NCBI GenBank assembly: GCA_963556145.1
Contig: OY744463.1
Coordinates: forward strand, 5,022,001 to 5,086,000
From: Hygrocybe punicea
Taxonomy: Eukaryota; Basidiomycota; Agaricomycetes; Agaricales; Hygrophoraceae
DNA: 64,000 nt
Direction of reading: 5' to 3'
Shown here: piece after piece, positions 1 through 64,000 of the stretch
Layout: each line of letters starts with the position of its first letter
Position numbering within the stretch: the first letter of the stretch is position 1
The notes under the pieces: model-generated
What the model was told of the DNA's origin: nothing
Database searches by the model: none
What the model saw: only the letters and a program-made list of their open reading frames with translations
Translations under genes and position numbers: made by a program

Positions 1-2
1 TT

Positions 3-605
3 TCCACACCCTGGTCAGCGAACGTTACCACGTTTGCAGATGCACTCAACGCATCCCTTTCACACACCGAGACCCCGCTGCCTTCCGTCATGCGCGTAGT
101 CGATCGCTGTTGGTGTGACTTCTCGACAAGCAACATTTTCGAGTCTTTCAACGTCTCCAATTGGGAGTACATCAGTGTTGAGCGTATGAAAGAGAATTTG
201 GAGCGGCAAGGAAAAATCGAAAACGGGACCGAACTGGCGGGAAATGATACGGCAAACGGGAATCCGAATTCGACGTCACCGCAGACCGCCTTGGTGATGC
301 CTCACACAGCTGCACCCACGATCAGTCTCATACCCGACAACAGCTGGTTCCCGTTGCTCAGTCTTTTCCATCGCAAATCCAACCTCAGCTCACACAATCA
401 TCCTCCATTGACGGAATCACTACCACTACCTCCTCCTCCTCCTCCTCCCGAACAGCCGTCCGTCCAGGACGCGAAAACGTCCGCACTACTCTCTTTAAAT
501 GAAAACCTTCCGCTTCTACGGAGGGAATATGACTTGCGAGTGTATGGACTAGACATGATCATCGACTTTGGGTGGACACGCGTTGCGGGAAATATTGAAC
601 TTTGA
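3..605 (+). CDS. 3' end of an unrecognised protein-coding gene
   Basis: An open frame enters from the left edge (readable from base 3) and stops with TGA at 603-605, giving about 200 codons. The visible protein has a hydrophilic region with several N-glycosylation-like Asn-x-Ser/Thr sites, a run of eight prolines, and a C-terminus with mixed charged and aromatic residues. The first ATG in the window is at 90, but the frame is open upstream of it, so the real start is probably outside. I do not recognise the family. The next gene (MDV1-like) starts 187 bp downstream on the same strand. Confidence 0.5.
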   Translation, partial: STPWSANVTTFADALNASLSHTETPLPSVMRVVDRCWCDFSTSNIFESFNVSNWEYISVERMKENLERQGKIENGTELAGNDTANGNPNSTSPQTALVMPHTAAPTISLIPDNSWFPLLSLFHRKSNLSSHNHPPLTESLPLPPPPPPPEQPSVQDAKTSALLSLNENLPLLRREYDLRVYGLDMIIDFGWTRVAGNIEL

Positions 606-791
606 ACGTTCCCAAATTTGGGATGATTCTCTAGAAATTTTAAGTGGTGAGAATGCAATCCTGGCGTGGGAACCTGAATACTTGCCAAATATGTAAAGCA
701 CAAGTTCGGTCAATATTTTGATCATTTGCAGAATTCAAAATCTGGCTTCATTTTATTAGTTCTGAAAGACTTGTAGCTTTCAGATCTTTAC

Positions 792-3497
792 ATGGCCTCC
801 GACACCCAAAGTCGCTCATCTCACCAAAAGAAACGAAATGTTGCGGCACCTTTGGACCCAGTCGCCTCGACGTCGGCCCCAAGCAAGATGGAACTCGTCT
901 CGAGAGCTCTCACAGCGCCGTTCACCCATCGAAAGGTCGACTCAACAAGAATTCTATCAGACTGTACAGTTCCCTGTCTTTTCAACAGACGTAAGACGAG
1001 CGCTGACCTCCTCACAGTAGCGCCTGTGATCATGACTCCCAAATTATTTAGCTCGGCGGCGACCGCTGCTTCGCGATCTCGACGTTCCGTAGAGGGTGTC
1101 AGCATGTCCCACTCCCGCATGGACTTTGCCACCCTTGGGCGAGCCCCATTTCGCCTCGGCATCGGCACACGACGCATAAATTCTCGCGATCTACAAATCG
1201 TTGAAGCTACGGAGGAGCTCCTAGGTAGGGAGGTCCCGACCCCAGAGGGTGTCGCATTGGATGTGAGTCTGCTCAGGGGATTCAACGCCACCATCCCGAG
1301 TGCAGAAAAGAGCCGGTTCAGGCGGAGGCAGATGAGGAACGTGGAGACACCGCGTCTTGGGTTGAAGAAGATGGGGATGAATGCCAGGGGACTCTTGGCG
1401 GAGGAGGAGGAGCACGATGGACATAGTGTTGCTAGTGAAGAGGATGTCGTGGTCGTCGACAGGGCGGAACCCAGAAACACGAAACCCATGGGAAAGAAGA
1501 GAGGGAGGGAGAGCTTGGGTGCGGGGAAGAAGTTTGGCAAGGAAGAGTTGACCAGACAGACCAAGGAAATCATGCGTGACAAAGAGAATATTCACGTTCG
1601 GAGGGTACGCCATGTCCGTTTTTATTGGCGATATCCCCCGTTCACGAGCCTGGCAGAGCCTGATAAATAGCGAAATTGTGGAAATTACAAACAAGATCGC
1701 GGCACTCGATACGATTCGAGATAGACTCGAGCAAGACCTTCTAAAGTTACAAGAGGACGAGCTCGAGCTGGACGATGAATGTATGTGCTTCAGACATTCA
1801 TGATTCGCCTAGTGCTTAAACTACTTCAGTGGAAGGTGTCAAAGAACGGCTAGAATTAGAGGGATCATCAAATAGAAGTCAGAAGGCTTCAATACAGCCC
1901 ATTCATATGCCACCGAGTTCTCGTCGACGGAAAGGTAACAAGGGTTTTTGTCACGATGGAGGGATAGCTGACATCCATGTATCCAAGGTCCAGCTTTTCT
2001 TCCCTCAGAGCATGACGAACTCCCACCGGGAATCGCCTTCATGGTAATCATCTTCCTTTCGACTTCAATTTCCAAAATTGACTCGTCGCTCTACTCAGAG
2101 TCTCCACAGCCATTCAACTCCAATCTCTGCCCTAGATTTCTCGGAACCATACGGGACTCTTGTCAGCGCATCGCAAGAAGATGCTCAGCCGAGAGTCTGG
2201 GACCTTCTTTCTGGTACAGAAATCGGAAGACTAACAGGACATCAAGGGACGGTGAAGTGTGTTCAGGTGGAAGATCACGTGTGTCTGACAGGAGGGGAGG
2301 ATGGAACTGTGAGGTTGTGGGATTTGCGGAGAGTGGAAGAGCAGGACGAGTGGGGAGGAGAGGGTGAACTGGTGAGCTTGAGCGACGTGGCGGAAGAAGA
2401 TGAGGGGCCGAGTGAGGATGGCCAGATTGTGGAGAGGCCAAATGGGATTCGCTCGAGTACGGAGAGTGTTTCTTCTGAACGAGACGATCCCTGTGCGAGG
2501 TTGTTAGAAGGCCACAGCAAAGCTGTTACCGCCCTGTACTTCGAGGATGACTGTTTGGTGCGTTGTGCCCTCCGTTTGGTCGAAGATTAATTTGCCGAAC
2601 TGTAAAAACATGTAGGTCACTGGCGCTTCTGACAAGACCCTCCGACAATGGGACCTTACGACGGGCCAATGTGTAATGACGATGGACATCCTCTGGGCAA
2701 TCTCGCACCCGCCAATCGCTATCCCGGGAGGCCCGCTCCCGAACCACTTCTTTCCAGGTGCTGCCACCGCCACCGGATCCTTCGCCGTGCCTACGCCCCC
2801 CTACGCTGATGGGAGCTGGGACATGTACCAAGACTTCGTCGGTGGTGTCCAATTTTGGAGTCACGGACTGGTCAGCGGGAGCGGGGACGGCGCTGTGCGG
2901 ATGTGGGATAGTAAGTTTCGTCCATTTCCGAGGTCAGGGTCGGCTGGTTGACTGTACGTTTCATTTACTAGTGCGGACGGGCCAATCAATCCGTGCGTTG
3001 TTGGGGCACACTGGTCCTGTGACTTGTCTGCAATTTGATGAGATTCATGTCGCCAGTGGTAGCCTGGACAAGACTATGCGGGTTAGTGAGATGCCATTCC
3101 TCTTTGTATATCTGCTGCGTTCCTTGATACAACTTTTTATTCGTTGCGTGCATGTGTGTGTGTGTGTGTGTGCCGTGTGTGCCGTGTAGATATGGGATAT
3201 TCGAATGGGCGGTATATTTGAGACTCTCAAGTACGACCACGCCATTACGGCATTGCAATTCGACAGCCGGAAGATTGTCGCAGCGGCGGGTGAAAATGGA
3301 GTCAAGGTATGGTTCCTAAATGTATTTTGCAGAAGCATCAATCATTCTGATGATGTTAGATATACAATCGCACGAGCATGCAGCACTCGACCCTGCAGAC
3401 GAATGGTCACATGAAACCTATCGAAAGACTGCGTTACATGGATCGGTACCTAGTGTCTGGTGGACGGGATTCCACTCTCAAGATCTGGTCGTTATAA
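792..3497 (+). CDS. MDV1: WD40 mitochondrial fission adaptor, MDV1/CAF4-like
   Basis: In yeast this family links the outer-membrane protein Fis1 to the dynamin Dnm1 during mitochondrial division. Nine exons join in frame: 792-1604, 1657-1780, 1830-1934, 1988-2043, 2099-2557, 2616-2910, 2972-3081, 3190-3306, 3360-3497, giving 738 residues. Exon 1 encodes a basic, low-complexity N-terminus. Exons 2-3 encode a strongly heptad-like segment rich in Leu, Glu and Asp, the coiled coil expected in this family. Exons 5-9 encode a C-terminal WD40 propeller with repeated WD dipeptides (RVWDL, RLWDL, RQWDL, RMWD, RIWDI, final KIWSL). Intron 7 (3082-3189) is longer than the rest and carries a TG dinucleotide run. 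The coiled-coil plus WD40 layout separates it from generic WD40 proteins. The exact start codon is the least certain point. Confidence 0.85.
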
Positions 3498-3903
3498 GTA
3501 TGCAGATGGCCGTGACCTACAATTTTCCGCCCAACGGACCCAAATCTGATATTTTAACCGTCATTGTATCATACGCATTGGTGTGGTAAATAGATTATCT
3601 TGCAAATTAAACTTCACTTGTCAGGATGAGATTCGACACGGATTCAATTTTCTAGATCTTTTGCCTGTCACAAGTGGCCATGGGTCGCAGAAATAAATTA
3701 CCGAACTTGCGACGCCGACAGCGTAAATCCAAGAGACAATTATAGTATCCGAATGTACGTACATCAGCCAAAACATTCCTTCTCGCATGTAACTTTTCGA
3801 TCCATATGAAAAGACACCGTCCCTACTGCTGCCACCCAGATCTAAGTTGTATGTATATACGAAATCCAATATATGATCAACCCCTTCCCACTTACGGGGA
3901 TAT
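3498..3903. other. Intergenic region between convergent genes
   Basis: This 406-bp stretch lies between the stop codons of the MDV1-like and ERG5 genes, which face each other. It should hold both 3' UTRs. I see no further gene, RNA gene or repeat in it. Confidence 0.6.
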
Positions 3904-5783
3904 TCAATTGTGCGTCCGCGGACTCCACTTGAGGCGACATCCATCTTGAGGGAATAACGTAGCGATAATCCTTTCCAAAGAAAGATTTTAGTCCGTCATT
4001 GTTCTCAGGATAAGAGGGAGGATGAATGACCACTCACTGGATTTTATGACTCAGCGGGGTGATTTCATGCTCCATGTCCATCAACACGCTCGCCGTCGAC
4101 AGCACCAGGGCGATATTCATCATGGCATACTCGACGCCGATGCACCGGTGGGGCCCGCTGCCAAACACAATGTAATTCTTCGGGTTGAGGTTCGCAGAAC
4201 TGTTCGGGTCGAGCCAACGGTCGGGATTCAGCGTTTCTGGGGAGGGAAAGACGACCGGGTCGTGCATGGAGTTGAAGAATGAGGGAATGACCATGCTGCC
4301 TGTAGGGACTGTATAGTCGTCCGAGATTGGGAACGGTTTGGTGGCAACGTATGGAATCTGGCAAATTGGGATGGGAGGTTACTTACGCAAAAAAAAAATG
4401 GAGCAGCGGAGAAATGATCACCATCAAGACAGGCGGCTTGACCCTCAGACTCTCCCTAACGAGAGCCTGGAGGTACGGCATGTCATCCAACATGTCAAGG
4501 GTCATCGGTTTCTCGTAATCCCCCCCTCTGACACGCTCTTGTTCCTCCCTCACCTTGGCGAGCACCTCGGGGTGGTCCACGAGATGCTGGAAGCCATAAA
4601 TCAAGCCACTGCTCATCGCGTCCTGGGAAGCAAACAAAAACGAGAAAAGGACCATGGCCATCTCGTTGTCGCTAAAGTCCCTGCGGCCCTTGTATGCTGG
4701 GTCTTTCAGTAGCGTGACCCACTCGTCGAGCATGCATTGCGGTGCGGCACCATTCGCCATGGCGATCTTGCTGTTGTGGGCAGCGAGCTCGAGCCAGTAC
4801 ATGGCGACCTTGCGAGCCTGGATTGCACGGTAGACCTTTGTGCCGGGGATGGCGAGGGGGAAATTGACGAGCTCAAGGGCTTTGGTGATTGCCCAATACT
4901 TGTTGTTGATCTCCTGTGCGGCGTGTTCCGGGATGTGGTTGCCACAAAAAACATGCAGAGAGGTGTCCATGTTAAGGAAGCGCGCTGTCTGCATGATGGG
5001 TTGCGGGGCGAGGTCCTTGGCGGATGACGCGAGCCATTTGGCAAAGTGTTTTCGGGCGATGGCGTCTTGGATGCTAAGGTACATGCTGAGGATTGAGTAG
5101 TGCGTTAGCAGGTAGAAATGAGAGTGGGAGACAGAGGACTACGTACCCGAGTGCTTTGCGAGTAAAGAGGGCGTTCAAGCCGCGGCGGTAATCGACGTGC
5201 TGTTTACCGGTCAGGAAGACCCTGCGCGAGGTGGATCAGAGAGAGAGAGAGAGAGAGAGATATGATCGTGATTCGAGCACGTACCAGTTACCAGGATCGA
5301 GGATTTGCCTCCCTGAAGCGACTATACAAGGCTCGGCATACTGGGGTGAGTTGAGAATTTTGCGTGCATATTCATTTGACGATGCCATGACAATGAAGCT
5401 GGAGAGCGATTCAGACTGAAAAGAAACAGGTAGAGACGCTGCATGGAGAGAACGTACATGTTGAATACGCTTATCGCGCTGAGGGCTCCAGAGTTCCACT
5501 GTTTTTTGTAGGACTCCATTGTTGGGTGGAGGGAGTCAGCAAACTTGCCAATGACGGGGATTGTCCATGTTGCACCTGGCAAATGGCGCTTTTTTAACCT
5601 GTAGATGGACTGCTCGATGATGAGGAGAGAGACGACGATTGCGGCGGTTGTGTAGAGCCAGGGGAGAGAATTGTTGGCGGCAAAGTGGAAGAAAGAGTGT
5701 ATGGGGATGGGGTAGAGTTTTGGATTGTTGGTCGAGGAAGGCATTGAGGCGAACACGGAGTGGTCTTTGAGCTGGGAAGCCAT
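3904..5783 (-). CDS. ERG5: Sterol C-22 desaturase, cytochrome P450 CYP61
   Basis: This enzyme introduces the C-22 double bond of ergosterol in the endoplasmic reticulum. Six exons on the minus strand join in frame: 5783-5458, 5398-5285, 5221-5147, 5085-4422, 4357-4038, 3970-3904, giving 521 residues, the usual length for CYP61. An N-terminal hydrophobic segment (about residues 45-65) fits a membrane anchor. The P450 signatures are visible: ExxR as ESLR, and the haem loop FGSGPHRCIG with its cysteine. The region after the anchor (LPGATWTIPVIGKFADSLHP) is characteristic of the ERG5 family. One intron (5222-5284) contains a GA repeat. Starts at 5822 or 5744 are possible alternatives; 5783 was chosen for family-like length. 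It is divergent from the broken AAA-ATPase gene at 5963. Confidence 0.93.
5236..5261. repeat. GA dinucleotide microsatellite
   Basis: A run of about 12 GA units lies inside an ERG5 intron. It sits close to the 3' splice site of that intron on the minus strand, where it reads as a pyrimidine (CT) tract. Confidence 0.8.
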
Positions 5784-5962
5784 GGCACTGGCGACCACGC
5801 CGACTTGAATGACACCATACAATTTAATATAAACTCGTCCTGTGATTGGCTGTCGCGAAAATCAGGCCAGTTGTAGTCACGTTATCGTAATCATCACGTG
5901 AACTGTCTAACGAGCACCTCGAGAATGCGCCGTGGCTCAACCTGATAATCCAACGAGACGAC

Positions 5963-6663
5963 ATGCCAGCTTCAGTACTCATCTCCGCGACGTCCAGCTT
6001 CCGTCTACTAGCAGAAAAAGGCAAGCTTGTGGACAAGAGCCTTGCCATTCGTGACTTTCTTGAAGATGACTATCCAGTTCATCTCCTCCTTCGACCACGT
6101 CGTTCCGGCAAAACCACCTTGTTACGCATGTTCCAGTGAGATATTCCACAGCGAAATATAGTCTTATGGTCTCATTAACCAAAATGCATGTTATGTAGGT
6201 CTTTTTTTGAACGTGGAAATCCTGCTGCGGTTGAGGAGCGTAAGAGTTTGTTTCGTGACAACAAACTCGCTATTGCCAGCGACTCGAATTTTGAGAAGGA
6301 ATCCGGGACATACCCCGTATTATATGTGGATCTATCTGTTAGTAATCTGCTTGTGATTTGCCAAGTCACGCTGATTGGCTCGACTAAAGAATGTCTCCAG
6401 CAACACCTACATCGGACTACAGGAAGAGTTCCGAACGCAAGTTAGCGCAGTGGCCTTGGATTTAAAGGATCGTGGTTTACTGCCCAAGTTCGACAAGCTT
6501 GACGAGGTGGACCATACTTTTCTCACTTGAACTCTAGAAGAGGAGCTTACACTGGAAGCTGCGTCGCGAGCACTGCTCAGGCTGACTCAGATCCTCCACA
6601 CTGTAGATGCGGGTTCTTGGTGGCTTCGGAACTATATAAAGAAATATGATCCTAACCAGAGGG
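5963..6663 (+). pseudogene. AAA-ATPase-like gene, N-terminal fragment with Walker A
   Basis: Exons 5963-6135, 6199-6337 and 6390-6506 join in frame, and a further segment from about 6543-6546 continues towards the insertion point. The P-loop GKTT is encoded just before the first intron. The last part reads ELTLEAAS followed by a leucine-rich stretch, as in the family, up to the GAGGG target site at 6659-6663. An intron of only 36-39 nt is needed near 6507, which is short and uncertain. Confidence 0.7.
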
Positions 6664-7043
6664 TGTCAGCGTAGAAGTGACTGGATAAATCAGCGTCGGG
6701 AATAGAAGTAAAAAGAAGGGAATGTTAGTAAAAGTAAAGCCGCCGCGTAAAACTGGACTAATAACGACGAAGCCGGCGATGAACGGAGTGAAAACGGACA
6801 AATAATAAAGAACCCGATGATGCCGACGATGTCGGGTATGGCGGGTCGGGTCGGAAACGATGAACGAATATACGGAAACAACGATAAAGACGACAAAGTG
6901 AACTATAAAAAGCTAAGGATCTACGTGGACGAGCATTTGAAGGGATTAAAAGGTGATTCTGACTAAAGGGAAATGGGGACTAATGGTATCTCTTTTTGTA
7001 CGGTCGTCGGGGACCGTTTTTATAGTACAGGAAACAGTAATCT

Positions 7044-7605
7044 TGTTACCTTTTACCCCGATCTAACCCCCGTTTCTGACCCCGACTCTGACACCACATC
7101 ACAAAACAACGTCATAGCATGGGTCCAAAACATCATCGACGACAATCAACGACGATATCTGAATCCACATGACTATCCTCATCATCCGATTGCCGCCGAT
7201 ACATCATACACGTTGGTACAAGCCCTTAACAACACCGCGCAGCACAATCACCGAATCAGCTGTCTGCTGACACCGGACATGCAACGTAGCCGATGGCCAC
7301 CACGTTGGCACCCTAAAACGCACAGACCACGAAGCACACGAAGACGCCGTTCATTTCGGAGATCATCTTCGACGCAGCCACACATGACGAAGAAGCCAGC
7401 CCTAAAGTCGTTCGATAGTATTTAGTCACGGACAATTGTAGTCAGTATCCTTAAGTTTAGTCTAGCTACTCTTCCCCCGATTGCTACCTGACACCCAGAT
7501 TCCTCCCTCTTCGTACATTTGTTTGTATCCGCTTTTCTCCCTATCAATCATCCTCGTTTGGTTCTTTGTTGCCGGAGTCCGCTATAAGAACAGCGATCCG
7601 TAACA
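7044..7605 (+). repeat. LTR 1 of the retrotransposon array
   Basis: 562 bp, bounded by TGTTAC and GTAACA, an inverted terminal hexamer. An 11-nt stretch at 7453-7463 is complementary to the priming site after the LTR and probably marks the 5' end of the transcript (start of R). An AT-rich TATA-like run (7416-7424) lies about 29 nt upstream of it. Confidence 0.93.
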
Positions 7606-7607
7606 TA

Positions 7608-7618
7608 AGACTAAACTT
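7608..7618 (+). other. Self-priming primer-binding site, copy 1
   Basis: AGACTAAACTT begins two bases after LTR 1 and is exactly complementary (11/11) to AAGTTTAGTCT at 7453-7463 inside the same LTR. In Tf1 of fission yeast the first 11 nt of the mRNA fold back onto such a site to prime reverse transcription. I infer the same mechanism here. Confidence 0.8.
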
Positions 7619-7851
7619 TCTCTACTCCCCCGACAACGAACCAAAACAACCTGGAACCTCGACGATACCGAACCCCAAATTGGGAACACGACGACGAATA
7701 TCATCTTGCACCCGAGACGTCAGATTCCTCTGACGACAACTTCGACCACTACGTCGCAGAACAGACTACCTTCCGACCCCCGTCTTTCCCCCCGCCATCA
7801 TTTTCTACTTCAACACTTGCTCTTCACCATCAAACACACACACATAACAGA

Positions 7852-8865
7852 ATGTCGGACACCGAAGAAAACCGCGAAACCCAAGATACCACCACTGTTG
7901 CACCCGCAGCCCCGTCATCTCCCAAATCTCATATCGCTCCGCCGGCTAAATACGATGGAAACAAAGCAGGATTCAAAACGTTTCTCCGAAGTGCCCACAT
8001 CTACATCCGAGCAAACATTACCGCTTTCGATTCAGAGGAGAAACAAATCCTTTTTATCCTCTCGTATTTGCAAGGCGGACTCGCCGGACGATGGGCGGAC
8101 GAGTACGTCGACATTGCCTTGCAGCACGACCCCGTCAATTTCGGAAGTCTGGACGACTTCACGAAGGAATTTAGACGACACTTTGAAAAGCCGGATCAGA
8201 AGAAGGACGCATTGACCAAGTTGAACGACTTGCGTCAAGGAAAGATGACAGCAGACGAATTTTGGATCGAGTTTGATACTCTCCGACGTCTCGCTGGACT
8301 CAGTGAAATGTTCAATGAGAGTTATCTCATTCAACTCGTCGAACTTCATATGAACAAGCCATTGATCGATCAGATCTATACTGGGATGCTGATCCCAACT
8401 TCCATCGAGGAATGGCGCGAGCAAACGGTCAGACTTGACCAACAATGGCGACGTCGCCAGGAACAAGTACGATCAATGAATCTACCCACGAAAACACGAT
8501 ACAATCCAAACGCGACAACTACATCGACTACTCCTCGACCGCAACAAACATCAGCACCTCGCCCACAGTCAGAATCTGTCCCGATGGACATCGACAAACA
8601 ACAAACGTCACCTCAACGGCAAACGTTTACTCGCTTGACAGATGAACAACGATTGGATTTTATGAAGAAAGGAATTTGCTTTAAATGTCGACAACCCGGA
8701 CATATCTCACGTAATTGTCCGGAACAACAAGGACGACAACAGATTCGTTCTATGGAGACCGTTCCACAAACACCGAGACAACAGCAAGACGATGGCAAAG
8801 ACGCCCGGATTGCAGCATTGATGGATGAGTTGACGGCGTTGAAATTGAAGCAAGAGGGTTTTTGA
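7852..8865 (+). CDS. gag: Gag polyprotein, copy 1
   Basis: 337 codons, ATG at 7852, TGA at 8863-8865. It forms the virus-like particle of the retrotransposon. Residues about 30-215 resemble the retrotransposon gag (capsid) fold, with a conserved Trp-Ala-Asp-Glu region and charged helices. A CCHC zinc knuckle (CFKCRQPGHISRNC) lies near residue 278 and should bind the RNA. A Pro/Gln/Thr-rich linker precedes it. The last codons overlap the pol frame by 4 nt within a slippery heptamer. A Gag-Pol product is therefore expected to depend on -1 frameshifting. Confidence 0.93.
   Translation: MSDTEENRETQDTTTVAPAAPSSPKSHIAPPAKYDGNKAGFKTFLRSAHIYIRANITAFDSEEKQILFILSYLQGGLAGRWADEYVDIALQHDPVNFGSLDDFTKEFRRHFEKPDQKKDALTKLNDLRQGKMTADEFWIEFDTLRRLAGLSEMFNESYLIQLVELHMNKPLIDQIYTGMLIPTSIEEWREQTVRLDQQWRRRQEQVRSMNLPTKTRYNPNATTTSTTPRPQQTSAPRPQSESVPMDIDKQQTSPQRQTFTRLTDEQRLDFMKKGICFKCRQPGHISRNCPEQQGRQQIRSMETVPQTPRQQQDDGKDARIAALMDELTALKLKQEGF
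8856..8862 (+). promoter_or_regulatory. -1 ribosomal frameshift heptamer G GGT TTT, copy 1
   Basis: In the gag frame the sequence reads GA-G GGT TTT TGA, a perfect X XXY YYZ heptamer directly before the gag stop. Slipping back one base enters the open pol frame at TTG 8862. No clear downstream pseudoknot could be judged by eye. Confidence 0.75.
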
Positions 8866-11800
8866 CGAAGCGACGTGAAGCGCAAGAGGCCACGATCGCA
8901 CGACTCGAGAAAGATGTATACGTATGTAAACAATTTGACAACGTTTTCACCAATCTCAAAGCCCTCCGCAACGAATTAAGACAAACACCAACAAAAGAGC
9001 CGAAAGAAGAAAGCAACACGTGGCGAGATACCCATGTTGCGAATGACGAAGAGAAAACCGAACCCCAGAAAAGAAAAACAACAATCGAATCCGAGTTCAA
9101 TGCGATGGAAACGATCGTTGCTATTCGCGCGACTACGATGGGTTATGCCCTAGACATCTTAAATGATTGGGACATCCATGACCAATGGACGGACAGAATT
9201 TCACCAGGACTCGTCCTAACACTTAACCGACGACCTATCGCAGAAGCAGTACAATGGTTAGTACAAAACATGCCACAGGATACACCACAAGAACCGCGGA
9301 CATTGGAACCAATACGAGCTGTGACACAAAAGGATTCCGAACTCCGTATGGCCTTATTGGTTCATGGTTTTGTCTCCGTTCCACAGGATGGACGACAATA
9401 TCCTATGACGGGTCTAATCGACTGCGGATGTACCATTTGTGCCATCGACGTCGGATATGTTACAGCACACAACATACCAACGAAACCATACCTAAATCCG
9501 TTCAATTCCTATATGAGTGATGGAACACAACCAAAAACGGGACAGATCACGGAATATTGTGAATTGCAAATGCGCATCGGTGATCATCAGGAATTACTTC
9601 GTTTTGCAGTAACGACATTGGCCAAGATGGATATTTTCCTCGGATACGATTGGTTGAAGAAGCATAACCCAGAGATTGATTGGCGAGAAAATGAGATCAA
9701 GTTTTCTCGATGTCTTTCTGGTTGCGGAACGTCATCAACAATACGTTCAACGGAATTTGACACGGTAGTTTGGGAACGACCCCTTTGGTTCGATCAAGTC
9801 ATGGAAGAAACAATGGATCCCGTACACTTTCGCTCATTCATGACAAAATCAACGGAACTCGCCATCAAAGCACAAGAACAACAAAAAGAAAAGACGTTCG
9901 AGGAATTAGTACCTGAAACATACCATGAATATCGAGATGTTTTCGAACCATCCGGCTTCGATGAATTACCAGCACGAAAACCATGGGATCACGCTATAAC
10001 GTTGAAACCAGATGCACCAGATCATCATGATTGCAAATTGTATCCGTTATCGCCGATCGAAAAACAAGATCTCGATAAATTCTTAGACGAAAATCTGAAA
10101 ACTGGACGAATTCGCCCTTCCAAATCACCGTACGCATCTCCTTTCTTCTTCGTATCGAAGAAAGATGCCGCCGAACGACGACCAATACAGGATTATCGAT
10201 GGTTGAATTCATGGACAGTCGATGACAAATATCCATTGCCATTAATCAATGATATAATCAATCAATTAGCCGAAGCCAAATATTTCACAAAATTGGATGT
10301 ACGATGGGGATTCAACAATGTCCGTATCAAGGAAGGCGATGAACATAAAGCCGCTTTTCTGACACCAAAAGGTTTATTCGAACCGACGGTCATGTTCTTT
10401 GGCCTGAAGAATTCACCACCGACATTTCAACGGTTAATGAATCACGTTTTCCGATATGAAATACGTGAAGGATGGCTTTTGGTATACATGGATGACATCT
10501 TGATTTTCTCCAAATCCCTCGAAGAAAACCAAAGACGAACGAAACAAGTTTTGAAGATCTTCCGCGAGAACAATCTTTTCTTGAAACCGAAGAAATGTAC
10601 ATTCGATAAGGAAAAGGTCGATTATCTTGGAATTATCGTCGGAGATGGCCAAGTTCAGATGGATCCCATCAAAACCAATGCCATCACTGATTGGCCCGTT
10701 CCAACAAACCAAACCGAATTACAACGATTCATTGGTTTCCTGAATTTCTATCGTCGTTTCGTTGAGAACTTTTCACAGATCGCAAGCCCATTACATAAAT
10801 TGACGGGAAAAGCAAAATGGGATTGGACAGAAGAACAACAAAACGCATTCGATCGATTAAAAACCATCATAACGACCGATCCAATCCTCGTGTTACCTGT
10901 CCCCGATAAGAAATTCACCATCGAATGTGACGCATCAGATTATGCGATCGGTGCTATCCTTTCGCAGGAACAACCTGACGGTCTTTTCCGCCCTGTCGCA
11001 TACATGTCAACAACAATGACACCAGCGGAACGCAATTACCAAATCTTCGATAAAGAATTACTTGCGATTATACGAAGTTTCGAAGAATGGCGACATTTTC
11101 TCCTAGGGGCAAAAGAACAAATTGATGTTTACACCGATCATCGGAATCTCGAATATTACCGCAAACCGCAAGATCTCACCCGGCGACAGGCTCGTTGGAT
11201 CGCATTTTTACAGGACTATAGTTTCCGTTTGTTATATCGTAAAGGATCGCAAAACAAAAAAGCCGATCTCCTTTCACGACGTGTTGATCATAAACCCAAA
11301 GAAAAAGACAATGAAGGTATGATCGGTCTTCCTGACTCTTTATTTATTTTACCAGAACAAACAATCCGACAAATACTTCATGCGACTCCTACATACGACA
11401 ACATCATTTCCCTACATCACGATATTCCCACCGCAGGCCATCCTGGACGTGATAAAACGATTGAATTAATCTCACGAACAACAACATGGCCAACCATCCG
11501 AGAAGACGTCGAACGGTATATTACTGGTTGTACCGAATGTCAACAAAATAAGCCACGGCGAGGAAAACAATTCGGACAACTTTTCCCTCACGATGTACCA
11601 CCGTACAATTGGCATACAATTTCTGTCGATATGATTGGCCCTTTACCTGAATCACATGGTTTTGACGCCATCTTGGTTGTCGTTGACAAACGATCAAAAC
11701 ATCCGATCTTCATCGCCACAAATACAACGTTGACATCAGAAGGATGGGCACGCTTATTCCGGGATTACGTCTTTAAACGTTTTGGCATGCCCCGCTTCAT

Positions 11801-13142
11801 CATCTCCGATCGCGGCTCGGTTTTCGTTTCACGTTTTATCACTGAATTATATTCCTTGATCGGTATCAAAGGACGTCCAACAACAGCATATCATCCACGC
11901 GCTGATGGACAAACGGAACGAATGAATCAAGAACTCGAAATTTTTCTTCGTTTCTTCACCAATTACCGACAAGATGATTGGCACGAATGGCTCGCTCTTG
12001 CCGAATTCGCATTAGCCAATCGCGAATCATCCGCGATTAAGACTTCCCCTTTCTTCGCCACACAAGGACAACATCCTTGGACCGGTCTCGACGTCGACAA
12101 GCATACTCCTATCGCAAATGAAGCCGTTAACGATTTCATTACACGAATGAAATCAGTACAACAGAAAATAGGCGAAATTGCGGACGTCACGAGACAAACC
12201 ATGAAGGATAAGTATGACAGTCATGTCACGAAAATTGTCTTCTCTCCTGGTGATAAAGTCTGGCTGAATGGAAAGAATCTGACCACAGATCGTCCGAACA
12301 AGAAGCTTGACAATCAAAAATTCGGTCCTTTCACCGTCCTTGACAAAATCGGATCATCGTCTTACAAGTTAAAATTACCGAAAGCCTGGAAGATCTTTCC
12401 CATATTTAACGTCGCTCTCCTCTCGCCATTCCAACCACCTTCCTCTTCCATACAACAAAAATACCATCTTCGACCACCTCCTGATATTATCGACAACGAC
12501 GATCATTACGAAATAGAACATATTCTTAACTCCCGCATACGTCGCAACAAACTATATTACTTAGTACATTGGCTCGACTATCCTCGTGACGAAGATTCCT
12601 GGATCCCTGCATCCGAAACTGCATATTGCCAGGATCTCGTCAACGATTTCCATAAATTACACCCCCGCGCCCCTTCATCTTTATCCCTTCGTTCTCTTTT
12701 TATTCTCCCCCCTTCCGTTATCCCTCCTTTCTCTTCCTCATCTATTTTGCTTACAATTTACCCACACAATGCCGCCCTCATCCATAATGGTTCAAAAAAC
12801 CATGAATTTCGCAAATACTTGTTCCCCCCTGGCATCACTCACGCATATCTCTACGAAACCGCTCCCGTTGATGCCATCACATCCATCATCGAAATCTCCT
12901 CTCCCGTCATTGCTCCTGCCCAGCTCACCGACATCACCGGCATTGGTAATCGCGACTTCAATTCCCGCAAGAAACCCTGTCCTTACGCTTTCCCTATTAT
13001 TCATCTTTATCGCCTTCCCTCACCAATCCCCTCCGCCGCCCTTTCTCACGAATATGATATTTCGACACCGCATCGTTTTTCCCTTCTCCCTTCTTCTTTT
13101 ACCCGCGATCATCCCGTAAACCCCGATCACCTCGTGTTTTAA
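8862..13142 (+). CDS. pol: Pol polyprotein with chromodomain, copy 1
   Basis: About 1426 codons without a start ATG at its head, expected to be made as a Gag-Pol frameshift product. Order along the protein: an aspartic protease region near residue 186 with DCG in place of the usual DTG/DSG; reverse transcriptase with YMDD at about 540; RNase H with ECDAS and TDHRNLEY; an integrase HHCC finger (from about 851) and DDE core (Asp in SVDMIG, Asp in ISDRGS, Glu after YHPRADGQTERMNQ); and a chromodomain at about 1214-1260. A low-complexity Ser/Pro-rich tail of some 165 residues follows. Uninterrupted and probably functional. Confidence 0.93.
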   Translation: MTKRREAQEATIARLEKDVYVCKQFDNVFTNLKALRNELRQTPTKEPKEESNTWRDTHVANDEEKTEPQKRKTTIESEFNAMETIVAIRATTMGYALDILNDWDIHDQWTDRISPGLVLTLNRRPIAEAVQWLVQNMPQDTPQEPRTLEPIRAVTQKDSELRMALLVHGFVSVPQDGRQYPMTGLIDCGCTICAIDVGYVTAHNIPTKPYLNPFNSYMSDGTQPKTGQITEYCELQMRIGDHQELLRFAVTTLAKMDIFLGYDWLKKHNPEIDWRENEIKFSRCLSGCGTSSTIRSTEFDTVVWERPLWFDQVMEETMDPVHFRSFMTKSTELAIKAQEQQKEKTFEELVPETYHEYRDVFEPSGFDELPARKPWDHAITLKPDAPDHHDCKLYPLSPIEKQDLDKFLDENLKTGRIRPSKSPYASPFFFVSKKDAAERRPIQDYRWLNSWTVDDKYPLPLINDIINQLAEAKYFTKLDVRWGFNNVRIKEGDEHKAAFLTPKGLFEPTVMFFGLKNSPPTFQRLMNHVFRYEIREGWLLVYMDDILIFSKSLEENQRRTKQVLKIFRENNLFLKPKKCTFDKEKVDYLGIIVGDGQVQMDPIKTNAITDWPVPTNQTELQRFIGFLNFYRRFVENFSQIASPLHKLTGKAKWDWTEEQQNAFDRLKTIITTDPILVLPVPDKKFTIECDASDYAIGAILSQEQPDGLFRPVAYMSTTMTPAERNYQIFDKELLAIIRSFEEWRHFLLGAKEQIDVYTDHRNLEYYRKPQDLTRRQARWIAFLQDYSFRLLYRKGSQNKKADLLSRRVDHKPKEKDNEGMIGLPDSLFILPEQTIRQILHATPTYDNIISLHHDIPTAGHPGRDKTIELISRTTTWPTIREDVERYITGCTECQQNKPRRGKQFGQLFPHDVPPYNWHTISVDMIGPLPESHGFDAILVVVDKRSKHPIFIATNTTLTSEGWARLFRDYVFKRFGMPRFIISDRGSVFVSRFITELYSLIGIKGRPTTAYHPRADGQTERMNQELEIFLRFFTNYRQDDWHEWLALAEFALANRESSAIKTSPFFATQGQHPWTGLDVDKHTPIANEAVNDFITRMKSVQQKIGEIADVTRQTMKDKYDSHVTKIVFSPGDKVWLNGKNLTTDRPNKKLDNQKFGPFTVLDKIGSSSYKLKLPKAWKIFPIFNVALLSPFQPPSSSIQQKYHLRPPPDIIDNDDHYEIEHILNSRIRRNKLYYLVHWLDYPRDEDSWIPASETAYCQDLVNDFHKLHPRAPSSLSLRSLFILPPSVIPPFSSSSILLTIYPHNAALIHNGSKNHEFRKYLFPPGITHAYLYETAPVDAITSIIEISSPVIAPAQLTDITGIGNRDFNSRKKPCPYAFPIIHLYRLPSPIPSAALSHEYDISTPHRFSLLPSSFTRDHPVNPDHLVF

Positions 13143-13225
13143 ATGCCTGCCCTAATCTTTCTCTTTTGTATATATCATCTGTTTTCCTCTCTTTCCCTTC
13201 CTTCGCTCTTTGCCTTCTTCCCTCT

Positions 13226-13987
13226 ATGTCTGCCTCCGCTGTTTATCTTCCTTCCTCGCCTTATTTCCGTCACCTTCCTCCTCGCTTCCGCATCCCTCGT
13301 TCGAAACGCCGTCTCTGTGGCCGTGATGTTCGCTTCGCCGTCGACCTGATGCCTCCTTCTTCGTTCGGCTCCATCCACCTCACGTCTGACATCGCTCATC
13401 TCGGCGTTGACCTCTTCTTCGCCCCCCGTACGTTTTACTCCGTGCGTCCCATTGGCCCTCCCCGTCCTGCTGTTCCACCGACTGTCCCTGTCTGGTTCAC
13501 CGATGACCCCGTCGATCCGTACCGTGAATTCATCGATTGCGCCGCCGTGTATGATTCCGTTTTCCCTCCGGTTAATCGGGACGATTCCCCTTGTTCCGGG
13601 GGTATTGTTACCTTTTACCCCGATCTAACCCCCGTTTCTGACCCCGACTCTGACACCACATCACAAAACAACGTCATAGCATGGGTCCAAAACATCATCG
13701 ACGACAATCAACGACGATATCCGAATCCACATGACTATCCTCATCATCCGATTGCCGCCGATACATCATACACGTTGGTACAAGCCCTTAACAACACCGC
13801 GCAGCACAATCACCGAATCAGCTGTCTGCTGACACCGGACATGCAACGTAGCCGATGGCCACCACGTTGGCACCCTAAAACGCACAGACCACGAAGCACA
13901 CGAAGACGCCGTTCATTTCGGAGATCATCTTCGACGCAGCCACACATGACGAAGAAGCCAGCCCTAAAGTCGTTCGATAGTATTTAG
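13226..13987 (+). CDS. ORF3 of the retrotransposon, running into the LTR, copy 1
   Basis: An open frame follows pol by about 80 bp. From ATG 13226 it encodes 253 residues; an in-frame ATG at 13166 would give 273. It passes through the end of the internal region into U3 of LTR 2 and stops at 13987, 28 nt before the predicted R start. The protein is basic and Pro/Arg-rich with no domain I recognise. Two copies are intact over the internal part, but whether it is translated is unknown. Confidence 0.45.
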   Translation: MSASAVYLPSSPYFRHLPPRFRIPRSKRRLCGRDVRFAVDLMPPSSFGSIHLTSDIAHLGVDLFFAPRTFYSVRPIGPPRPAVPPTVPVWFTDDPVDPYREFIDCAAVYDSVFPPVNRDDSPCSGGIVTFYPDLTPVSDPDSDTTSQNNVIAWVQNIIDDNQRRYPNPHDYPHHPIAADTSYTLVQALNNTAQHNHRISCLLTPDMQRSRWPPRWHPKTHRPRSTRRRRSFRRSSSTQPHMTKKPALKSFDSI

Positions 13988-14167
13988 TCACGGACAATTG
14001 TAGTCAGTATCCTTAAGTTTAGTCTAGCTACTCTTCCCCCGATTGCTACCTGACACCCAGATTCCTCCCTCTTCGTACATTTGTTTGTATCCGCTTTTCT
14101 CCCTATCAATCATCCTCGTTTGGTTCTTTGTTGCCGGAGTCCGCTATAAGAACAGCGATCCGTAACA
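13606..14167 (+). repeat. LTR 2 (shared central LTR)
   Basis: 562 bp, identical to LTR 1 except C13722. It serves as 3' LTR for the first internal region and 5' LTR for the second. A short G-rich tract (13598-13602) just before it is the best polypurine-tract candidate. Confidence 0.93.
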
Positions 14168-14169
14168 TA

Positions 14170-14180
14170 AGACTAAACTT
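14170..14180 (+). other. Self-priming primer-binding site, copy 2
   Basis: The same 11-nt site sits two bases after LTR 2 and is complementary to 14015-14025 within that LTR. Confidence 0.8.
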
Positions 14181-14413
14181 TCTCTACTCCCCCGACAACG
14201 AACCAAAACAACCTGGAACCTCGACGATACCGAACCCCAAATTGGGAACACGACGACGAATATCATCTTGCACCCGAGACGTCAGATTCCTCTGACGACA
14301 ACTTCGACCACTACGTCGCAGAACAGACTACCTTCCGACCCCCGTCTTTCCCCCCGCCATCATTTTCTACTTCAACACTTGCTCTTCACCATCAAACACA
14401 CACACATAACAGA

Positions 14414-15427
14414 ATGTCGGACACCGAAGAAAACCGCGAAACCCAAGATACCACCACTGTTGCACCCGCAGCCCCGTCATCTCCCAAATCTCATATCGCT
14501 CCGCCGGCTAAATACGATGGAAACAAAGCAGGATTCAAAACGTTTCTCCGAAGTGCCCACATCTACATCCGAGCAAACATTACCGCTTTCGATTCAGAGG
14601 AGAAACAAATCCTTTTTATCCTCTCGTATTTGCAAGGCGGACTCGCCGGACGATGGGCGGACGAGTACGTCGACATTGCCTTGCAGCACGACCCCGTCAA
14701 TTTCGGAAGTCTGGACGACTTCACGAAGGAATTTAGACGACACTTTGAAAAGCCGGATCAGAAGAAGGACGCATTGACCAAGTTGAACGACTTGCGTCAA
14801 GGAAAGATGACAGCAGACGAATTTTGGATCGAGTTTGATACTCTCCGACGTCTCGCTGGACTCAGTGAAATGTTCAATGAGAGTTATCTCATTCAACTCG
14901 TCGAACTTCATATGAACAAGCCATTGATCGATCAGATCTATACTGGGATGCTGATCCCAACTTCCATCGAGGAATGGCGCGAGCAAACGGTCAGACTTGA
15001 CCAACAATGGCGACGTCGCCAGGAACAAGTACGATCAATGAATCTACCCACGAAAACACGATACAATCCAAACGCGACAACTACATCGACTACTCCTCGA
15101 CCGCAACAAACATCAGCACCTCACCCACAGTCAGAATCTGTCCCGATGGACATCGACAAACAACAAACGTCACCTCAACGGCAAACGTTTACTCGCTTGA
15201 CAGATGAACAACGATTGGATTTTATGAAGAAAGGAATTTGCTTTAAATGTCGACAACCCGGACATATCTCACGTAATTGTCCGGAACAACAAGGACGACA
15301 ACAGATTCGTTCTATGGAGACCGTTCCACAAACACCGAGACAACAGCAAGACGATGGCAAAGACGCCCGGATTGCAGCATTGATGGATGAGTTGACGGCG
15401 TTGAAATTGAAGCAAGAGGGTTTTTGA
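14414..15427 (+). CDS. gag: Gag polyprotein, copy 2
   Basis: Identical to copy 1 except for one Arg-to-His change caused by A15123, in the linker before the CCHC zinc knuckle. Length 337 codons, TGA at 15425-15427, same overlap with pol. Confidence 0.93.
   Translation: MSDTEENRETQDTTTVAPAAPSSPKSHIAPPAKYDGNKAGFKTFLRSAHIYIRANITAFDSEEKQILFILSYLQGGLAGRWADEYVDIALQHDPVNFGSLDDFTKEFRRHFEKPDQKKDALTKLNDLRQGKMTADEFWIEFDTLRRLAGLSEMFNESYLIQLVELHMNKPLIDQIYTGMLIPTSIEEWREQTVRLDQQWRRRQEQVRSMNLPTKTRYNPNATTTSTTPRPQQTSAPHPQSESVPMDIDKQQTSPQRQTFTRLTDEQRLDFMKKGICFKCRQPGHISRNCPEQQGRQQIRSMETVPQTPRQQQDDGKDARIAALMDELTALKLKQEGF
15418..15424 (+). promoter_or_regulatory. -1 ribosomal frameshift heptamer G GGT TTT, copy 2
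   Basis: The same slippery heptamer as in the first copy, directly before the gag stop codon. Confidence 0.75.
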
Positions 15428-18400
15428 CGAAGCGACGTGAAGCGCAAGAGGCCACGATCGCACGACTCGAGAAAGATGTATACGTATGTAAACAATTTGA
15501 CAACGTTTTCACCAATCTCAAAGCCCTCCGCAACGAATTAAGACAAACACCAACAAAAGAGCCGAAAGAAGAAAGCAACACGTGGCGAGATACCCATGTT
15601 GCGAATGACGAAGAGAAAACCGAACCCCAGAAAAGAAAAACAACAATCGAATCCGAGTTCAATGCGATGGAAACGATCGTTGCTATTCGCGCGACTACGA
15701 TGGGTTATGCCCTAGACATCTTAAATGATTGGGACATCCATGACCAATGGACGGACAGAATTTCACCAGGACTCGTCCTAACACTTAACCGACGACCTAT
15801 CGCAGAAGCAGTACAATGGTTAGTACAAAACATGCCACAGGATACACCACAAGAACCGCGGACATTGGAACCAATACGAGCTGTGACACAAAAGGATTCC
15901 GAACTCCGTATGGCCTTATTGGTTCATGGTTTTGTCTCCGTTCCACAGGATGGACGACAATATCCTATGACGGGTCTAATCGACTGCGGATGTACCATTT
16001 GTGCCATCGACGTCGGATATGTTACAGCACACAACATACCAACGAAACCATACCTAAATCCGTTCAATTCCTATATGAGTGATGGAACACAACCAAAAAC
16101 GGGACAGATCACGGAATATTGTGAATTGCAAATGCGCATCGGTGATCATCAGGAATTACTTCGTTTTGCAGTAACGACATTGGCCAAGATGGATATTTTC
16201 CTCGGATACGATTGGTTGAAGAAGCATAACCCAGAGATTGATTGGCGAGAAAATGAGATCAAGTTTTCTCGATGTCTTTCTGGTTGCGGAACGTCATCAA
16301 CAATACGTTCAACGGAATTTGACACGGTAGTTTGGGAACGACCCCTTTGGTTCGATCAAGTCATGGAAGAAACAATGGATCCCGTACACTTTCGCTCATT
16401 CATGACAAAATCAACGGAACTCGCCATCAAAGCACAAGAACAACAAAAAGAAAAGACGTTCGAGGAATTAGTACCTGAAACATACCATGAATATCGAGAT
16501 GTTTTCGAACCATCCGGCTTCGATGAATTACCAGCACGAAAACCATGGGATCACGCTATAACGTTGAAACCAGATGCACCAGATCATCATGATTGCAAAT
16601 TGTATCCGTTATCGCCGATCGAAAAACAAGATCTCGATAAATTCTTAGACGAAAATCTGAAAACTGGACGAATTCGCCCTTCCAAATCACCGTACGCATC
16701 TCCTTTCTTCTTCGTATCGAAGAAAGATGCCGCCGAACGACGACCAATACAGGATTATCGATGGTTGAATTCATGGACAGTCGATGACAAATATCCATTG
16801 CCATTAATCAATGATATAATCAATCAATTAGCCGAAGCCAAATATTTCACAAAATTGGATGTACGATGGGGATTCAACAATGTCCGTATCAAGGAAGGCG
16901 ATGAACATAAAGCCGCTTTTCTGACACCAAAAGGTTTATTCGAACCGACGGTCATGTTCTTTGGCCTGAAGAATTCACCACCGACATTTCAACGGTTAAT
17001 GAATCACGTTTTCCGATATGAAATACGTGAAGGATGGCTTTTGGTATACATGGATGACATCTTGATTTTCTCCAAATCCCTCGAAGAAAACCAAAGACGA
17101 ACGAAACAAGTTTTGAAGATCTTCCGCGAGAACAATCTTTTCTTGAAACCGAAGAAATGTACATTCGATAAGGAAAAGGTCGATTATCTTGGAATTATCG
17201 TCGGAGATGGCCAAGTTCAGATGGATCCCATCAAAACCAATGCCATCACTGATTGGCCCGTTCCAACAAACCAAACCGAATTACAACGATTCATTGGTTT
17301 CCTGAATTTCTATCGTCGTTTCGTTGAGAACTTTTCACAGATCGCAAGCCCATTACATAAATTGACGGGAAAAGCAAAATGGGATTGGACAGAAGAACAA
17401 CAAAACGCATTCGATCGATTAAAAACCATCATAACGACCGATCCAATCCTCGTGTTACCTGTCCCCGATAAGAAATTCACCATCGAATGTGACGCATCAG
17501 ATTATGCGATCGGTGCTATCCTTTCGCAGGAACAACCTGACGGTCTTTTCCGCCCTGTCGCATACATGTCAACAACAATGACACCAGCGGAACGCAATTA
17601 CCAAATCTTCGATAAAGAATTACTTGCGATTATACGAAGTTTCGAAGAATGGCGACATTTTCTCCTAGGGGCAAAAGAACAAATTGATGTTTACACCGAT
17701 CATCGGAATCTCGAATATTACCGCAAACCGCAAGATCTCACCCGGCGACAGGCTCGTTGGATCGCATTTTTACAGGACTATAGTTTCCGTTTGTTATATC
17801 GTAAAGGATCGCAAAACAAAAAAGCCGATCTCCTTTCACGACGTGTTGATCATAAACCCAAAGAAAAAGACAATGAAGGTATGATCGGTCTTCCTGACTC
17901 TTTATTTATTTTACCAGAACAAACAATCCGACAAATACTTCATGCGACTCCTACATACGACAACATCATTTCCCTACATCACGATATTCCCACCGCAGGC
18001 CATCCTGGACGTGATAAAACGATTGAATTAATCTCACGAACAACAACATGGCCAACCATCCGAGAAGACGTCGAACGGTATATTACTGGTTGTACCGAAT
18101 GTCAACAAAATAAGCCACGGCGAGGAAAACAATTCGGACAACTTTTCCCTCACGATGTACCACCGTACAATTGGCATACAATTTCTGTCGATATGATTGG
18201 CCCTTTACCTGAATCACATGGTTTTGACGCCATCTTGGTTGTCGTTGACAAACGATCAAAACATCCGATCTTCATCGCCACAAATACAACGTTGACATCA
18301 GAAGGATGGGCACGCTTATTCCGGGATTACGTCTTTAAACGTTTTGGCATGCCCCGCTTCATCATCTCCGATCGCGGCTCGGTTTTCGTTTCACGTTTTA

Positions 18401-19704
18401 TCACTGAATTATATTCCTTGATCGGTATCAAAGGACGTCCAACAACAGCATATCATCCACGCGCTGATGGACAAACGGAACGAATGAATCAAGAACTCGA
18501 AATTTTTCTTCGTTTCTTCACCAATTACCGACAAGATGATTGGCACGAATGGCTCGCTCTTGCCGAATTCGCATTAGCCAATCGCGAATCATCCGCGATT
18601 AAGACTTCCCCTTTCTTCGCCACACAAGGACAACATCCTTGGACCGGTCTCGACGTCGACAAGCATACTCCTATCGCAAATGAAGCCGTTAACGATTTCA
18701 TTACACGAATGAAATCAGTACAACAGAAAATAGGCGAAATTGCGGACGTCACGAGACAAACCATGAAGGATAAGTATGACAGTCATGTCACGAAAATTGT
18801 CTTCTCTCCTGGTGATAAAGTCTGGCTGAATGGAAAGAATCTGACCACAGATCGTCCGAACAAGAAGCTTGACAATCAAAAATTCGGTCCTTTCACCGTC
18901 CTTGACAAAATCGGATCATCGTCTTACAAGTTAAAATTACCGAAAGCCTGGAAGATCTTTCCCATATTTAACGTCGCTCTCCTCTCGCCATTCCAACCAC
19001 CTTCCTCTTCCATACAACAAAAATACCATCTTCGACCACCTCCTGATATTATCGACAACGACGATCATTACGAAATAGAACATATTCTTAACTCCCGCAT
19101 ACGTCGCAACAAACTATATTACTTAGTACATTGGCTCGACTATCCTCGTGACGAAGATTCCTGGATCCCTGCATCCGAAACTGCATATTGCCAGGATCTC
19201 GTCAACGATTTCCATAAATTACACCCCCGCGCCCCTTCATCTTTATCCCTTCGTTCTCTTTTTATTCTCCCCCCTTCCGTTATCCCTCCTTTCTCTTCCT
19301 CATCTATTTTGCTTACAATTTACCCACACAATGCCGCCCTCATCCATAATGGTTCAAAAAACCATGAATTTCGCAAATACTTGTTCCCCCCTGGCATCAC
19401 TCACGCATATCTCTACGAAACCGCTCCCGTTGATGCCATCACATCCATCATCGAAATCTCCTCTCCCGTCATTGCTCCTGCCCAGCTCACCGACATCACC
19501 GGCATTGGTAATCGCGACTTCAATTCCCGCAAGAAACCCTGTCCTTACGCTTTCCCTATTATTCATCTTTATCGCCTTCCCTCACCAATCCCCTCCGCCG
19601 CCCTTTCTCACGAATATGATATTTCGACACCGCATCGTTTTTCCCTTCTCCCTTCTTCTTTTACCCGCGATCATCCCGTAAACCCCGATCACCTCGTGTT
19701 TTAA
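15424..19704 (+). CDS. pol: Pol polyprotein with chromodomain, copy 2
   Basis: 1426 codons, the same protein as copy 1: protease (DCG variant), reverse transcriptase, RNase H, integrase and chromodomain. No stop or frameshift is seen, so both units of the array could supply enzymes. Confidence 0.93.
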   Translation: MTKRREAQEATIARLEKDVYVCKQFDNVFTNLKALRNELRQTPTKEPKEESNTWRDTHVANDEEKTEPQKRKTTIESEFNAMETIVAIRATTMGYALDILNDWDIHDQWTDRISPGLVLTLNRRPIAEAVQWLVQNMPQDTPQEPRTLEPIRAVTQKDSELRMALLVHGFVSVPQDGRQYPMTGLIDCGCTICAIDVGYVTAHNIPTKPYLNPFNSYMSDGTQPKTGQITEYCELQMRIGDHQELLRFAVTTLAKMDIFLGYDWLKKHNPEIDWRENEIKFSRCLSGCGTSSTIRSTEFDTVVWERPLWFDQVMEETMDPVHFRSFMTKSTELAIKAQEQQKEKTFEELVPETYHEYRDVFEPSGFDELPARKPWDHAITLKPDAPDHHDCKLYPLSPIEKQDLDKFLDENLKTGRIRPSKSPYASPFFFVSKKDAAERRPIQDYRWLNSWTVDDKYPLPLINDIINQLAEAKYFTKLDVRWGFNNVRIKEGDEHKAAFLTPKGLFEPTVMFFGLKNSPPTFQRLMNHVFRYEIREGWLLVYMDDILIFSKSLEENQRRTKQVLKIFRENNLFLKPKKCTFDKEKVDYLGIIVGDGQVQMDPIKTNAITDWPVPTNQTELQRFIGFLNFYRRFVENFSQIASPLHKLTGKAKWDWTEEQQNAFDRLKTIITTDPILVLPVPDKKFTIECDASDYAIGAILSQEQPDGLFRPVAYMSTTMTPAERNYQIFDKELLAIIRSFEEWRHFLLGAKEQIDVYTDHRNLEYYRKPQDLTRRQARWIAFLQDYSFRLLYRKGSQNKKADLLSRRVDHKPKEKDNEGMIGLPDSLFILPEQTIRQILHATPTYDNIISLHHDIPTAGHPGRDKTIELISRTTTWPTIREDVERYITGCTECQQNKPRRGKQFGQLFPHDVPPYNWHTISVDMIGPLPESHGFDAILVVVDKRSKHPIFIATNTTLTSEGWARLFRDYVFKRFGMPRFIISDRGSVFVSRFITELYSLIGIKGRPTTAYHPRADGQTERMNQELEIFLRFFTNYRQDDWHEWLALAEFALANRESSAIKTSPFFATQGQHPWTGLDVDKHTPIANEAVNDFITRMKSVQQKIGEIADVTRQTMKDKYDSHVTKIVFSPGDKVWLNGKNLTTDRPNKKLDNQKFGPFTVLDKIGSSSYKLKLPKAWKIFPIFNVALLSPFQPPSSSIQQKYHLRPPPDIIDNDDHYEIEHILNSRIRRNKLYYLVHWLDYPRDEDSWIPASETAYCQDLVNDFHKLHPRAPSSLSLRSLFILPPSVIPPFSSSSILLTIYPHNAALIHNGSKNHEFRKYLFPPGITHAYLYETAPVDAITSIIEISSPVIAPAQLTDITGIGNRDFNSRKKPCPYAFPIIHLYRLPSPIPSAALSHEYDISTPHRFSLLPSSFTRDHPVNPDHLVF

Positions 19705-19787
19705 ATGCCTGCCCTAATCTTTCTCTTTTGTATATATCATCTGTTTTCCTCTCTTTCCCTTCCTTCGCTCTTTGCCTTCTTCCCTCT

Positions 19788-20510
19788 ATGTCTGCCTCCG
19801 CTGTTTATCTTCCTTCCTCGCCTTATTTCCGTCACCTTCCTCCTCGCTTCCGCATCCCTCGTTCGAAACGCCGTCTCTGTGGCCGTGATGTTCGCTTCGC
19901 CGTCGACCTGATGCCTCCTTCTTCGTTCGGCTCCATCCACCTCACGTCTGACATCGCTCATCTCGGCGTTGACCTCTTCTTCGCCCCCCGTACGTTTTAC
20001 TCCGTGCGTCCCATTGGCCCTCCCCGTCCTGCTGTTCCACCGACTGTCCCTGTCTGGTTCACCGATGACCCCGTCGATCCGTACCGTGAATTCATCGATT
20101 GCGCCGCCGTGTATGATTCCGTTTTCCCTCCGGTTAATCGGGACGATTCCCCTTGTTCCGGGGGTATTGTTACCTTTTACCCCGATCTAACCCCCGTTTC
20201 TGACCCCGACTCTGACACCACATCACAAAACAACGTCATAGCATGGGTCCAAAACATCATCGACGACAATCAACGACGATATCCGAATCCACATGACTAT
20301 CCTCATCATCCGATTGCCGCCGATACATCATACACGTTGGTACAAGCCCTTAACAACACCGCGCAGCACAATCACCGAATCAGCTGTCTGCTGACACCGG
20401 ACATGCAACGTAGCCGATGGCCACCACGTTGGCACCCTAAAACGCACAGACCACGAAGCACACGAAGAGCCGTTCATTTCGGAGATCATCTTCGACGCAG
20501 CCACACATGA
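19788..20510 (+). CDS. ORF3 of the retrotransposon, copy 2 with altered C-terminus
   Basis: Same as the first ORF3 up to LTR 3, where the 1-bp deletion near 20469 shifts the frame, replacing the last residues and ending at 20510. An in-frame ATG at 19728 is an alternative start. Confidence 0.4.
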   Translation: MSASAVYLPSSPYFRHLPPRFRIPRSKRRLCGRDVRFAVDLMPPSSFGSIHLTSDIAHLGVDLFFAPRTFYSVRPIGPPRPAVPPTVPVWFTDDPVDPYREFIDCAAVYDSVFPPVNRDDSPCSGGIVTFYPDLTPVSDPDSDTTSQNNVIAWVQNIIDDNQRRYPNPHDYPHHPIAADTSYTLVQALNNTAQHNHRISCLLTPDMQRSRWPPRWHPKTHRPRSTRRAVHFGDHLRRSHT

Positions 20511-20728
20511 CGAAGAAGCCAGCCCTAAAGTCGTTCGATAGTATTTAGTCACGGACAATTGTAGTCAGTATCCTTAAGTTTAGTCTAGCTACTCTTCCCC
20601 CGATTGCTACCTGACACCCAGATTCCTCCCTCTTCGTACATTTGTTTGTATCCGCTTTTCTCCCTATCAATCATCCTCGTTTGGTTCTTTGTTGCCGGAG
20701 TCCGCTATAAGAACAGCGATCCGTAACA
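20168..20728 (+). repeat. LTR 3 of the retrotransposon array
   Basis: 561 bp. It matches LTR 2 except for loss of one C near 20469, which changes the frame of the ORF that runs into it. It is followed by the AATCT target duplication at 20729-20733. Confidence 0.93.
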
Positions 20729-21339
20729 AATCTACTTTCGGACATGTCTACTTCGGCCGATGGTAAGCTACAAATAAAGGTTGGAATGGGGATGTGGAAA
20801 GGGGGGTTGCAAAGCAATGAAGACAGGAAATGGAGGGGAAAACAAATATGCAAGGAAAAGATCTAGAAAGTCCTACATATCTCCGAAAGGACGAGGGGAT
20901 GCATAAATAAAGTAAATCCGAAGTCGGGGATTGAGTCCGAAGAGATCCATCTCCTGGAATTGGAACTCCGAGGCATTTGAGGCTGCCAGATTTAGCCCAA
21001 AAGCGGCCGTCACAAAGCGGCATGTGTCGGGTTACGTCGGTCACGTCGGGTCATGTCACGTCACATCACGTCGGGTCACGTCGGGTTCGAATGCAAGTCG
21101 AATGGCGGCATCGGGTTGGTCCGGATTCGTGATATATCGATGATACGGACTCAGAGGGACGTCAACCCTCTACAACACCTTTCACAAAAGAGAGGTAATA
21201 GTTTTAGTTGACGAGTACAATACACCGATGTCGTATGCTACTCGCCATGGCTATTTTACTCAGGTGTGTCTCCATAAGTCAAATAAAGATTTTACTCAAC
21301 ATTTTGAAGGCCAACAATTTCTTCTGCAAGGTTTTTTCG

Positions 21340-21985
21340 TATGACGTTCCACGTGCACTTTTATTATTTGCGCGATAGAGGCTGCGCGATCGCGCGAATT
21401 GGAACCGCGCGGTTTCACAAGGTACACAGACTTTCTTTTTTTGGCATTTCTGTGCGTCTGTGGGGCCATTTGGGGAGAATAATACATTTAATTTATTTCT
21501 ACCTGTATACTGAGAGTGTTTTAGTCAACTATTAGCTATATTCCAGCAAGCTTTGTGCAATACGAAGCAGACTCTAACTCCGAGCGAGAAATCAACAAGC
21601 TGCCTGTTTTGGTTGCAACAATCATGTGATATCAAATTTGATATGAGTTGTCATCATGATGGCCTGGCCAATGATCGGATCGTGCAATCAAATCTCTACA
21701 TCACGAAGCTTGCCCAAAATAGGAAATCCAAAATTAGCGGTCATGCTCACCGAGGCTGCTTTGTGCCCACAAAGCTTGCTGAAATATAGCTAATAGTTGA
21801 CTAAAACACTCTAAGTATACAGGTAGAAATAAATTAAATGTACTATTCACCCCAAATGGCCCCACAGACGCACAGCAATGCCAAAAAAACAAAGTCCGTG
21901 TACTTTGTGAAACCGCGCAGTTCCAATTCGCGCGATCGCGCAGCCTCTATCGCGCAAATAATAAAAGTGCACGTGGAGCGTCATA
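21340..21985. mobile_element. Fold-back (MULE-like) MITE with 216-bp arms
   Basis: Arms at about 21342-21557 and 21768-21983 are inverted copies with a few differences, around a 210-bp unique centre. Ends read TATGACG and CGTCATA. TTTTCG occurs on both sides (21334-21339 and 21986-21991), and using it as a target duplication restores the reading frame of the host gene. Long arms and a duplication longer than TA suggest a Mutator-like relative, but no transposase is present. If TA is taken as the duplication, the host frame is not restored. Confidence 0.8.
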
Positions 21986-23648
21986 TTTTCGCCACTGCTG
22001 AAAGTGAGTCTTTACGCGATTATGGCTCATCTCAAGAATTTTTTTCTAGAATAACGAACATCTCCGAGGGGCTCTGATGGTTGGCATTATGCGGGTCGCC
22101 AAAGCAGGGTGGTTATCTGGACTCAACAATCTCAATGTCGCCAATTTCTTCCTGTTGTTTCCTTCTATCTGAATGATGCATATAGGTATATATGTTGGGC
22201 CAACCAGGCAAATATTCAATGGCCTGTATGTTTACGAAGGAGGAAATAAGGCTGTTATACGAAGAACAACAGAAAAAACTCGTCAGTCTTGGATCGGTAT
22301 GTGGTAGCTTTATGAGTTAGCGTATTAAAGACTCACCCAGTACTTGCCTTACAGAAGATCTCCTTCACCTACATAAATGGTTTAACGGGTATAATTCGGG
22401 GGAAGGCGTAGAGCTTTATAGTCCCTGGTCCATTGCCCGGGCACTTGGAGAAAATATGTTAGGTTGTTATTGGATTGAGTCAGGTAAACCTACACTTTTG
22501 TTTGTTTTGCCTCACACTTCCTAAATACCATTCCATAGGCTACGATCAAGTCATTATAACACAAATCCAACACATGCTCAAATTTGACGACCAGTTTCGT
22601 AAACAATTTGAGGGACTTCTTATGAATAAGCCCCTGATACTTGAACTTGATAAATTAATGACATATGCTTCGTTCGTTGCATTTCTCGCCCTCTTAAAAG
22701 GTGAGTGTTAAACGTCAGGTCAGGGTCACCAAAATGTCGAGGAGACAGTTATGGACCTTGCTTTATTCGGCTGGGTACTTGACAATGCGGAAGGTGATGC
22801 ATATATTGACGTTTCGAAGACCTCACTCACCCTTTTTAACCAGGTCGAAACCGAGCGTCTACATGATCTTGCGGAAACTGACACGGAAACTGACGATACC
22901 GATAGCGTCAGCTCCGAAGATGACGGAGATACCCGGACCAATAATGGCAAGGACGCTGACATAACCAAGGCCAAGAATGGCAGCGAGCACCGCGACGACG
23001 ACGAACACAGCGAACACAGCGAACACAGCGATGGCGACGACAGGTTAAATGGTGACCTCAAGGATCGTATCAGCGCCCAGATACCCAACCATGAGATTCG
23101 GACCCTATTCCGCCAGTGGCTTCTCAAACACTTCACGGACGACGTGAATCACTCAAGCAACATGAAGACGAATTCTAGCCGCATATTTCAGGATATGGTA
23201 TCCAGCTCCATGGCCTCGTTCACGAAAGGATTCTCAAAGCTGGTGTGGCAACGTATGCCAACTCAGTTTCTGGGCTGCCAAGAGTTCGTGTACCAGGCAT
23301 ACGTATGTGCATTCATCACAGCCACCAGTCAAATTGCCTCCTCCGATCAGGAAGATTGGGAGGTCGATGTTGAGCGTTGCGCTGGCATCGGCCGCCTCGA
23401 TTTGATCCTGTGTCGCGGTGAGGAAGCGGTTATTCAAGAGCACAAACAGATGGCGATCTCCGTTAAGGATAAAAGGGATGGTTATGGTAACGCACAACAC
23501 GAGCGACTCAGTAAGGCGGCTGTTAAGGGATTGAGGCAGATCGAGGTCAAAGGGTATCGTGCACGACTGCCGGATGAAGTCACCAAACTTCGCGAGTTCG
23601 GAATTGCGTTTCTTGGCCCGTATTGTGCAATCGTAGGTCATTCGCTTA

Positions 23649-24440
23649 CAGCAGTTTTCATAAACATGTGGAAAAGTTGAAAAAAGATTTGAGGTGTAAA
23701 AATTTTGGACTTGGTGAAATTTCTCTTGTATCTCATGGAATACTGCATGGATTAAGATGGTTATAGAGGGAAAGTTGTACTATTTATTAAGGGCTTTCTA
23801 CTCCTGTAATTACATTTGGACAATATTTAGTGTATGGTCAGTTGTAGATAAAATAACAGGGAAACCAGGATTTTTTGAGACCCAAAATGATATTGTCAAA
23901 TTATGGCATCAAATGAGCTCCTATGAAGAAGATTGCAGGGAGAAAATTGTTCATTTTTTCAAGGGCTAGAAGTACATATACTGTGTTTTTCTTGATTTTT
24001 GTGTTTTGAGCCAATATTTATAATTCTTGCAGTATTTTAATCCCAATGCAATCAAAAATAGTACTGATGTAATATTGGCTCAAAACACAAAAATCAAGAA
24101 AAACACGGTATATGTACTTCTAGCCCTTGAAAAAATGAACAATTTTCTCCCTACAATCTTCTTCATAGGAGCTCATTTGATGCCATAATTTGACAATATC
24201 ATTTTGGGTCTCAAAAAATCCTGGTTTCCCTGTTATTTTATCTACAACTGACCATCCACTAAATATTGTCCAAATGTAATTACAGGAGTAGAAAGCCCTT
24301 AATAAATAGTACAACTTTCCCTCTATAACCATCTTAATCCATGCAGTATTCCATGAGATACAAGAGAAATTTCACCAAGTCCAAAATTTTTACACCTCAA
24401 ATCTTTTTTCAACTTTTCCACATGTTTATGAAAACTGCTG
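23649..24440. mobile_element. TA-flanked inverted-repeat element with 370-bp arms
   Basis: Arms 23649-24018 and 24071-24440 are inverted and almost identical, around a 52-bp centre. The ends are CAGCAG and CTGCTG, flanked by TA (23647-23648 and 24441-24442), as in Tc1/mariner-type elements. Deleting the element and one TA restores the C-terminal frame of the AAA-ATPase/PD-(D/E)XK gene. Mirror 70-codon frames in the two arms are by-products of the symmetry. Confidence 0.85.
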
Positions 24441-24537
24441 TAAGTGGGAACCTAGTGGGCAGTGGAAAATTGAAAAGGAATACGCTGCCGACAGGAACGA
24501 GAGGCACCGTGACAAGTTGTATACTGTGTGTGCTTGA

Positions 24538-24970
24538 GACTATATATAGTATTGTTGTCATAAGGTCATACGCAGGGAAATGGAAATCCGAGTCCCTGCG
24601 TATGTCGTTGTTGCCCTCTTAACCCATACCTCTTGATGCCAATGTTGGCTTGGTCCTAGGTTGTTTTGGTACATTTGTCGTCTTGTAGAAGCATGGTGGT
24701 TGACTGCGGAACGGTCGCTGGTGGTGGTGAAAATAAGATACCGAGGATAACCGTCCAGGAAGATGGGGTTCCGAGTCTCTTGTGATACTAGGGCCTCTTG
24801 GGTTCCGAAGGCTTTGATATTGAGCTGCATGTGGCGACCGACGTGCGGGTTCGCACCGTGCGAGTATGACGCTCGGTCAGAGTGACGTCATAAACAATCT
24901 ACTTGTAATAAAAGGCTCGGATTTGCTTCCAAGTCGCAACTCACCTTTGAACCCGACAACAACCGCAGTA
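24538..24970. other. Intergenic region upstream of the small mitochondrial gene
   Basis: 433 bp without a recognisable gene. It holds a hairpin (24567-24604) and a stretch near 24617-24636 sharing 20 bp with the left end of the DDE transposon at about 60495. The 3' part should contain the promoter of the gene at 24971. Confidence 0.5.
24567..24604. repeat. Perfect 12-bp stem inverted repeat
   Basis: CATACGCAGGGA at 24567-24578 pairs with TCCCTGCGTATG at 24593-24604 around a 14-nt loop, just after the broken AAA-ATPase gene. It may be a 3'-end structure or a transposon trace; nothing else supports a function. Confidence 0.6.
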
Positions 24971-25434
24971 ATGTTCCGCACAGCAATAATAATCTCAACC
25001 ACGGTACGCACACCCGCTCGCCTGATCCACTCGACTCCGGCGGCACAAAAAACGGTCATGGAAAAGGTATCAGAGGCCGCTGATACAGTGAGTATTCGCA
25101 GTTACAAGTAATGATGATCCCGGTTCGCACTGCACATCTTGCGCATCCTAGGTGAACAAGAAGGTCGGACAGGGTCTGGCGTCGGCGATCGAGACTGGCG
25201 AGAAAGCGACCGAGTCTGTGAAAGAGACACTAGGTGCGTGCATATATGGGGCGGCACGGCGAGGCTCAGGCGTAGTGTTGTTCGATTGTAGGCTCGGTGA
25301 GTGAAAAGACGAAGAAAAAGGTGGACGAGACGTCCCACGTTGTTGGCCAGGTGTGTCCCCCCACTCCAGCATGCGAGTCGTTCTGACTGCACGTTCAGGC
25401 CAAAGAGGACCTGGCGAAACAGATGAAGAAGTAG
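24971..25434 (+). CDS. Small LEA-like, probably mitochondrial protein
   Basis: Exons 24971-25087, 25152-25233, 25292-25350 and 25399-25434 join in frame to 97 residues. The N-terminus (MFRTAIIISTTVRTPARLIHS) is rich in Arg, Ser and Thr with no acidic residue, typical of a mitochondrial targeting peptide. The rest is a series of 11-mer-like amphipathic segments with Lys, Glu, Thr, Ala and Val (KVSEAADTV, KATESVKET, KKVDETS) and almost no aromatic residues, as in late-embryogenesis-abundant-like proteins. Such proteins are often linked to desiccation or stress protection. I infer the class only from composition. Confidence 0.75.
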
Positions 25435-25621
25435 TCGTATAGCCCGACTGGCTGTGTGTAGCGTTGTTGGAGCAGAGTCACTATAGCAATCGTAAACACT
25501 TCGGTTCCGACAAGCCTTATAATTTGAGCCAGTGTTACCAGTACTCAGAGCCCAACCATCAACCACACACACAAACCATCAACGAAGGCAGTACTACTCC
25601 CCTTCAATCTTATAAACTTGC

Positions 25622-27173
25622 ATGAAAGCGTATGTCTGTGACCTTCATTCCTGCATGCTAGCCCTACAACCCCCCCTATCTATCCAGGGAAGAAGAAACT
25701 CCCCAGAATGCCACCTTGAACGACATCGAGATCGAGTCCAATTGGGACCAGATCGTTGATAGGTGTGTCCACTCCCTTTACCCATCACACACATCCTCAC
25801 CGTCTCCAGTTTCGACAACATGCAGTTGAAGCCAGAGCTTCTCCATGGTATATACGCCTATGGGTCAGTCCCAACAACCCCCTATCTCTCTCGCTCTGTT
25901 CATTCTTTTAGGTTCGAGCGGCCTTCTGCTATCCAACAACGAGCCATAGTTCCCGTCGTAAAGGGACACGACGTAATCGCTCAAGCCCAGTCTGGCACAG
26001 GAAAGACCGCTACATTCGCAGTGTCCATCCTCCAGAAGCTCGACCTCTCCCTCAAGGGAACTCAGGCAGTCATCCTCGCCCCAACCCGCGAGCTTGCCCT
26101 CCAGATCCATAAGGTCGTCGTCGCCCTAGGCGACTATATGGGCATCACATCCCTCGCCTGCGTCGGCGGCACAAGTGTCCGCGAGGACATTGCCAAGCTG
26201 CGCGAGGGTACCCAGATCGTCGTCGGTACTCCCGGCCGTGTCTTCGACATGGTCAAGCGCGGCGCTCTGCGTACCGACGTTATCCGCGTCTTGTGCCTCG
26301 ACGAGGCAGACGAGATGCTTTCAAAGGGGTTCAAGGACCAAATCTACGAGGTTTTCCAGCTCCTCCCAGCCGACACCCAGGTCACCCTCTTCTCCGCCAC
26401 AATGCCCGCCGACGTGCTCGAGCTGTCCAAAAAGTTCATGCGTGACCCCATCAGGATCCTCGTCAAGAAGGACGAGCTCACCCTCGAGGGGATCAAACAG
26501 TTCTACATTGCCGTCGAAAGGGAAGAGTGGAAGCTGGACACCCTCTGCGACCTCTACGAAACCATCACCATCACGCAGGCCGTCATCTTCTGCAACACCA
26601 GGAGGAAAGTAGACGCCTTGACAAATGACATGCACAAGCGCGAGTTCACCGTCTCCGCTATGGTGAGTCATTTAACTGGACACGATACTACTACTTTTGC
26701 ATGCCGCTGGTTACTGACCTAACGTATCCCTCATCCCAGCACGGTGACATGGAGCAGGCGCAGCGCGAGCTCATCATGAAGGAGTTCCGCACCGGTTCCA
26801 CGCGAGTGCTCATCACGACCGACCTCCTTGCGCGCGGTATCGACGTGCAGCAGGTCTCCCTCGTCATCAACTATGACCTCCCAACCAACAGGGAGAGCTA
26901 CATCCACCGTATCGGACGTGGCGGACGCTTCGGCCGTAAGGGCGTCGCGATCAATTTTGTGACGACCGGCGATGTCAGGATGATGAGGGACATTGAGCGT
27001 GAGTCATTATTTCGACGGAACTTTGTCCACTAAAGCACCTACGCTCGATTAGAATTCTATAACACTCAGATCGATGAGATGCCTCTCAATGTCGCGTGAG
27101 TATCCATTCGTCCTCTCCTCGTTGTTCGATGGCAACTCGGTATTGATACTGCTTGTCTAGTGATCTTATTTAG
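25622..27173 (+). CDS. TIF1: Translation initiation factor eIF4A (DEAD-box RNA helicase)
   Basis: eIF4A unwinds 5' UTR structure as part of eIF4F in the cytoplasm. Seven exons join in frame: 25622-25629, 25688-25762, 25810-25863, 25912-26662, 26740-26998, 27053-27095, 27161-27173, giving 400 residues, the length of eIF4A. All DEAD-box motifs are visible: the Q motif (PSAIQQ), [30 protein letters not shown] and HRIGRGGR. The sequence around [14 protein letters not shown] and the ending [11 protein letters not shown] match eIF4A rather than Fal1 or Dhh1. The first coding exon has only 8 nt and the last 13 nt, which makes automatic prediction of both ends error-prone. Confidence 0.93.
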
Positions 27174-27333
27174 ATCTTGACGATGAATCATTGCTTTTGT
27201 CTAAGTGCTGAAACGATTTTCCTGTTATATACAAGTTTTGTGCAAAGCAATAAACCAGGGCCGTTGAGAGAGTCCACCAAATAATCAGAAGAGAATCGGA
27301 TATACCCGTAAAAATAATTTATCCTTGTCTATC

Positions 27334-28615
27334 ATGATCCTACCAAAATTCCGAACCAACCACATCCACCATGCAACACCGCGCTCCCTAGTTTCTCTTC
27401 TCTTTCCTCCAACCTCGAAAATTCTGCATCCAACACTGCTCCTACCCCGGAAAGGTCATACTAGCGACGCAGGAGAACGAGTCGGAACTACCGTGACCAC
27501 CAGCACTACGGACTACGAGGCAAAATATGCAGAAAAGCTACGCCGGCATGCACAAGAGTGAGAGGTGTCTCAAGCCGCTCTTATTCCCCCCCGAGTGAAT
27601 CTTGGTGTGTTTAGGAAGGGGCTGAGTGTCAGTGAACTGAGAGCGAGGGCCCGCGAGGCGGCGGCAAGACGGAAAGAACCTGCTGGACCACCTTTGACGA
27701 CACCCATCGTGCAGCCTTCCCGGACCACACCCATAACCCACAATCTCGCCTCCACAGAAAAAACAACCCGGCCGAACGTCCGCAAAGACAGCTCCCCAGT
27801 CCGCGTACGTACCACCCCACGTAACCCATAGTTTACCCTTCACCCACCTGCCCACCCCGCAGCCCCTCTCATCTATCCTTAACCTCCCTCGTGTCCTCGC
27901 AGAGCCGCACACCCCTGCACAGATCTCCGCGCTCTGGACGGCATACCACACTGCGCGTGCAGGCGGGACGGGGCGTGGGTACGTCTGCGCCAGCGTGCCA
28001 GTCGACGCGTACGAGAAGATGGCGCGCGTTGCTGGGCGGTATCCTTCGTTCGTCTTCCCGATATCGCGGTCTAGGGGTGCATCTGCAGAGGAAGGTGGGA
28101 CGGCATGCGAGTTTTATTTCTTGCAGTGGGGTTTCCACGGCGCGCCGCCGCCCGTACTCCTTCCTCCACAGTTAGCGTCAGACAACGCATCAGCTTCGGC
28201 AGCACGCACCGGTCGTGATGCTCCAGTGTCGAATGAAGAGATCAACCCGCCGACGTCGACGGTGTTGCTCACTCCGCTGCACGAGTACAAATTACGCGCT
28301 GCATTTGCAACGCCGCACCTTGTGCTAACGCACTACACAGACTTTGCGCGCACGCACGGGATTGTGCTCCTCCGTGGAGAGGTCACACCTGCGAGCTCGA
28401 CGTCGGGAGGTGGAGGAGCGGAGGGGCCACATGGACGGTTCTTGATGGGACAGGACGATGCCCACCTGTTGACGATGGGCGTACAAAGGTTTTATCTGTG
28501 GGGGCAGGGAAAAGAGGCTGGGAACGAGGAGGAGAGGTTGTTAAAGATGTTTCACGAGAACCCGGAGCAATTTAATTGGGAAGAGTTGTTGAAGTATGTA
28601 AATCTAGTTCCATGA
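27334..28615 (+). CDS. ATP11: Mitochondrial F1-ATPase assembly factor ATP11
   Basis: ATP11 is a matrix chaperone that binds free F1 beta subunits during ATP synthase assembly. Exons 27334-27557, 27615-27804 and 27863-28615 join in frame to 388 residues. The N-terminus is rich in Arg, His and Ser, fitting a targeting peptide. A charged helix (KGLSVSELRARAREAA) precedes the conserved C-terminal domain, which includes FYFLQW, LTPLHEYKLR, ATPHLVLTHYTDFA and GIVLLRGEV. These patterns are typical of the family. It lies 160 bp downstream of eIF4A on the same strand. Confidence 0.9.
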
Positions 28616-28682
28616 TGCAGACAACAGTGTTACTTGGTCATAGTTTTTTTTGTTTTTGTTTTCGTTTTTCCAGCTGAAATTG

Positions 28683-29407
28683 CTACGGATTGGAAACGAG
28701 TGGTGATTTTTGGATCCAGTTGTTCTCCTTCAACTCCACCATAACAAACGCAGCAAAAGCTGCTCTCGACAGCAGCACCTTTGTCTGACCATCCCCCACA
28801 TATCCCGCCACGAACTCCTTATTTTCCTTGTCTGTCAGCACTGGGACTCTTACGATCGTCCAGTCCAAATTCTCGCCCTCGCTCCGGATGACTTCGCCGA
28901 TTGCCACGACATCCTTGTACGCCGTACGTGCAAAGAGCGCGACACCATGTACGAGGACCCAGAACTGATAGCTAAACTTGTCGTTGGGGTCCTTGATACT
29001 GGTAGTGCCGAGGGAAATGAGACGTCTGACGCCGTGCCTGTGCATGACCTTGATGAGGAGTTTGTACGCCTCAGCGAGAGGGGTTCCGCTGGGATGGAAT
29101 GGGCCAGATCTGACGGCGGGCCCGATAGTGGAGATGACGGCGTCGACGCCCTCCATTGCCTTGGAGAGGCCGTCAACGTCAGTGAGCTGGCCGGAGATCA
29201 CCACGACGTCTCGGTGTGTGGCGATGTCATCTGGGAGTTTCTCTGGGGACCGAACGTAGAGGACGAGCACGCTGGGCTGCAAGACCGAAAGGGCTTCGCG
29301 GGTAAGCAGAATACCTTTGGAAATGTGATCAATTTGCGCGGGAAAGCGAAGGAAGAAAAAAAGATTGGACCTGCAGCACCGGTCGCACCAAGAATGAGCA
29401 GACGCAT
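28683..29407 (-). CDS. NAD(P)-binding NmrA-like short protein
   Basis: Two exons, 29407-29371 and 29314-28683, give 222 residues. The N-terminus MRLLILGATGAAG contains the dinucleotide-binding GxxGxxG motif of an atypical short-chain dehydrogenase (Rossmann) fold. Later come DVVVISGQLTD, VDAVISTIG and RRLISLGTTSI, matching the NAD(P)H-binding domain of NmrA/TMR-like proteins. The usual YxxxK catalytic pair is not obvious, so it may be a redox sensor or an extended-SDR reductase. Substrate unknown. Confidence 0.8.
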
Positions 29408-29709
29408 CTACTACAGTAATTACAAAAGTTGGGGAGTAATGAGGGGGAGGGGGTGGTTGTGGTTTAAGGTTATCAAGGCAATCAAGTTTTTTAACTTCTG
29501 TCCAACTGCCTCGCAGTGCTTGACATTATATTGTACAGCTCAAATATCACTCAGGTCAGGCTGTCGGAAATGTGACAATGTGTGTAAGCTCTAGCATGAA
29601 AATCATTGTAAAAGGTTCAATGAGGGTTTATGGCAGGACTTCGAGTTAACATTCGAAACCTTGTGCGTGAACATTCGTCTACACCCGCTGGTTGAGAAAG
29701 TAAAGTTCA

Positions 29710-30471
29710 TCATGACGGTGCTTTGGGCCAGTCGCCTGAGCGTTTTGCGTCGTCCTCCAGTTCTAGAATAGCCTCTGAGACAGCCCCTCCGTCCCCCACA
29801 TCCATCTCGACCATATCTCGCTCGAAAACGCGACCAAAGGCGTCAACCAATGCTGGAATCGTATCACCGACTTGGATCGTTTTGCCAGCAGCCACCTCCA
29901 CACACCCAGCCTTGACATCGTTCAGTCCGCAAGCAACGACTTGATCAAACCACGGCAAAGGCTCCCGGGTGATGTTCAAAGCAAACCCGTGCGTCGTGAG
30001 TCGATGCCGCACTTGCACGCCAATGCTCCCTATCTTGGTCGCAGGGTCCAAAAACACACCGGTGTGCTCGGACGGTACATGGGTTAACCTGTGCGCCACA
30101 TGCAGATACTGTTCCAGCATGTGTTGCAGGCGGCAAATGTATTCCCGGATGCTCATGACAGGACCGCGCGAGAGGTCGATGAGGGGGTATCCAACGACTT
30201 GGCCAGGGCCGTGGTATGTTAGCTGCCCTCCGCGTGCGGTTGTGACGAAATCGGCGCCGATGCCGGTGAGGCGCACCCGGTCACTCTGGACGGATGGTTC
30301 AGTTTGACGGCGGCCAGCGGTGAAAACTGGACGGTGTTGAAGGAGGAGAAGGATGTCTTGATGGGTAGAGGTCCGACGGTGCAGTAGTTGGAGCTCGTGC
30401 AGTTTTTCTTGAAGGGCGAGGGTACGAACATACGGTAATGGAAGGTGAAAGTAGTGGTAAAGGATTGACAT
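29710..30471 (-). CDS. LIP2: Octanoyl-[acyl-carrier protein] transferase (lipoate synthesis)
   Basis: Single-exon gene of 253 residues. The enzyme moves octanoate from ACP to lipoyl domains of mitochondrial dehydrogenase complexes. The LipB signatures are present: RGGQLTYHGPGQVVGYPLIDL near residue 80-100, KIGSIGV with the catalytic lysine near 147, THGFALNI, and the catalytic cysteine in VACGL near 180. Length and motif order match bacterial LipB and fungal Lip2. No clear targeting peptide is seen before the domain, so an upstream exon is possible. Confidence 0.9.
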   Translation of the reverse strand: MSILYHYFHLPLPYVRTLALQEKLHELQLLHRRTSTHQDILLLLQHRPVFTAGRRQTEPSVQSDRVRLTGIGADFVTTARGGQLTYHGPGQVVGYPLIDLSRGPVMSIREYICRLQHMLEQYLHVAHRLTHVPSEHTGVFLDPATKIGSIGVQVRHRLTTHGFALNITREPLPWFDQVVACGLNDVKAGCVEVAAGKTIQVGDTIPALVDAFGRVFERDMVEMDVGDGGAVSEAILELEDDAKRSGDWPKAPS

Positions 30472-31274
30472 GGGCCCGAGCCGTACACGTGCGGCTTATT
30501 TCTGTTTATTACGCTGACCAGTCCAATTTCTGTCAGAATAGCCATAGCGCTAGAGGTATATGATCCAAGTTCCACAGCTACAGCGACACACCCTCAATAC
30601 TCCCAATAAAACTGAAAACACCGATATTTTTAATGCACATTGCACATCATGCAGCTTGTCCGACTGCTTCATTGACACTGCAACTCGATGTCACCCAAGC
30701 CATATTCTCGTCTTCCAGCATCTCAGCTTCCATCTACACCCCTCCCAGTGATCAATATTCTCCCCACAACGAGAGTGTGACTGCTCACCCCATATATATT
30801 CTCTCCATGAAAGTCTCTAGCTGGGTCTTCCAAAGAGGTGTAGCTCTTTGACTTTGCCTTGTGCTGGCCATGAGTCTGGAGAAACATGTGTGGACACGCA
30901 GGGACAGACCAATGCCATGCAACGAGAAAATGCTTCCTTGACTGAGCGTCTGCTGCTCGACATTCTAACGGCCTTCTCGTTGGAAGCGTTCTCGGGGCTC
31001 GTCTGGAAACAGAAGTGAGATGAACAGTATTTTCCATCAACATATGCCTACCATGTGCACCACGTTCCCGGGGTGATGGTCGCAAGGAAATGTGGTGTGT
31101 CCACACCAGGCATTTATAATAAATTTGAGTAGTCTGAAACTGTTTCAACCTGTGTCACTTCAATTTCCAGTTTGAGTCTCCCAAATCTCCGCTACAACAA
31201 CGATCGCGATCGTGGACCGATAAATCATAGCAATTCTTATCATTATTTACATGGTTAAGATTCATCCTGTAAAA
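30472..31274. other. Intergenic region, no supported gene
   Basis: About 800 bp between the LIP2 start and the PCYOX stop. Short open frames on both strands (for example 30633-30851 and 30723-31148) have no recognisable domain or splice continuity. It should contain the LIP2 promoter and the prenylcysteine oxidase 3' UTR. Confidence 0.5.
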
Positions 31275-33262
31275 TTAGCAGTCCCACCCAAGGACAAGGT
31301 TTTCGGAACTTGTCAACATTTGTTGTTGACCTTCGACCTCAGCACTCGATATTCTGGGTCCACAAATACTTGACCCAAACTCTTCGTTAAGAAGAAGGTC
31401 AACAACGTTGCGGGAAGCAATAGTTGCCATTTCCGTTGTCGAGACAAGGCTGCATCAATGATTCGTTCAACCTTCGCATGTTAAAAGTTGAAACAGCAAA
31501 GGAGAACACTCACGGCTCGAAGGCGTTGACGTAATACAGTCCTTGGCCCAGCTTGACCGGCGGGAATGAAGCAGTCGGTGAATGCTTGGGGAATGAGCGC
31601 CACTAAATTTTGCAATCAAAAAATAACTAATCTCGGGTGCAAACAACCCCAAAAGATCTTACCTCCTTCCGGTAAACCCAGCCAACCTGGTTCAGGAATA
31701 CTTTCGCCAACCATTCATCAGAAATTGGTTCCTTTGACAATATTTTTACCGTCCACTCTCCATCTCTAGCCAGCCCATGGTATGAGAGGGAGTAGAACTC
31801 TGGCTCTTTGCCTCCTTGACGTACGCCCTCGTAAGTAGTCAATATCCGCTGGGGTAAAGGAGATGACGTGGGAAGTGCAAAATATTCAGCGTTGGGAGAA
31901 GGTGAAGTCGTCGTGAGCACCGTGACGTGCAGCTGGGAAAAGCCCTGTTCTGGTATTTGGGAGGCAATTGTGGAAGGAATGGCGATGCTTGTGTCGTGGA
32001 AAGGAGCCGCGATGATGACAACCTTGTAGTCTTCAGAGCCGGAGCCGCTGTGTACCGTCCAGTAACGGGAAGTAGTAGATTTGGGACTGATGCGGTCAAC
32101 CTCGATGGTGAAAGTCAGTTCTCACATATGAAGCCAACAAGCAGATAGCGCGTACTGCTGTATTGAGCAGAATTTTCGCTCCGGACCGTTTCAAGAACTG
32201 CTCAAATAGCTGGAAATTTCCACCTTGGATGCTAACCCCATTCGAAGCCATCGAAAAGGCACCTTGCAAGGCGTGGATGTCATCCGCGTTCTATCGGGTT
32301 TGTTGTCAGGGTTCCGAATCACTCACAGCAGACAGAAGTGTACCTGGCCGTAGTTGAGTCGCGTGGCGGCTTCGACAAACTCACGAGTATACTTCTTGGT
32401 AATACCATGATTTTCAAGGTAGGTCGACAAACTTTGGGTCGCCATGTCTATCCATCCGAATGAGGCGGCTAAATTTGACACGTTATCCCATTTACGACTC
32501 TCCAAGGTGTAGAGTCCTGAGAATTGCTCGGCAATGGATTGGACACTGAAAATACAAAACGAAACTTATGAGCAAGACCATCGTTACGACGTTGTTAGAG
32601 GGAGGTCACAATTGGTCTGTTCGCTTCGGTGTGTTATACCCGTATCGCCAGATGGCCCTAAGTGTGTCCCACCAACCACCACCACCATTCCACTGAAAGA
32701 TACAGGTTACTTATGTCTTAAAGGCAGGCAAGTATGACTTACGTTGAGGAGGAGCTTCTCTCCATTCCACACCCCAAATTCGGAGCGGCCGACCTTGAGG
32801 CCTAGGCGGGTAAGGTTGAACTCCTCCGAGGCTCGCCAGAGATTTTTGTTGGATTCAAAAAACAAGGATGCACCGAGCTCAAACGGGGGTAGGTCCGTGT
32901 CATTGTACGGATGCACAGTCGCGCTCCCTGGGAAAGACTTGAGATGAAACCGTGACATAGCCGAAGGCATTGGGATGATACATACTGCCACCAATGTACG
33001 ATTCTCGTTCATATACGTCGACTTCAACATCGAGACCAAATCTGGATTTAGCCTTTGAGATCCAAAACGCTGCAGAGGTTCCCCCAGCACCAGCACCAAT
33101 GATAGCGATCCTGGGCGTAGAAGTCGGTAGGACATTCTCGGTGACATAGCCTGTCGCCTTGAAGAAGGGAAATTTAAAAGGTAGTTGGAAAGCATAAGAG
33201 GCGCTCGACAGAATAATTATCAGACTGAACGACGACAGCACATGCCAGTGCATCATAATCAT
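31275..33262 (-). CDS. Prenylcysteine oxidase (prenylcysteine lyase) family flavoprotein
   Basis: Family members oxidise the thioether of farnesyl- or geranylgeranyl-cysteine in lysosomes or vacuoles. Eight exons on the minus strand join in frame: 33262-32986, 32927-32743, 32692-32610, 32545-32344, 32290-32156, 32100-31663, 31602-31514, 31449-31275, giving 527 residues. The N-terminus after MIMMHWHVLSSFSLIII is hydrophobic and looks like a signal peptide. The FAD-binding motif IGAGAGGTSAAFW follows near residue 55, and VDVYERESYIGGR is the expected end of the second beta-alpha unit. The C-terminal KLGQGLYYVNAFEP region is conserved in the family. Start codons at 33256 or 33253 are also possible. 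Confidence 0.88.
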
Positions 33263-33702
33263 GAGTTTAGCGTAGGAGTTGCCCAGTGGAGACCTCCACA
33301 GAAACTTTGAAACTTTGACACGCCTCCAACACATGTACAAGCACAAACTGAAGGCGTCTACAAAGAATTGACCGTTTACTCCCTGCATCCCCTCCATTAA
33401 GCTTCATTTCCCATAATGAAAGCGTACTCTGCCAAGACCGTCTGCCATTCGTGAAGTTTGTGGCCCAAAGAGACTTGAAATCCAGTCCATTACGTCTCCG
33501 TCATCGTGCAATTTGATGATGAAAGGGTTCACGGTCTCGGCTTTCCTGGCTGATACTGCTTCAAGCTCTTCAACGTAATGAACGCAGCGATAAGACGGGA
33601 ATCTCCATGGGAACTTGAGGTTGAGTCCTCTGACGGCGTGCCGGGCACGCGTCAGTGTAACTGTCCTCCTCTACCACTGTGGCAAGTTCGCAGCCTCGCA
33701 CA
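33263..33702. promoter_or_regulatory. Shared upstream region of divergent PCYOX and F-box genes
   Basis: 440 bp between two divergent starts. It should hold both promoters; no individual element could be named with confidence. Confidence 0.4.
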
Positions 33703-35470
33703 ATGGTAATCTCCCGCCCAGTCCTTGCAATCCCCCCGGAACTCATCGAACACATCCTCACCTTCTGTCACCCGTGCGACGTCGCCTCCTTTTCCCTCAC
33801 ATGCTATTTCGCCTACGAACTGGTCTACGGTGCTACTGGTTCCCATCTTTGGCGCCAGCTATTTCTGTCTTACCCCTTCGATGATCCTCGCAAGAGTCTC
33901 AAGGCAAGAGATGACCCTCATTACGTTCTCAAGTTCAACTGGAGAGGAGAGCTTCAACGAAGGGTCAGAGTCGGAGCAATTAAATTTAGTGCAGACTCAG
34001 CAAAGCAACCTCTCCGGCTCAAGTACATACTGGACACTTTCATCTCCGTTGTACAGGGTGCCTCCCCCGTCTCCAAAGAGCTCGAAAACGTGCCGTCCCA
34101 TGATCTGGAATGGGTTGCTCAGATCTTGCGTCGTTCTCAAGATCTATTCTACACCAGCACCTTCCCTGGTCACCCCATAGAACCTCAGCAACTACAACAG
34201 CTCGCACAGCTTAAATCGTGTTTTGCTCTTGCATTGACTGGTAGCGTCATAACAAATGCACATCTCGCACAACAACGAGCAATGAGCAGATGTTATGTTT
34301 ATGATCTACGCAACTATCGATTCGAAAATAGCTGGGGGCCGTTCATGAACAGCGGCAGAGTAAATTGGAGACATGTCGAGGCCATTCTCAACGTCATTCT
34401 TATGAATCTCGCGGAGACGTCGAGCCGATGGAGACCCCCAGTGGGATTGCAGGCCGCCCGAGCGTATTCCGCGCCGGGTTCCCTTCTTCGTGCACAGGAA
34501 GATTGGGCAGGAATCGAGGGTACCTGGAAACGATATATATGTTTCATGGATTATCGGTGTGTATTCTCCTTTCCACGGCGCCATAATGCTGATCCGGCGT
34601 TGTGGACTTGAAACCTTCAAGTGATCTATTTGGTACGTATCGTTTAGTCTCTCCTGACTCACCGTGCCGTTGATATCGTTCCATTCTGCAGCTTTTAATG
34701 TCAATATAAACCGCTAGTTCAAAACCAACCCACCTGACTTCATCCACTTTAGTTCTCGAACATGGCCAACGGCCCTTGCCATCCATCCTTTTTCGAAAAC
34801 CAAACTTTTCGAGAAGCTACCCGCCTCATGGAGCTCGAGCTCCGTCTAATACCCCCAGAAACCATGCATTTGGTACTGCCAGAGCCCTACCCAATACCAA
34901 ACACTTGTCGGTACCCACCGTTGTACTTTACCGGTACTCCGCGAGGTGTGACCTCAAATCACGCGACCGTAGAAGGGTGTGTGAGGATGGGCGAGGATGG
35001 AGTTGTGAGATGGCATTTTGTAAGTGTCGAGTTGTTTCATTAGTATTTTGGGTTGCTGATTTACTCTATGGTTGGCTTGGGTTTTCTCGATCATATTCTT
35101 ATTGGAATTTCTTTCCTTTCAGACATCCACATATGACGGAGTCACACTATGGTGGTAGGATATCCAATTCCTCTGATTTGTTCAGTTAGAAGTCCCTCAC
35201 ATATTTCAAAAAAGTTCTGAAGGTATCCAGATTGGTAACGTCGGAAGTGCCGTCGGAGTCGCTGGTGCCTGGTCAGGAGGCCATCACACCCTAGGTTTGC
35301 CCACTCAATTGATGCACTCCTTCACGGCTTATCATCTTCGCGATCTCTCAGGTGATCCTGTCGGTAGGGCCTGGGTACTTGTTGCCTGACAATGACTAAT
35401 AACTGTCTGCTGTCCAGGTCCCTTTTGGCTGTGGAGAGTCCATTCCTGCGACTTTGGAATATTTGATTGA
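33703..35470 (+). CDS. F-box domain protein
   Basis: F-box proteins present substrates to SCF ubiquitin ligases. Eight exons join in frame: 33703-34556, 34622-34632, 34692-34699, 34753-35019, 35123-35154, 35215-35294, 35352-35363, 35418-35470, giving 438 residues. The F-box lies at about residues 8-45 (IPPELIEHILTFC...ASFSLTC). The C-terminal half has the conserved pattern of this Agaricomycete family: GWVR-like CVRMGEDGVVRWHF, then GIQIGNVGSAVGVAGAWSGGHH, and the end GDPVGPFWLWRV. Exons of 11, 8 and 12 nt are unusually small. The target is unknown. A simpler model stopping at 34611 would miss a third of the protein. Confidence 0.85.
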
Positions 35471-35699
35471 AATGATATCAAATACGGCCGACTCAGCGCG
35501 CAGGTTCTTGAAAAAACACTTATCCCTTCAGTAATATTGTCTCTGCTCTTTGCTATTGTCTTTGCTCTTTGCTATCTCTTTTGCATATGATCTGTTTGAG
35601 CGTTCTGGAGTATCTTATGCTTGTATTTAGGCCAGCTGCACGATCGTACAGAAAACGCGATGTTACTATTGTTACAATGTTATTCTTGGCTGTCGCTGT

Positions 35700-36805
35700 T
35701 CAAAGCAACGTGTTGCAGAAAAAGTTGGAGAGCCTGGAGTGCACGTCTTCGAATCTGAGGGGTAAGAGAACATTAGATCGCTGGCAATGGTGAGTACAAC
35801 AAACGCACTCCTTTTTGTTCTCTTCGTCTTGTAGATTTCCGCGCGCGGCTGCCCAGCCGTGGAACCTGGTTGTGGTTGTGAATCAGTTCGTCGGGAGCTG
35901 TCGAATCAGTGATGGGCAATATTACATGGTTGGATAAATTTTATGGTCATTCTTCACGGCGAACGGGTTTTTGGATATGGCCTCGACAATTTTATTGTAC
36001 TAGACGCCAAGGTCAGCTCTGCAGTACCCAGAATGAGAAGATCATGGATACCTCGTCGATAGGTTCATCCTTAGAGATGTAGACAGCCAAAGGCACGGCC
36101 AGTTTATTGGCGTCATCAACAGATATCATCCTGTAGGGAAGATTAGATATGGACCTGGTGGGGTCACAAAGCCAATCTCACGCGGGGTGAATCATAGCCA
36201 CGGCATCGAAAAGAGAGGATTCGGAACCGATACCAATAGCGACTTTCCCGCCTTGGAATGGCATGGATGTTACCAGAGCCGCCAGATTGTGTCGGAGGCC
36301 TGCTTACCCCAGCAGTAGCCATAAACGCCGATCCGGTTGGCGTTGCCCGCTTTGATAGATTCGCCAAGTTTCTTCAGCTTGGAGATGGCCCTGCCAGCAT
36401 TCGCCGTGGTGGCGAAGAAGGACTGGAGGTCCGCCTTATCTTTGTCGGTCTTTGGAGGGAAGCGATCGATAGAGAACGCTTTGTCCGGCTCAAAAAAGTC
36501 GGGCATGTACACCTTGGTTTTCAAGTTGGTTGCAAGGATATCTGCGCCTTGCTGGGTCTGGGGGAAGAAACTGAAGTGTGTTTGACAATGTAAAGGCTTG
36601 TCGAAAAGGTAGAGAGTTACCCAAAGATATCGAAAATGCAGACGATTGCATTCTGGCTTGTATCAGGACCGGTCACATAAACCCGATCGAAGCCACCGTA
36701 AGCCTGGAAGGAACCGATTGGGGCGTAATCGGAGTGCACAGGAGGGATGCTGCAACAGGCCTTATTCACGCTGAGGACACCGACAGAGCTCGAGGTCGTC
36801 GACAT
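35700..36805 (-). CDS. Dienelactone hydrolase family protein
   Basis: An alpha/beta hydrolase related to dienelactone hydrolase and yeast AIM2. Seven exons join in frame: 36805-36621, 36570-36308, 36251-36182, 36130-36052, 35999-35926, 35865-35809, 35754-35700, giving 260 residues. The nucleophile elbow is GYCWG near residue 145, with cysteine as the likely nucleophile as in the family. The substrate region IVCIFDIFGF and the catalytic histidine in MFHGWAAARG near the C-terminus are visible. It may act on lactones or aromatic degradation products; the substrate cannot be told from sequence. It is convergent with the F-box gene, 229 bp away. Confidence 0.9.
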
Positions 36806-37372
36806 TTTTGCAGAGTTCACAAGGGCCCGGGCAACTGGCAACCGGTAGAACCGTGACATTTGCGGTGCCATGGGAAAGTGTGACGTAACACTTAACGTAC
36901 AGTTTTCTCCGCAAGCTGTTTCGTGTCTGTAATCCAACCTTCACCACAGCCTCGCGATTCTGCGAGGCAACTCTGCGCCGTCAATGGCCAAGGGTACTAT
37001 TTGGCAAGGGAAGACCATCGTCGAGCTCAACTAAGCCGGAGCACCTTCCAGCTTGGCGACTGTCCATGTCGACAGTATGGATGGTGCTTGACTATGCGGC
37101 TCCAACATTATCTTGTAATTTCCAAGATGTCTGCCATACTAGTAACACATTCACTGAAACCATAAATGATGTCAAGCATATTATGTCGACCAGGACGCCG
37201 AAAGTATCCTTATATCCACCGCTTAGGGGTCCGGACAGATGTGTAACATCCCCTAAAACGTGATCCTCATACCCTTCAGGATTAGGGTCTCTCTTTACGA
37301 CATCTCTTTCTCAAACCCCTCTTGTTCTTATTGACAGGCTTCGTTGTGGCATATGGTGTCGCTCCCACCACA
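36806..37372. other. Intergenic region between divergent genes
   Basis: 567 bp upstream of both the dienelactone hydrolase and DUF6533 genes. Short open frames here have no support. Likely promoter sequence for both. Confidence 0.45.
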
Positions 37373-38768
37373 ATGACTCTCCCTCCCGGATTGATGACTC
37401 TCGACCAGCTCAGCACCCTCAGAGGCCTGCAGGCATGCAATTACAGTGCCAGTCGGTGTATTTGCTCTTCAATAACGCCCCTCCCGTGTTGAATACCTCT
37501 TTCGCGTGATCTTACAGTGGGCGCATTAACTTTTACAGCATGGGACATGTGCATAACGATCGAGGATGAAGTACGTGGATTATAGCGATGCTGGTTGACC
37601 CAGCGTGTTGATTGCATTCTGCCGAAAGGTTCGACAGATTTGGAGGTGCGTCGAGTTGTATCCGTTCTCGCCTTCAAATCTAAGTACTTGTAGTCGCCCG
37701 TGGACACGGTTGAAATCGTTATATTTATTCATACGATGCTTTTGTTTTGGCACTCAGTTGCAAGTTAGGTTCCATTCTAAAGAACATGCAGCTAAAGAAC
37801 ATCTTGCTCAGGTTGTCTGAAGTCGTGTCATTACAACTGGCTTCGGGGATCACCTTATCAAGACGTTCATGCCACATATTTGTTGGATTCCAGGGGGTCT
37901 CAAGTCAGATCCTCCAGATTGCAATCCAGTTCCTTCTCATTCTACGAGGTATGTGCATACTCAAAAGTCACTCACTGGGACATAAATTCTTTTAATCCCA
38001 GTTTTATCCAGTTCTAGCTCTTTACCACAGGAATATATGCCTTCGACACTTGCTGCCCTGCCTTCTTTGTGTGGAGCTGATGACTATGTCACTTGTCTTC
38101 GGTTTTGATTTCTCCGCCATACAGTACGGCCCACAGTGCACCGTGGTCCACGTCCCGGTATCCGTTATCGGATTTTTGTATGTATGGCTGTTGGGCAGCA
38201 TTTGAAATATCGAGCTGAACGTTGGCCAGCGTGCCACCAATCATTTTCGAGACACTTCTCTTTGGGTTGACCATGGCCAAATTCTACGAAGCATTGCGCG
38301 ACGGCTGGGGACGCGAGCCAGTAATCTCGCGGTTTTTAAAAGATGGTATTTGGGTATTTGCATTACCATTTCGTGTGTATGGTTCATTCATTTCACTCGG
38401 GACGGTTCTCTCAAGAACGTTGCAGTGTCTCTCACCATAAACACATGTTGCATGGTTTTTTTGGATAACTCAATTTCAATCGTTGCTTTTCCGTATGTCT
38501 TCTACTTCGGCACTGCACGCGCACCCCTTTACTCATCTTTCGCTTCTTCAAGATGGGTCCTTGCTGTTCCAGGTTTTGCCGTGAGTTCTACCTACCGACA
38601 TCCCTGTGTCGGCAATAATCACCAATCCTGTAGGGATACCGCCTTATTCTCAATATGAGCCATTTGCTCCGAGTAGCTAATCTTGGGGAGTCTCGACTCA
38701 TCACTGACACCGTGCCTGAAATGTTGGAGGAAGAGGTGAACGATCGTGCGATGATGTTCGCCCCCTGA
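37373..38768 (+). CDS. DUF6533 family multi-pass membrane protein
   Basis: Ten small exons join in frame: 37373-37451, 37539-37570, 37629-37645, 37694-37756, 37812-37948, 38012-38177, 38230-38372, 38426-38492, 38553-38580, 38634-38768, giving 288 residues. The N-terminal DUF6533 signature reads WDMCITIEDEVRQIWS followed by RPWTRLKSLYLFIRCF. Several hydrophobic segments follow, and the stretch EALRDGWGREPVISRFLKDGI plus the end GYRLILNM are conserved in this large Agaricomycete family. The function is unknown; a receptor-like plasma-membrane role is often suspected. The donor at 37757 (GTTGCA) is weak. Confidence 0.8.
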
Positions 38769-39032
38769 CACAGTGTTTACGAGCTCGTGGGTCCTTAGAA
38801 CTTCGCATTCTTTATCAGGGAACCACCATGTATCCATGACTTCGGGGACAACTGGGATGTTGACTTAACTCATAGCATATGTGTATAGAAAGTTGCAGTA
38901 TTGGGTAACCTGCATATATTGATATCGTGGTTGTAAATCTTGAGCTACGCATGTTATAATAAACAAGCAAATCGTTATCGTCACAAGTTCCTTGAAAGTT
39001 TTACTAAGTTTCATTTCCGGTTGTCGTGGGTA

Positions 39033-39986
39033 TTATCCGTAGCTTTTGCGGGAGGGTATTAGAGCCCCAAACGTAGCGTAGATGAGGACCACGATGTACT
39101 CCATGACCAACGACATGACGAGGTATATTTTCCAATTGCCTGTAATGCTGTTATATTTAGCCAGTTCAGGCTTGGAGGTGGAATATACTGAAAGAATGGA
39201 ATATGCCAGGCGGACCCCGATGAAAGGTAACGCAGTCGAGACGCCAGTTAGCAGCTGGGTAAAACAAAACAGTGAAGAATCAACGTGACCCGGGTTCTTG
39301 GAAAGGAAATAATAGCATACCGTCCTACTGCGATGAGAGAGATGGAACTCGTACGACCAACATGCTGCATGGATAATGACAAGGAGGCCATAGATGACGG
39401 CATAGAAAATGACGCCGACTTGTCGCATCGTCCGACCCCTTTTCACATCGTTCAGGTTCGAGGACGATTCGTTGACCCCGCCTGATATGATCAAGGCAAG
39501 CGCAACGATGGCGAGGAAGCCGATGAAACGGAAGGCACGCGTCAACCGGTAGTTCTCGCTGAAAGCATTTTTGCCACTTGGAGTGACAAGGGGATTAGAT
39601 GGCGATCGGACGAAAGGTATGAAGAACATACACGAGCCCGAGGAATCCTATGGTGGCAAGAAGGAGCGGCGAGAGTCCAGCAGATTCTAGGATATAGGCC
39701 GCGACGTACAAGCCATTGTTGGGTGGTTGTACCTCCTCCGCAGCAATGAGCAAAGCGCCGCCAGTGATTCTAACTATACAAAATGTAGAGGGCATTTTGA
39801 GGTGAGTTCTAGCGAAAAAAAGGAGATCGATAGTTGCTCACCGATAGAGAACACAAACAGGAATATCCACCCGGCGTCTCGACTAAAACCATAGCGAGCG
39901 CTGAGGATGAAGGTGAGAATGAGGAAGGGGAAGTAGAACGCGATTACAGCCGCTTGAATGTCACCCCGGACGTCAAGCTTGATCAT
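39033..39986 (-). CDS. DUF7702-like fungal membrane protein
   Basis: Exons 39986-39842, 39773-39632, 39558-39321 and 39254-39033 join in frame to 248 residues. About seven hydrophobic segments are spread over the whole length, so it is an integral membrane protein. Patterns such as AGWIFLFVFSIVRITGGALLIAAE, AGLSPLLLATIGFLG and the final GNWKIYLVMSLVMEYIVVLIYATFG agree with what I recall of the DUF7702 family. The biological role is not known. RTA1-like proteins are the main alternative. Confidence 0.78.
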
Positions 39987-40880
39987 GGCGACGGGCAGGC
40001 TCGATGGCGGGCGAGGAAGATATGCACGGAACTATAGTCACGATGCTGGTGCGTTGACGGGCCTAGCCCGATTTATATAAATAAGCAGGGTACCGAATAT
40101 TATTTTCGACCGGCCGATATATTCCGGACTGCTTAGCTAACGACTGATGACTAGTATTTAGTAACTACAAAGAGATTACTATGACCATTTGGAGACACAG
40201 TGAGTATACCTATAAGTATATGGCCACTCGGATAACAACGAAATGCGTAACTCACCCAATTCCCGGTTCTCAGAGTACTAGTCCCTTTTGCCCACACATC
40301 TGTACCGTCCTCACTACATAGGCCAGGGTGAGCGCTGAGCGGCAGATCACTTGATTGTACGCGATCGAGGATCCGATTTGAAGAAGGATATTGTTCCCAC
40401 CGGCAGGTCGGCAATAAGAAGCCGTGAGGCAGGTTCACGACTTGGAAGCAGCGCCCGAGCAGCACCTAGATTTTATTCACGCGATCCAGATCCCGATCCA
40501 AATACGCCAGCACTGCCATCTACTGTCAAGACTGCTAGCGACATGGATCCACGAGTTCCTCACGGCATCGACAGTCGCCATCGAGGTCTTGGCCACTACC
40601 GACGTTTGAGATAATATAAACAACGAGTCTTATATCTTTGGAACGGCACCTAGTCCTGCTACAAGCAAGTAACGGCAAAGCCCATATAAGTATAGTCGTA
40701 CCAGTCTTCGTAACTATCAGTAACGAATGTCTGCCCTTGATCACCATGAGTCCCATTGAGTCTACACCAGCGGTATCAGTAACAACATTGGAAAAAACTG
40801 CAACATAGAGTACGCCGACACGCCCTAAATCCCCTAAATCCAACTACAAACATGTTCTGTTCAGAATCGTATCACGTACA
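39987..40880. other. Intergenic region, no supported gene
   Basis: 894 bp between the DUF7702-like start and the next gene's stop. Open frames at 40151-40465 (-) and 40351-40614 (+) lack domains, splice continuity or codon patterns I trust. No repeat was recognised. Confidence 0.45.
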
Positions 40881-42896
40881 TCATTCTGCGTATGCCCCAG
40901 AGGATGTACCACCCTTCCGAGGAGTGGCTGCAGGTTGTCTCCTTCTGTATGGCGTTTCAGAGCGGTCCTCCTCGCCCAAAGAACTCGACCTTCGCGTATT
41001 CCGCCGAGCTGGCCCCGGATACCCTGGCGGCAATTCCACAATCTCCGTCTCGCCTGATGTGTACAGTGTGACCGGCGCCCCACCGTCGTGATGCACAACG
41101 TAGACCTGATTTGGGTGATGGATTGTCGATTGTGGCGGCTGCGAAGAGGAGCCAGCTTGCGAGTCTGGTTCGCTTCGCGGCGACAATGGGACATCTGCGG
41201 ATACGCGTGAATTGGCTGTAATGCGACCATCCTCCGTCGGCATCGTGAAGGGTTCAATGTGATATTGTGTTCCCACTTCGTTGTTTAGTGTTGGTCCATC
41301 CAAGATTCGGCCTGAAATAGATGGGACAGGTTGATAATAACTTGATCCCCGTTCAAAGCTTGGCTCTTGCGGTGACCTCATACCTGTGGGTGTTATAAAT
41401 CCACCCAAAGGATCACGATCCGCCTTGCCGCGGAACCGCAGGAAGAGGTATGTGATGAGACCTCCAAGAAGCAAACCGCCAAACCCAGCACCCAGCGAAC
41501 TCCCCAATGTTGCCGCTGGGAACGGCTTCTTTGGACGGCTATTGCATTGTGAGAGATAAGAAATTGTATAGCATCTCGGGAACTGAAGACGCCTTACCTG
41601 ACACTGTCTACAGCGAGGCAGGCAGAGGTAGTGCCCTGTCCACTATGAAGGGGCCCATTGGCCCATGAGTTGCCGACGGAATCGGCCACAGAAATGAAGA
41701 ACGGAGACGCCCAAGACTAAGGAGCTGTCAAATTGGAATGGTGAGGCACAATGATTGCGGAAACTCACCAAGGAAACTGTCCAGTTCATAGTCCTCGTGG
41801 AATTGGATGTGATTCTGAATGGGGGGTGGAGGGTTGGTGCAATCTTCTCTACATGTGAGACCGTGGCGTGCTCAAGGCAAGACAAAACTAACCGTGAAGG
41901 TGTACGGCGGTGTTCCATTCTTGGGAGTTACGGCAAGGTCAGTGCACTGAAGGGATAATCAACAAACCTTGAGTGGGGAAGTTACAGATTAAAAAAACCA
42001 AAACCAAGACCTGGTCGATCCAGCCATACTGAGATAGCGGCCCATTCCACACTTCACCGACAACGTCCATAGCTCCCGCTGGAAAAGTTACGTTTTGACA
42101 TCTTGCAGGGGTTGTCGAATTGATACGTGGTATCATTGTGTACATGGCTTGGCATCCGCCAGTGTTACCGTTCAAATCAAACTGTCGTCTATCAATCAAA
42201 GTCCATCGCGAAGAGAGAGCATGTGAATCCCACCATGCATATTTGGTACTATAGCAATAAAATCAAGTCACCATTGCTTATCAGCAGAAATCACTCTCAC
42301 CTGTGTGCCCGGAAAAAATGGTACGGTCCATTGCTAATGTAGATTGAACAATCGCTCAGATCGAAGCGTTCAAGTGACATACGAAGCTCAATCCACTCCC
42401 AGCTGGAACAATGAACGGCACGATAAATGTTCTGCGCAAGTTAACCGTCACAGAATGTCGGTGCAACAGGACGAATGATGGACGGACGAAGCAAAAACTT
42501 GAAGAAAATATGGTGCCACCGGGCTTGGCCTGTAGCCTTATCAGTACTGCGTTAAAGCGGGAATGATAGTAAGTACCCTGTTGCGACACCTCGCTCCCAT
42601 GTTATATTTATCACCTGGCACTGCTCTATAGCACAAGCAACTGAGCGGGAGAGTCCTTTCGATTAATGGCTCACAAAGCTACCTGTTACAGGAATACGAA
42701 GCGGTATGTCAGGCGGGTCATAACTGAAGAAAAATGACTTGGAAATAATGAGTCAGCAAGATATTCCAGCGAGGAAACAATAGGCGCCGCATGCCTGAGG
42801 TAAAAATGGGGTGTATTCCCCTAGAACCGTCGAGGTGAGGCACAGGCAAAGGAGGAGACGCTTCACAAAACAAGGAAGGTGCCATGGGCCGGTCAT
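40881..42896 (-). CDS. Type I single-pass membrane protein (Agaricomycete family)
   Basis: The start at 42896 gives a signal peptide (MTGPWHL... with a leucine/cysteine-rich core ending near STVLG). The extracellular part contains INITWERGVATG, APYFLQ, PFIVPAGSGLSFQWTVPFFPGTQ and a Cys-containing FDLNGNTGGCQAMY segment, as in fungal proteins with this ectodomain. A glycine-rich transmembrane helix (LGAGFGGLLLGGLITYLFLRF) is encoded near 41430-41510, followed by a roughly 180-residue cytoplasmic tail with VYVVHHDGGAPVTLY and ELPPGYPGPARR, ending at 40881. Many short introns are needed and not all were closed, so the exon set is incomplete. Function unknown; surface sensor or adhesion roles are guesses. 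Confidence 0.7.
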
Positions 42897-43160
42897 TATA
42901 TTCGTATTCGTGGGAGTTGAGGAAGGGAATCGGTCTGCGCAAGATAGGGCTGTCACTTGAACGAGATATTTATAGCCGTCACAGCTCGGATTCCCGTGGC
43001 TGTGTCACGAGCGTATCTTATTATAGGTTATCGGTCACGTTCCGTCACGATGGCACACGGTCTCGGCCGGTCCGCGTCCGTGTCGGAGTGTTTACGTAAT
43101 ATTTTATATTATAGTTTTATTGCTCACGCTCGGTGACCGTGACTGCGGCCAGCTCCGGCG

Positions 43161-44985
43161 ATGAAGCTCAACTCTCCTTTACCTCAGTCACTACCAAAGG
43201 AATGCGCAAAGGCTGCCAATATCTGTGCGTTCAGTGCTTGTTTATCCCCTCAGCTATAACGGGCAGTTGCACCAGTCAAATCCTTTGTCGATGGCGGCAA
43301 TAATGGACTGGATCGGGTCAGTAGACTCAGTACTTTCAAGTTCTCAGCTAGTATCGCAGTTTTCAACGCAGTCGTTCAGGTGATCCCCCGGAGTGTCCTT
43401 GAGAATGCCAAAGGGTTCTGTATCTTGTCTATCTTTAAAGCCGGGTTCCTGTTCTCAGCAAGAGCGGGCAGTGGAATTGTAATCGCTAAGTTGGATGATC
43501 AGTGTGTGTATTGTTCGAAGCGCATCTGGACGTCTTGTAATCCATTTCTTCAGCATGGTCTGCACCAAGTGCTATAGGAACAGCCGGTTTGGGACTCGGA
43601 GGTCAGGCTGGTGCTGAGATGACGGATTTTCTCATCGTACTGAATTCAGTCTCCGTAAGTTTATCAGAATCTCGCTCAAAGAATGTATTTATCTTCTTCC
43701 CCCAGGCTGTCGTGAGTACCGACCTCTCATTGTCTTTACAAGCATGACAATTCATGTCAGAAATCGTTCATGTCCGCCGGCTCCGTAACGCTGGGCGGTA
43801 ATATGAGTGTCGCCATCGGTCCTCTCGGGCGTAACGGGGAGGCACTCGGATCAGTTAATATGAGCGGGAAGGTAGCCGCGATGTCTGCCGTCCTTCTTCA
43901 TCCTCATCTTTCCAATTGTCCTGACAGCTACCACAGGTACAGTTATTCTAGGTCTCGGGGACTATTCGGAGGGGTGTCTATAGAAGGTTCTGTCATTATC
44001 GAACGTCAAGATGCCAACGCAGTAGCCTATGATTCGGATATCACAGCCAAGATGCTGCTCAGCGGGGATGTGAAGCCCCCTGAATGGGCTTCAACCTTGA
44101 TCAAGACCCTCGATGCATGTACGGGCATTCCAGGAAGTCGTCAGTGGGTGGAAGAAGGTGGCGGCAACACCGCCTATTTGTTTGGAAGTGTCGAAAGCCC
44201 GAAAATCGAAAAGCCATCCATTTTTTCGCAATCACGGAAGAAGCAGAAGCCGACAACCGTGCCTTTTCCACCTGCATCCTGGGGAACGCAGAAAGACACT
44301 GGATCATATTTTGACACTCTGCTGCAAGACGAGCCAACCTCAACTTCTCTCTCTGCACTTCCAAACCCGAACACCTCGGGTACAACGAATTTCGACACAC
44401 ATTTCGAGTCAGATTTTGTGCCAGAAGAAATGCCTCGTGATTACCGTCAAAATATTTCTGTCTCTTACGGCTCCTCGAATAATCCGTTCAACGCTGAATC
44501 TACCTTCGATACTCCAACTCCACAGACTTCCCGTAGTGTATCCCAACCCCGATCATCGAACACAACTTCATATCTTGATCGGCCTACCAACCCATTTTCT
44601 TCAACTCAAATAGATAGTCATGGTGAAAAATCTACACATACAAGACCATTTATCGCTCCTAAACCGGAGCTGGCAAAACCTCTGCTACCTCACGAAGGTG
44701 TAGCACGTGCCATCGCACTTTTTGACTTTCGAGCTGTCCAAGTATGCCAAAGTTCCGTATCCGTTATTTCATTACTCAGGCCTTTCGCCAGACTGGTGAT
44801 CTCTCCTTTTCCAGAGGCGAAGTGATTACTATCACTCAGAAGAGTAACAGCACGGATGATTGGTAGGTCTCCAGTATTCGTCGGGAAATCTTTTATAGAC
44901 TCATGAGTCGTTTGTTCGCAGGTGGCGGGGCAAGCTCAACGGACAGGAAGGGATATTTCCTGCCAACTATGTCGAAGTTGTGTAG
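43161..44985 (+). CDS. YSC84: SYLF and SH3 domain actin-patch protein, YSC84/LSB3 type
   Basis: These proteins bind actin and phosphoinositides at endocytic sites. Nine exons join in frame: 43161-43224, 43276-43316, 43380-43503, 43554-43654, 43706-43711, 43761-43882, 43937-44741, 44780-44862, 44922-44985, giving 469 residues. The SYLF domain fills residues about 1-215 (VIPRSVLENAKGFCILSIFKAGFLFSARAGSG, WSAPSAIGTAGLGLGGQ, GLFGGVSIEGS). A Ser/Thr/Pro-rich linker with NPF triplets, which are EH-domain ligands, follows. The SH3 domain at the C-terminus shows ALFDFRAV, GDLSFSRGEVITI, WWRGKLNGQEGIFPANYVEVV. Exon 5 is only 6 nt and intron 7 only 38 nt. Confidence 0.9.
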
Positions 44986-45077
44986 ACTTCGAAGCTTCCA
45001 GTTGAGATTGTACAATGTAGATTAGAAATGAAAATTTGCTGTTTCGGAGCACGTGACACCTCGAATCTTAAGGTCCA

Positions 45078-47674
45078 ATGGCCCGGGACAACTTGAAGTA
45101 CTTCGCTGTAAGGATTGGTAGAGAAGGACCTATGGTATACAATACCTGGGACGAGGCAAGTAAATTGCAAATAAAGTATACTCCTTCGTTGACAATCTTT
45201 CATCCTTCGAAGTGTAATAGGAATGTGAGTGCTCAGCTGGTAATTATGCCTTTCATAGCCGACTTTGATATAGGTGTCTCGATTTCCAGGAGCTATCCAT
45301 AAAAGTTTCACTTCCAAGAAACAAGCAGAAGACTGGGTCGCGGCCATGAATCCCCCAGGCCTTGGTATACAGCTTTCGATTTTCAAATAACATTGAAAAA
45401 CTATAATAATAATTGCCACAGTACAGCGGCTGTCAGTGCCTGTGTCCGTCTCGAACAATCAATCCTCGTCTAGAGCCATCTCCGAGAGTCCGGTATCTAA
45501 ACATGAATCTGTCGCGCGTGCAAATCTTCCAACAGCTTCCACTGCTAAGGATCAAATTGGCGTTCAAATCCCCACGTCCAAGACAACATTACCTACCGTT
45601 GCCTTACCGCATATTATTTTGTCCTCGGAACAGAAAGAAGTCCTTCAAAAGGTGAGACAAGGCCGAAATGTCTTTTTCACCGGATCTGCTGGTCTGTTCT
45701 ATCTCCTGCTGGCTCTACTGATAATTGACCGCTGGTTCGAACAGGCACAGGAAAATCAGTGCTTCTCCGTGAAATAATCAACTTTTTTGGAGGATCCGCA
45801 TCATCTATAATCGGAATTACCGCATCTACTGGGATTGCGTCGACTAATATCGGTGGGACGACCCTTCACTCTTGGGCAGGAATTGGCTTGGGCCAAGATT
45901 CTGCCAAGAATATAGCTGGTAAAATTGTCGGCCAACCGCAGTTGGCCATGGTTCGTGATCGCTGGCGTCAGGTGAAAACGCTGATTATCGACGAGAGTGC
46001 GTCTCATTCGGCTTTCCTTCTTATTTTACGACGTATTTATTCTGTAAAAGTCTCAATGATCGACGGTAAACTATTTGACAAGCTCGTAGGCACATGTTTT
46101 CTTCACACAATTGTGGTCGATTAATCAAGATCTCTGCCCAGGAGGATATTGCTCGTCGTCTGCGGCGAAACGAAGAACCTTTTGGGGGGATACAGGTTAG
46201 TCGAAATATTCCTTGACACTACTAAAATACGGAACTATCCCACAGTTGGTTCTCTCGGGCGACTTCTGTCAACTCCCTCCCATTCCCGAGCGACAGGCTG
46301 GCACACAGATACAATCTGTGTTTGCCTTTGATGCTAAAACATGGGATGCCTGCGTAGGGCCGCCGATCGTCCTGACCCGGGTGTTTCGACAAAGGGACCA
46401 AGGTTTAAACCATCTTCGATTCTTGTTTGAATTGATCAGGGAGATATCTAATGTTACAGCATTCGTTGAGATGCTTAATGCTATGCGGCTAGGTCAGCTA
46501 AATCAAAAGATCGTGGAAGAATTCAAGAAGCTCTCCCGGCCCGTCGTGTATCCTGATGGCATAGAAGCTACAGAGCTGTGCTGTTATCTGGTCACCCTCT
46601 TTCCCGTTCGTTTCTCATGTTCTGTTATTCAGCTTTCCAACCAGACGAGAGGTAGACCAAGCAAACAGTTCTCGTCTTGCAAAGCTTCCCGATCCCTTGC
46701 ATTCATACCAATCAGTGGATATCGCTGGACTTGATTCTAAGCAAGAACGAATATCTCACGACCAAATGGACCGACTACTAGATCGGCTGATAGTTCCGAA
46801 GGTTATTGGTCTGAAGGTACGTGACCAACTACTGGAACTTTGCATTCCATCCGTCTTACATACTGCTTAGATTGGTGCACAAGTAATGTTGATTAAAGTC
46901 AGTGCTGAAATTCGTTATCCGATTAATTGTAGGAGCCGTTGATGGCAGTTCAGAATCTGATACAAGGAGAACTAGTGAACGGTTCTATTGGACAAGTCAT
47001 TGGTTTTGGTTCGTCCGAAGATGAGAGCCCCACAGAAATAGACGAGATCAAAGATAAGAAAAACCCATCGACTGGTATATCTCAACGGCCCGTTCAAGAT
47101 GCGACAATACCAACGCTTTGGCCTCTCGTTCTTTTTTTGAATGGCAAGAAGAAACTCTGCATTCCAGTGGAATTCACTGTCAATAATGCTCAAGGCCAAG
47201 CCGAAGCTAGTCGTCATCAGGTGGCAGTGGAACAACTTCATTTTCAGATAATCTCTAAACCCAAATTTACGCAAGATCCCCCTCATCCTAGCGTGGGCTC
47301 TCAGTGTGCACAAGTCACAGGGCCAGACATTGGAAAGGGTTAAAGTAGATCTCCAGCGCACCTTCGAAAAGGGTCAAGGTGGGTTATTTGCTCTTCAGTT
47401 CAGGTCGACTGTGACGCAACACTCTTGGTCAGCCTATGTGGCGCTCTCCCGTGCTACCAGCATGCAATCTTTGCAGGTACTCGGATTTCATCCTGACAAG
47501 TAAGTCGTCGTCTGTTGAGTCCCTTCCTTTCCTTGAAAGCTGTGATTCAGGGTCATGGCACATCCTCGTGTTTTGGAGTGGCACAACAGGTCTAACGACA
47601 CAGATATCTGTTTTGAAGATGAAATGGACAGTGAAGAAGCCACCGCTGCCTACTACGATACTCATTACACATGA
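45078..47674 (+). CDS. PIF1: PIF1-family DNA helicase with N-terminal viroplasmin-like domain
   Basis: A 5'-3' helicase for telomere, mitochondrial or replication-fork maintenance. The N-terminus ([19 protein letters not shown], then [17 protein letters not shown]) is a viroplasmin/RNase H1 N-terminal-type domain, which binds RNA-DNA hybrids in RNase H1. A low-complexity linker leads to the helicase core: Walker A GSAGTGKS split by an intron at 45691-45745, [20 protein letters not shown], Walker [23 protein letters not shown], and the C-terminal motifs VHKSQGQT and YVALSRA. Several exons lie between 45078 and 47674 (TGA 47672-47674). The first intron seems to use a GC donor and its structure is not fully resolved. 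Confidence 0.85.
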
Positions 47675-47891
47675 AAATAGTTTCGGGGAACATTTAGTCT
47701 GGTACACTTTATACGACGATCGCTTTTCTTGTCGCCTTCATTCCGGCCTTACTTTGCCATACTTGTCGGGCTGGTCGACAGGAATTATCTGGTCTGTAAT
47801 ATTACTGGCATATACACTTGTCAAAGACAGGTATCGAGGAGACAAACTGGCCAACTACAAACAATGATTACAAAATGAGTGCCCTCGAGGA

Positions 47892-50800
47892 TTACACAGA
47901 TGAAAGTGGCGATGGCGTTGGGTTACTGGTGGGTTCCGGGCTTTCACGCGTCAAATGGCTGGCTGAGGGAGTGTCGGGCTGGGATATTGATGTTCGTGAT
48001 GATGACGGTAACATTTGCTGCTGTAATGCTGGCGTATTCTCAGCGTGAGACGTTTGTTCCTGAGGTGTGAAGCTTTCCATCCCCTCTTCAGCGTGCATCG
48101 GAGTTGCTACGGCTGGCGGTGCAGGTGACATATCACCATCCGTAATTTGCTCAAGTCGTGAAGGTACGTGTGGGGAGACATCCTTACGTTCCTTCGCGGG
48201 CGATGTGGCATTGGCACGAAGGGAAGGGTGTATGCTGTTCGCAGGTCGAGGTGGCAGCGGAGGCGTGAAGTCTTCCGAAGTCCTCGGAAGCGCGAGGGGT
48301 CCGGGCGGTACGCTGGCAATCTTGGTGTGTGACGTCCCATATGCGTAATTCGGCACAGGTTCTCCGGCGGGAGTCGGTGGGAGAGGTGGGGAACGTTGAG
48401 GGGTACTCTCGTCAAATAAAACATGAGAGTTGATGATTAGATCATCCATCAATGTGTCCTTTTTTGGCTCCTTAGTTCAGGGTTCTGTGGGTAAGAAATT
48501 GAGCTAACCTTAGAAGACTGCATACCGAGCAAATCTCCTCCTTTGGGCATCTCGTCTTCACCAAAGATGACACCGCCAAACGCAATTGCTAAATTTTTGG
48601 CGTCCATTTTGTTTTTCTCGCTGAGAGCTGTAATTCTTGCAAGATGTTCGACAACTGCCTTGAGTGTCGCTTGGTGAACTACAGGTAATCGGCGCATTTT
48701 GCTCCTCAACAGCATGAAATTATTGGATTGGTGATCCGCTGGGGAATACATCCTCAGTCGTTGTCGTGTCAAGGAAAGACACCACATTACCACGGTCTTC
48801 CGAATGTTGTATACGGTCTTGAAGGGAGTATTTGAACAGAGGCTCGGGCAACTCACGTAGATAGAGCTAGTCTGCTATTGGTATAAGACGCATCGATCAT
48901 GTCTCCAACGACTGACCTTCAGGAGTGACGAAACGGCGTAGACATCATCTGTCAGGGGCTTGAATTCGAATTCCTGCTCGTTCCGCTCAATTTTGTGTTG
49001 TAGCTGGTCCAATGAGGAATGATTATTAAACTGGGGGCCATCGGACCGACCAGACGCACTGATTGCACAACAGCATGGCGGCCCGATACCTGTAGAACTT
49101 CAGAAACGTAAAGATTTCCTGAAATAAAAGTAGGACACACTCGATATATTCCTTCACATTCCAATCCTCTCAAGTCGATTTCTTTGATGCATATCTGGAC
49201 GATCTTGGGTATTTCACTATCCGTTAAACCTCGCGCTGTGGCGTAGTCCACCAGGCTAACACCAAAAATAAGATCAGCACACTCTCCCACGCTGTAATTA
49301 TGATATAGTATTGGCTTCGGGATTGCGGTAGCCAGGTAGCGTGGAATCGACGAAGCAAGCTTGGATACATCCTTTTCTGGCGAGATTTTGTCGACAGCCT
49401 TCCGGGCATGATCAGACAACTGCGTCTCTGTTGTCGTAGTTGCACTGAGTTACCAGTGAGCAAAACTATCGGGGAGTAGTGGAAAGATGAGACATGCATC
49501 ATGTTGTCTGTGTACTTTTCTAAGGCCTTCTTCACCGTCACTGCCGACTCCTGGATGAACGTCTCCAAGCTCTTGCAAAACGTGCGTTAAGAGCAAGGTC
49601 CATAAATGCATGTGGATAACTCACTTTATATCCACCCTCCAGTGTTTTCGTACGACGAAGTCGAAGAGTTTCTAACCAATAAACAGCTTTACGATATTCT
49701 TTATCTGCACACAACTGATGGTGAGCGGACACCCCTCATCCCAATCAATGGTTTGATTTACCGGCTTCATCAGCTTCCCTCTTTGCACGAACAGCACGCA
49801 AGGCACTGTCGCCAGAACGACCTAATGTCTCCTTGGCTGCACCTTTGTCCAGGAATCCGATGAGCTGATTCAATTGTTTCTTCCCTGTCAAGCTTGATCA
49901 GCTCCATAGAACCTGGTCCCGGGTAAATGGTACCTTGATGAGCTAAATCGGAGAATGGTGTGGATGCAGACGGCGGAGAACGATTACGAGAGGTAGGCAC
50001 GCTGCCTGATGGGCGACGCTCGATAGGCCGAAGTGGCTGGGGGGAAGTTACCACTGGTCTAGAGGGCATCACGAGGTTGGATTTGAAGTTGCTGATAAGA
50101 TGATGGTCGGTAGAAACGGTAGGTGACGGTGGTGAAGCGGCAGCAGATTTGTAGTCCTTCAGAATTCGCTAGCGTAAGGTCAGTAACAGCATGAAATTAG
50201 AAAGCAAACCTCAACATCTTGACATTTTTTCAAGTACGTTCGCTTTAGCTTGGGCAGTATGTTTTCCGCAAAATCCGTGTATGCAGAACTGGAGTCTTTC
50301 AAGTCCTCCTTGATACGTTTACGCGTGCGGTCTTGAGATTCCTGTGGTCAGGCTAGCGTCACCCAAAAGTCGAACAAGTGGGTACTATGAGCTCAAGGAG
50401 CACACCTTCAAGAAAGTGAGAGGTTGGACTACGTCAGCCGTAAGGGTTGCAAGAAATGCTTGTCTCGCTTGAGCTTCTGTGTAACCCGTTAGAAGCTGAA
50501 ATTTTCTTTGAAATCCACGAACTTACCTCGCTCGACATTGTCCCTGACTTCATTCCACGCTCGCCTCGCTGAGGCGGTCTCGCTCCGATCGTCCAACACA
50601 ATGTCAACGCTTTTGACCCTCCGATGTAACTTTACGAGCGATTCAATACTGCAAAGCGTGAATATCCACGTATTTAAACGAGGGCTCGCGCTCACTAAGT
50701 CTCTTCAATCTTTTTCCTGAAGCGATTTAACTGAGCACTAAACTAGGTGTATGCAGTGGAATTGACTGACCTTTCTTGAAAAAAGCTCAAGTACGAATCT

Positions 50801-50907
50801 CCAAGGAATGTCAGTTGAACATCAAACAAGGATATCAGCCCTTGTTGTGAGCCATCCAAATTCGACGGGCGCGAGGAAGGGATGTTATTATCTACCACAG
50901 CGGACAT
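47892..50907 (-). CDS. F-BAR and RhoGAP domain protein (RGD1-like)
   Basis: A GTPase-activating protein for Rho-type GTPases acting at membranes in polarity and cytokinesis. The start at 50907 (MSAVVDNN...) leads to an F-BAR/FCH region (LISLFDVQLTFLGDSYLSFFQE), charged coiled-coil helices (QDRTRKRIKEDLKD, KREADEADKEYRKAVYWLETLRL) and a Ser/Pro-rich linker around 49930-50100. The RhoGAP domain follows (about 49260-48450) with the arginine-finger region LECEGIYRVSGRHA and KMDAKNLAIAFGG. A proline-rich tail with PPLPPTP and PPLPPRP ends at 47892. Many introns are present; I did not fix every boundary. Rgd1 of yeast has the same domain order. Confidence 0.85.
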
Positions 50908-51220
50908 TGTGGAGTTCACAATGATAATGGTAAGTCACCAGTCACTACTGGCGCCGGGAACTCAAGGCCACGTGCTGCGCTGAAAGTGAACCGAACATCA
51001 ACGTTGACATTGACAATGACAACGACATTGACAACGACATTGACAGGCCCTGAGTCACAGGCCGTACGACGAAATATCCCTTTGCATGAGAAATTTCTGT
51101 GGCTTGAAATCCAACAGTCAAGGTTATACTGATTTTTTATTAATAATAATTTGGACTGCGAAATAAATACTTGATTATTATGAAAATACCTAGTCTCGAA
51201 CCCAGCAGAAAATTCGTGGA
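50908..51220. other. Intergenic region with a small tandem repeat
   Basis: About 310 bp between the RhoGAP start and the left end of the next mobile element. A degenerate TTGACA-containing tandem run lies at about 51000-51048. It should contain the RhoGAP promoter. Nothing else is seen. Confidence 0.5.
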
Positions 51221-51387
51221 TTGGAAAATCCGGCTCTAACTCCGGCGATTACTACGGCGGCAGATGTGGCGGCATGTCACCGGAGTTGTAAATGATTGTA
51301 GTACGTAGCGCATGATAAACCTTATCGCCTTATCATCTTGCATCCAACCCTCCATCCCCTCTTGCGTCACCTCCCTCCCTCTAAGGC

Positions 51388-52384
51388 ATGCCGCACGATA
51401 TCAGTGGCGAGAACAAGTGCCCAACATGTCAGGCATTCCTCCCAGTCAAACTTGCGAAGCCAGGGACACAGGCACCCAACTCTGGCCACCACTACCTTCG
51501 TGTAAGTTGGATTGTACTTGGGTCCCGCTTTAGCTCACTTCCCATCCAAGTGCGCTTCATGTAAATACTTTTATGCCTTCCCACTTTCTGCGTCTGCCTC
51601 ACTCCCCTCCCTTACTGCACCCTTGCTGAGCCAACCGGCACTGTCCAGCACACGTGGTGCTGGTGACCGCTGCATCCATCCCAACTGTCGCAAGGCCTGC
51701 CATCGGACGTGCAACCGTCAGATGTGCAAACAAGATTGCATCTCCAATGGCGGCTGCCTCTGCCCTGGCCACAACCAATCCAGTCTCTCAGCACGACAAC
51801 AAGCAAAGCTACAGGTGCAGCCTCCTGCTATCACTACGCCCACTGTCCCTTCCACCTATCCCCAACTAAAACCATTCTTCGAATCAGAGTCTGACTGGGA
51901 GCAGCTGCGGTGGTCAGTGCCCTCTTCCTGGGAGGCACCTATCGAATCAGATGGGGAGAGCGAGCGTCAATTCCAGAAAGAGCTTCGCCAAGTCATGGAG
52001 ACATCTGTATCCCCAAATGTCCCTCTAGAGCCCACTGCTACTGCCTCCGTTTCCTCCTCTGACACACCCTGGGCTGCCTTTGAGCCATCGTGGATGAGCC
52101 CCCCAACGCCTACAACATGGGCAAGTGCCTCGTCATCGACCAATATGAGCACCCCAACGCCTACGACATGGGCGAGCACGCAGAACACAGCCCTTGGTGC
52201 CTTGTCATCGACCAATCCCCAGCCTGCCCCTGCTGTCCGCTGCAAACCAGTCATAACTAAGCAGATGTCTGACATATGGTTCCGCGAGTATGAGGACAAC
52301 ACGTCAGGCCTCAAGAAGAGGCCCAATGCACATCCTAGCACTTGTTTTGTAACTGAGTCAACGAAAATATTTTCATTCACATAA
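51388..52384 (+). CDS. GRF-type zinc finger protein, transposon A partner
   Basis: Exons 51388-51501 and 51551-52384 give 315 residues. The N-terminus carries CPTC, then about 25 residues later HHYLR and CASCKYFYAF, a pattern close to a GRF zinc finger. A second cysteine-rich cluster follows near residues 75-110 (CIHPNCRKACHRTCNRQMCKQDC, then GGCLCPGH). The C-terminal half is Ser/Thr/Pro-rich with a duplicated TPTTWAS unit and no domain. The stop lies only 14 bp from that of the CxC5/CxC6 gene on the other strand. A role in DNA binding for the transposon is an inference. Confidence 0.65.
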
Positions 52385-52398
52385 ATGAGTACATGGCA

Positions 52399-54640
52399 CT
52401 ACATAGAAACCTCAGAGGGTGCATGGCGAGGGTTATGGCCAGCAGCGGCCAAGGAAGCAACTGTGAGTGCATTCCGACGGCGGATCATTTCATCCAAAAA
52501 AAAATCATACTTTCTTGGTAACATCTCCCGGCACATTGAATGATATCCCCCCAGCCAAACGTTGGTCTGTTCTGCAATCGAGGTGTTGAAGAACCAGCTC
52601 CCATCATCACTCATGAGCTCCGGGTACATGGCTGGGTTGCAGTTCTGTTGGCAGAACGTGTGCGTGACCTTGTGCTTGTTGAGGAAGTGGAATACATCGA
52701 CGCACATCCCCATGTCATGAAAATATGGGTCTGACCGAGCCTGCTGCTTGGTGTCGCAGTTTGTGTCGTATATGAGGTGCTCCGGCTTGTGTGCACCTGG
52801 AACGGAAAAAGCATTCTTAACAAACGCCTGTCCCATCTTCAACCAAAGAAATCATTAGATACTGATCGATAGACTCACCAGAACATTGGACACCGCCTCG
52901 GCACCGAAGAATGTTGCACGAGCGAATATAATCCCACAAGGTCTCACCAATGTCTGCTCATTGTGTGTTCGTCGACGGCCAAATTGTGCTTTGATCTTGC
53001 GGTTGCCAAGTGCCGACTTGGATGACTCACAGGGCAGGACAGCCTCACTGTCAGCATCGCCTACACCAACAGAGCCCTGATTGGGTGCAACAAACATATG
53101 AACATCTTCGCCTTCAACCTCAAACCACCCAATGTTCTCTTCAAGATCGTCTGGCAAGGCACCAGTGCTCGCTGTGGAATCATTTGGATGGGAGACTCGG
53201 GCATGCTGGTAACGTTCCTTGAGCGTGAATGCCGCCTTACCACGCTCTGTATTGATCTTTTCCATCTTGCGATGCAATGGCATCGTACAGGTCTTTGATC
53301 CTACAACAACAGGGAGGATGCAATCACGTATGGCACAAATGTTGTGCTGTGCGAAGTGAGTGGTGCAATACCGATGGCAATTATTTTGAAGGGGTTCAAC
53401 ACAGCGGAACACAGCACAGCATGGACGGCCCATGCTGAGGCCATCACATACAATCGGTTGACACTTCCCTGTCGATGCTATCAGTGATGCATGGTTCATG
53501 TAGAGTACTTTCACTCACGATATGTGCCATCATCCACTTTGAACACACGCAGACATTTGTGACAATAGTGTGGCACCTCAAACTGGCTGTTGAGCACGAT
53601 CCGCTCGTTCCAGCCATCCATTGCATCGTTGAACCGATTGTGCTGAGACCCAGTGTGGGGGACCTGTAGCCGAGAGTGGTGTTGCAGGTGGTCTTCGAGG
53701 AGTGAGAGAATGAGGAATCCATCCCAGACGTGATCAGTTGTGAGCTTGCCGCCAAATTGCCAACCGGCACTTTCGAGATCGGCCTTCTCAGCCAGGGTCA
53801 TGTCGTACAGTCGGGAAGCATTGGTAGCAGAGAACCTACGAAAAGAAATGTGAGTAGGGTGGGAAGAAACTGACGGAAGCCAACTTACCAGCCAAGAACC
53901 ATCAGACCGACCCACATCTCCACTAACTTCCTCTGCACAAATTGGTGTTCCCCAACTTGTATGTAGTCTGGGACATTTTCGTAATAAGTACGCATGCCCT
54001 GGTGAACCGAATAGTTGTGGTGGTAGTTTGTGTTACAGTCTGCAAGTGCAAATTAGCGGTGGAAAAGTATCAACAGAGTGAGGCAGAACTTACCAGGGCA
54101 GAACAGGTGAATCGACCATGCAGGACAGACACCCCTTCCTATGGTGTAGCAAACAACTTGGCGCTGCTGTTCTTTCTTCAGAGGGATCTCTCGCGAGCAT
54201 CCCAGATTCGTACACATCTGACTGGGTGGATATAAAGTAAGTGCAGCTACAGGAAAAGTGTGAGTGAGATGAGGGTGAGTGCAGGAGTATTCAGGCGACT
54301 TACTGAGCCCAAGTTGCCATCCATACAGGTGATACAGGTCCTCATCTTCCTCCGAGACCAGACCACAAATTGGTGGTGAATCCCACACATCGTCCTTGAG
54401 TAGATCCCACAGAGGTTCCACAGCCAGAAGGGGTATCCCAATGGCCAGGCTCAGAAAGATTACGACCGCCTCTGGGAGGACATCAGGTGCACTATCAGTT
54501 GTCTGTGCAAGCGGTTGGGGAAGAAGGATATCACGCTTGAGGTGGGCAGCGAGGTGGATAAACGTGGTGAGCTGTTCGAGGTGAAGGTCGTGGAGAAGTG
54601 GTTGTTCACGCAATGCTTGCAGAACGTCGGCCAGCGCCAT
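52399..54640 (-). CDS. CxC5/CxC6 protein with transposase-like C-terminus
   Basis: The start at 54640 opens a long first exon (54640-54304); several further exons lead to the TAG at 52399-52401. Two cysteine clusters are visible: one with CTNLGCS, and further on CHKCLRVF, then GRPCCAVFRC, CAIRDC (CxC5 and CxC6 as described for KDZ transposons). The C-terminal part has spaced acidic residues in conserved settings: YDTNCD, GMCVDVFHF, CNP, and SIAEQTNVWLGGYHSMCREM. This resembles the RNase H-fold core of KDZ-group transposases, so the protein may itself be the transposase. No in-frame stop was noticed. It is about 650-700 residues long. Confidence 0.7.
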
Positions 54641-54864
54641 ACGGCAATGTTGGACGACTTAGCGTTGTGTCGAGGCTGACCACTCAGTGTTGTTTAAGCT
54701 CCGCCTCAAAGCAAAAGCGACCGCCGGACTAGCCGGATTGATCGCCGGAGTGTCAGCAGCCAGATTTTCCATTTCATGAATGTCCTTGAACCCAGACATT
54801 TTCACGATACCTCGGAGGAACCCGAGCGGAGTGCGAAAAACATTTGCGAGGTTATTGTGTACTT

Positions 54865-54973
54865 TGACTTTGAGTACAGCGGGTGTAGATCACCCATCAT
54901 GTGACCTCGACACGCAGAAAAATCTGTAATTAAAGTAGTACTAATAGACGCATCTTTACCACCTCCTGGAAAT
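54865..54973 (+). repeat. Inverted repeat of element B, left copy
   Basis: 109 bp, inverted relative to 60202-60310 with about two differences. The ATG of the DUF6589 gene (54972) lies at its inner end, so this repeat is expected to hold that gene's promoter and 5' UTR. Confidence 0.85.
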
Positions 54974-57629
54974 GTACAGACCTTCTGACAATGGCTCAGA
55001 CTCGGATACTCCTGACTTGGTTTCTGATACCAAGGAACCATTGTTCGGCACACATCAATGCATTCCAAGCTCAAACCCTCATCTTAGACACACAGAAAGC
55101 TGCTGGAATTTTCTTAAGGTCACTGGCAACATTGCGGATCGTGTCCTTCAAGTTCTCACTCTGATGGATTCACTGCATCTCAACCTCCCTTTGTTTCTCT
55201 GGGCCATTAGCTGGAATATTCCGGATCTCGTCTCAAATAATCGTGTCCGGTTTGCGAGGACTACACTTATGCTTAGTGACGAGCTTCCAGGAATCTTAGA
55301 AAACTGGCGTCAACCCCCTCGTTCTCATGGCCAAGGTATACGCACAAAGGCTGCAAGAACTGCAATGAATGACTGGGCACTGGAAACTATTTGCGAGACC
55401 TTGGATCACGAGCTGGAAGTTCTGAAGCCGACAATGCTCTTCCCTCAAGAGAACCTTTCTGAAGAGGCTCTGCTGGCCATTAGCTGGAATGGACTGATTC
55501 CGGTGGTCAAAAGCGAAGCACCAACAACATGGAAACTCTTTCACCATGCTCTCTGCACACTGAAGCAGCAACTAAAAAATAAACTCAAGAATCCCGATGC
55601 GGTCTCTTCCAGCTTCGTATCTTTGTCTTGCTTGTGTCTGACGATTCGCAGTTGCTAGGCGGCCCTTACCATGGTCTCCATGGCTTCACTATCCCGCTCG
55701 CACCATCACCGTAAGCTTGCGAAACTGCTGACAATATATTTCAAGAGCTGTGGACTTGCGGCTAAAGCTTTCGGTACCCTCCATGCCCTTGGGATTACTA
55801 TGAGTCAGAAGTGGGCTTACCGTGGCATTGAAAAGCTCTCTGAACTTGGCCGGACTGCCCTCTTGGAGGACATCAAAAAATATCCACGGTTTGGAACCCA
55901 CGACAACATCAACCTGCCATTTAGAGTGTACGAGCAACGACTCAATAATTGATCCCACTTCGATAGTGGCACAGCAGCAACTATCCTCGTTATCAAAGAT
56001 CTGAATGCTGTTCTTCCAAACAATCGTGCCTTCCAGGAACAGAGGGCACTTGGCGCAGTCAACACAATAAAATATAGTGATATTATAAAGCTCGAAAACA
56101 ACGCCAGTCCCCGTCTTAAGGCTTGCGCTATTCACCGTGTTCTTTCGATTTTAACAGCTGCACCAGACTTCAGTTTCGAAATGTATGCCCATAACGATCA
56201 TCTATTATTCGATCCTCCACCCCCTGGTGAACAGTTACCCGTCGGACTGGACCACATTACTTGCCAATACATGCTCAACACTGTTCATATCGAGGAAGCG
56301 TCCTATGGAGGCAATGATCGTGTACTCAGAGAATGGTGGCATCAACTCGAACTCGACTCACCTGAAAAGCAAAAGGACATCGGCAAAAAGCATATCATTA
56401 TCTGGGCTGGTGACCAACTCACTGTCTCGTGACTTCGAGGGCTTCAAAAGTTTCGTTACGATGATTTGAACTTGTTCGAACGCCTTGTGTTCCTCAAAGA
56501 AGTATTCGGCTGGTTTCACGCACAAATTGCTTTTGAACACTCACTTCATGCTCATTACTACGGCACTCAGCTTGGCTTTGGACTAGTTCAAGCCTTTGAT
56601 CTTCTCGACCGCAAAGGCCTTCATTCAGCGACAGTACAAGGAATGTTCCATCACCACCTTAAGGAAGGTTTAATCCACATCGCAGAGGCCCGCTTCCAAG
56701 ATCTCTGGTGCGTTGTGGCCAAGGTCGAAACACTTGAAGAGTTACAGAACCGCTCTCCAGAAGAACTTTACACGCTAGCAGCCGGAATCATGAAGGATCA
56801 TGCATGCACTTTCGCCCTACAAAATATTGCACTCAAGAAATCTCACAAGGACGAACTCCGTTACCAGTCAACCCAGATGGTTCATGATCTCCTCGATTAC
56901 CTCGAGTTTGATGAGTCTATGAAAGTTGGGGACATCAGACATATACAAGATCTACTTCCACAACTGCTTTTCCGATTTGAAGGCGGAACAAACAAGAATT
57001 ATGCGCTTGAGATACTTGAGTTACTACAAGGTTTGCATCGAGAGTGGCCTCCAGATCTCAGGTGAGATTATTCAGTTCACATACTCGACACTTACTGGGA
57101 ATGTTCCATTAGAACATACATTCTCAAATACTGCTGGTTAGCAAATACCACTGGGAAACAGGATGGGTTTCACCCTATCGATCTTCTTCAAGAACACAAT
57201 GTCCGTGACATCAAGGTGAGGTCCTGTTAATACACCTATGCCATCATGTACTTCTTGGAGTACATATTTCAGCACACCTTTGCCGCCACTGGGCCTTACG
57301 CTGACTGGGACTATATTGGCAAATCTTCGGCATCCATACCTTGTCAACGGAAAGTTAAGGACCACGTCGAGAATGATATCAATCATTTTCACCGTGGAAA
57401 AACACATTCTTCACCCAGAAAAGAAGAGGATCTCACTCATCTACAGACCTCATACAAGGCATCAAAAGTCCACATCAACAAGCCCAGGCGGAAGCTTGAT
57501 ACAAAGGACAAGGTACCGGATGTTCTAGTGATAGGATCAGAGAGGGCTAAATTGACGAAGACGATTGAGAAATGGGCTGCAAACAGGGTATCCGAATGGT
57601 CAAAAAGTGAAGACTGGACAGATTATTAA
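54972..57629 (+). pseudogene. DUF6589 domain protein with two in-frame TGA codons
   Basis: The frame runs from ATG 54972 through a long exon, an intron at about 55602-55661, then 55662 onward, a split near 57061-57111 and another intron (57215-57274) to TAA at 57627-57629. The protein matches the Agaricomycete DUF6589 family: NLPLFLWAISWNIPDLVSNNRVRFART, FGTHDNINLPFRVY, WAGDQLTVS, QLGFGLVQAFDLLDRKGLHSA, HIAEARFQDLWCVVA, LELLQGLHREWPPDLR, KVKDHVENDINHFHRGK. TGA interrupts it at 55950-55952 and 56430-56432; at the latter the family has Arg. Apart from these the frame is open, so decay is recent. Function of the family is unknown. Confidence 0.75.
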
Positions 57630-57677
57630 AGTACTTGTTGTATTGCTTTCGTTGCTATGGAATAGACTACATTGTTT

Positions 57678-60171
57678 CTAGTTATTGGGAGGTATGTAAG
57701 GATTTTGGAATTGAAATGGAAGCGATTGGTACATGGGCACCGGGTAGAGTGGATACAGCGGGAGGGGTGATGGCTGAATAGGATATTGTAAATGGTAGCA
57801 TGCGTGTTCGGGTGGATATTGAGAAATCAGTTGGGGAGGAATTGGAAAAACCGGGTAAACCATTTGAAGGGCAGGACGAGAAGATGCTGCTGCCACCCCA
57901 TGCTGAGAGGATGCTGCTGCTTTACGTTGGGCAGTCGCCTCACGGGCTTGTGCAAGACGTTCCTCGTTGCGCTTGAGTTTCTTTTCTGCTGTGATTTTCG
58001 CCCGCTTAGCCTTGTTGTCTGCTTTTTTTTGCTTGTTTGCCTCATGCCACACATTGTCAATAGGTTCCAAAATATGAAGAATCACCTCGCCACACTCATC
58101 TGTCCAATCCCACTCTGGAATCTCAGTCTTGATGTCATCAGGTGTCTTGAGCCGAGCTCTTGTTGCGAATTTAGTGAGAACAGCATCGGGAAGCAGCACA
58201 GTTGGCCCCCATATGCAGTCCCCGAAGTCTGTTTGCCATGTTTTCATCTGCCAGTTTGTCAATGCGTTTCGACAAGATTCCAATCTTTCCTTTCGATGAC
58301 CACCTAGGTGGCGAGATCGCTTCGCAACCTGTTCTGTATCCACCCCAGTGTTGACTCCAGCTTGTTCGTCATCATTGCTCTCGTCACCCTCTTGTGTTTC
58401 TTGCACCACTGCACCGCTCATGACGGCAACTGGCACCTCCCGTGAATTGATGCGCTTGTGGAGCAACAGTATCTCAGCTTCGTCAGTCGTAAGGTCTTTA
58501 CCATCAGCTGATTTCTTGATAATGCAAGCATCGCAACATGGGACAGTGAGTTCTGTGAATGATTAGTTATGGCTACAGCTTGAAAAAAGGAAACTCACCA
58601 GTTGTACGTGGAGGGTTATTGAAGTAAGCATTGGACACTACTTGTCTACACTCAACAGCTTCTATCCACCTTCGCATCCCCTCCTCGACCTTCTTTTGAT
58701 ATCTCGTGTCGGCACTGCCAATTTGACTTGTGTCACCTTCGTCTTCGCCATCCTCTTCATTTTCATCATCACCACCATCTTGAGCTTCTGTTTCTCCAGT
58801 TTTTTTGGTTGGTTTTTTTAATTTGAACACTGAGGGCTCGACTAAAAGAACTACGGTTGCAGGATCTCCAGACCTTCCAGCATGGCCAGAACGTTGAGTC
58901 CAAATGGAGAGCAAAGTTGGGACCATATATTGGATCACACGAGAAATATTCGGAATGTCCATGCCCTGTAATTAGAAAACATGTAAGGCGGTATTAAAGA
59001 CTATTATTAAAAGACACATACCATACCAGCTACTTCAGTTGCACAAAGGATATCTGTCTCTCCGTCCCTAAAATCCTTCATGATCTTTCGTCTAGCACGT
59101 TTCGTTCGTCCAGCATGTAAAAAATTGATTCTTTCTCATAATTCTTCAGGAACAAGGTTGCGAATGTGCTTGCACCCTCTATGTGCAAGATCGCAGGTGT
59201 TGAAGAAAACGATGGTCTTTATGAGCGGTTTTGCAGGCTGAGCTTTGGCCTCATTGACAGCGAAGTTCAAAGCATCGAGGTCAGCAGCTGCGCCACGCAT
59301 GCAGCAAATGATGGGCATGATATTGGGTCGATCGTTGCCAAGATTTACTGTGAAGGTATGAGACTCCGAGAGGCACAACTTGAGTTGAATATCCTTGAGG
59401 ATGTGAGGCGGCATTGTTGCAGATGTAGCTAGGATAGGAACTGAATTGGGTACAAAAGATCATAGCTTGCTGGGGTCATTGTATTTCTTTTGAAAGTTTT
59501 CACCCCATTGTGAGATACAATGTGCTTCGTCGACTACAATGGCTAAGACATTTCTTGTAAATTCTGGTGTATGCATGAGTTTTGAAAACTTCAGGTGTTC
59601 AAGGCACATTTCGGGAGAAGTGAGGAGGACACAGTGCTTTCCGTCTTCAATTTTCTGATCACACGACATTAATGCAAGCATCATTCAGAAGAGAGATTTA
59701 CAAGATACCTTGTGAAGTTGTTGGCTATAATTGTCACCATTGACTGCTGTTGCGGTAAGGCTGAATTTCTTGAACCTTTCAGCCTTGATTGAAATATTCC
59801 GGAATCAATAATTCAGTATGCTATTTTTTATAAGGGCTCACCTGTTCAAACTCCAGCTCATTAAGAGGTGAAATAACAATTACCATTTTGTCCTTCACTT
59901 CGTCCAAAAGGAGAGGCATCCCAAAGGGCATAGTTTTGCCCGAGCCCGTTCCAGCAATAACAACGCAGTCCAAACTGAGCATAAGAGCTTCGGTAATGTC
60001 GATCTGCCAGTCATAAGGTGCTTTCCCATTGAAAGCTGCCGTGAATTTTGCTTGAATAGACTGACAAGTGGTCGTCCAATCGTAGTTCCGAGATGATACT
60101 GCAGTGTCATGGGCAAGCTTGAGAACGTCAGACTCCAATTCCAATGTGGGTTGTGAGGAGTCTGAGGACAT
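57678..60171 (-). pseudogene. RecQ-type DNA helicase with in-frame TGA codons
   Basis: The ATG at 60171 starts an N-terminus leading to Walker A AGTGSGKT (motif I), VISPLNELEFEQ, LLTSPEM, VVDEAHCISQWG (a DEAH box with the RecQ-type CISQWG), LATSATMPP, LHAGRTKRARR, ATEVAGMGMDIPNI and QRSGHAGRSGD (motif VI with Gly-His instead of Gly-Arg). An acidic segment near 58690-58800 and a C-terminal part with CCDACI, a basic coiled region and a Pro/Tyr-rich end reach TAG near 57678. TGA interrupts the frame at 59462-59460 and 59138-59136, where related helicases have Arg. Short introns occur throughout. It is convergent with the DUF6589 gene, 48 bp apart. Confidence 0.75.
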
Positions 60172-60201
60172 ATATTAAAGGGAGACCAGGGAAGTGTTGA
60201 T

Positions 60202-60310
60202 ATTTCCAGGAGGTGGTAAAGACGCGTCTATTAGTACTACTTTAATTACAGATTTTTCTGCGTGTCGAGGTCACATGATGGGTGATCTACACCTGCTGTA
60301 CTCAAAGTCA
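60202..60310 (-). repeat. Inverted repeat of element B, right copy
   Basis: 109 bp, inverted copy of 54865-54973. The RecQ-type gene starts at 60171, 31 bp inside it on the minus strand, so the repeat probably serves as its promoter too. Confidence 0.85.
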
Positions 60311-60485
60311 CCAGACATTCTATCGCACAAGCATTCACTGTTTTTCGCAGTCCACTTAGAATCCTGCCGGATTCTTCTGCCATGCGAGAATGTCGGGTAC
60401 GAGACTAGAAAATACCACCAACACGTCAACGTGACTCCAGACTGGTTAGGTTGATTTTCGAATTCCCAATGAAACGGCAATGTTA

Positions 60486-63271
60486 CAGTCGAACCCCTCT
60501 TAACCCATACCTCTGATAACCCATACTCTCTTATACCCCATAGGATTTCGGAGTTACCAAGTTGGTATGCAGGAAGACTTGACCCATAACCCATACTCTC
60601 AGATACCCCATAACCCATAAGATTGGCCGCATCCACATTCGACCAATCCACGTGGCAAAGCGTGACAAAACGAAGAAAATCTATAGGTTAATTTCACAGG
60701 TCTCTGAGCAAAAAATGAAAACGATGGATATTTTTTGATTTGTATTTTTTAATTTTTCATCATTTTCAATTTTTAGCAAAAACTAAAATGAAAATGTTTT
60801 TTGATATATCATTGTCACAATTTTTAGCCATGCACAAGCGGAAACCAAATCCAATGTCCCGAGTTGCAAATCTGGGCCTGAAGGCTGTCAAGAAACACAA
60901 GTGAGCTTCAGGTAATGAGGATAAGGAGAATGTAAGCCTTGTTGAGCGTGAAAAACAAATCCTGACTATCTACTTGGCACATAGATCCCCCCTGCTGAAA
61001 AGTTGTCTCAAATGACAGTGGGAACATTGCAGTTGGGTCCCGAGAAGACAATTCAGCTGTCAAGATGACACTGCATCAAGAATACCATTCATATCACGAA
61101 GATGGGGCCAGAAATGAGGTTCTTGAAGTGATAACGACATCCCCAGAAAATCCTGGCGAAGAAATGTGTGAAGATGATGGAGATCGTGAGAATATTGATA
61201 ACGTGGGGTGGGAATCCCTAGAGACGGCCAGTGATTGCGAGAGGGAACGCACCAACAGCACTCGAGATTCAGCATCACACAGCTGAAAACCTTTCCCACC
61301 TGACAAGGATGCTGCACGATTGGCGCTTTCAGATATTAAGTTGCTGCTGTGGCCACCACGGAAGTCAGGATGTGGATACAAAGATGCTGGTTTGGACTCC
61401 CTGCTCCAAACACGACTACAACAGATGTGGTCCTTATTATGGGTCTACACCGATGAATCACCATTAAACAAAGTTGTATCTGGTCAAAATGATGCAAGAT
61501 GGTTGTCGGCTTCTCTTCATGTCGCACACACAGCCAGATTGGGCATCTATGCAGTGCGGAAGTTGCGGGAGTGGACAAAGGCATATATAATTGATTGTAC
61601 CAACTTACCTGCGAACCCATATGGGGCATGGTCGAAATCTTGGCTCGATGACAAGGATTTAGTGCAGGAAATACAACTGCACTTGCAAGGAATTGGGCCA
61701 TATGTCCGCGCTCAAGATATCTGCGACTACCTTGACCAGCCTGAAGTGAAAGCATGGCTCAAACTGAAGAAGACAATCCATTTAGCAACAGCGCAGCAGT
61801 GGATAAAAAAAGTGGGCTACCGCTGGACACTGAAACCAAGTGGCCAGTTCGAAGATGGCCATGAACGTGCAGATGTTCTCTGGTATTGGCAAAGTGTTTT
61901 TCTTCCAAGGTGGGCCAGCATTGAGACTCAGTTGCGAGACTGGAAGGATCAGAATCCAGAAGAGGAGATGGAGGAAGAGGTGAAAGAGGACGACACACCA
62001 ATTTTTGGCCCACGACAGCTGGTCATTGTATGGTTTCACGATGAATCCACTTTTTATGCCAACGACCGGCGCAGGAAGAGATGGGTTCACAATTCTGAGA
62101 AAGCGGTGCCACGGCTGAAAGGGGAGGGAGCTTCTTTGATGGTTGCAGACTTCGTTTCAGCTGATTTTGGGTGGCTGCGCTCTCCAGATGGCCAAGAGTT
62201 GGCAAGGGTTCTCTTCAGGGCTGGGAAGAACCGTGATGGGTACTTCACAAATGACGATATTTTGGCACATTCCCACAAAGCCATGGACATCCTCAAGAAA
62301 TATTATCCAGAGCACAAGCACATTTTGGTCTTTGACAATGCTCCCACTCACCTCAAACGTGCGGCTGATGCTCTGTCTGCCCGAAAAATGCCCAAAGGAA
62401 CTTCTTCACCCAACAAGAACTGGGGAGTTGACATAACAAAGGTGGCATCTGACGGATCACCTGTGTATGATGCCCATGGCAAACTTGTCAAAGTTTGACG
62501 AAAAATGGGTGATGGCCAATTACCTGATGGAACTCCTCAGCCATTGTATTTCCTTGATGGGCATGTTCATGCTGGACTGTTCAAAGGCATGGCTGTAATT
62601 CTCCAGGAGCGTGGACTGATTGAGGAATCAAGGTTGAAAGCGGAGTGTCACAATTTCAAATGTCCTCCTGGCGAAACAAGATGCTGCTGTTGGCGGGTCC
62701 TATTCAATCAGCCAGACTTTGCCTCTGTTGAGTCTTGTCTGGAAATTGAGTGTCGATCACAGGGATTTGAAGTCATCTTCCTTCCAAAATTTCATTGCGA
62801 GCTAAACTTCATTGAACAGTGTTGGGGCTACGCCAAACGGATCTATAGGCAGTTTCCAGCATCATCTCAGGAAGCAGATCTGGAGAAGAATGTTATTGCA
62901 GCATTGGATGCTGTCCCTCTTACATCCATGAGATGGTGTGTGATAATGTTTTTGTGCTCTCTGGATTGCATCTCACTTCCAAAATGAAGATATGCCTGGC
63001 GATCTCATCATTTTATGATGTTTTATAGCATTGGACCCAGTGGAAAACTTGCAGCATGGGCTTCCAAAAAATATAGGAGCCATCGAGTAATTACAGATAA
63101 CATATTGAAGGAGATTGAAGCCGCCAAACTTACTTTACATTAGTAACTTTTAGTTAACTGATTTATTAGTCATCCTATAACCCAATTCTGGTCTTGATGA
63201 CTGTAATGTCACACTTTGGTCACATCCACATGGATTGGTTGAGTGTGGATGCAGCCAATCTTAGCTTTCAT
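60486..63271 (+). mobile_element. Tc1/mariner-like DNA transposon, right end uncertain
   Basis: A TA dinucleotide (60484-60485) is followed by CAGTCGAACCCCTCTTAACC, a start typical of pogo/Tigger-like mariner ends. Internal copies of ACCCATA follow. A 37-bp subterminal inverted repeat pairs 60619-60655 with 63226-63262. I did not find a right terminus matching the left one; a MITE sits at 63298, so the right end may be lost or rearranged. The transposase gene lies between. Confidence 0.5.
60830..63143 (+). pseudogene. DDE transposase (Tc1/mariner-like) with several TGA stops
   Basis: A basic N-terminus (MHKRKPNPMSRVANLG) starts at 60830. The main frame runs from about 61038 to 62935, then after an intron (62936-62989) from 62990 to TAG at 63141-63143. 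Catalytic residues are visible: Asp in WFHDESTFY, Asp in LVFDNAPTH, and Glu in LNFIEQCWGYAKR. The C-terminus LAAWASKKYRSHRV is typical of the Agaricomycete family I recall. TGA interrupts the frames at 60902, 61284, 62496 and across the last splice site. These all fit CGA-to-TGA changes, so the gene is inactive but young. Confidence 0.8.
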
Positions 63272-63297
63272 AAGGGAAAAACCCATATATTTTATTA

Positions 63298-63545
63298 CAG
63301 TAGAATATCTCATAATGCATATCATCACGTGACTTTATGCATTATTGGATGGAGCAAAAATCAGAACAATAACAACTTTCAACCATCAAATGGAGTATCC
63401 AAAACGGTGCTTAATTGTCAAACCCTGGTCCCTAGATAGTAAATAAAGCAATATTTTGGTCACATCCGCTGTTATGGGCACCTTCCAATAATGCATAAAC
63501 GAACCAACTTCCTTTTTTAGTTATGCATTATGAGATATTCTACTG
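63298..63545. mobile_element. TA-flanked MITE with CAGTAGAAT ends
   Basis: 248 bp with perfect 24-bp terminal inverted repeats starting CAGTAGAATATCTCATAATG, flanked by TA (63296-63297 and 63546-63547). A second internal inverted pair (TTTATGCATTATTGG and its complement) is present. No coding frame. The ends resemble Tc1/mariner or pogo-type elements. Confidence 0.8.
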
Positions 63546-63616
63546 TATGTATTTTGATATATGAGGTGCCACAGGCACCAAAATAAAAATTTCAAAACTC
63601 ATATCTTGTCTAAGCT

Positions 63617-64000
63617 ATGACATTACAACCTCTCGAAGTCCTGAAAAAAGGGTTAAAAATCCTACAGAATCAAGTGAAAGCCAAGAAGGACAAGCTCAAA
63701 GCTCAACTGGCTGAGAAAAAGAAAATTTCACCACAAGATGAAGAATGGCTGGATCAGGAGGCCAATTTGGTGGATGAGGAGCAGCTTGTGGAGGCTCTTG
63801 AGAGAGCTTCGGACTATGAGAGGGGTTTGGGGAGACTGGATGATGGAGAGAAGGACATTGTCAAAAAATTACGAGAGGTGACAGGCAACTTAAGGAAAGT
63901 GACAGGGAACAAGCGGAAACGTATGTGTAGAATTATTATTTCATCATACACCACAGTAACAACGCAATCTAAAGGTCCTGAATATAAACCAAAAAAACCC
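63617..64000 (+). CDS. Coiled-coil protein of unknown function, 5' part
   Basis: ATG at 63617; exon 63617-63920, intron 63921-63974 (GTATGT...AG), then open to the window edge. About 110 residues are seen, very rich in Lys, Glu, Asp and Leu in heptad-like spacing (LKKGLKILQNQVKAKKDKL, LVDEEQLVEALERASDYERGL), so a coiled coil is likely. I recall similar sequences near transposase genes of Agaricomycetes but cannot name a function. The rest of the gene is outside the window. Confidence 0.6.
   Translation, partial: MTLQPLEVLKKGLKILQNQVKAKKDKLKAQLAEKKKISPQDEEWLDQEANLVDEEQLVEALERASDYERGLGRLDDGEKDIVKKLREVTGNLRKVTGNKRKRMCRIIISSYTTVTTQSKGPEYKPKKP

Follow-up and report, generated by a model that had tools for sequence, protein, structure and literature searches.

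What kind of locus is formed by a DUF6589 gene and a RecQ-type helicase gene that face each other between inverted repeats, and is it a mobile element? The window, by which we mean the whole stretch of 64,000 nucleotides of the Hygrocybe punicea genome analysed here, comes from a 92.2-Mb assembly, in which it spans 5.02-5.09 Mb of a contig 8.24 Mb long; the nearest named relatives of its proteins are from Agaricomycetes. A preliminary description of the locus had suggested a mobile element whose DUF6589 protein might be the missing recombinase. Our analysis points the same way: we give a probability of about 0.9 to the reading that this is a DNA transposon carrying two genes between long terminal inverted repeats (5'-TAGTCTCG...), with DUF6589 as a DDE-type transposase, and that the window copy has decayed. 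The analysis shows a mobile unit with defined ends and 9-bp duplications, a conserved convergent gene pair, and a predicted fold that bears a triad.

The DUF6589 (PF20231) gene, which encodes the probable DDE transposase, occupies 54972-57629 on the plus strand with its ATG at 54972, and the helicase gene (DEAD and Helicase_C domains with a CCDxC cluster) occupies 57678-60171 on the minus strand with its ATG at 60171. The stop codon of the former ends at 57629 and that of the latter begins at 57678, so the two are convergent and separated by 48 bp. Three open frames match DUF6589/PF20231 (E 9.1e-26, 8.1e-50 and 5.8e-06, the last below the Pfam cut-off), the facing frames match DEAD (4.6e-08) and Helicase_C (0.0012, below the Pfam cut-off), and the nearest solved structures to a homologous helicase exon of the same genome (L055) are WRN, BLM, RecQ, RECQ5 and RECQ1. 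Starts, spacing and identities are thus as first described. Both genes carry in-frame stops in conserved coding stretches, at 55950-55952 and 56430-56432 in the DUF6589 gene, besides probable introns, and at least at 59136-59138 in the helicase gene; these were judged by eye from open-frame boundaries against homologues, with the letters checked. With both genes interrupted by stops and its left end broken, the window copy is, on its sequence, dead.

The 109-nt inner inverted repeat reported just upstream of both starts was confirmed (arms 54865-54973 and 60202-60310, 98% complementary), as was the diverged homology farther out, which amounts to 27 nt at 78%. The arms reach the DUF6589 start codon and end about 30 nt short of the helicase start codon, and therefore each gene probably has its promoter within its inner arm.

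The outer bounds first proposed, 54785 and 60403, had to be revised. Alignment of the ends of related copies gave a common terminus, 5'-TAGTCTCG(A/T)ACC, and the right end of the window copy has this terminus at 60407, where the right terminal inverted repeat (60202-60407, minus strand) ends in CGAGACTA. At the 54785 edge, the terminus TAGTCTCG and a target duplication were sought and neither was present. The stretch that ends at about 54787 has counterparts (98-99% over 480 nt) at two other genomic locations, and partial ones at additional locations. In the three that were examined the sequence continues differently past 54787, which indicates that an unrelated element is inserted in the left terminal repeat. 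A 17-mer predicted from the right flank (the 9-bp duplication GAAAATACC followed by TAGTCTCG) was then sought left of 54790 and matched exactly at 51182, the next best match being 14/17. The transposon thus extends over 51191-60407 with a perfect 9-bp duplication, GAAAATACC, on both sides (51182-51190, matching the prediction exactly, and 60408-60416), and position 54785 marks the scar of the nested element. The left terminal inverted repeat is split: its outer 15 nt, TAGTCTCGAACCCAG (51191-51205, plus strand), form the end common to other copies, and the remainder, including the inner arm, lies at 54788-54973 (plus strand). Between the two parts sits the nested element of 3,582 bp (51206-54787), outside the transposon proper and flanked by its own 8-bp duplication, GAACCCAG, at 51198-51205 and 54788-54795. 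It contains CxC5 and CxC6 clusters on the minus strand, both of which Pfam associates with KDZ transposases, and it is probably young since 480 nt of its right end are found at 98-99% in two other places.

Beyond the right end, a 27-nt direct repeat in two copies (93%), ATAACCCATACTCTC..., is found at 60516-60612. In the adjoining region 61287-62987, open frames match DDE_3 (Tc1/IS630-like) weakly, at scores below the Pfam cut-off, and a frame that resembles them by eye sits inside a 15.3-kb copy of the transposon on C2.

Copies of the ends of the window element recur elsewhere in the genome, and for this reason the inverted repeat is unlikely to have arisen by chance. Mobility was assessed with the C6 copy of 6,669 bp, which carries both genes and is inserted in a repeat. 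Forty scored places match each of its flanks, and ten where both flanks abut were fetched. In 10/10 of these empty sites the target, CTGATTTTG, occurs once, and at the filled site it occurs twice. The comparison of filled and empty alleles proposed in the preliminary description therefore supports mobility through the C6 copy; the window copy has single-copy flanks, and the assembly holds no second full-length match for its true left or right flank that could serve as an empty site. A 9-bp duplication borders seven of 12 distinct copies, the window copy included (six perfect, one 8/9), and the copies with a duplication have ends reading 5'-TAGTCTCG. A scan of ends for duplications of 8, 9 or 10 bp in 13 sequences gave matches in six, all of 9 bp (five perfect, one 8/9); for four of these (C6, C1, C2 and C35:2201399) the scan was dependent, their duplications having been readable beforehand. 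The C2 copy is represented twice among the 13 sequences; counted with the window copy, the distinct copies number 12. No end pair qualified in the other five copies, and for several of them the stretch examined showed a single end or no end at all. Random end words gave 32 matches in 3,900 scans, with words overlapping the true ends left in. L009, L014, and L015 with L079 were inspected for single ends only and stand outside the 12-copy count.

Several other copies illustrate the range of forms in the family. L009 (G000:C35:519859-521087) is about 1.2 kb long and retains the two inner arms and the beginning of each gene, but not the middle; judged by this structure it is an internally deleted, non-autonomous copy, and its right outer end is lost. 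A 3,149-bp copy at G000:C1:3559252-3562400 (L077, L078) has ends that match and is flanked by a perfect duplication of 9 bp. In the 15.3-kb C2 copy (G000:C2:1082327-1097646; L013, L076) the DUF6589 gene is split by about 10 kb of extra DNA, whose open frames resemble other mobile elements by eye, and a reading of this DNA as cargo was dropped. The pairs at G000:C33:1293355-1296912 and C40:5221945-5225502 score almost alike for DUF6589 and for the helicase, and their matched frames are free of stops; they possibly represent a recent duplication.

The fold prediction suggested for DUF6589 returned an RNase H-like transposase. The predicted structure, like those of the hAT, P-element and RAG transposases, has an RNase H-like core with a large helical insertion, and a conserved acidic triad placed from homologues (D261, D430 and E675) falls on this fold. 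The Foldseek TM-scores were low, which we counted against the transposase reading. At residues 462-465 DUF6589 has GxxH where hAT/P-type proteins have C/DxxH, and conserved cysteines occupy three columns only at >=50% of sequences (alignment A1). No Pfam hAT, P or MULE domain was found in the 51 DUF6589 proteins scanned, a PDB sequence search with one DUF6589 protein gave 0 matches, and one with the 51-protein profile gave three chance-level matches (best E 0.17). The 58 pattern matches in viral contigs and the 59 in prokaryotic ones included no confirmed DUF6589 relative, and a search of a limited collection of papers found none on DUF6589 and a single, irrelevant one for PF20231. DUF6589 is very probably the element's transposase, the recombinase that had been missing.

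Outside the 109-nt arms, the two ends of the window copy differ from each other, and their types are exchanged relative to C6. In 40-column windows starting at 0, 20 and 40, the DUF6589-side end of the window copy agrees with the helicase-side end of C6 at 82-97%, and the reverse pairing, its helicase-side end against the DUF6589-side end of C6, reaches 93-97%; like-with-like comparison gives 45-70%. By eye, the C35 relative also shows the C6 arrangement on the DUF6589 side, and C7 and C41:3652, whose ends are shortened, show it in part. On that side C2 and C34, which are more distant, have the opposite end type, and C2 has it at both ends. The simplest reading seems to be that recombination between its own arms inverted the interior of the window copy. 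Such recombination would also account for the near identity of the window's inner arms, whereas those of C6 are less alike (68-93%). The target duplication of the window copy is intact, and promoters located in both arms would probably still work after the flip.

We also asked whether other copies carry the same gene pair, as the preliminary description had recommended. At least 103 matches to PF20231 in the genome merged into at least 71 loci, and at least 33 and at least 89 matches to the two helicase probes merged into at least 39 loci, all lower bounds as the best candidates only were scored. Twenty-nine of the 39 helicase loci have DUF6589 within 15 kb (26 convergent, 3 tandem, 0 divergent); when loci were placed at random along a single 92.2-Mb line, the mean over 2,000 trials was 1.0 and the highest count 6. 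An earlier count with one 132-aa helicase exon probe (23/29 paired, 22 convergent) was superseded when the longer probe was added. The preliminary description would have taken the unit as accidental had its genes mostly stood apart or its repeat occurred without them, and part of this is seen: 41/71 DUF6589 loci lack a detected helicase within 15 kb, 10/39 helicase loci lack DUF6589, and short derivatives without intact genes exist, alongside the paired loci and the other copies that carry both genes. Such unpaired loci are what a decaying transposon family would show, and a separate, helicase-less DUF6589 lineage may exist as well. Over the 11 pairs for which sequences of both genes were available, distances in one gene follow those in the other (Mantel r 0.886, 0/20,000), with identity down to about 50%. 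In other Agaricomycetes, 14 of 32 named DUF6589 entries come from a contig equal in length to one that carries a helicase of that species, where a crude assumption of 60-Mb genomes predicts about 1.3; the same contig does not mean adjacent. The 32 are entries whose species is also in the helicase list (best 120 of 301 and of 252). Consecutive locus tags for the two genes occur only in Paxillus involutus as far as names among the matches listed go, and no fusion of the two domains was found among the best 120 of 301 and best 120 of 252.

The nearest known kind of element is AcademH, and the present element appears to work like it and may belong to it. Transposases of the Academ superfamily carry a cysteine-rich zinc finger. 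AcademH was reportedly described by Kojima in 2020 within this superfamily. That the element is an AcademH, with DUF6589 as the Pfam name of the AcademH transposase, is a somewhat favoured possibility, and one that bears on novelty and leaves the mechanism as it is. Duplications of AcademH are 9 or 10 bp and those of AcademX 3 or 4 in the consulted part of PMC10045372, which agrees with the 9 bp found here. Excerpts of PMC10799480 give DEAD and Helicase_C for AcademH and KolobokH and report AcademH from Basidiomycota; the present helicase has both domains, so by description the two systems share a transposase with a helicase, the duplication length, the helicase domains and the host group. Some features may weigh against membership. 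DUF6589 has three conserved cysteine columns, and a finger like that of Academ is not seen in it. Its predicted fold is nearest to hAT/P, with GxxH at the motif position, whereas Academ is absent from the C/DxxH superfamily list in the portion of PMC9587614 that covers it. AcademH is, moreover, low-copy in the PMC10799480 excerpts, in contrast to the at least 71 DUF6589 loci, in many diverged families, found here.

Other superfamilies agree less well. KolobokH also combines a transposase with a RecQ helicase in fungi, but the Kolobok duplication in the available text of PMC9587614 is TTAA, 4 bp, whereas ours are 9 bp and none has TTAA, and on this ground KolobokH was rejected. The same text places the KolobokH helicase downstream of the transposase domain, whereas ours is on the opposite strand, as reported for Kolobok-1_CCri. 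The predicted RNase H-like core with its large helical insertion is shared with hAT (Hermes) and P elements. The usual hAT duplication is 8 bp, with 5-7 bp in known variants (PMC12730594, in part); membership fails on the 9 bp found here, and the missing Pfam hAT/P domain and GxxH in place of C/DxxH also differ. Long terminal repeats characterise MuDR/MULE elements, too, but no Pfam MULE domain was detected in the 51 DUF6589 proteins scanned, and the partner is a RecQ helicase. Our 9 bp falls within the IS256/MuDR range of 4-10 bp quoted in the same part of PMC10045372. A tentative proposal is that DUF6589 elements form a superfamily of their own, abundant in mushrooms, with a hAT/P/RAG-like transposase bearing GxxH, a RecQ partner and 9-bp joining acquired independently of AcademH, and terminal repeats that would act as facing promoters and allow the interior to flip without loss of the target duplication.

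It is rather unlikely, in our assessment, that DUF6589 alone moves the element and that the helicase is a co-travelling accessory, for repair or counter-silencing, dispensable for transposition. The 41 DUF6589 loci without a detected helicase would fit such an arrangement, as would the accessory genes that differ among Kolobok lineages (PMC9587614, in excerpt), but decayed helicases would escape the probes, and the 26 convergent loci and the parallel divergence over 11 pairs argue for a useful role. A Helitron-like scheme, in which the helicase does the moving and DUF6589 is a passenger, is very improbable and was rejected. Rolling-circle insertion leaves neither terminal inverted repeats nor target duplications, whereas the present element has long inverted repeats and 9-bp target duplications; its helicase is RecQ-like, and the predicted fold of DUF6589 is transposase-like. 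Helitrons do have a helicase beside an HUH nuclease (excerpts of PMC12730594). Scarcely credible, and likewise rejected, is a RecQ helicase gene of host or subtelomeric origin that happens to neighbour an unrelated gene, with the inverted repeat an accident. Fungi do have subtelomeric RecQ families (PMC4522978, in part), but this reading is contradicted by the recurrent pairing, the common ends, the empty sites and the position of the window on its contig.

Under the two-gene transposon reading, DUF6589 would most likely bind the terminal repeats and pair both ends, its D-D-E centre would cut at TAGTCTCG, and the 3' ends would be joined to target strands 9 bp apart, with repair producing the 9-bp duplication. 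The RecQ-type helicase, whose gene lies on the opposite strand behind the other arm, most likely unwinds DNA during the reaction, either at the ends or during repair of the donor and target gaps. Movement may be by cut-and-paste rather than by copying. In its later history, the window copy acquired stops in both genes and received the element inserted in its left end, and its interior would have been inverted through its own arms.

This element offers a testable system for a small open question, the reason why RecQ-type helicases are found in several lineages of transposons. If DUF6589 is the AcademH transposase, a Pfam family would be linked to a Repbase lineage; if not, the elements would represent a further superfamily. 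DUF6589 is annotated as of 'unknown function' in many mushroom proteomes, and reading it as a transposase would mean that such genes are transposon copies, not host genes, and that gene counts could be cleaned of them.
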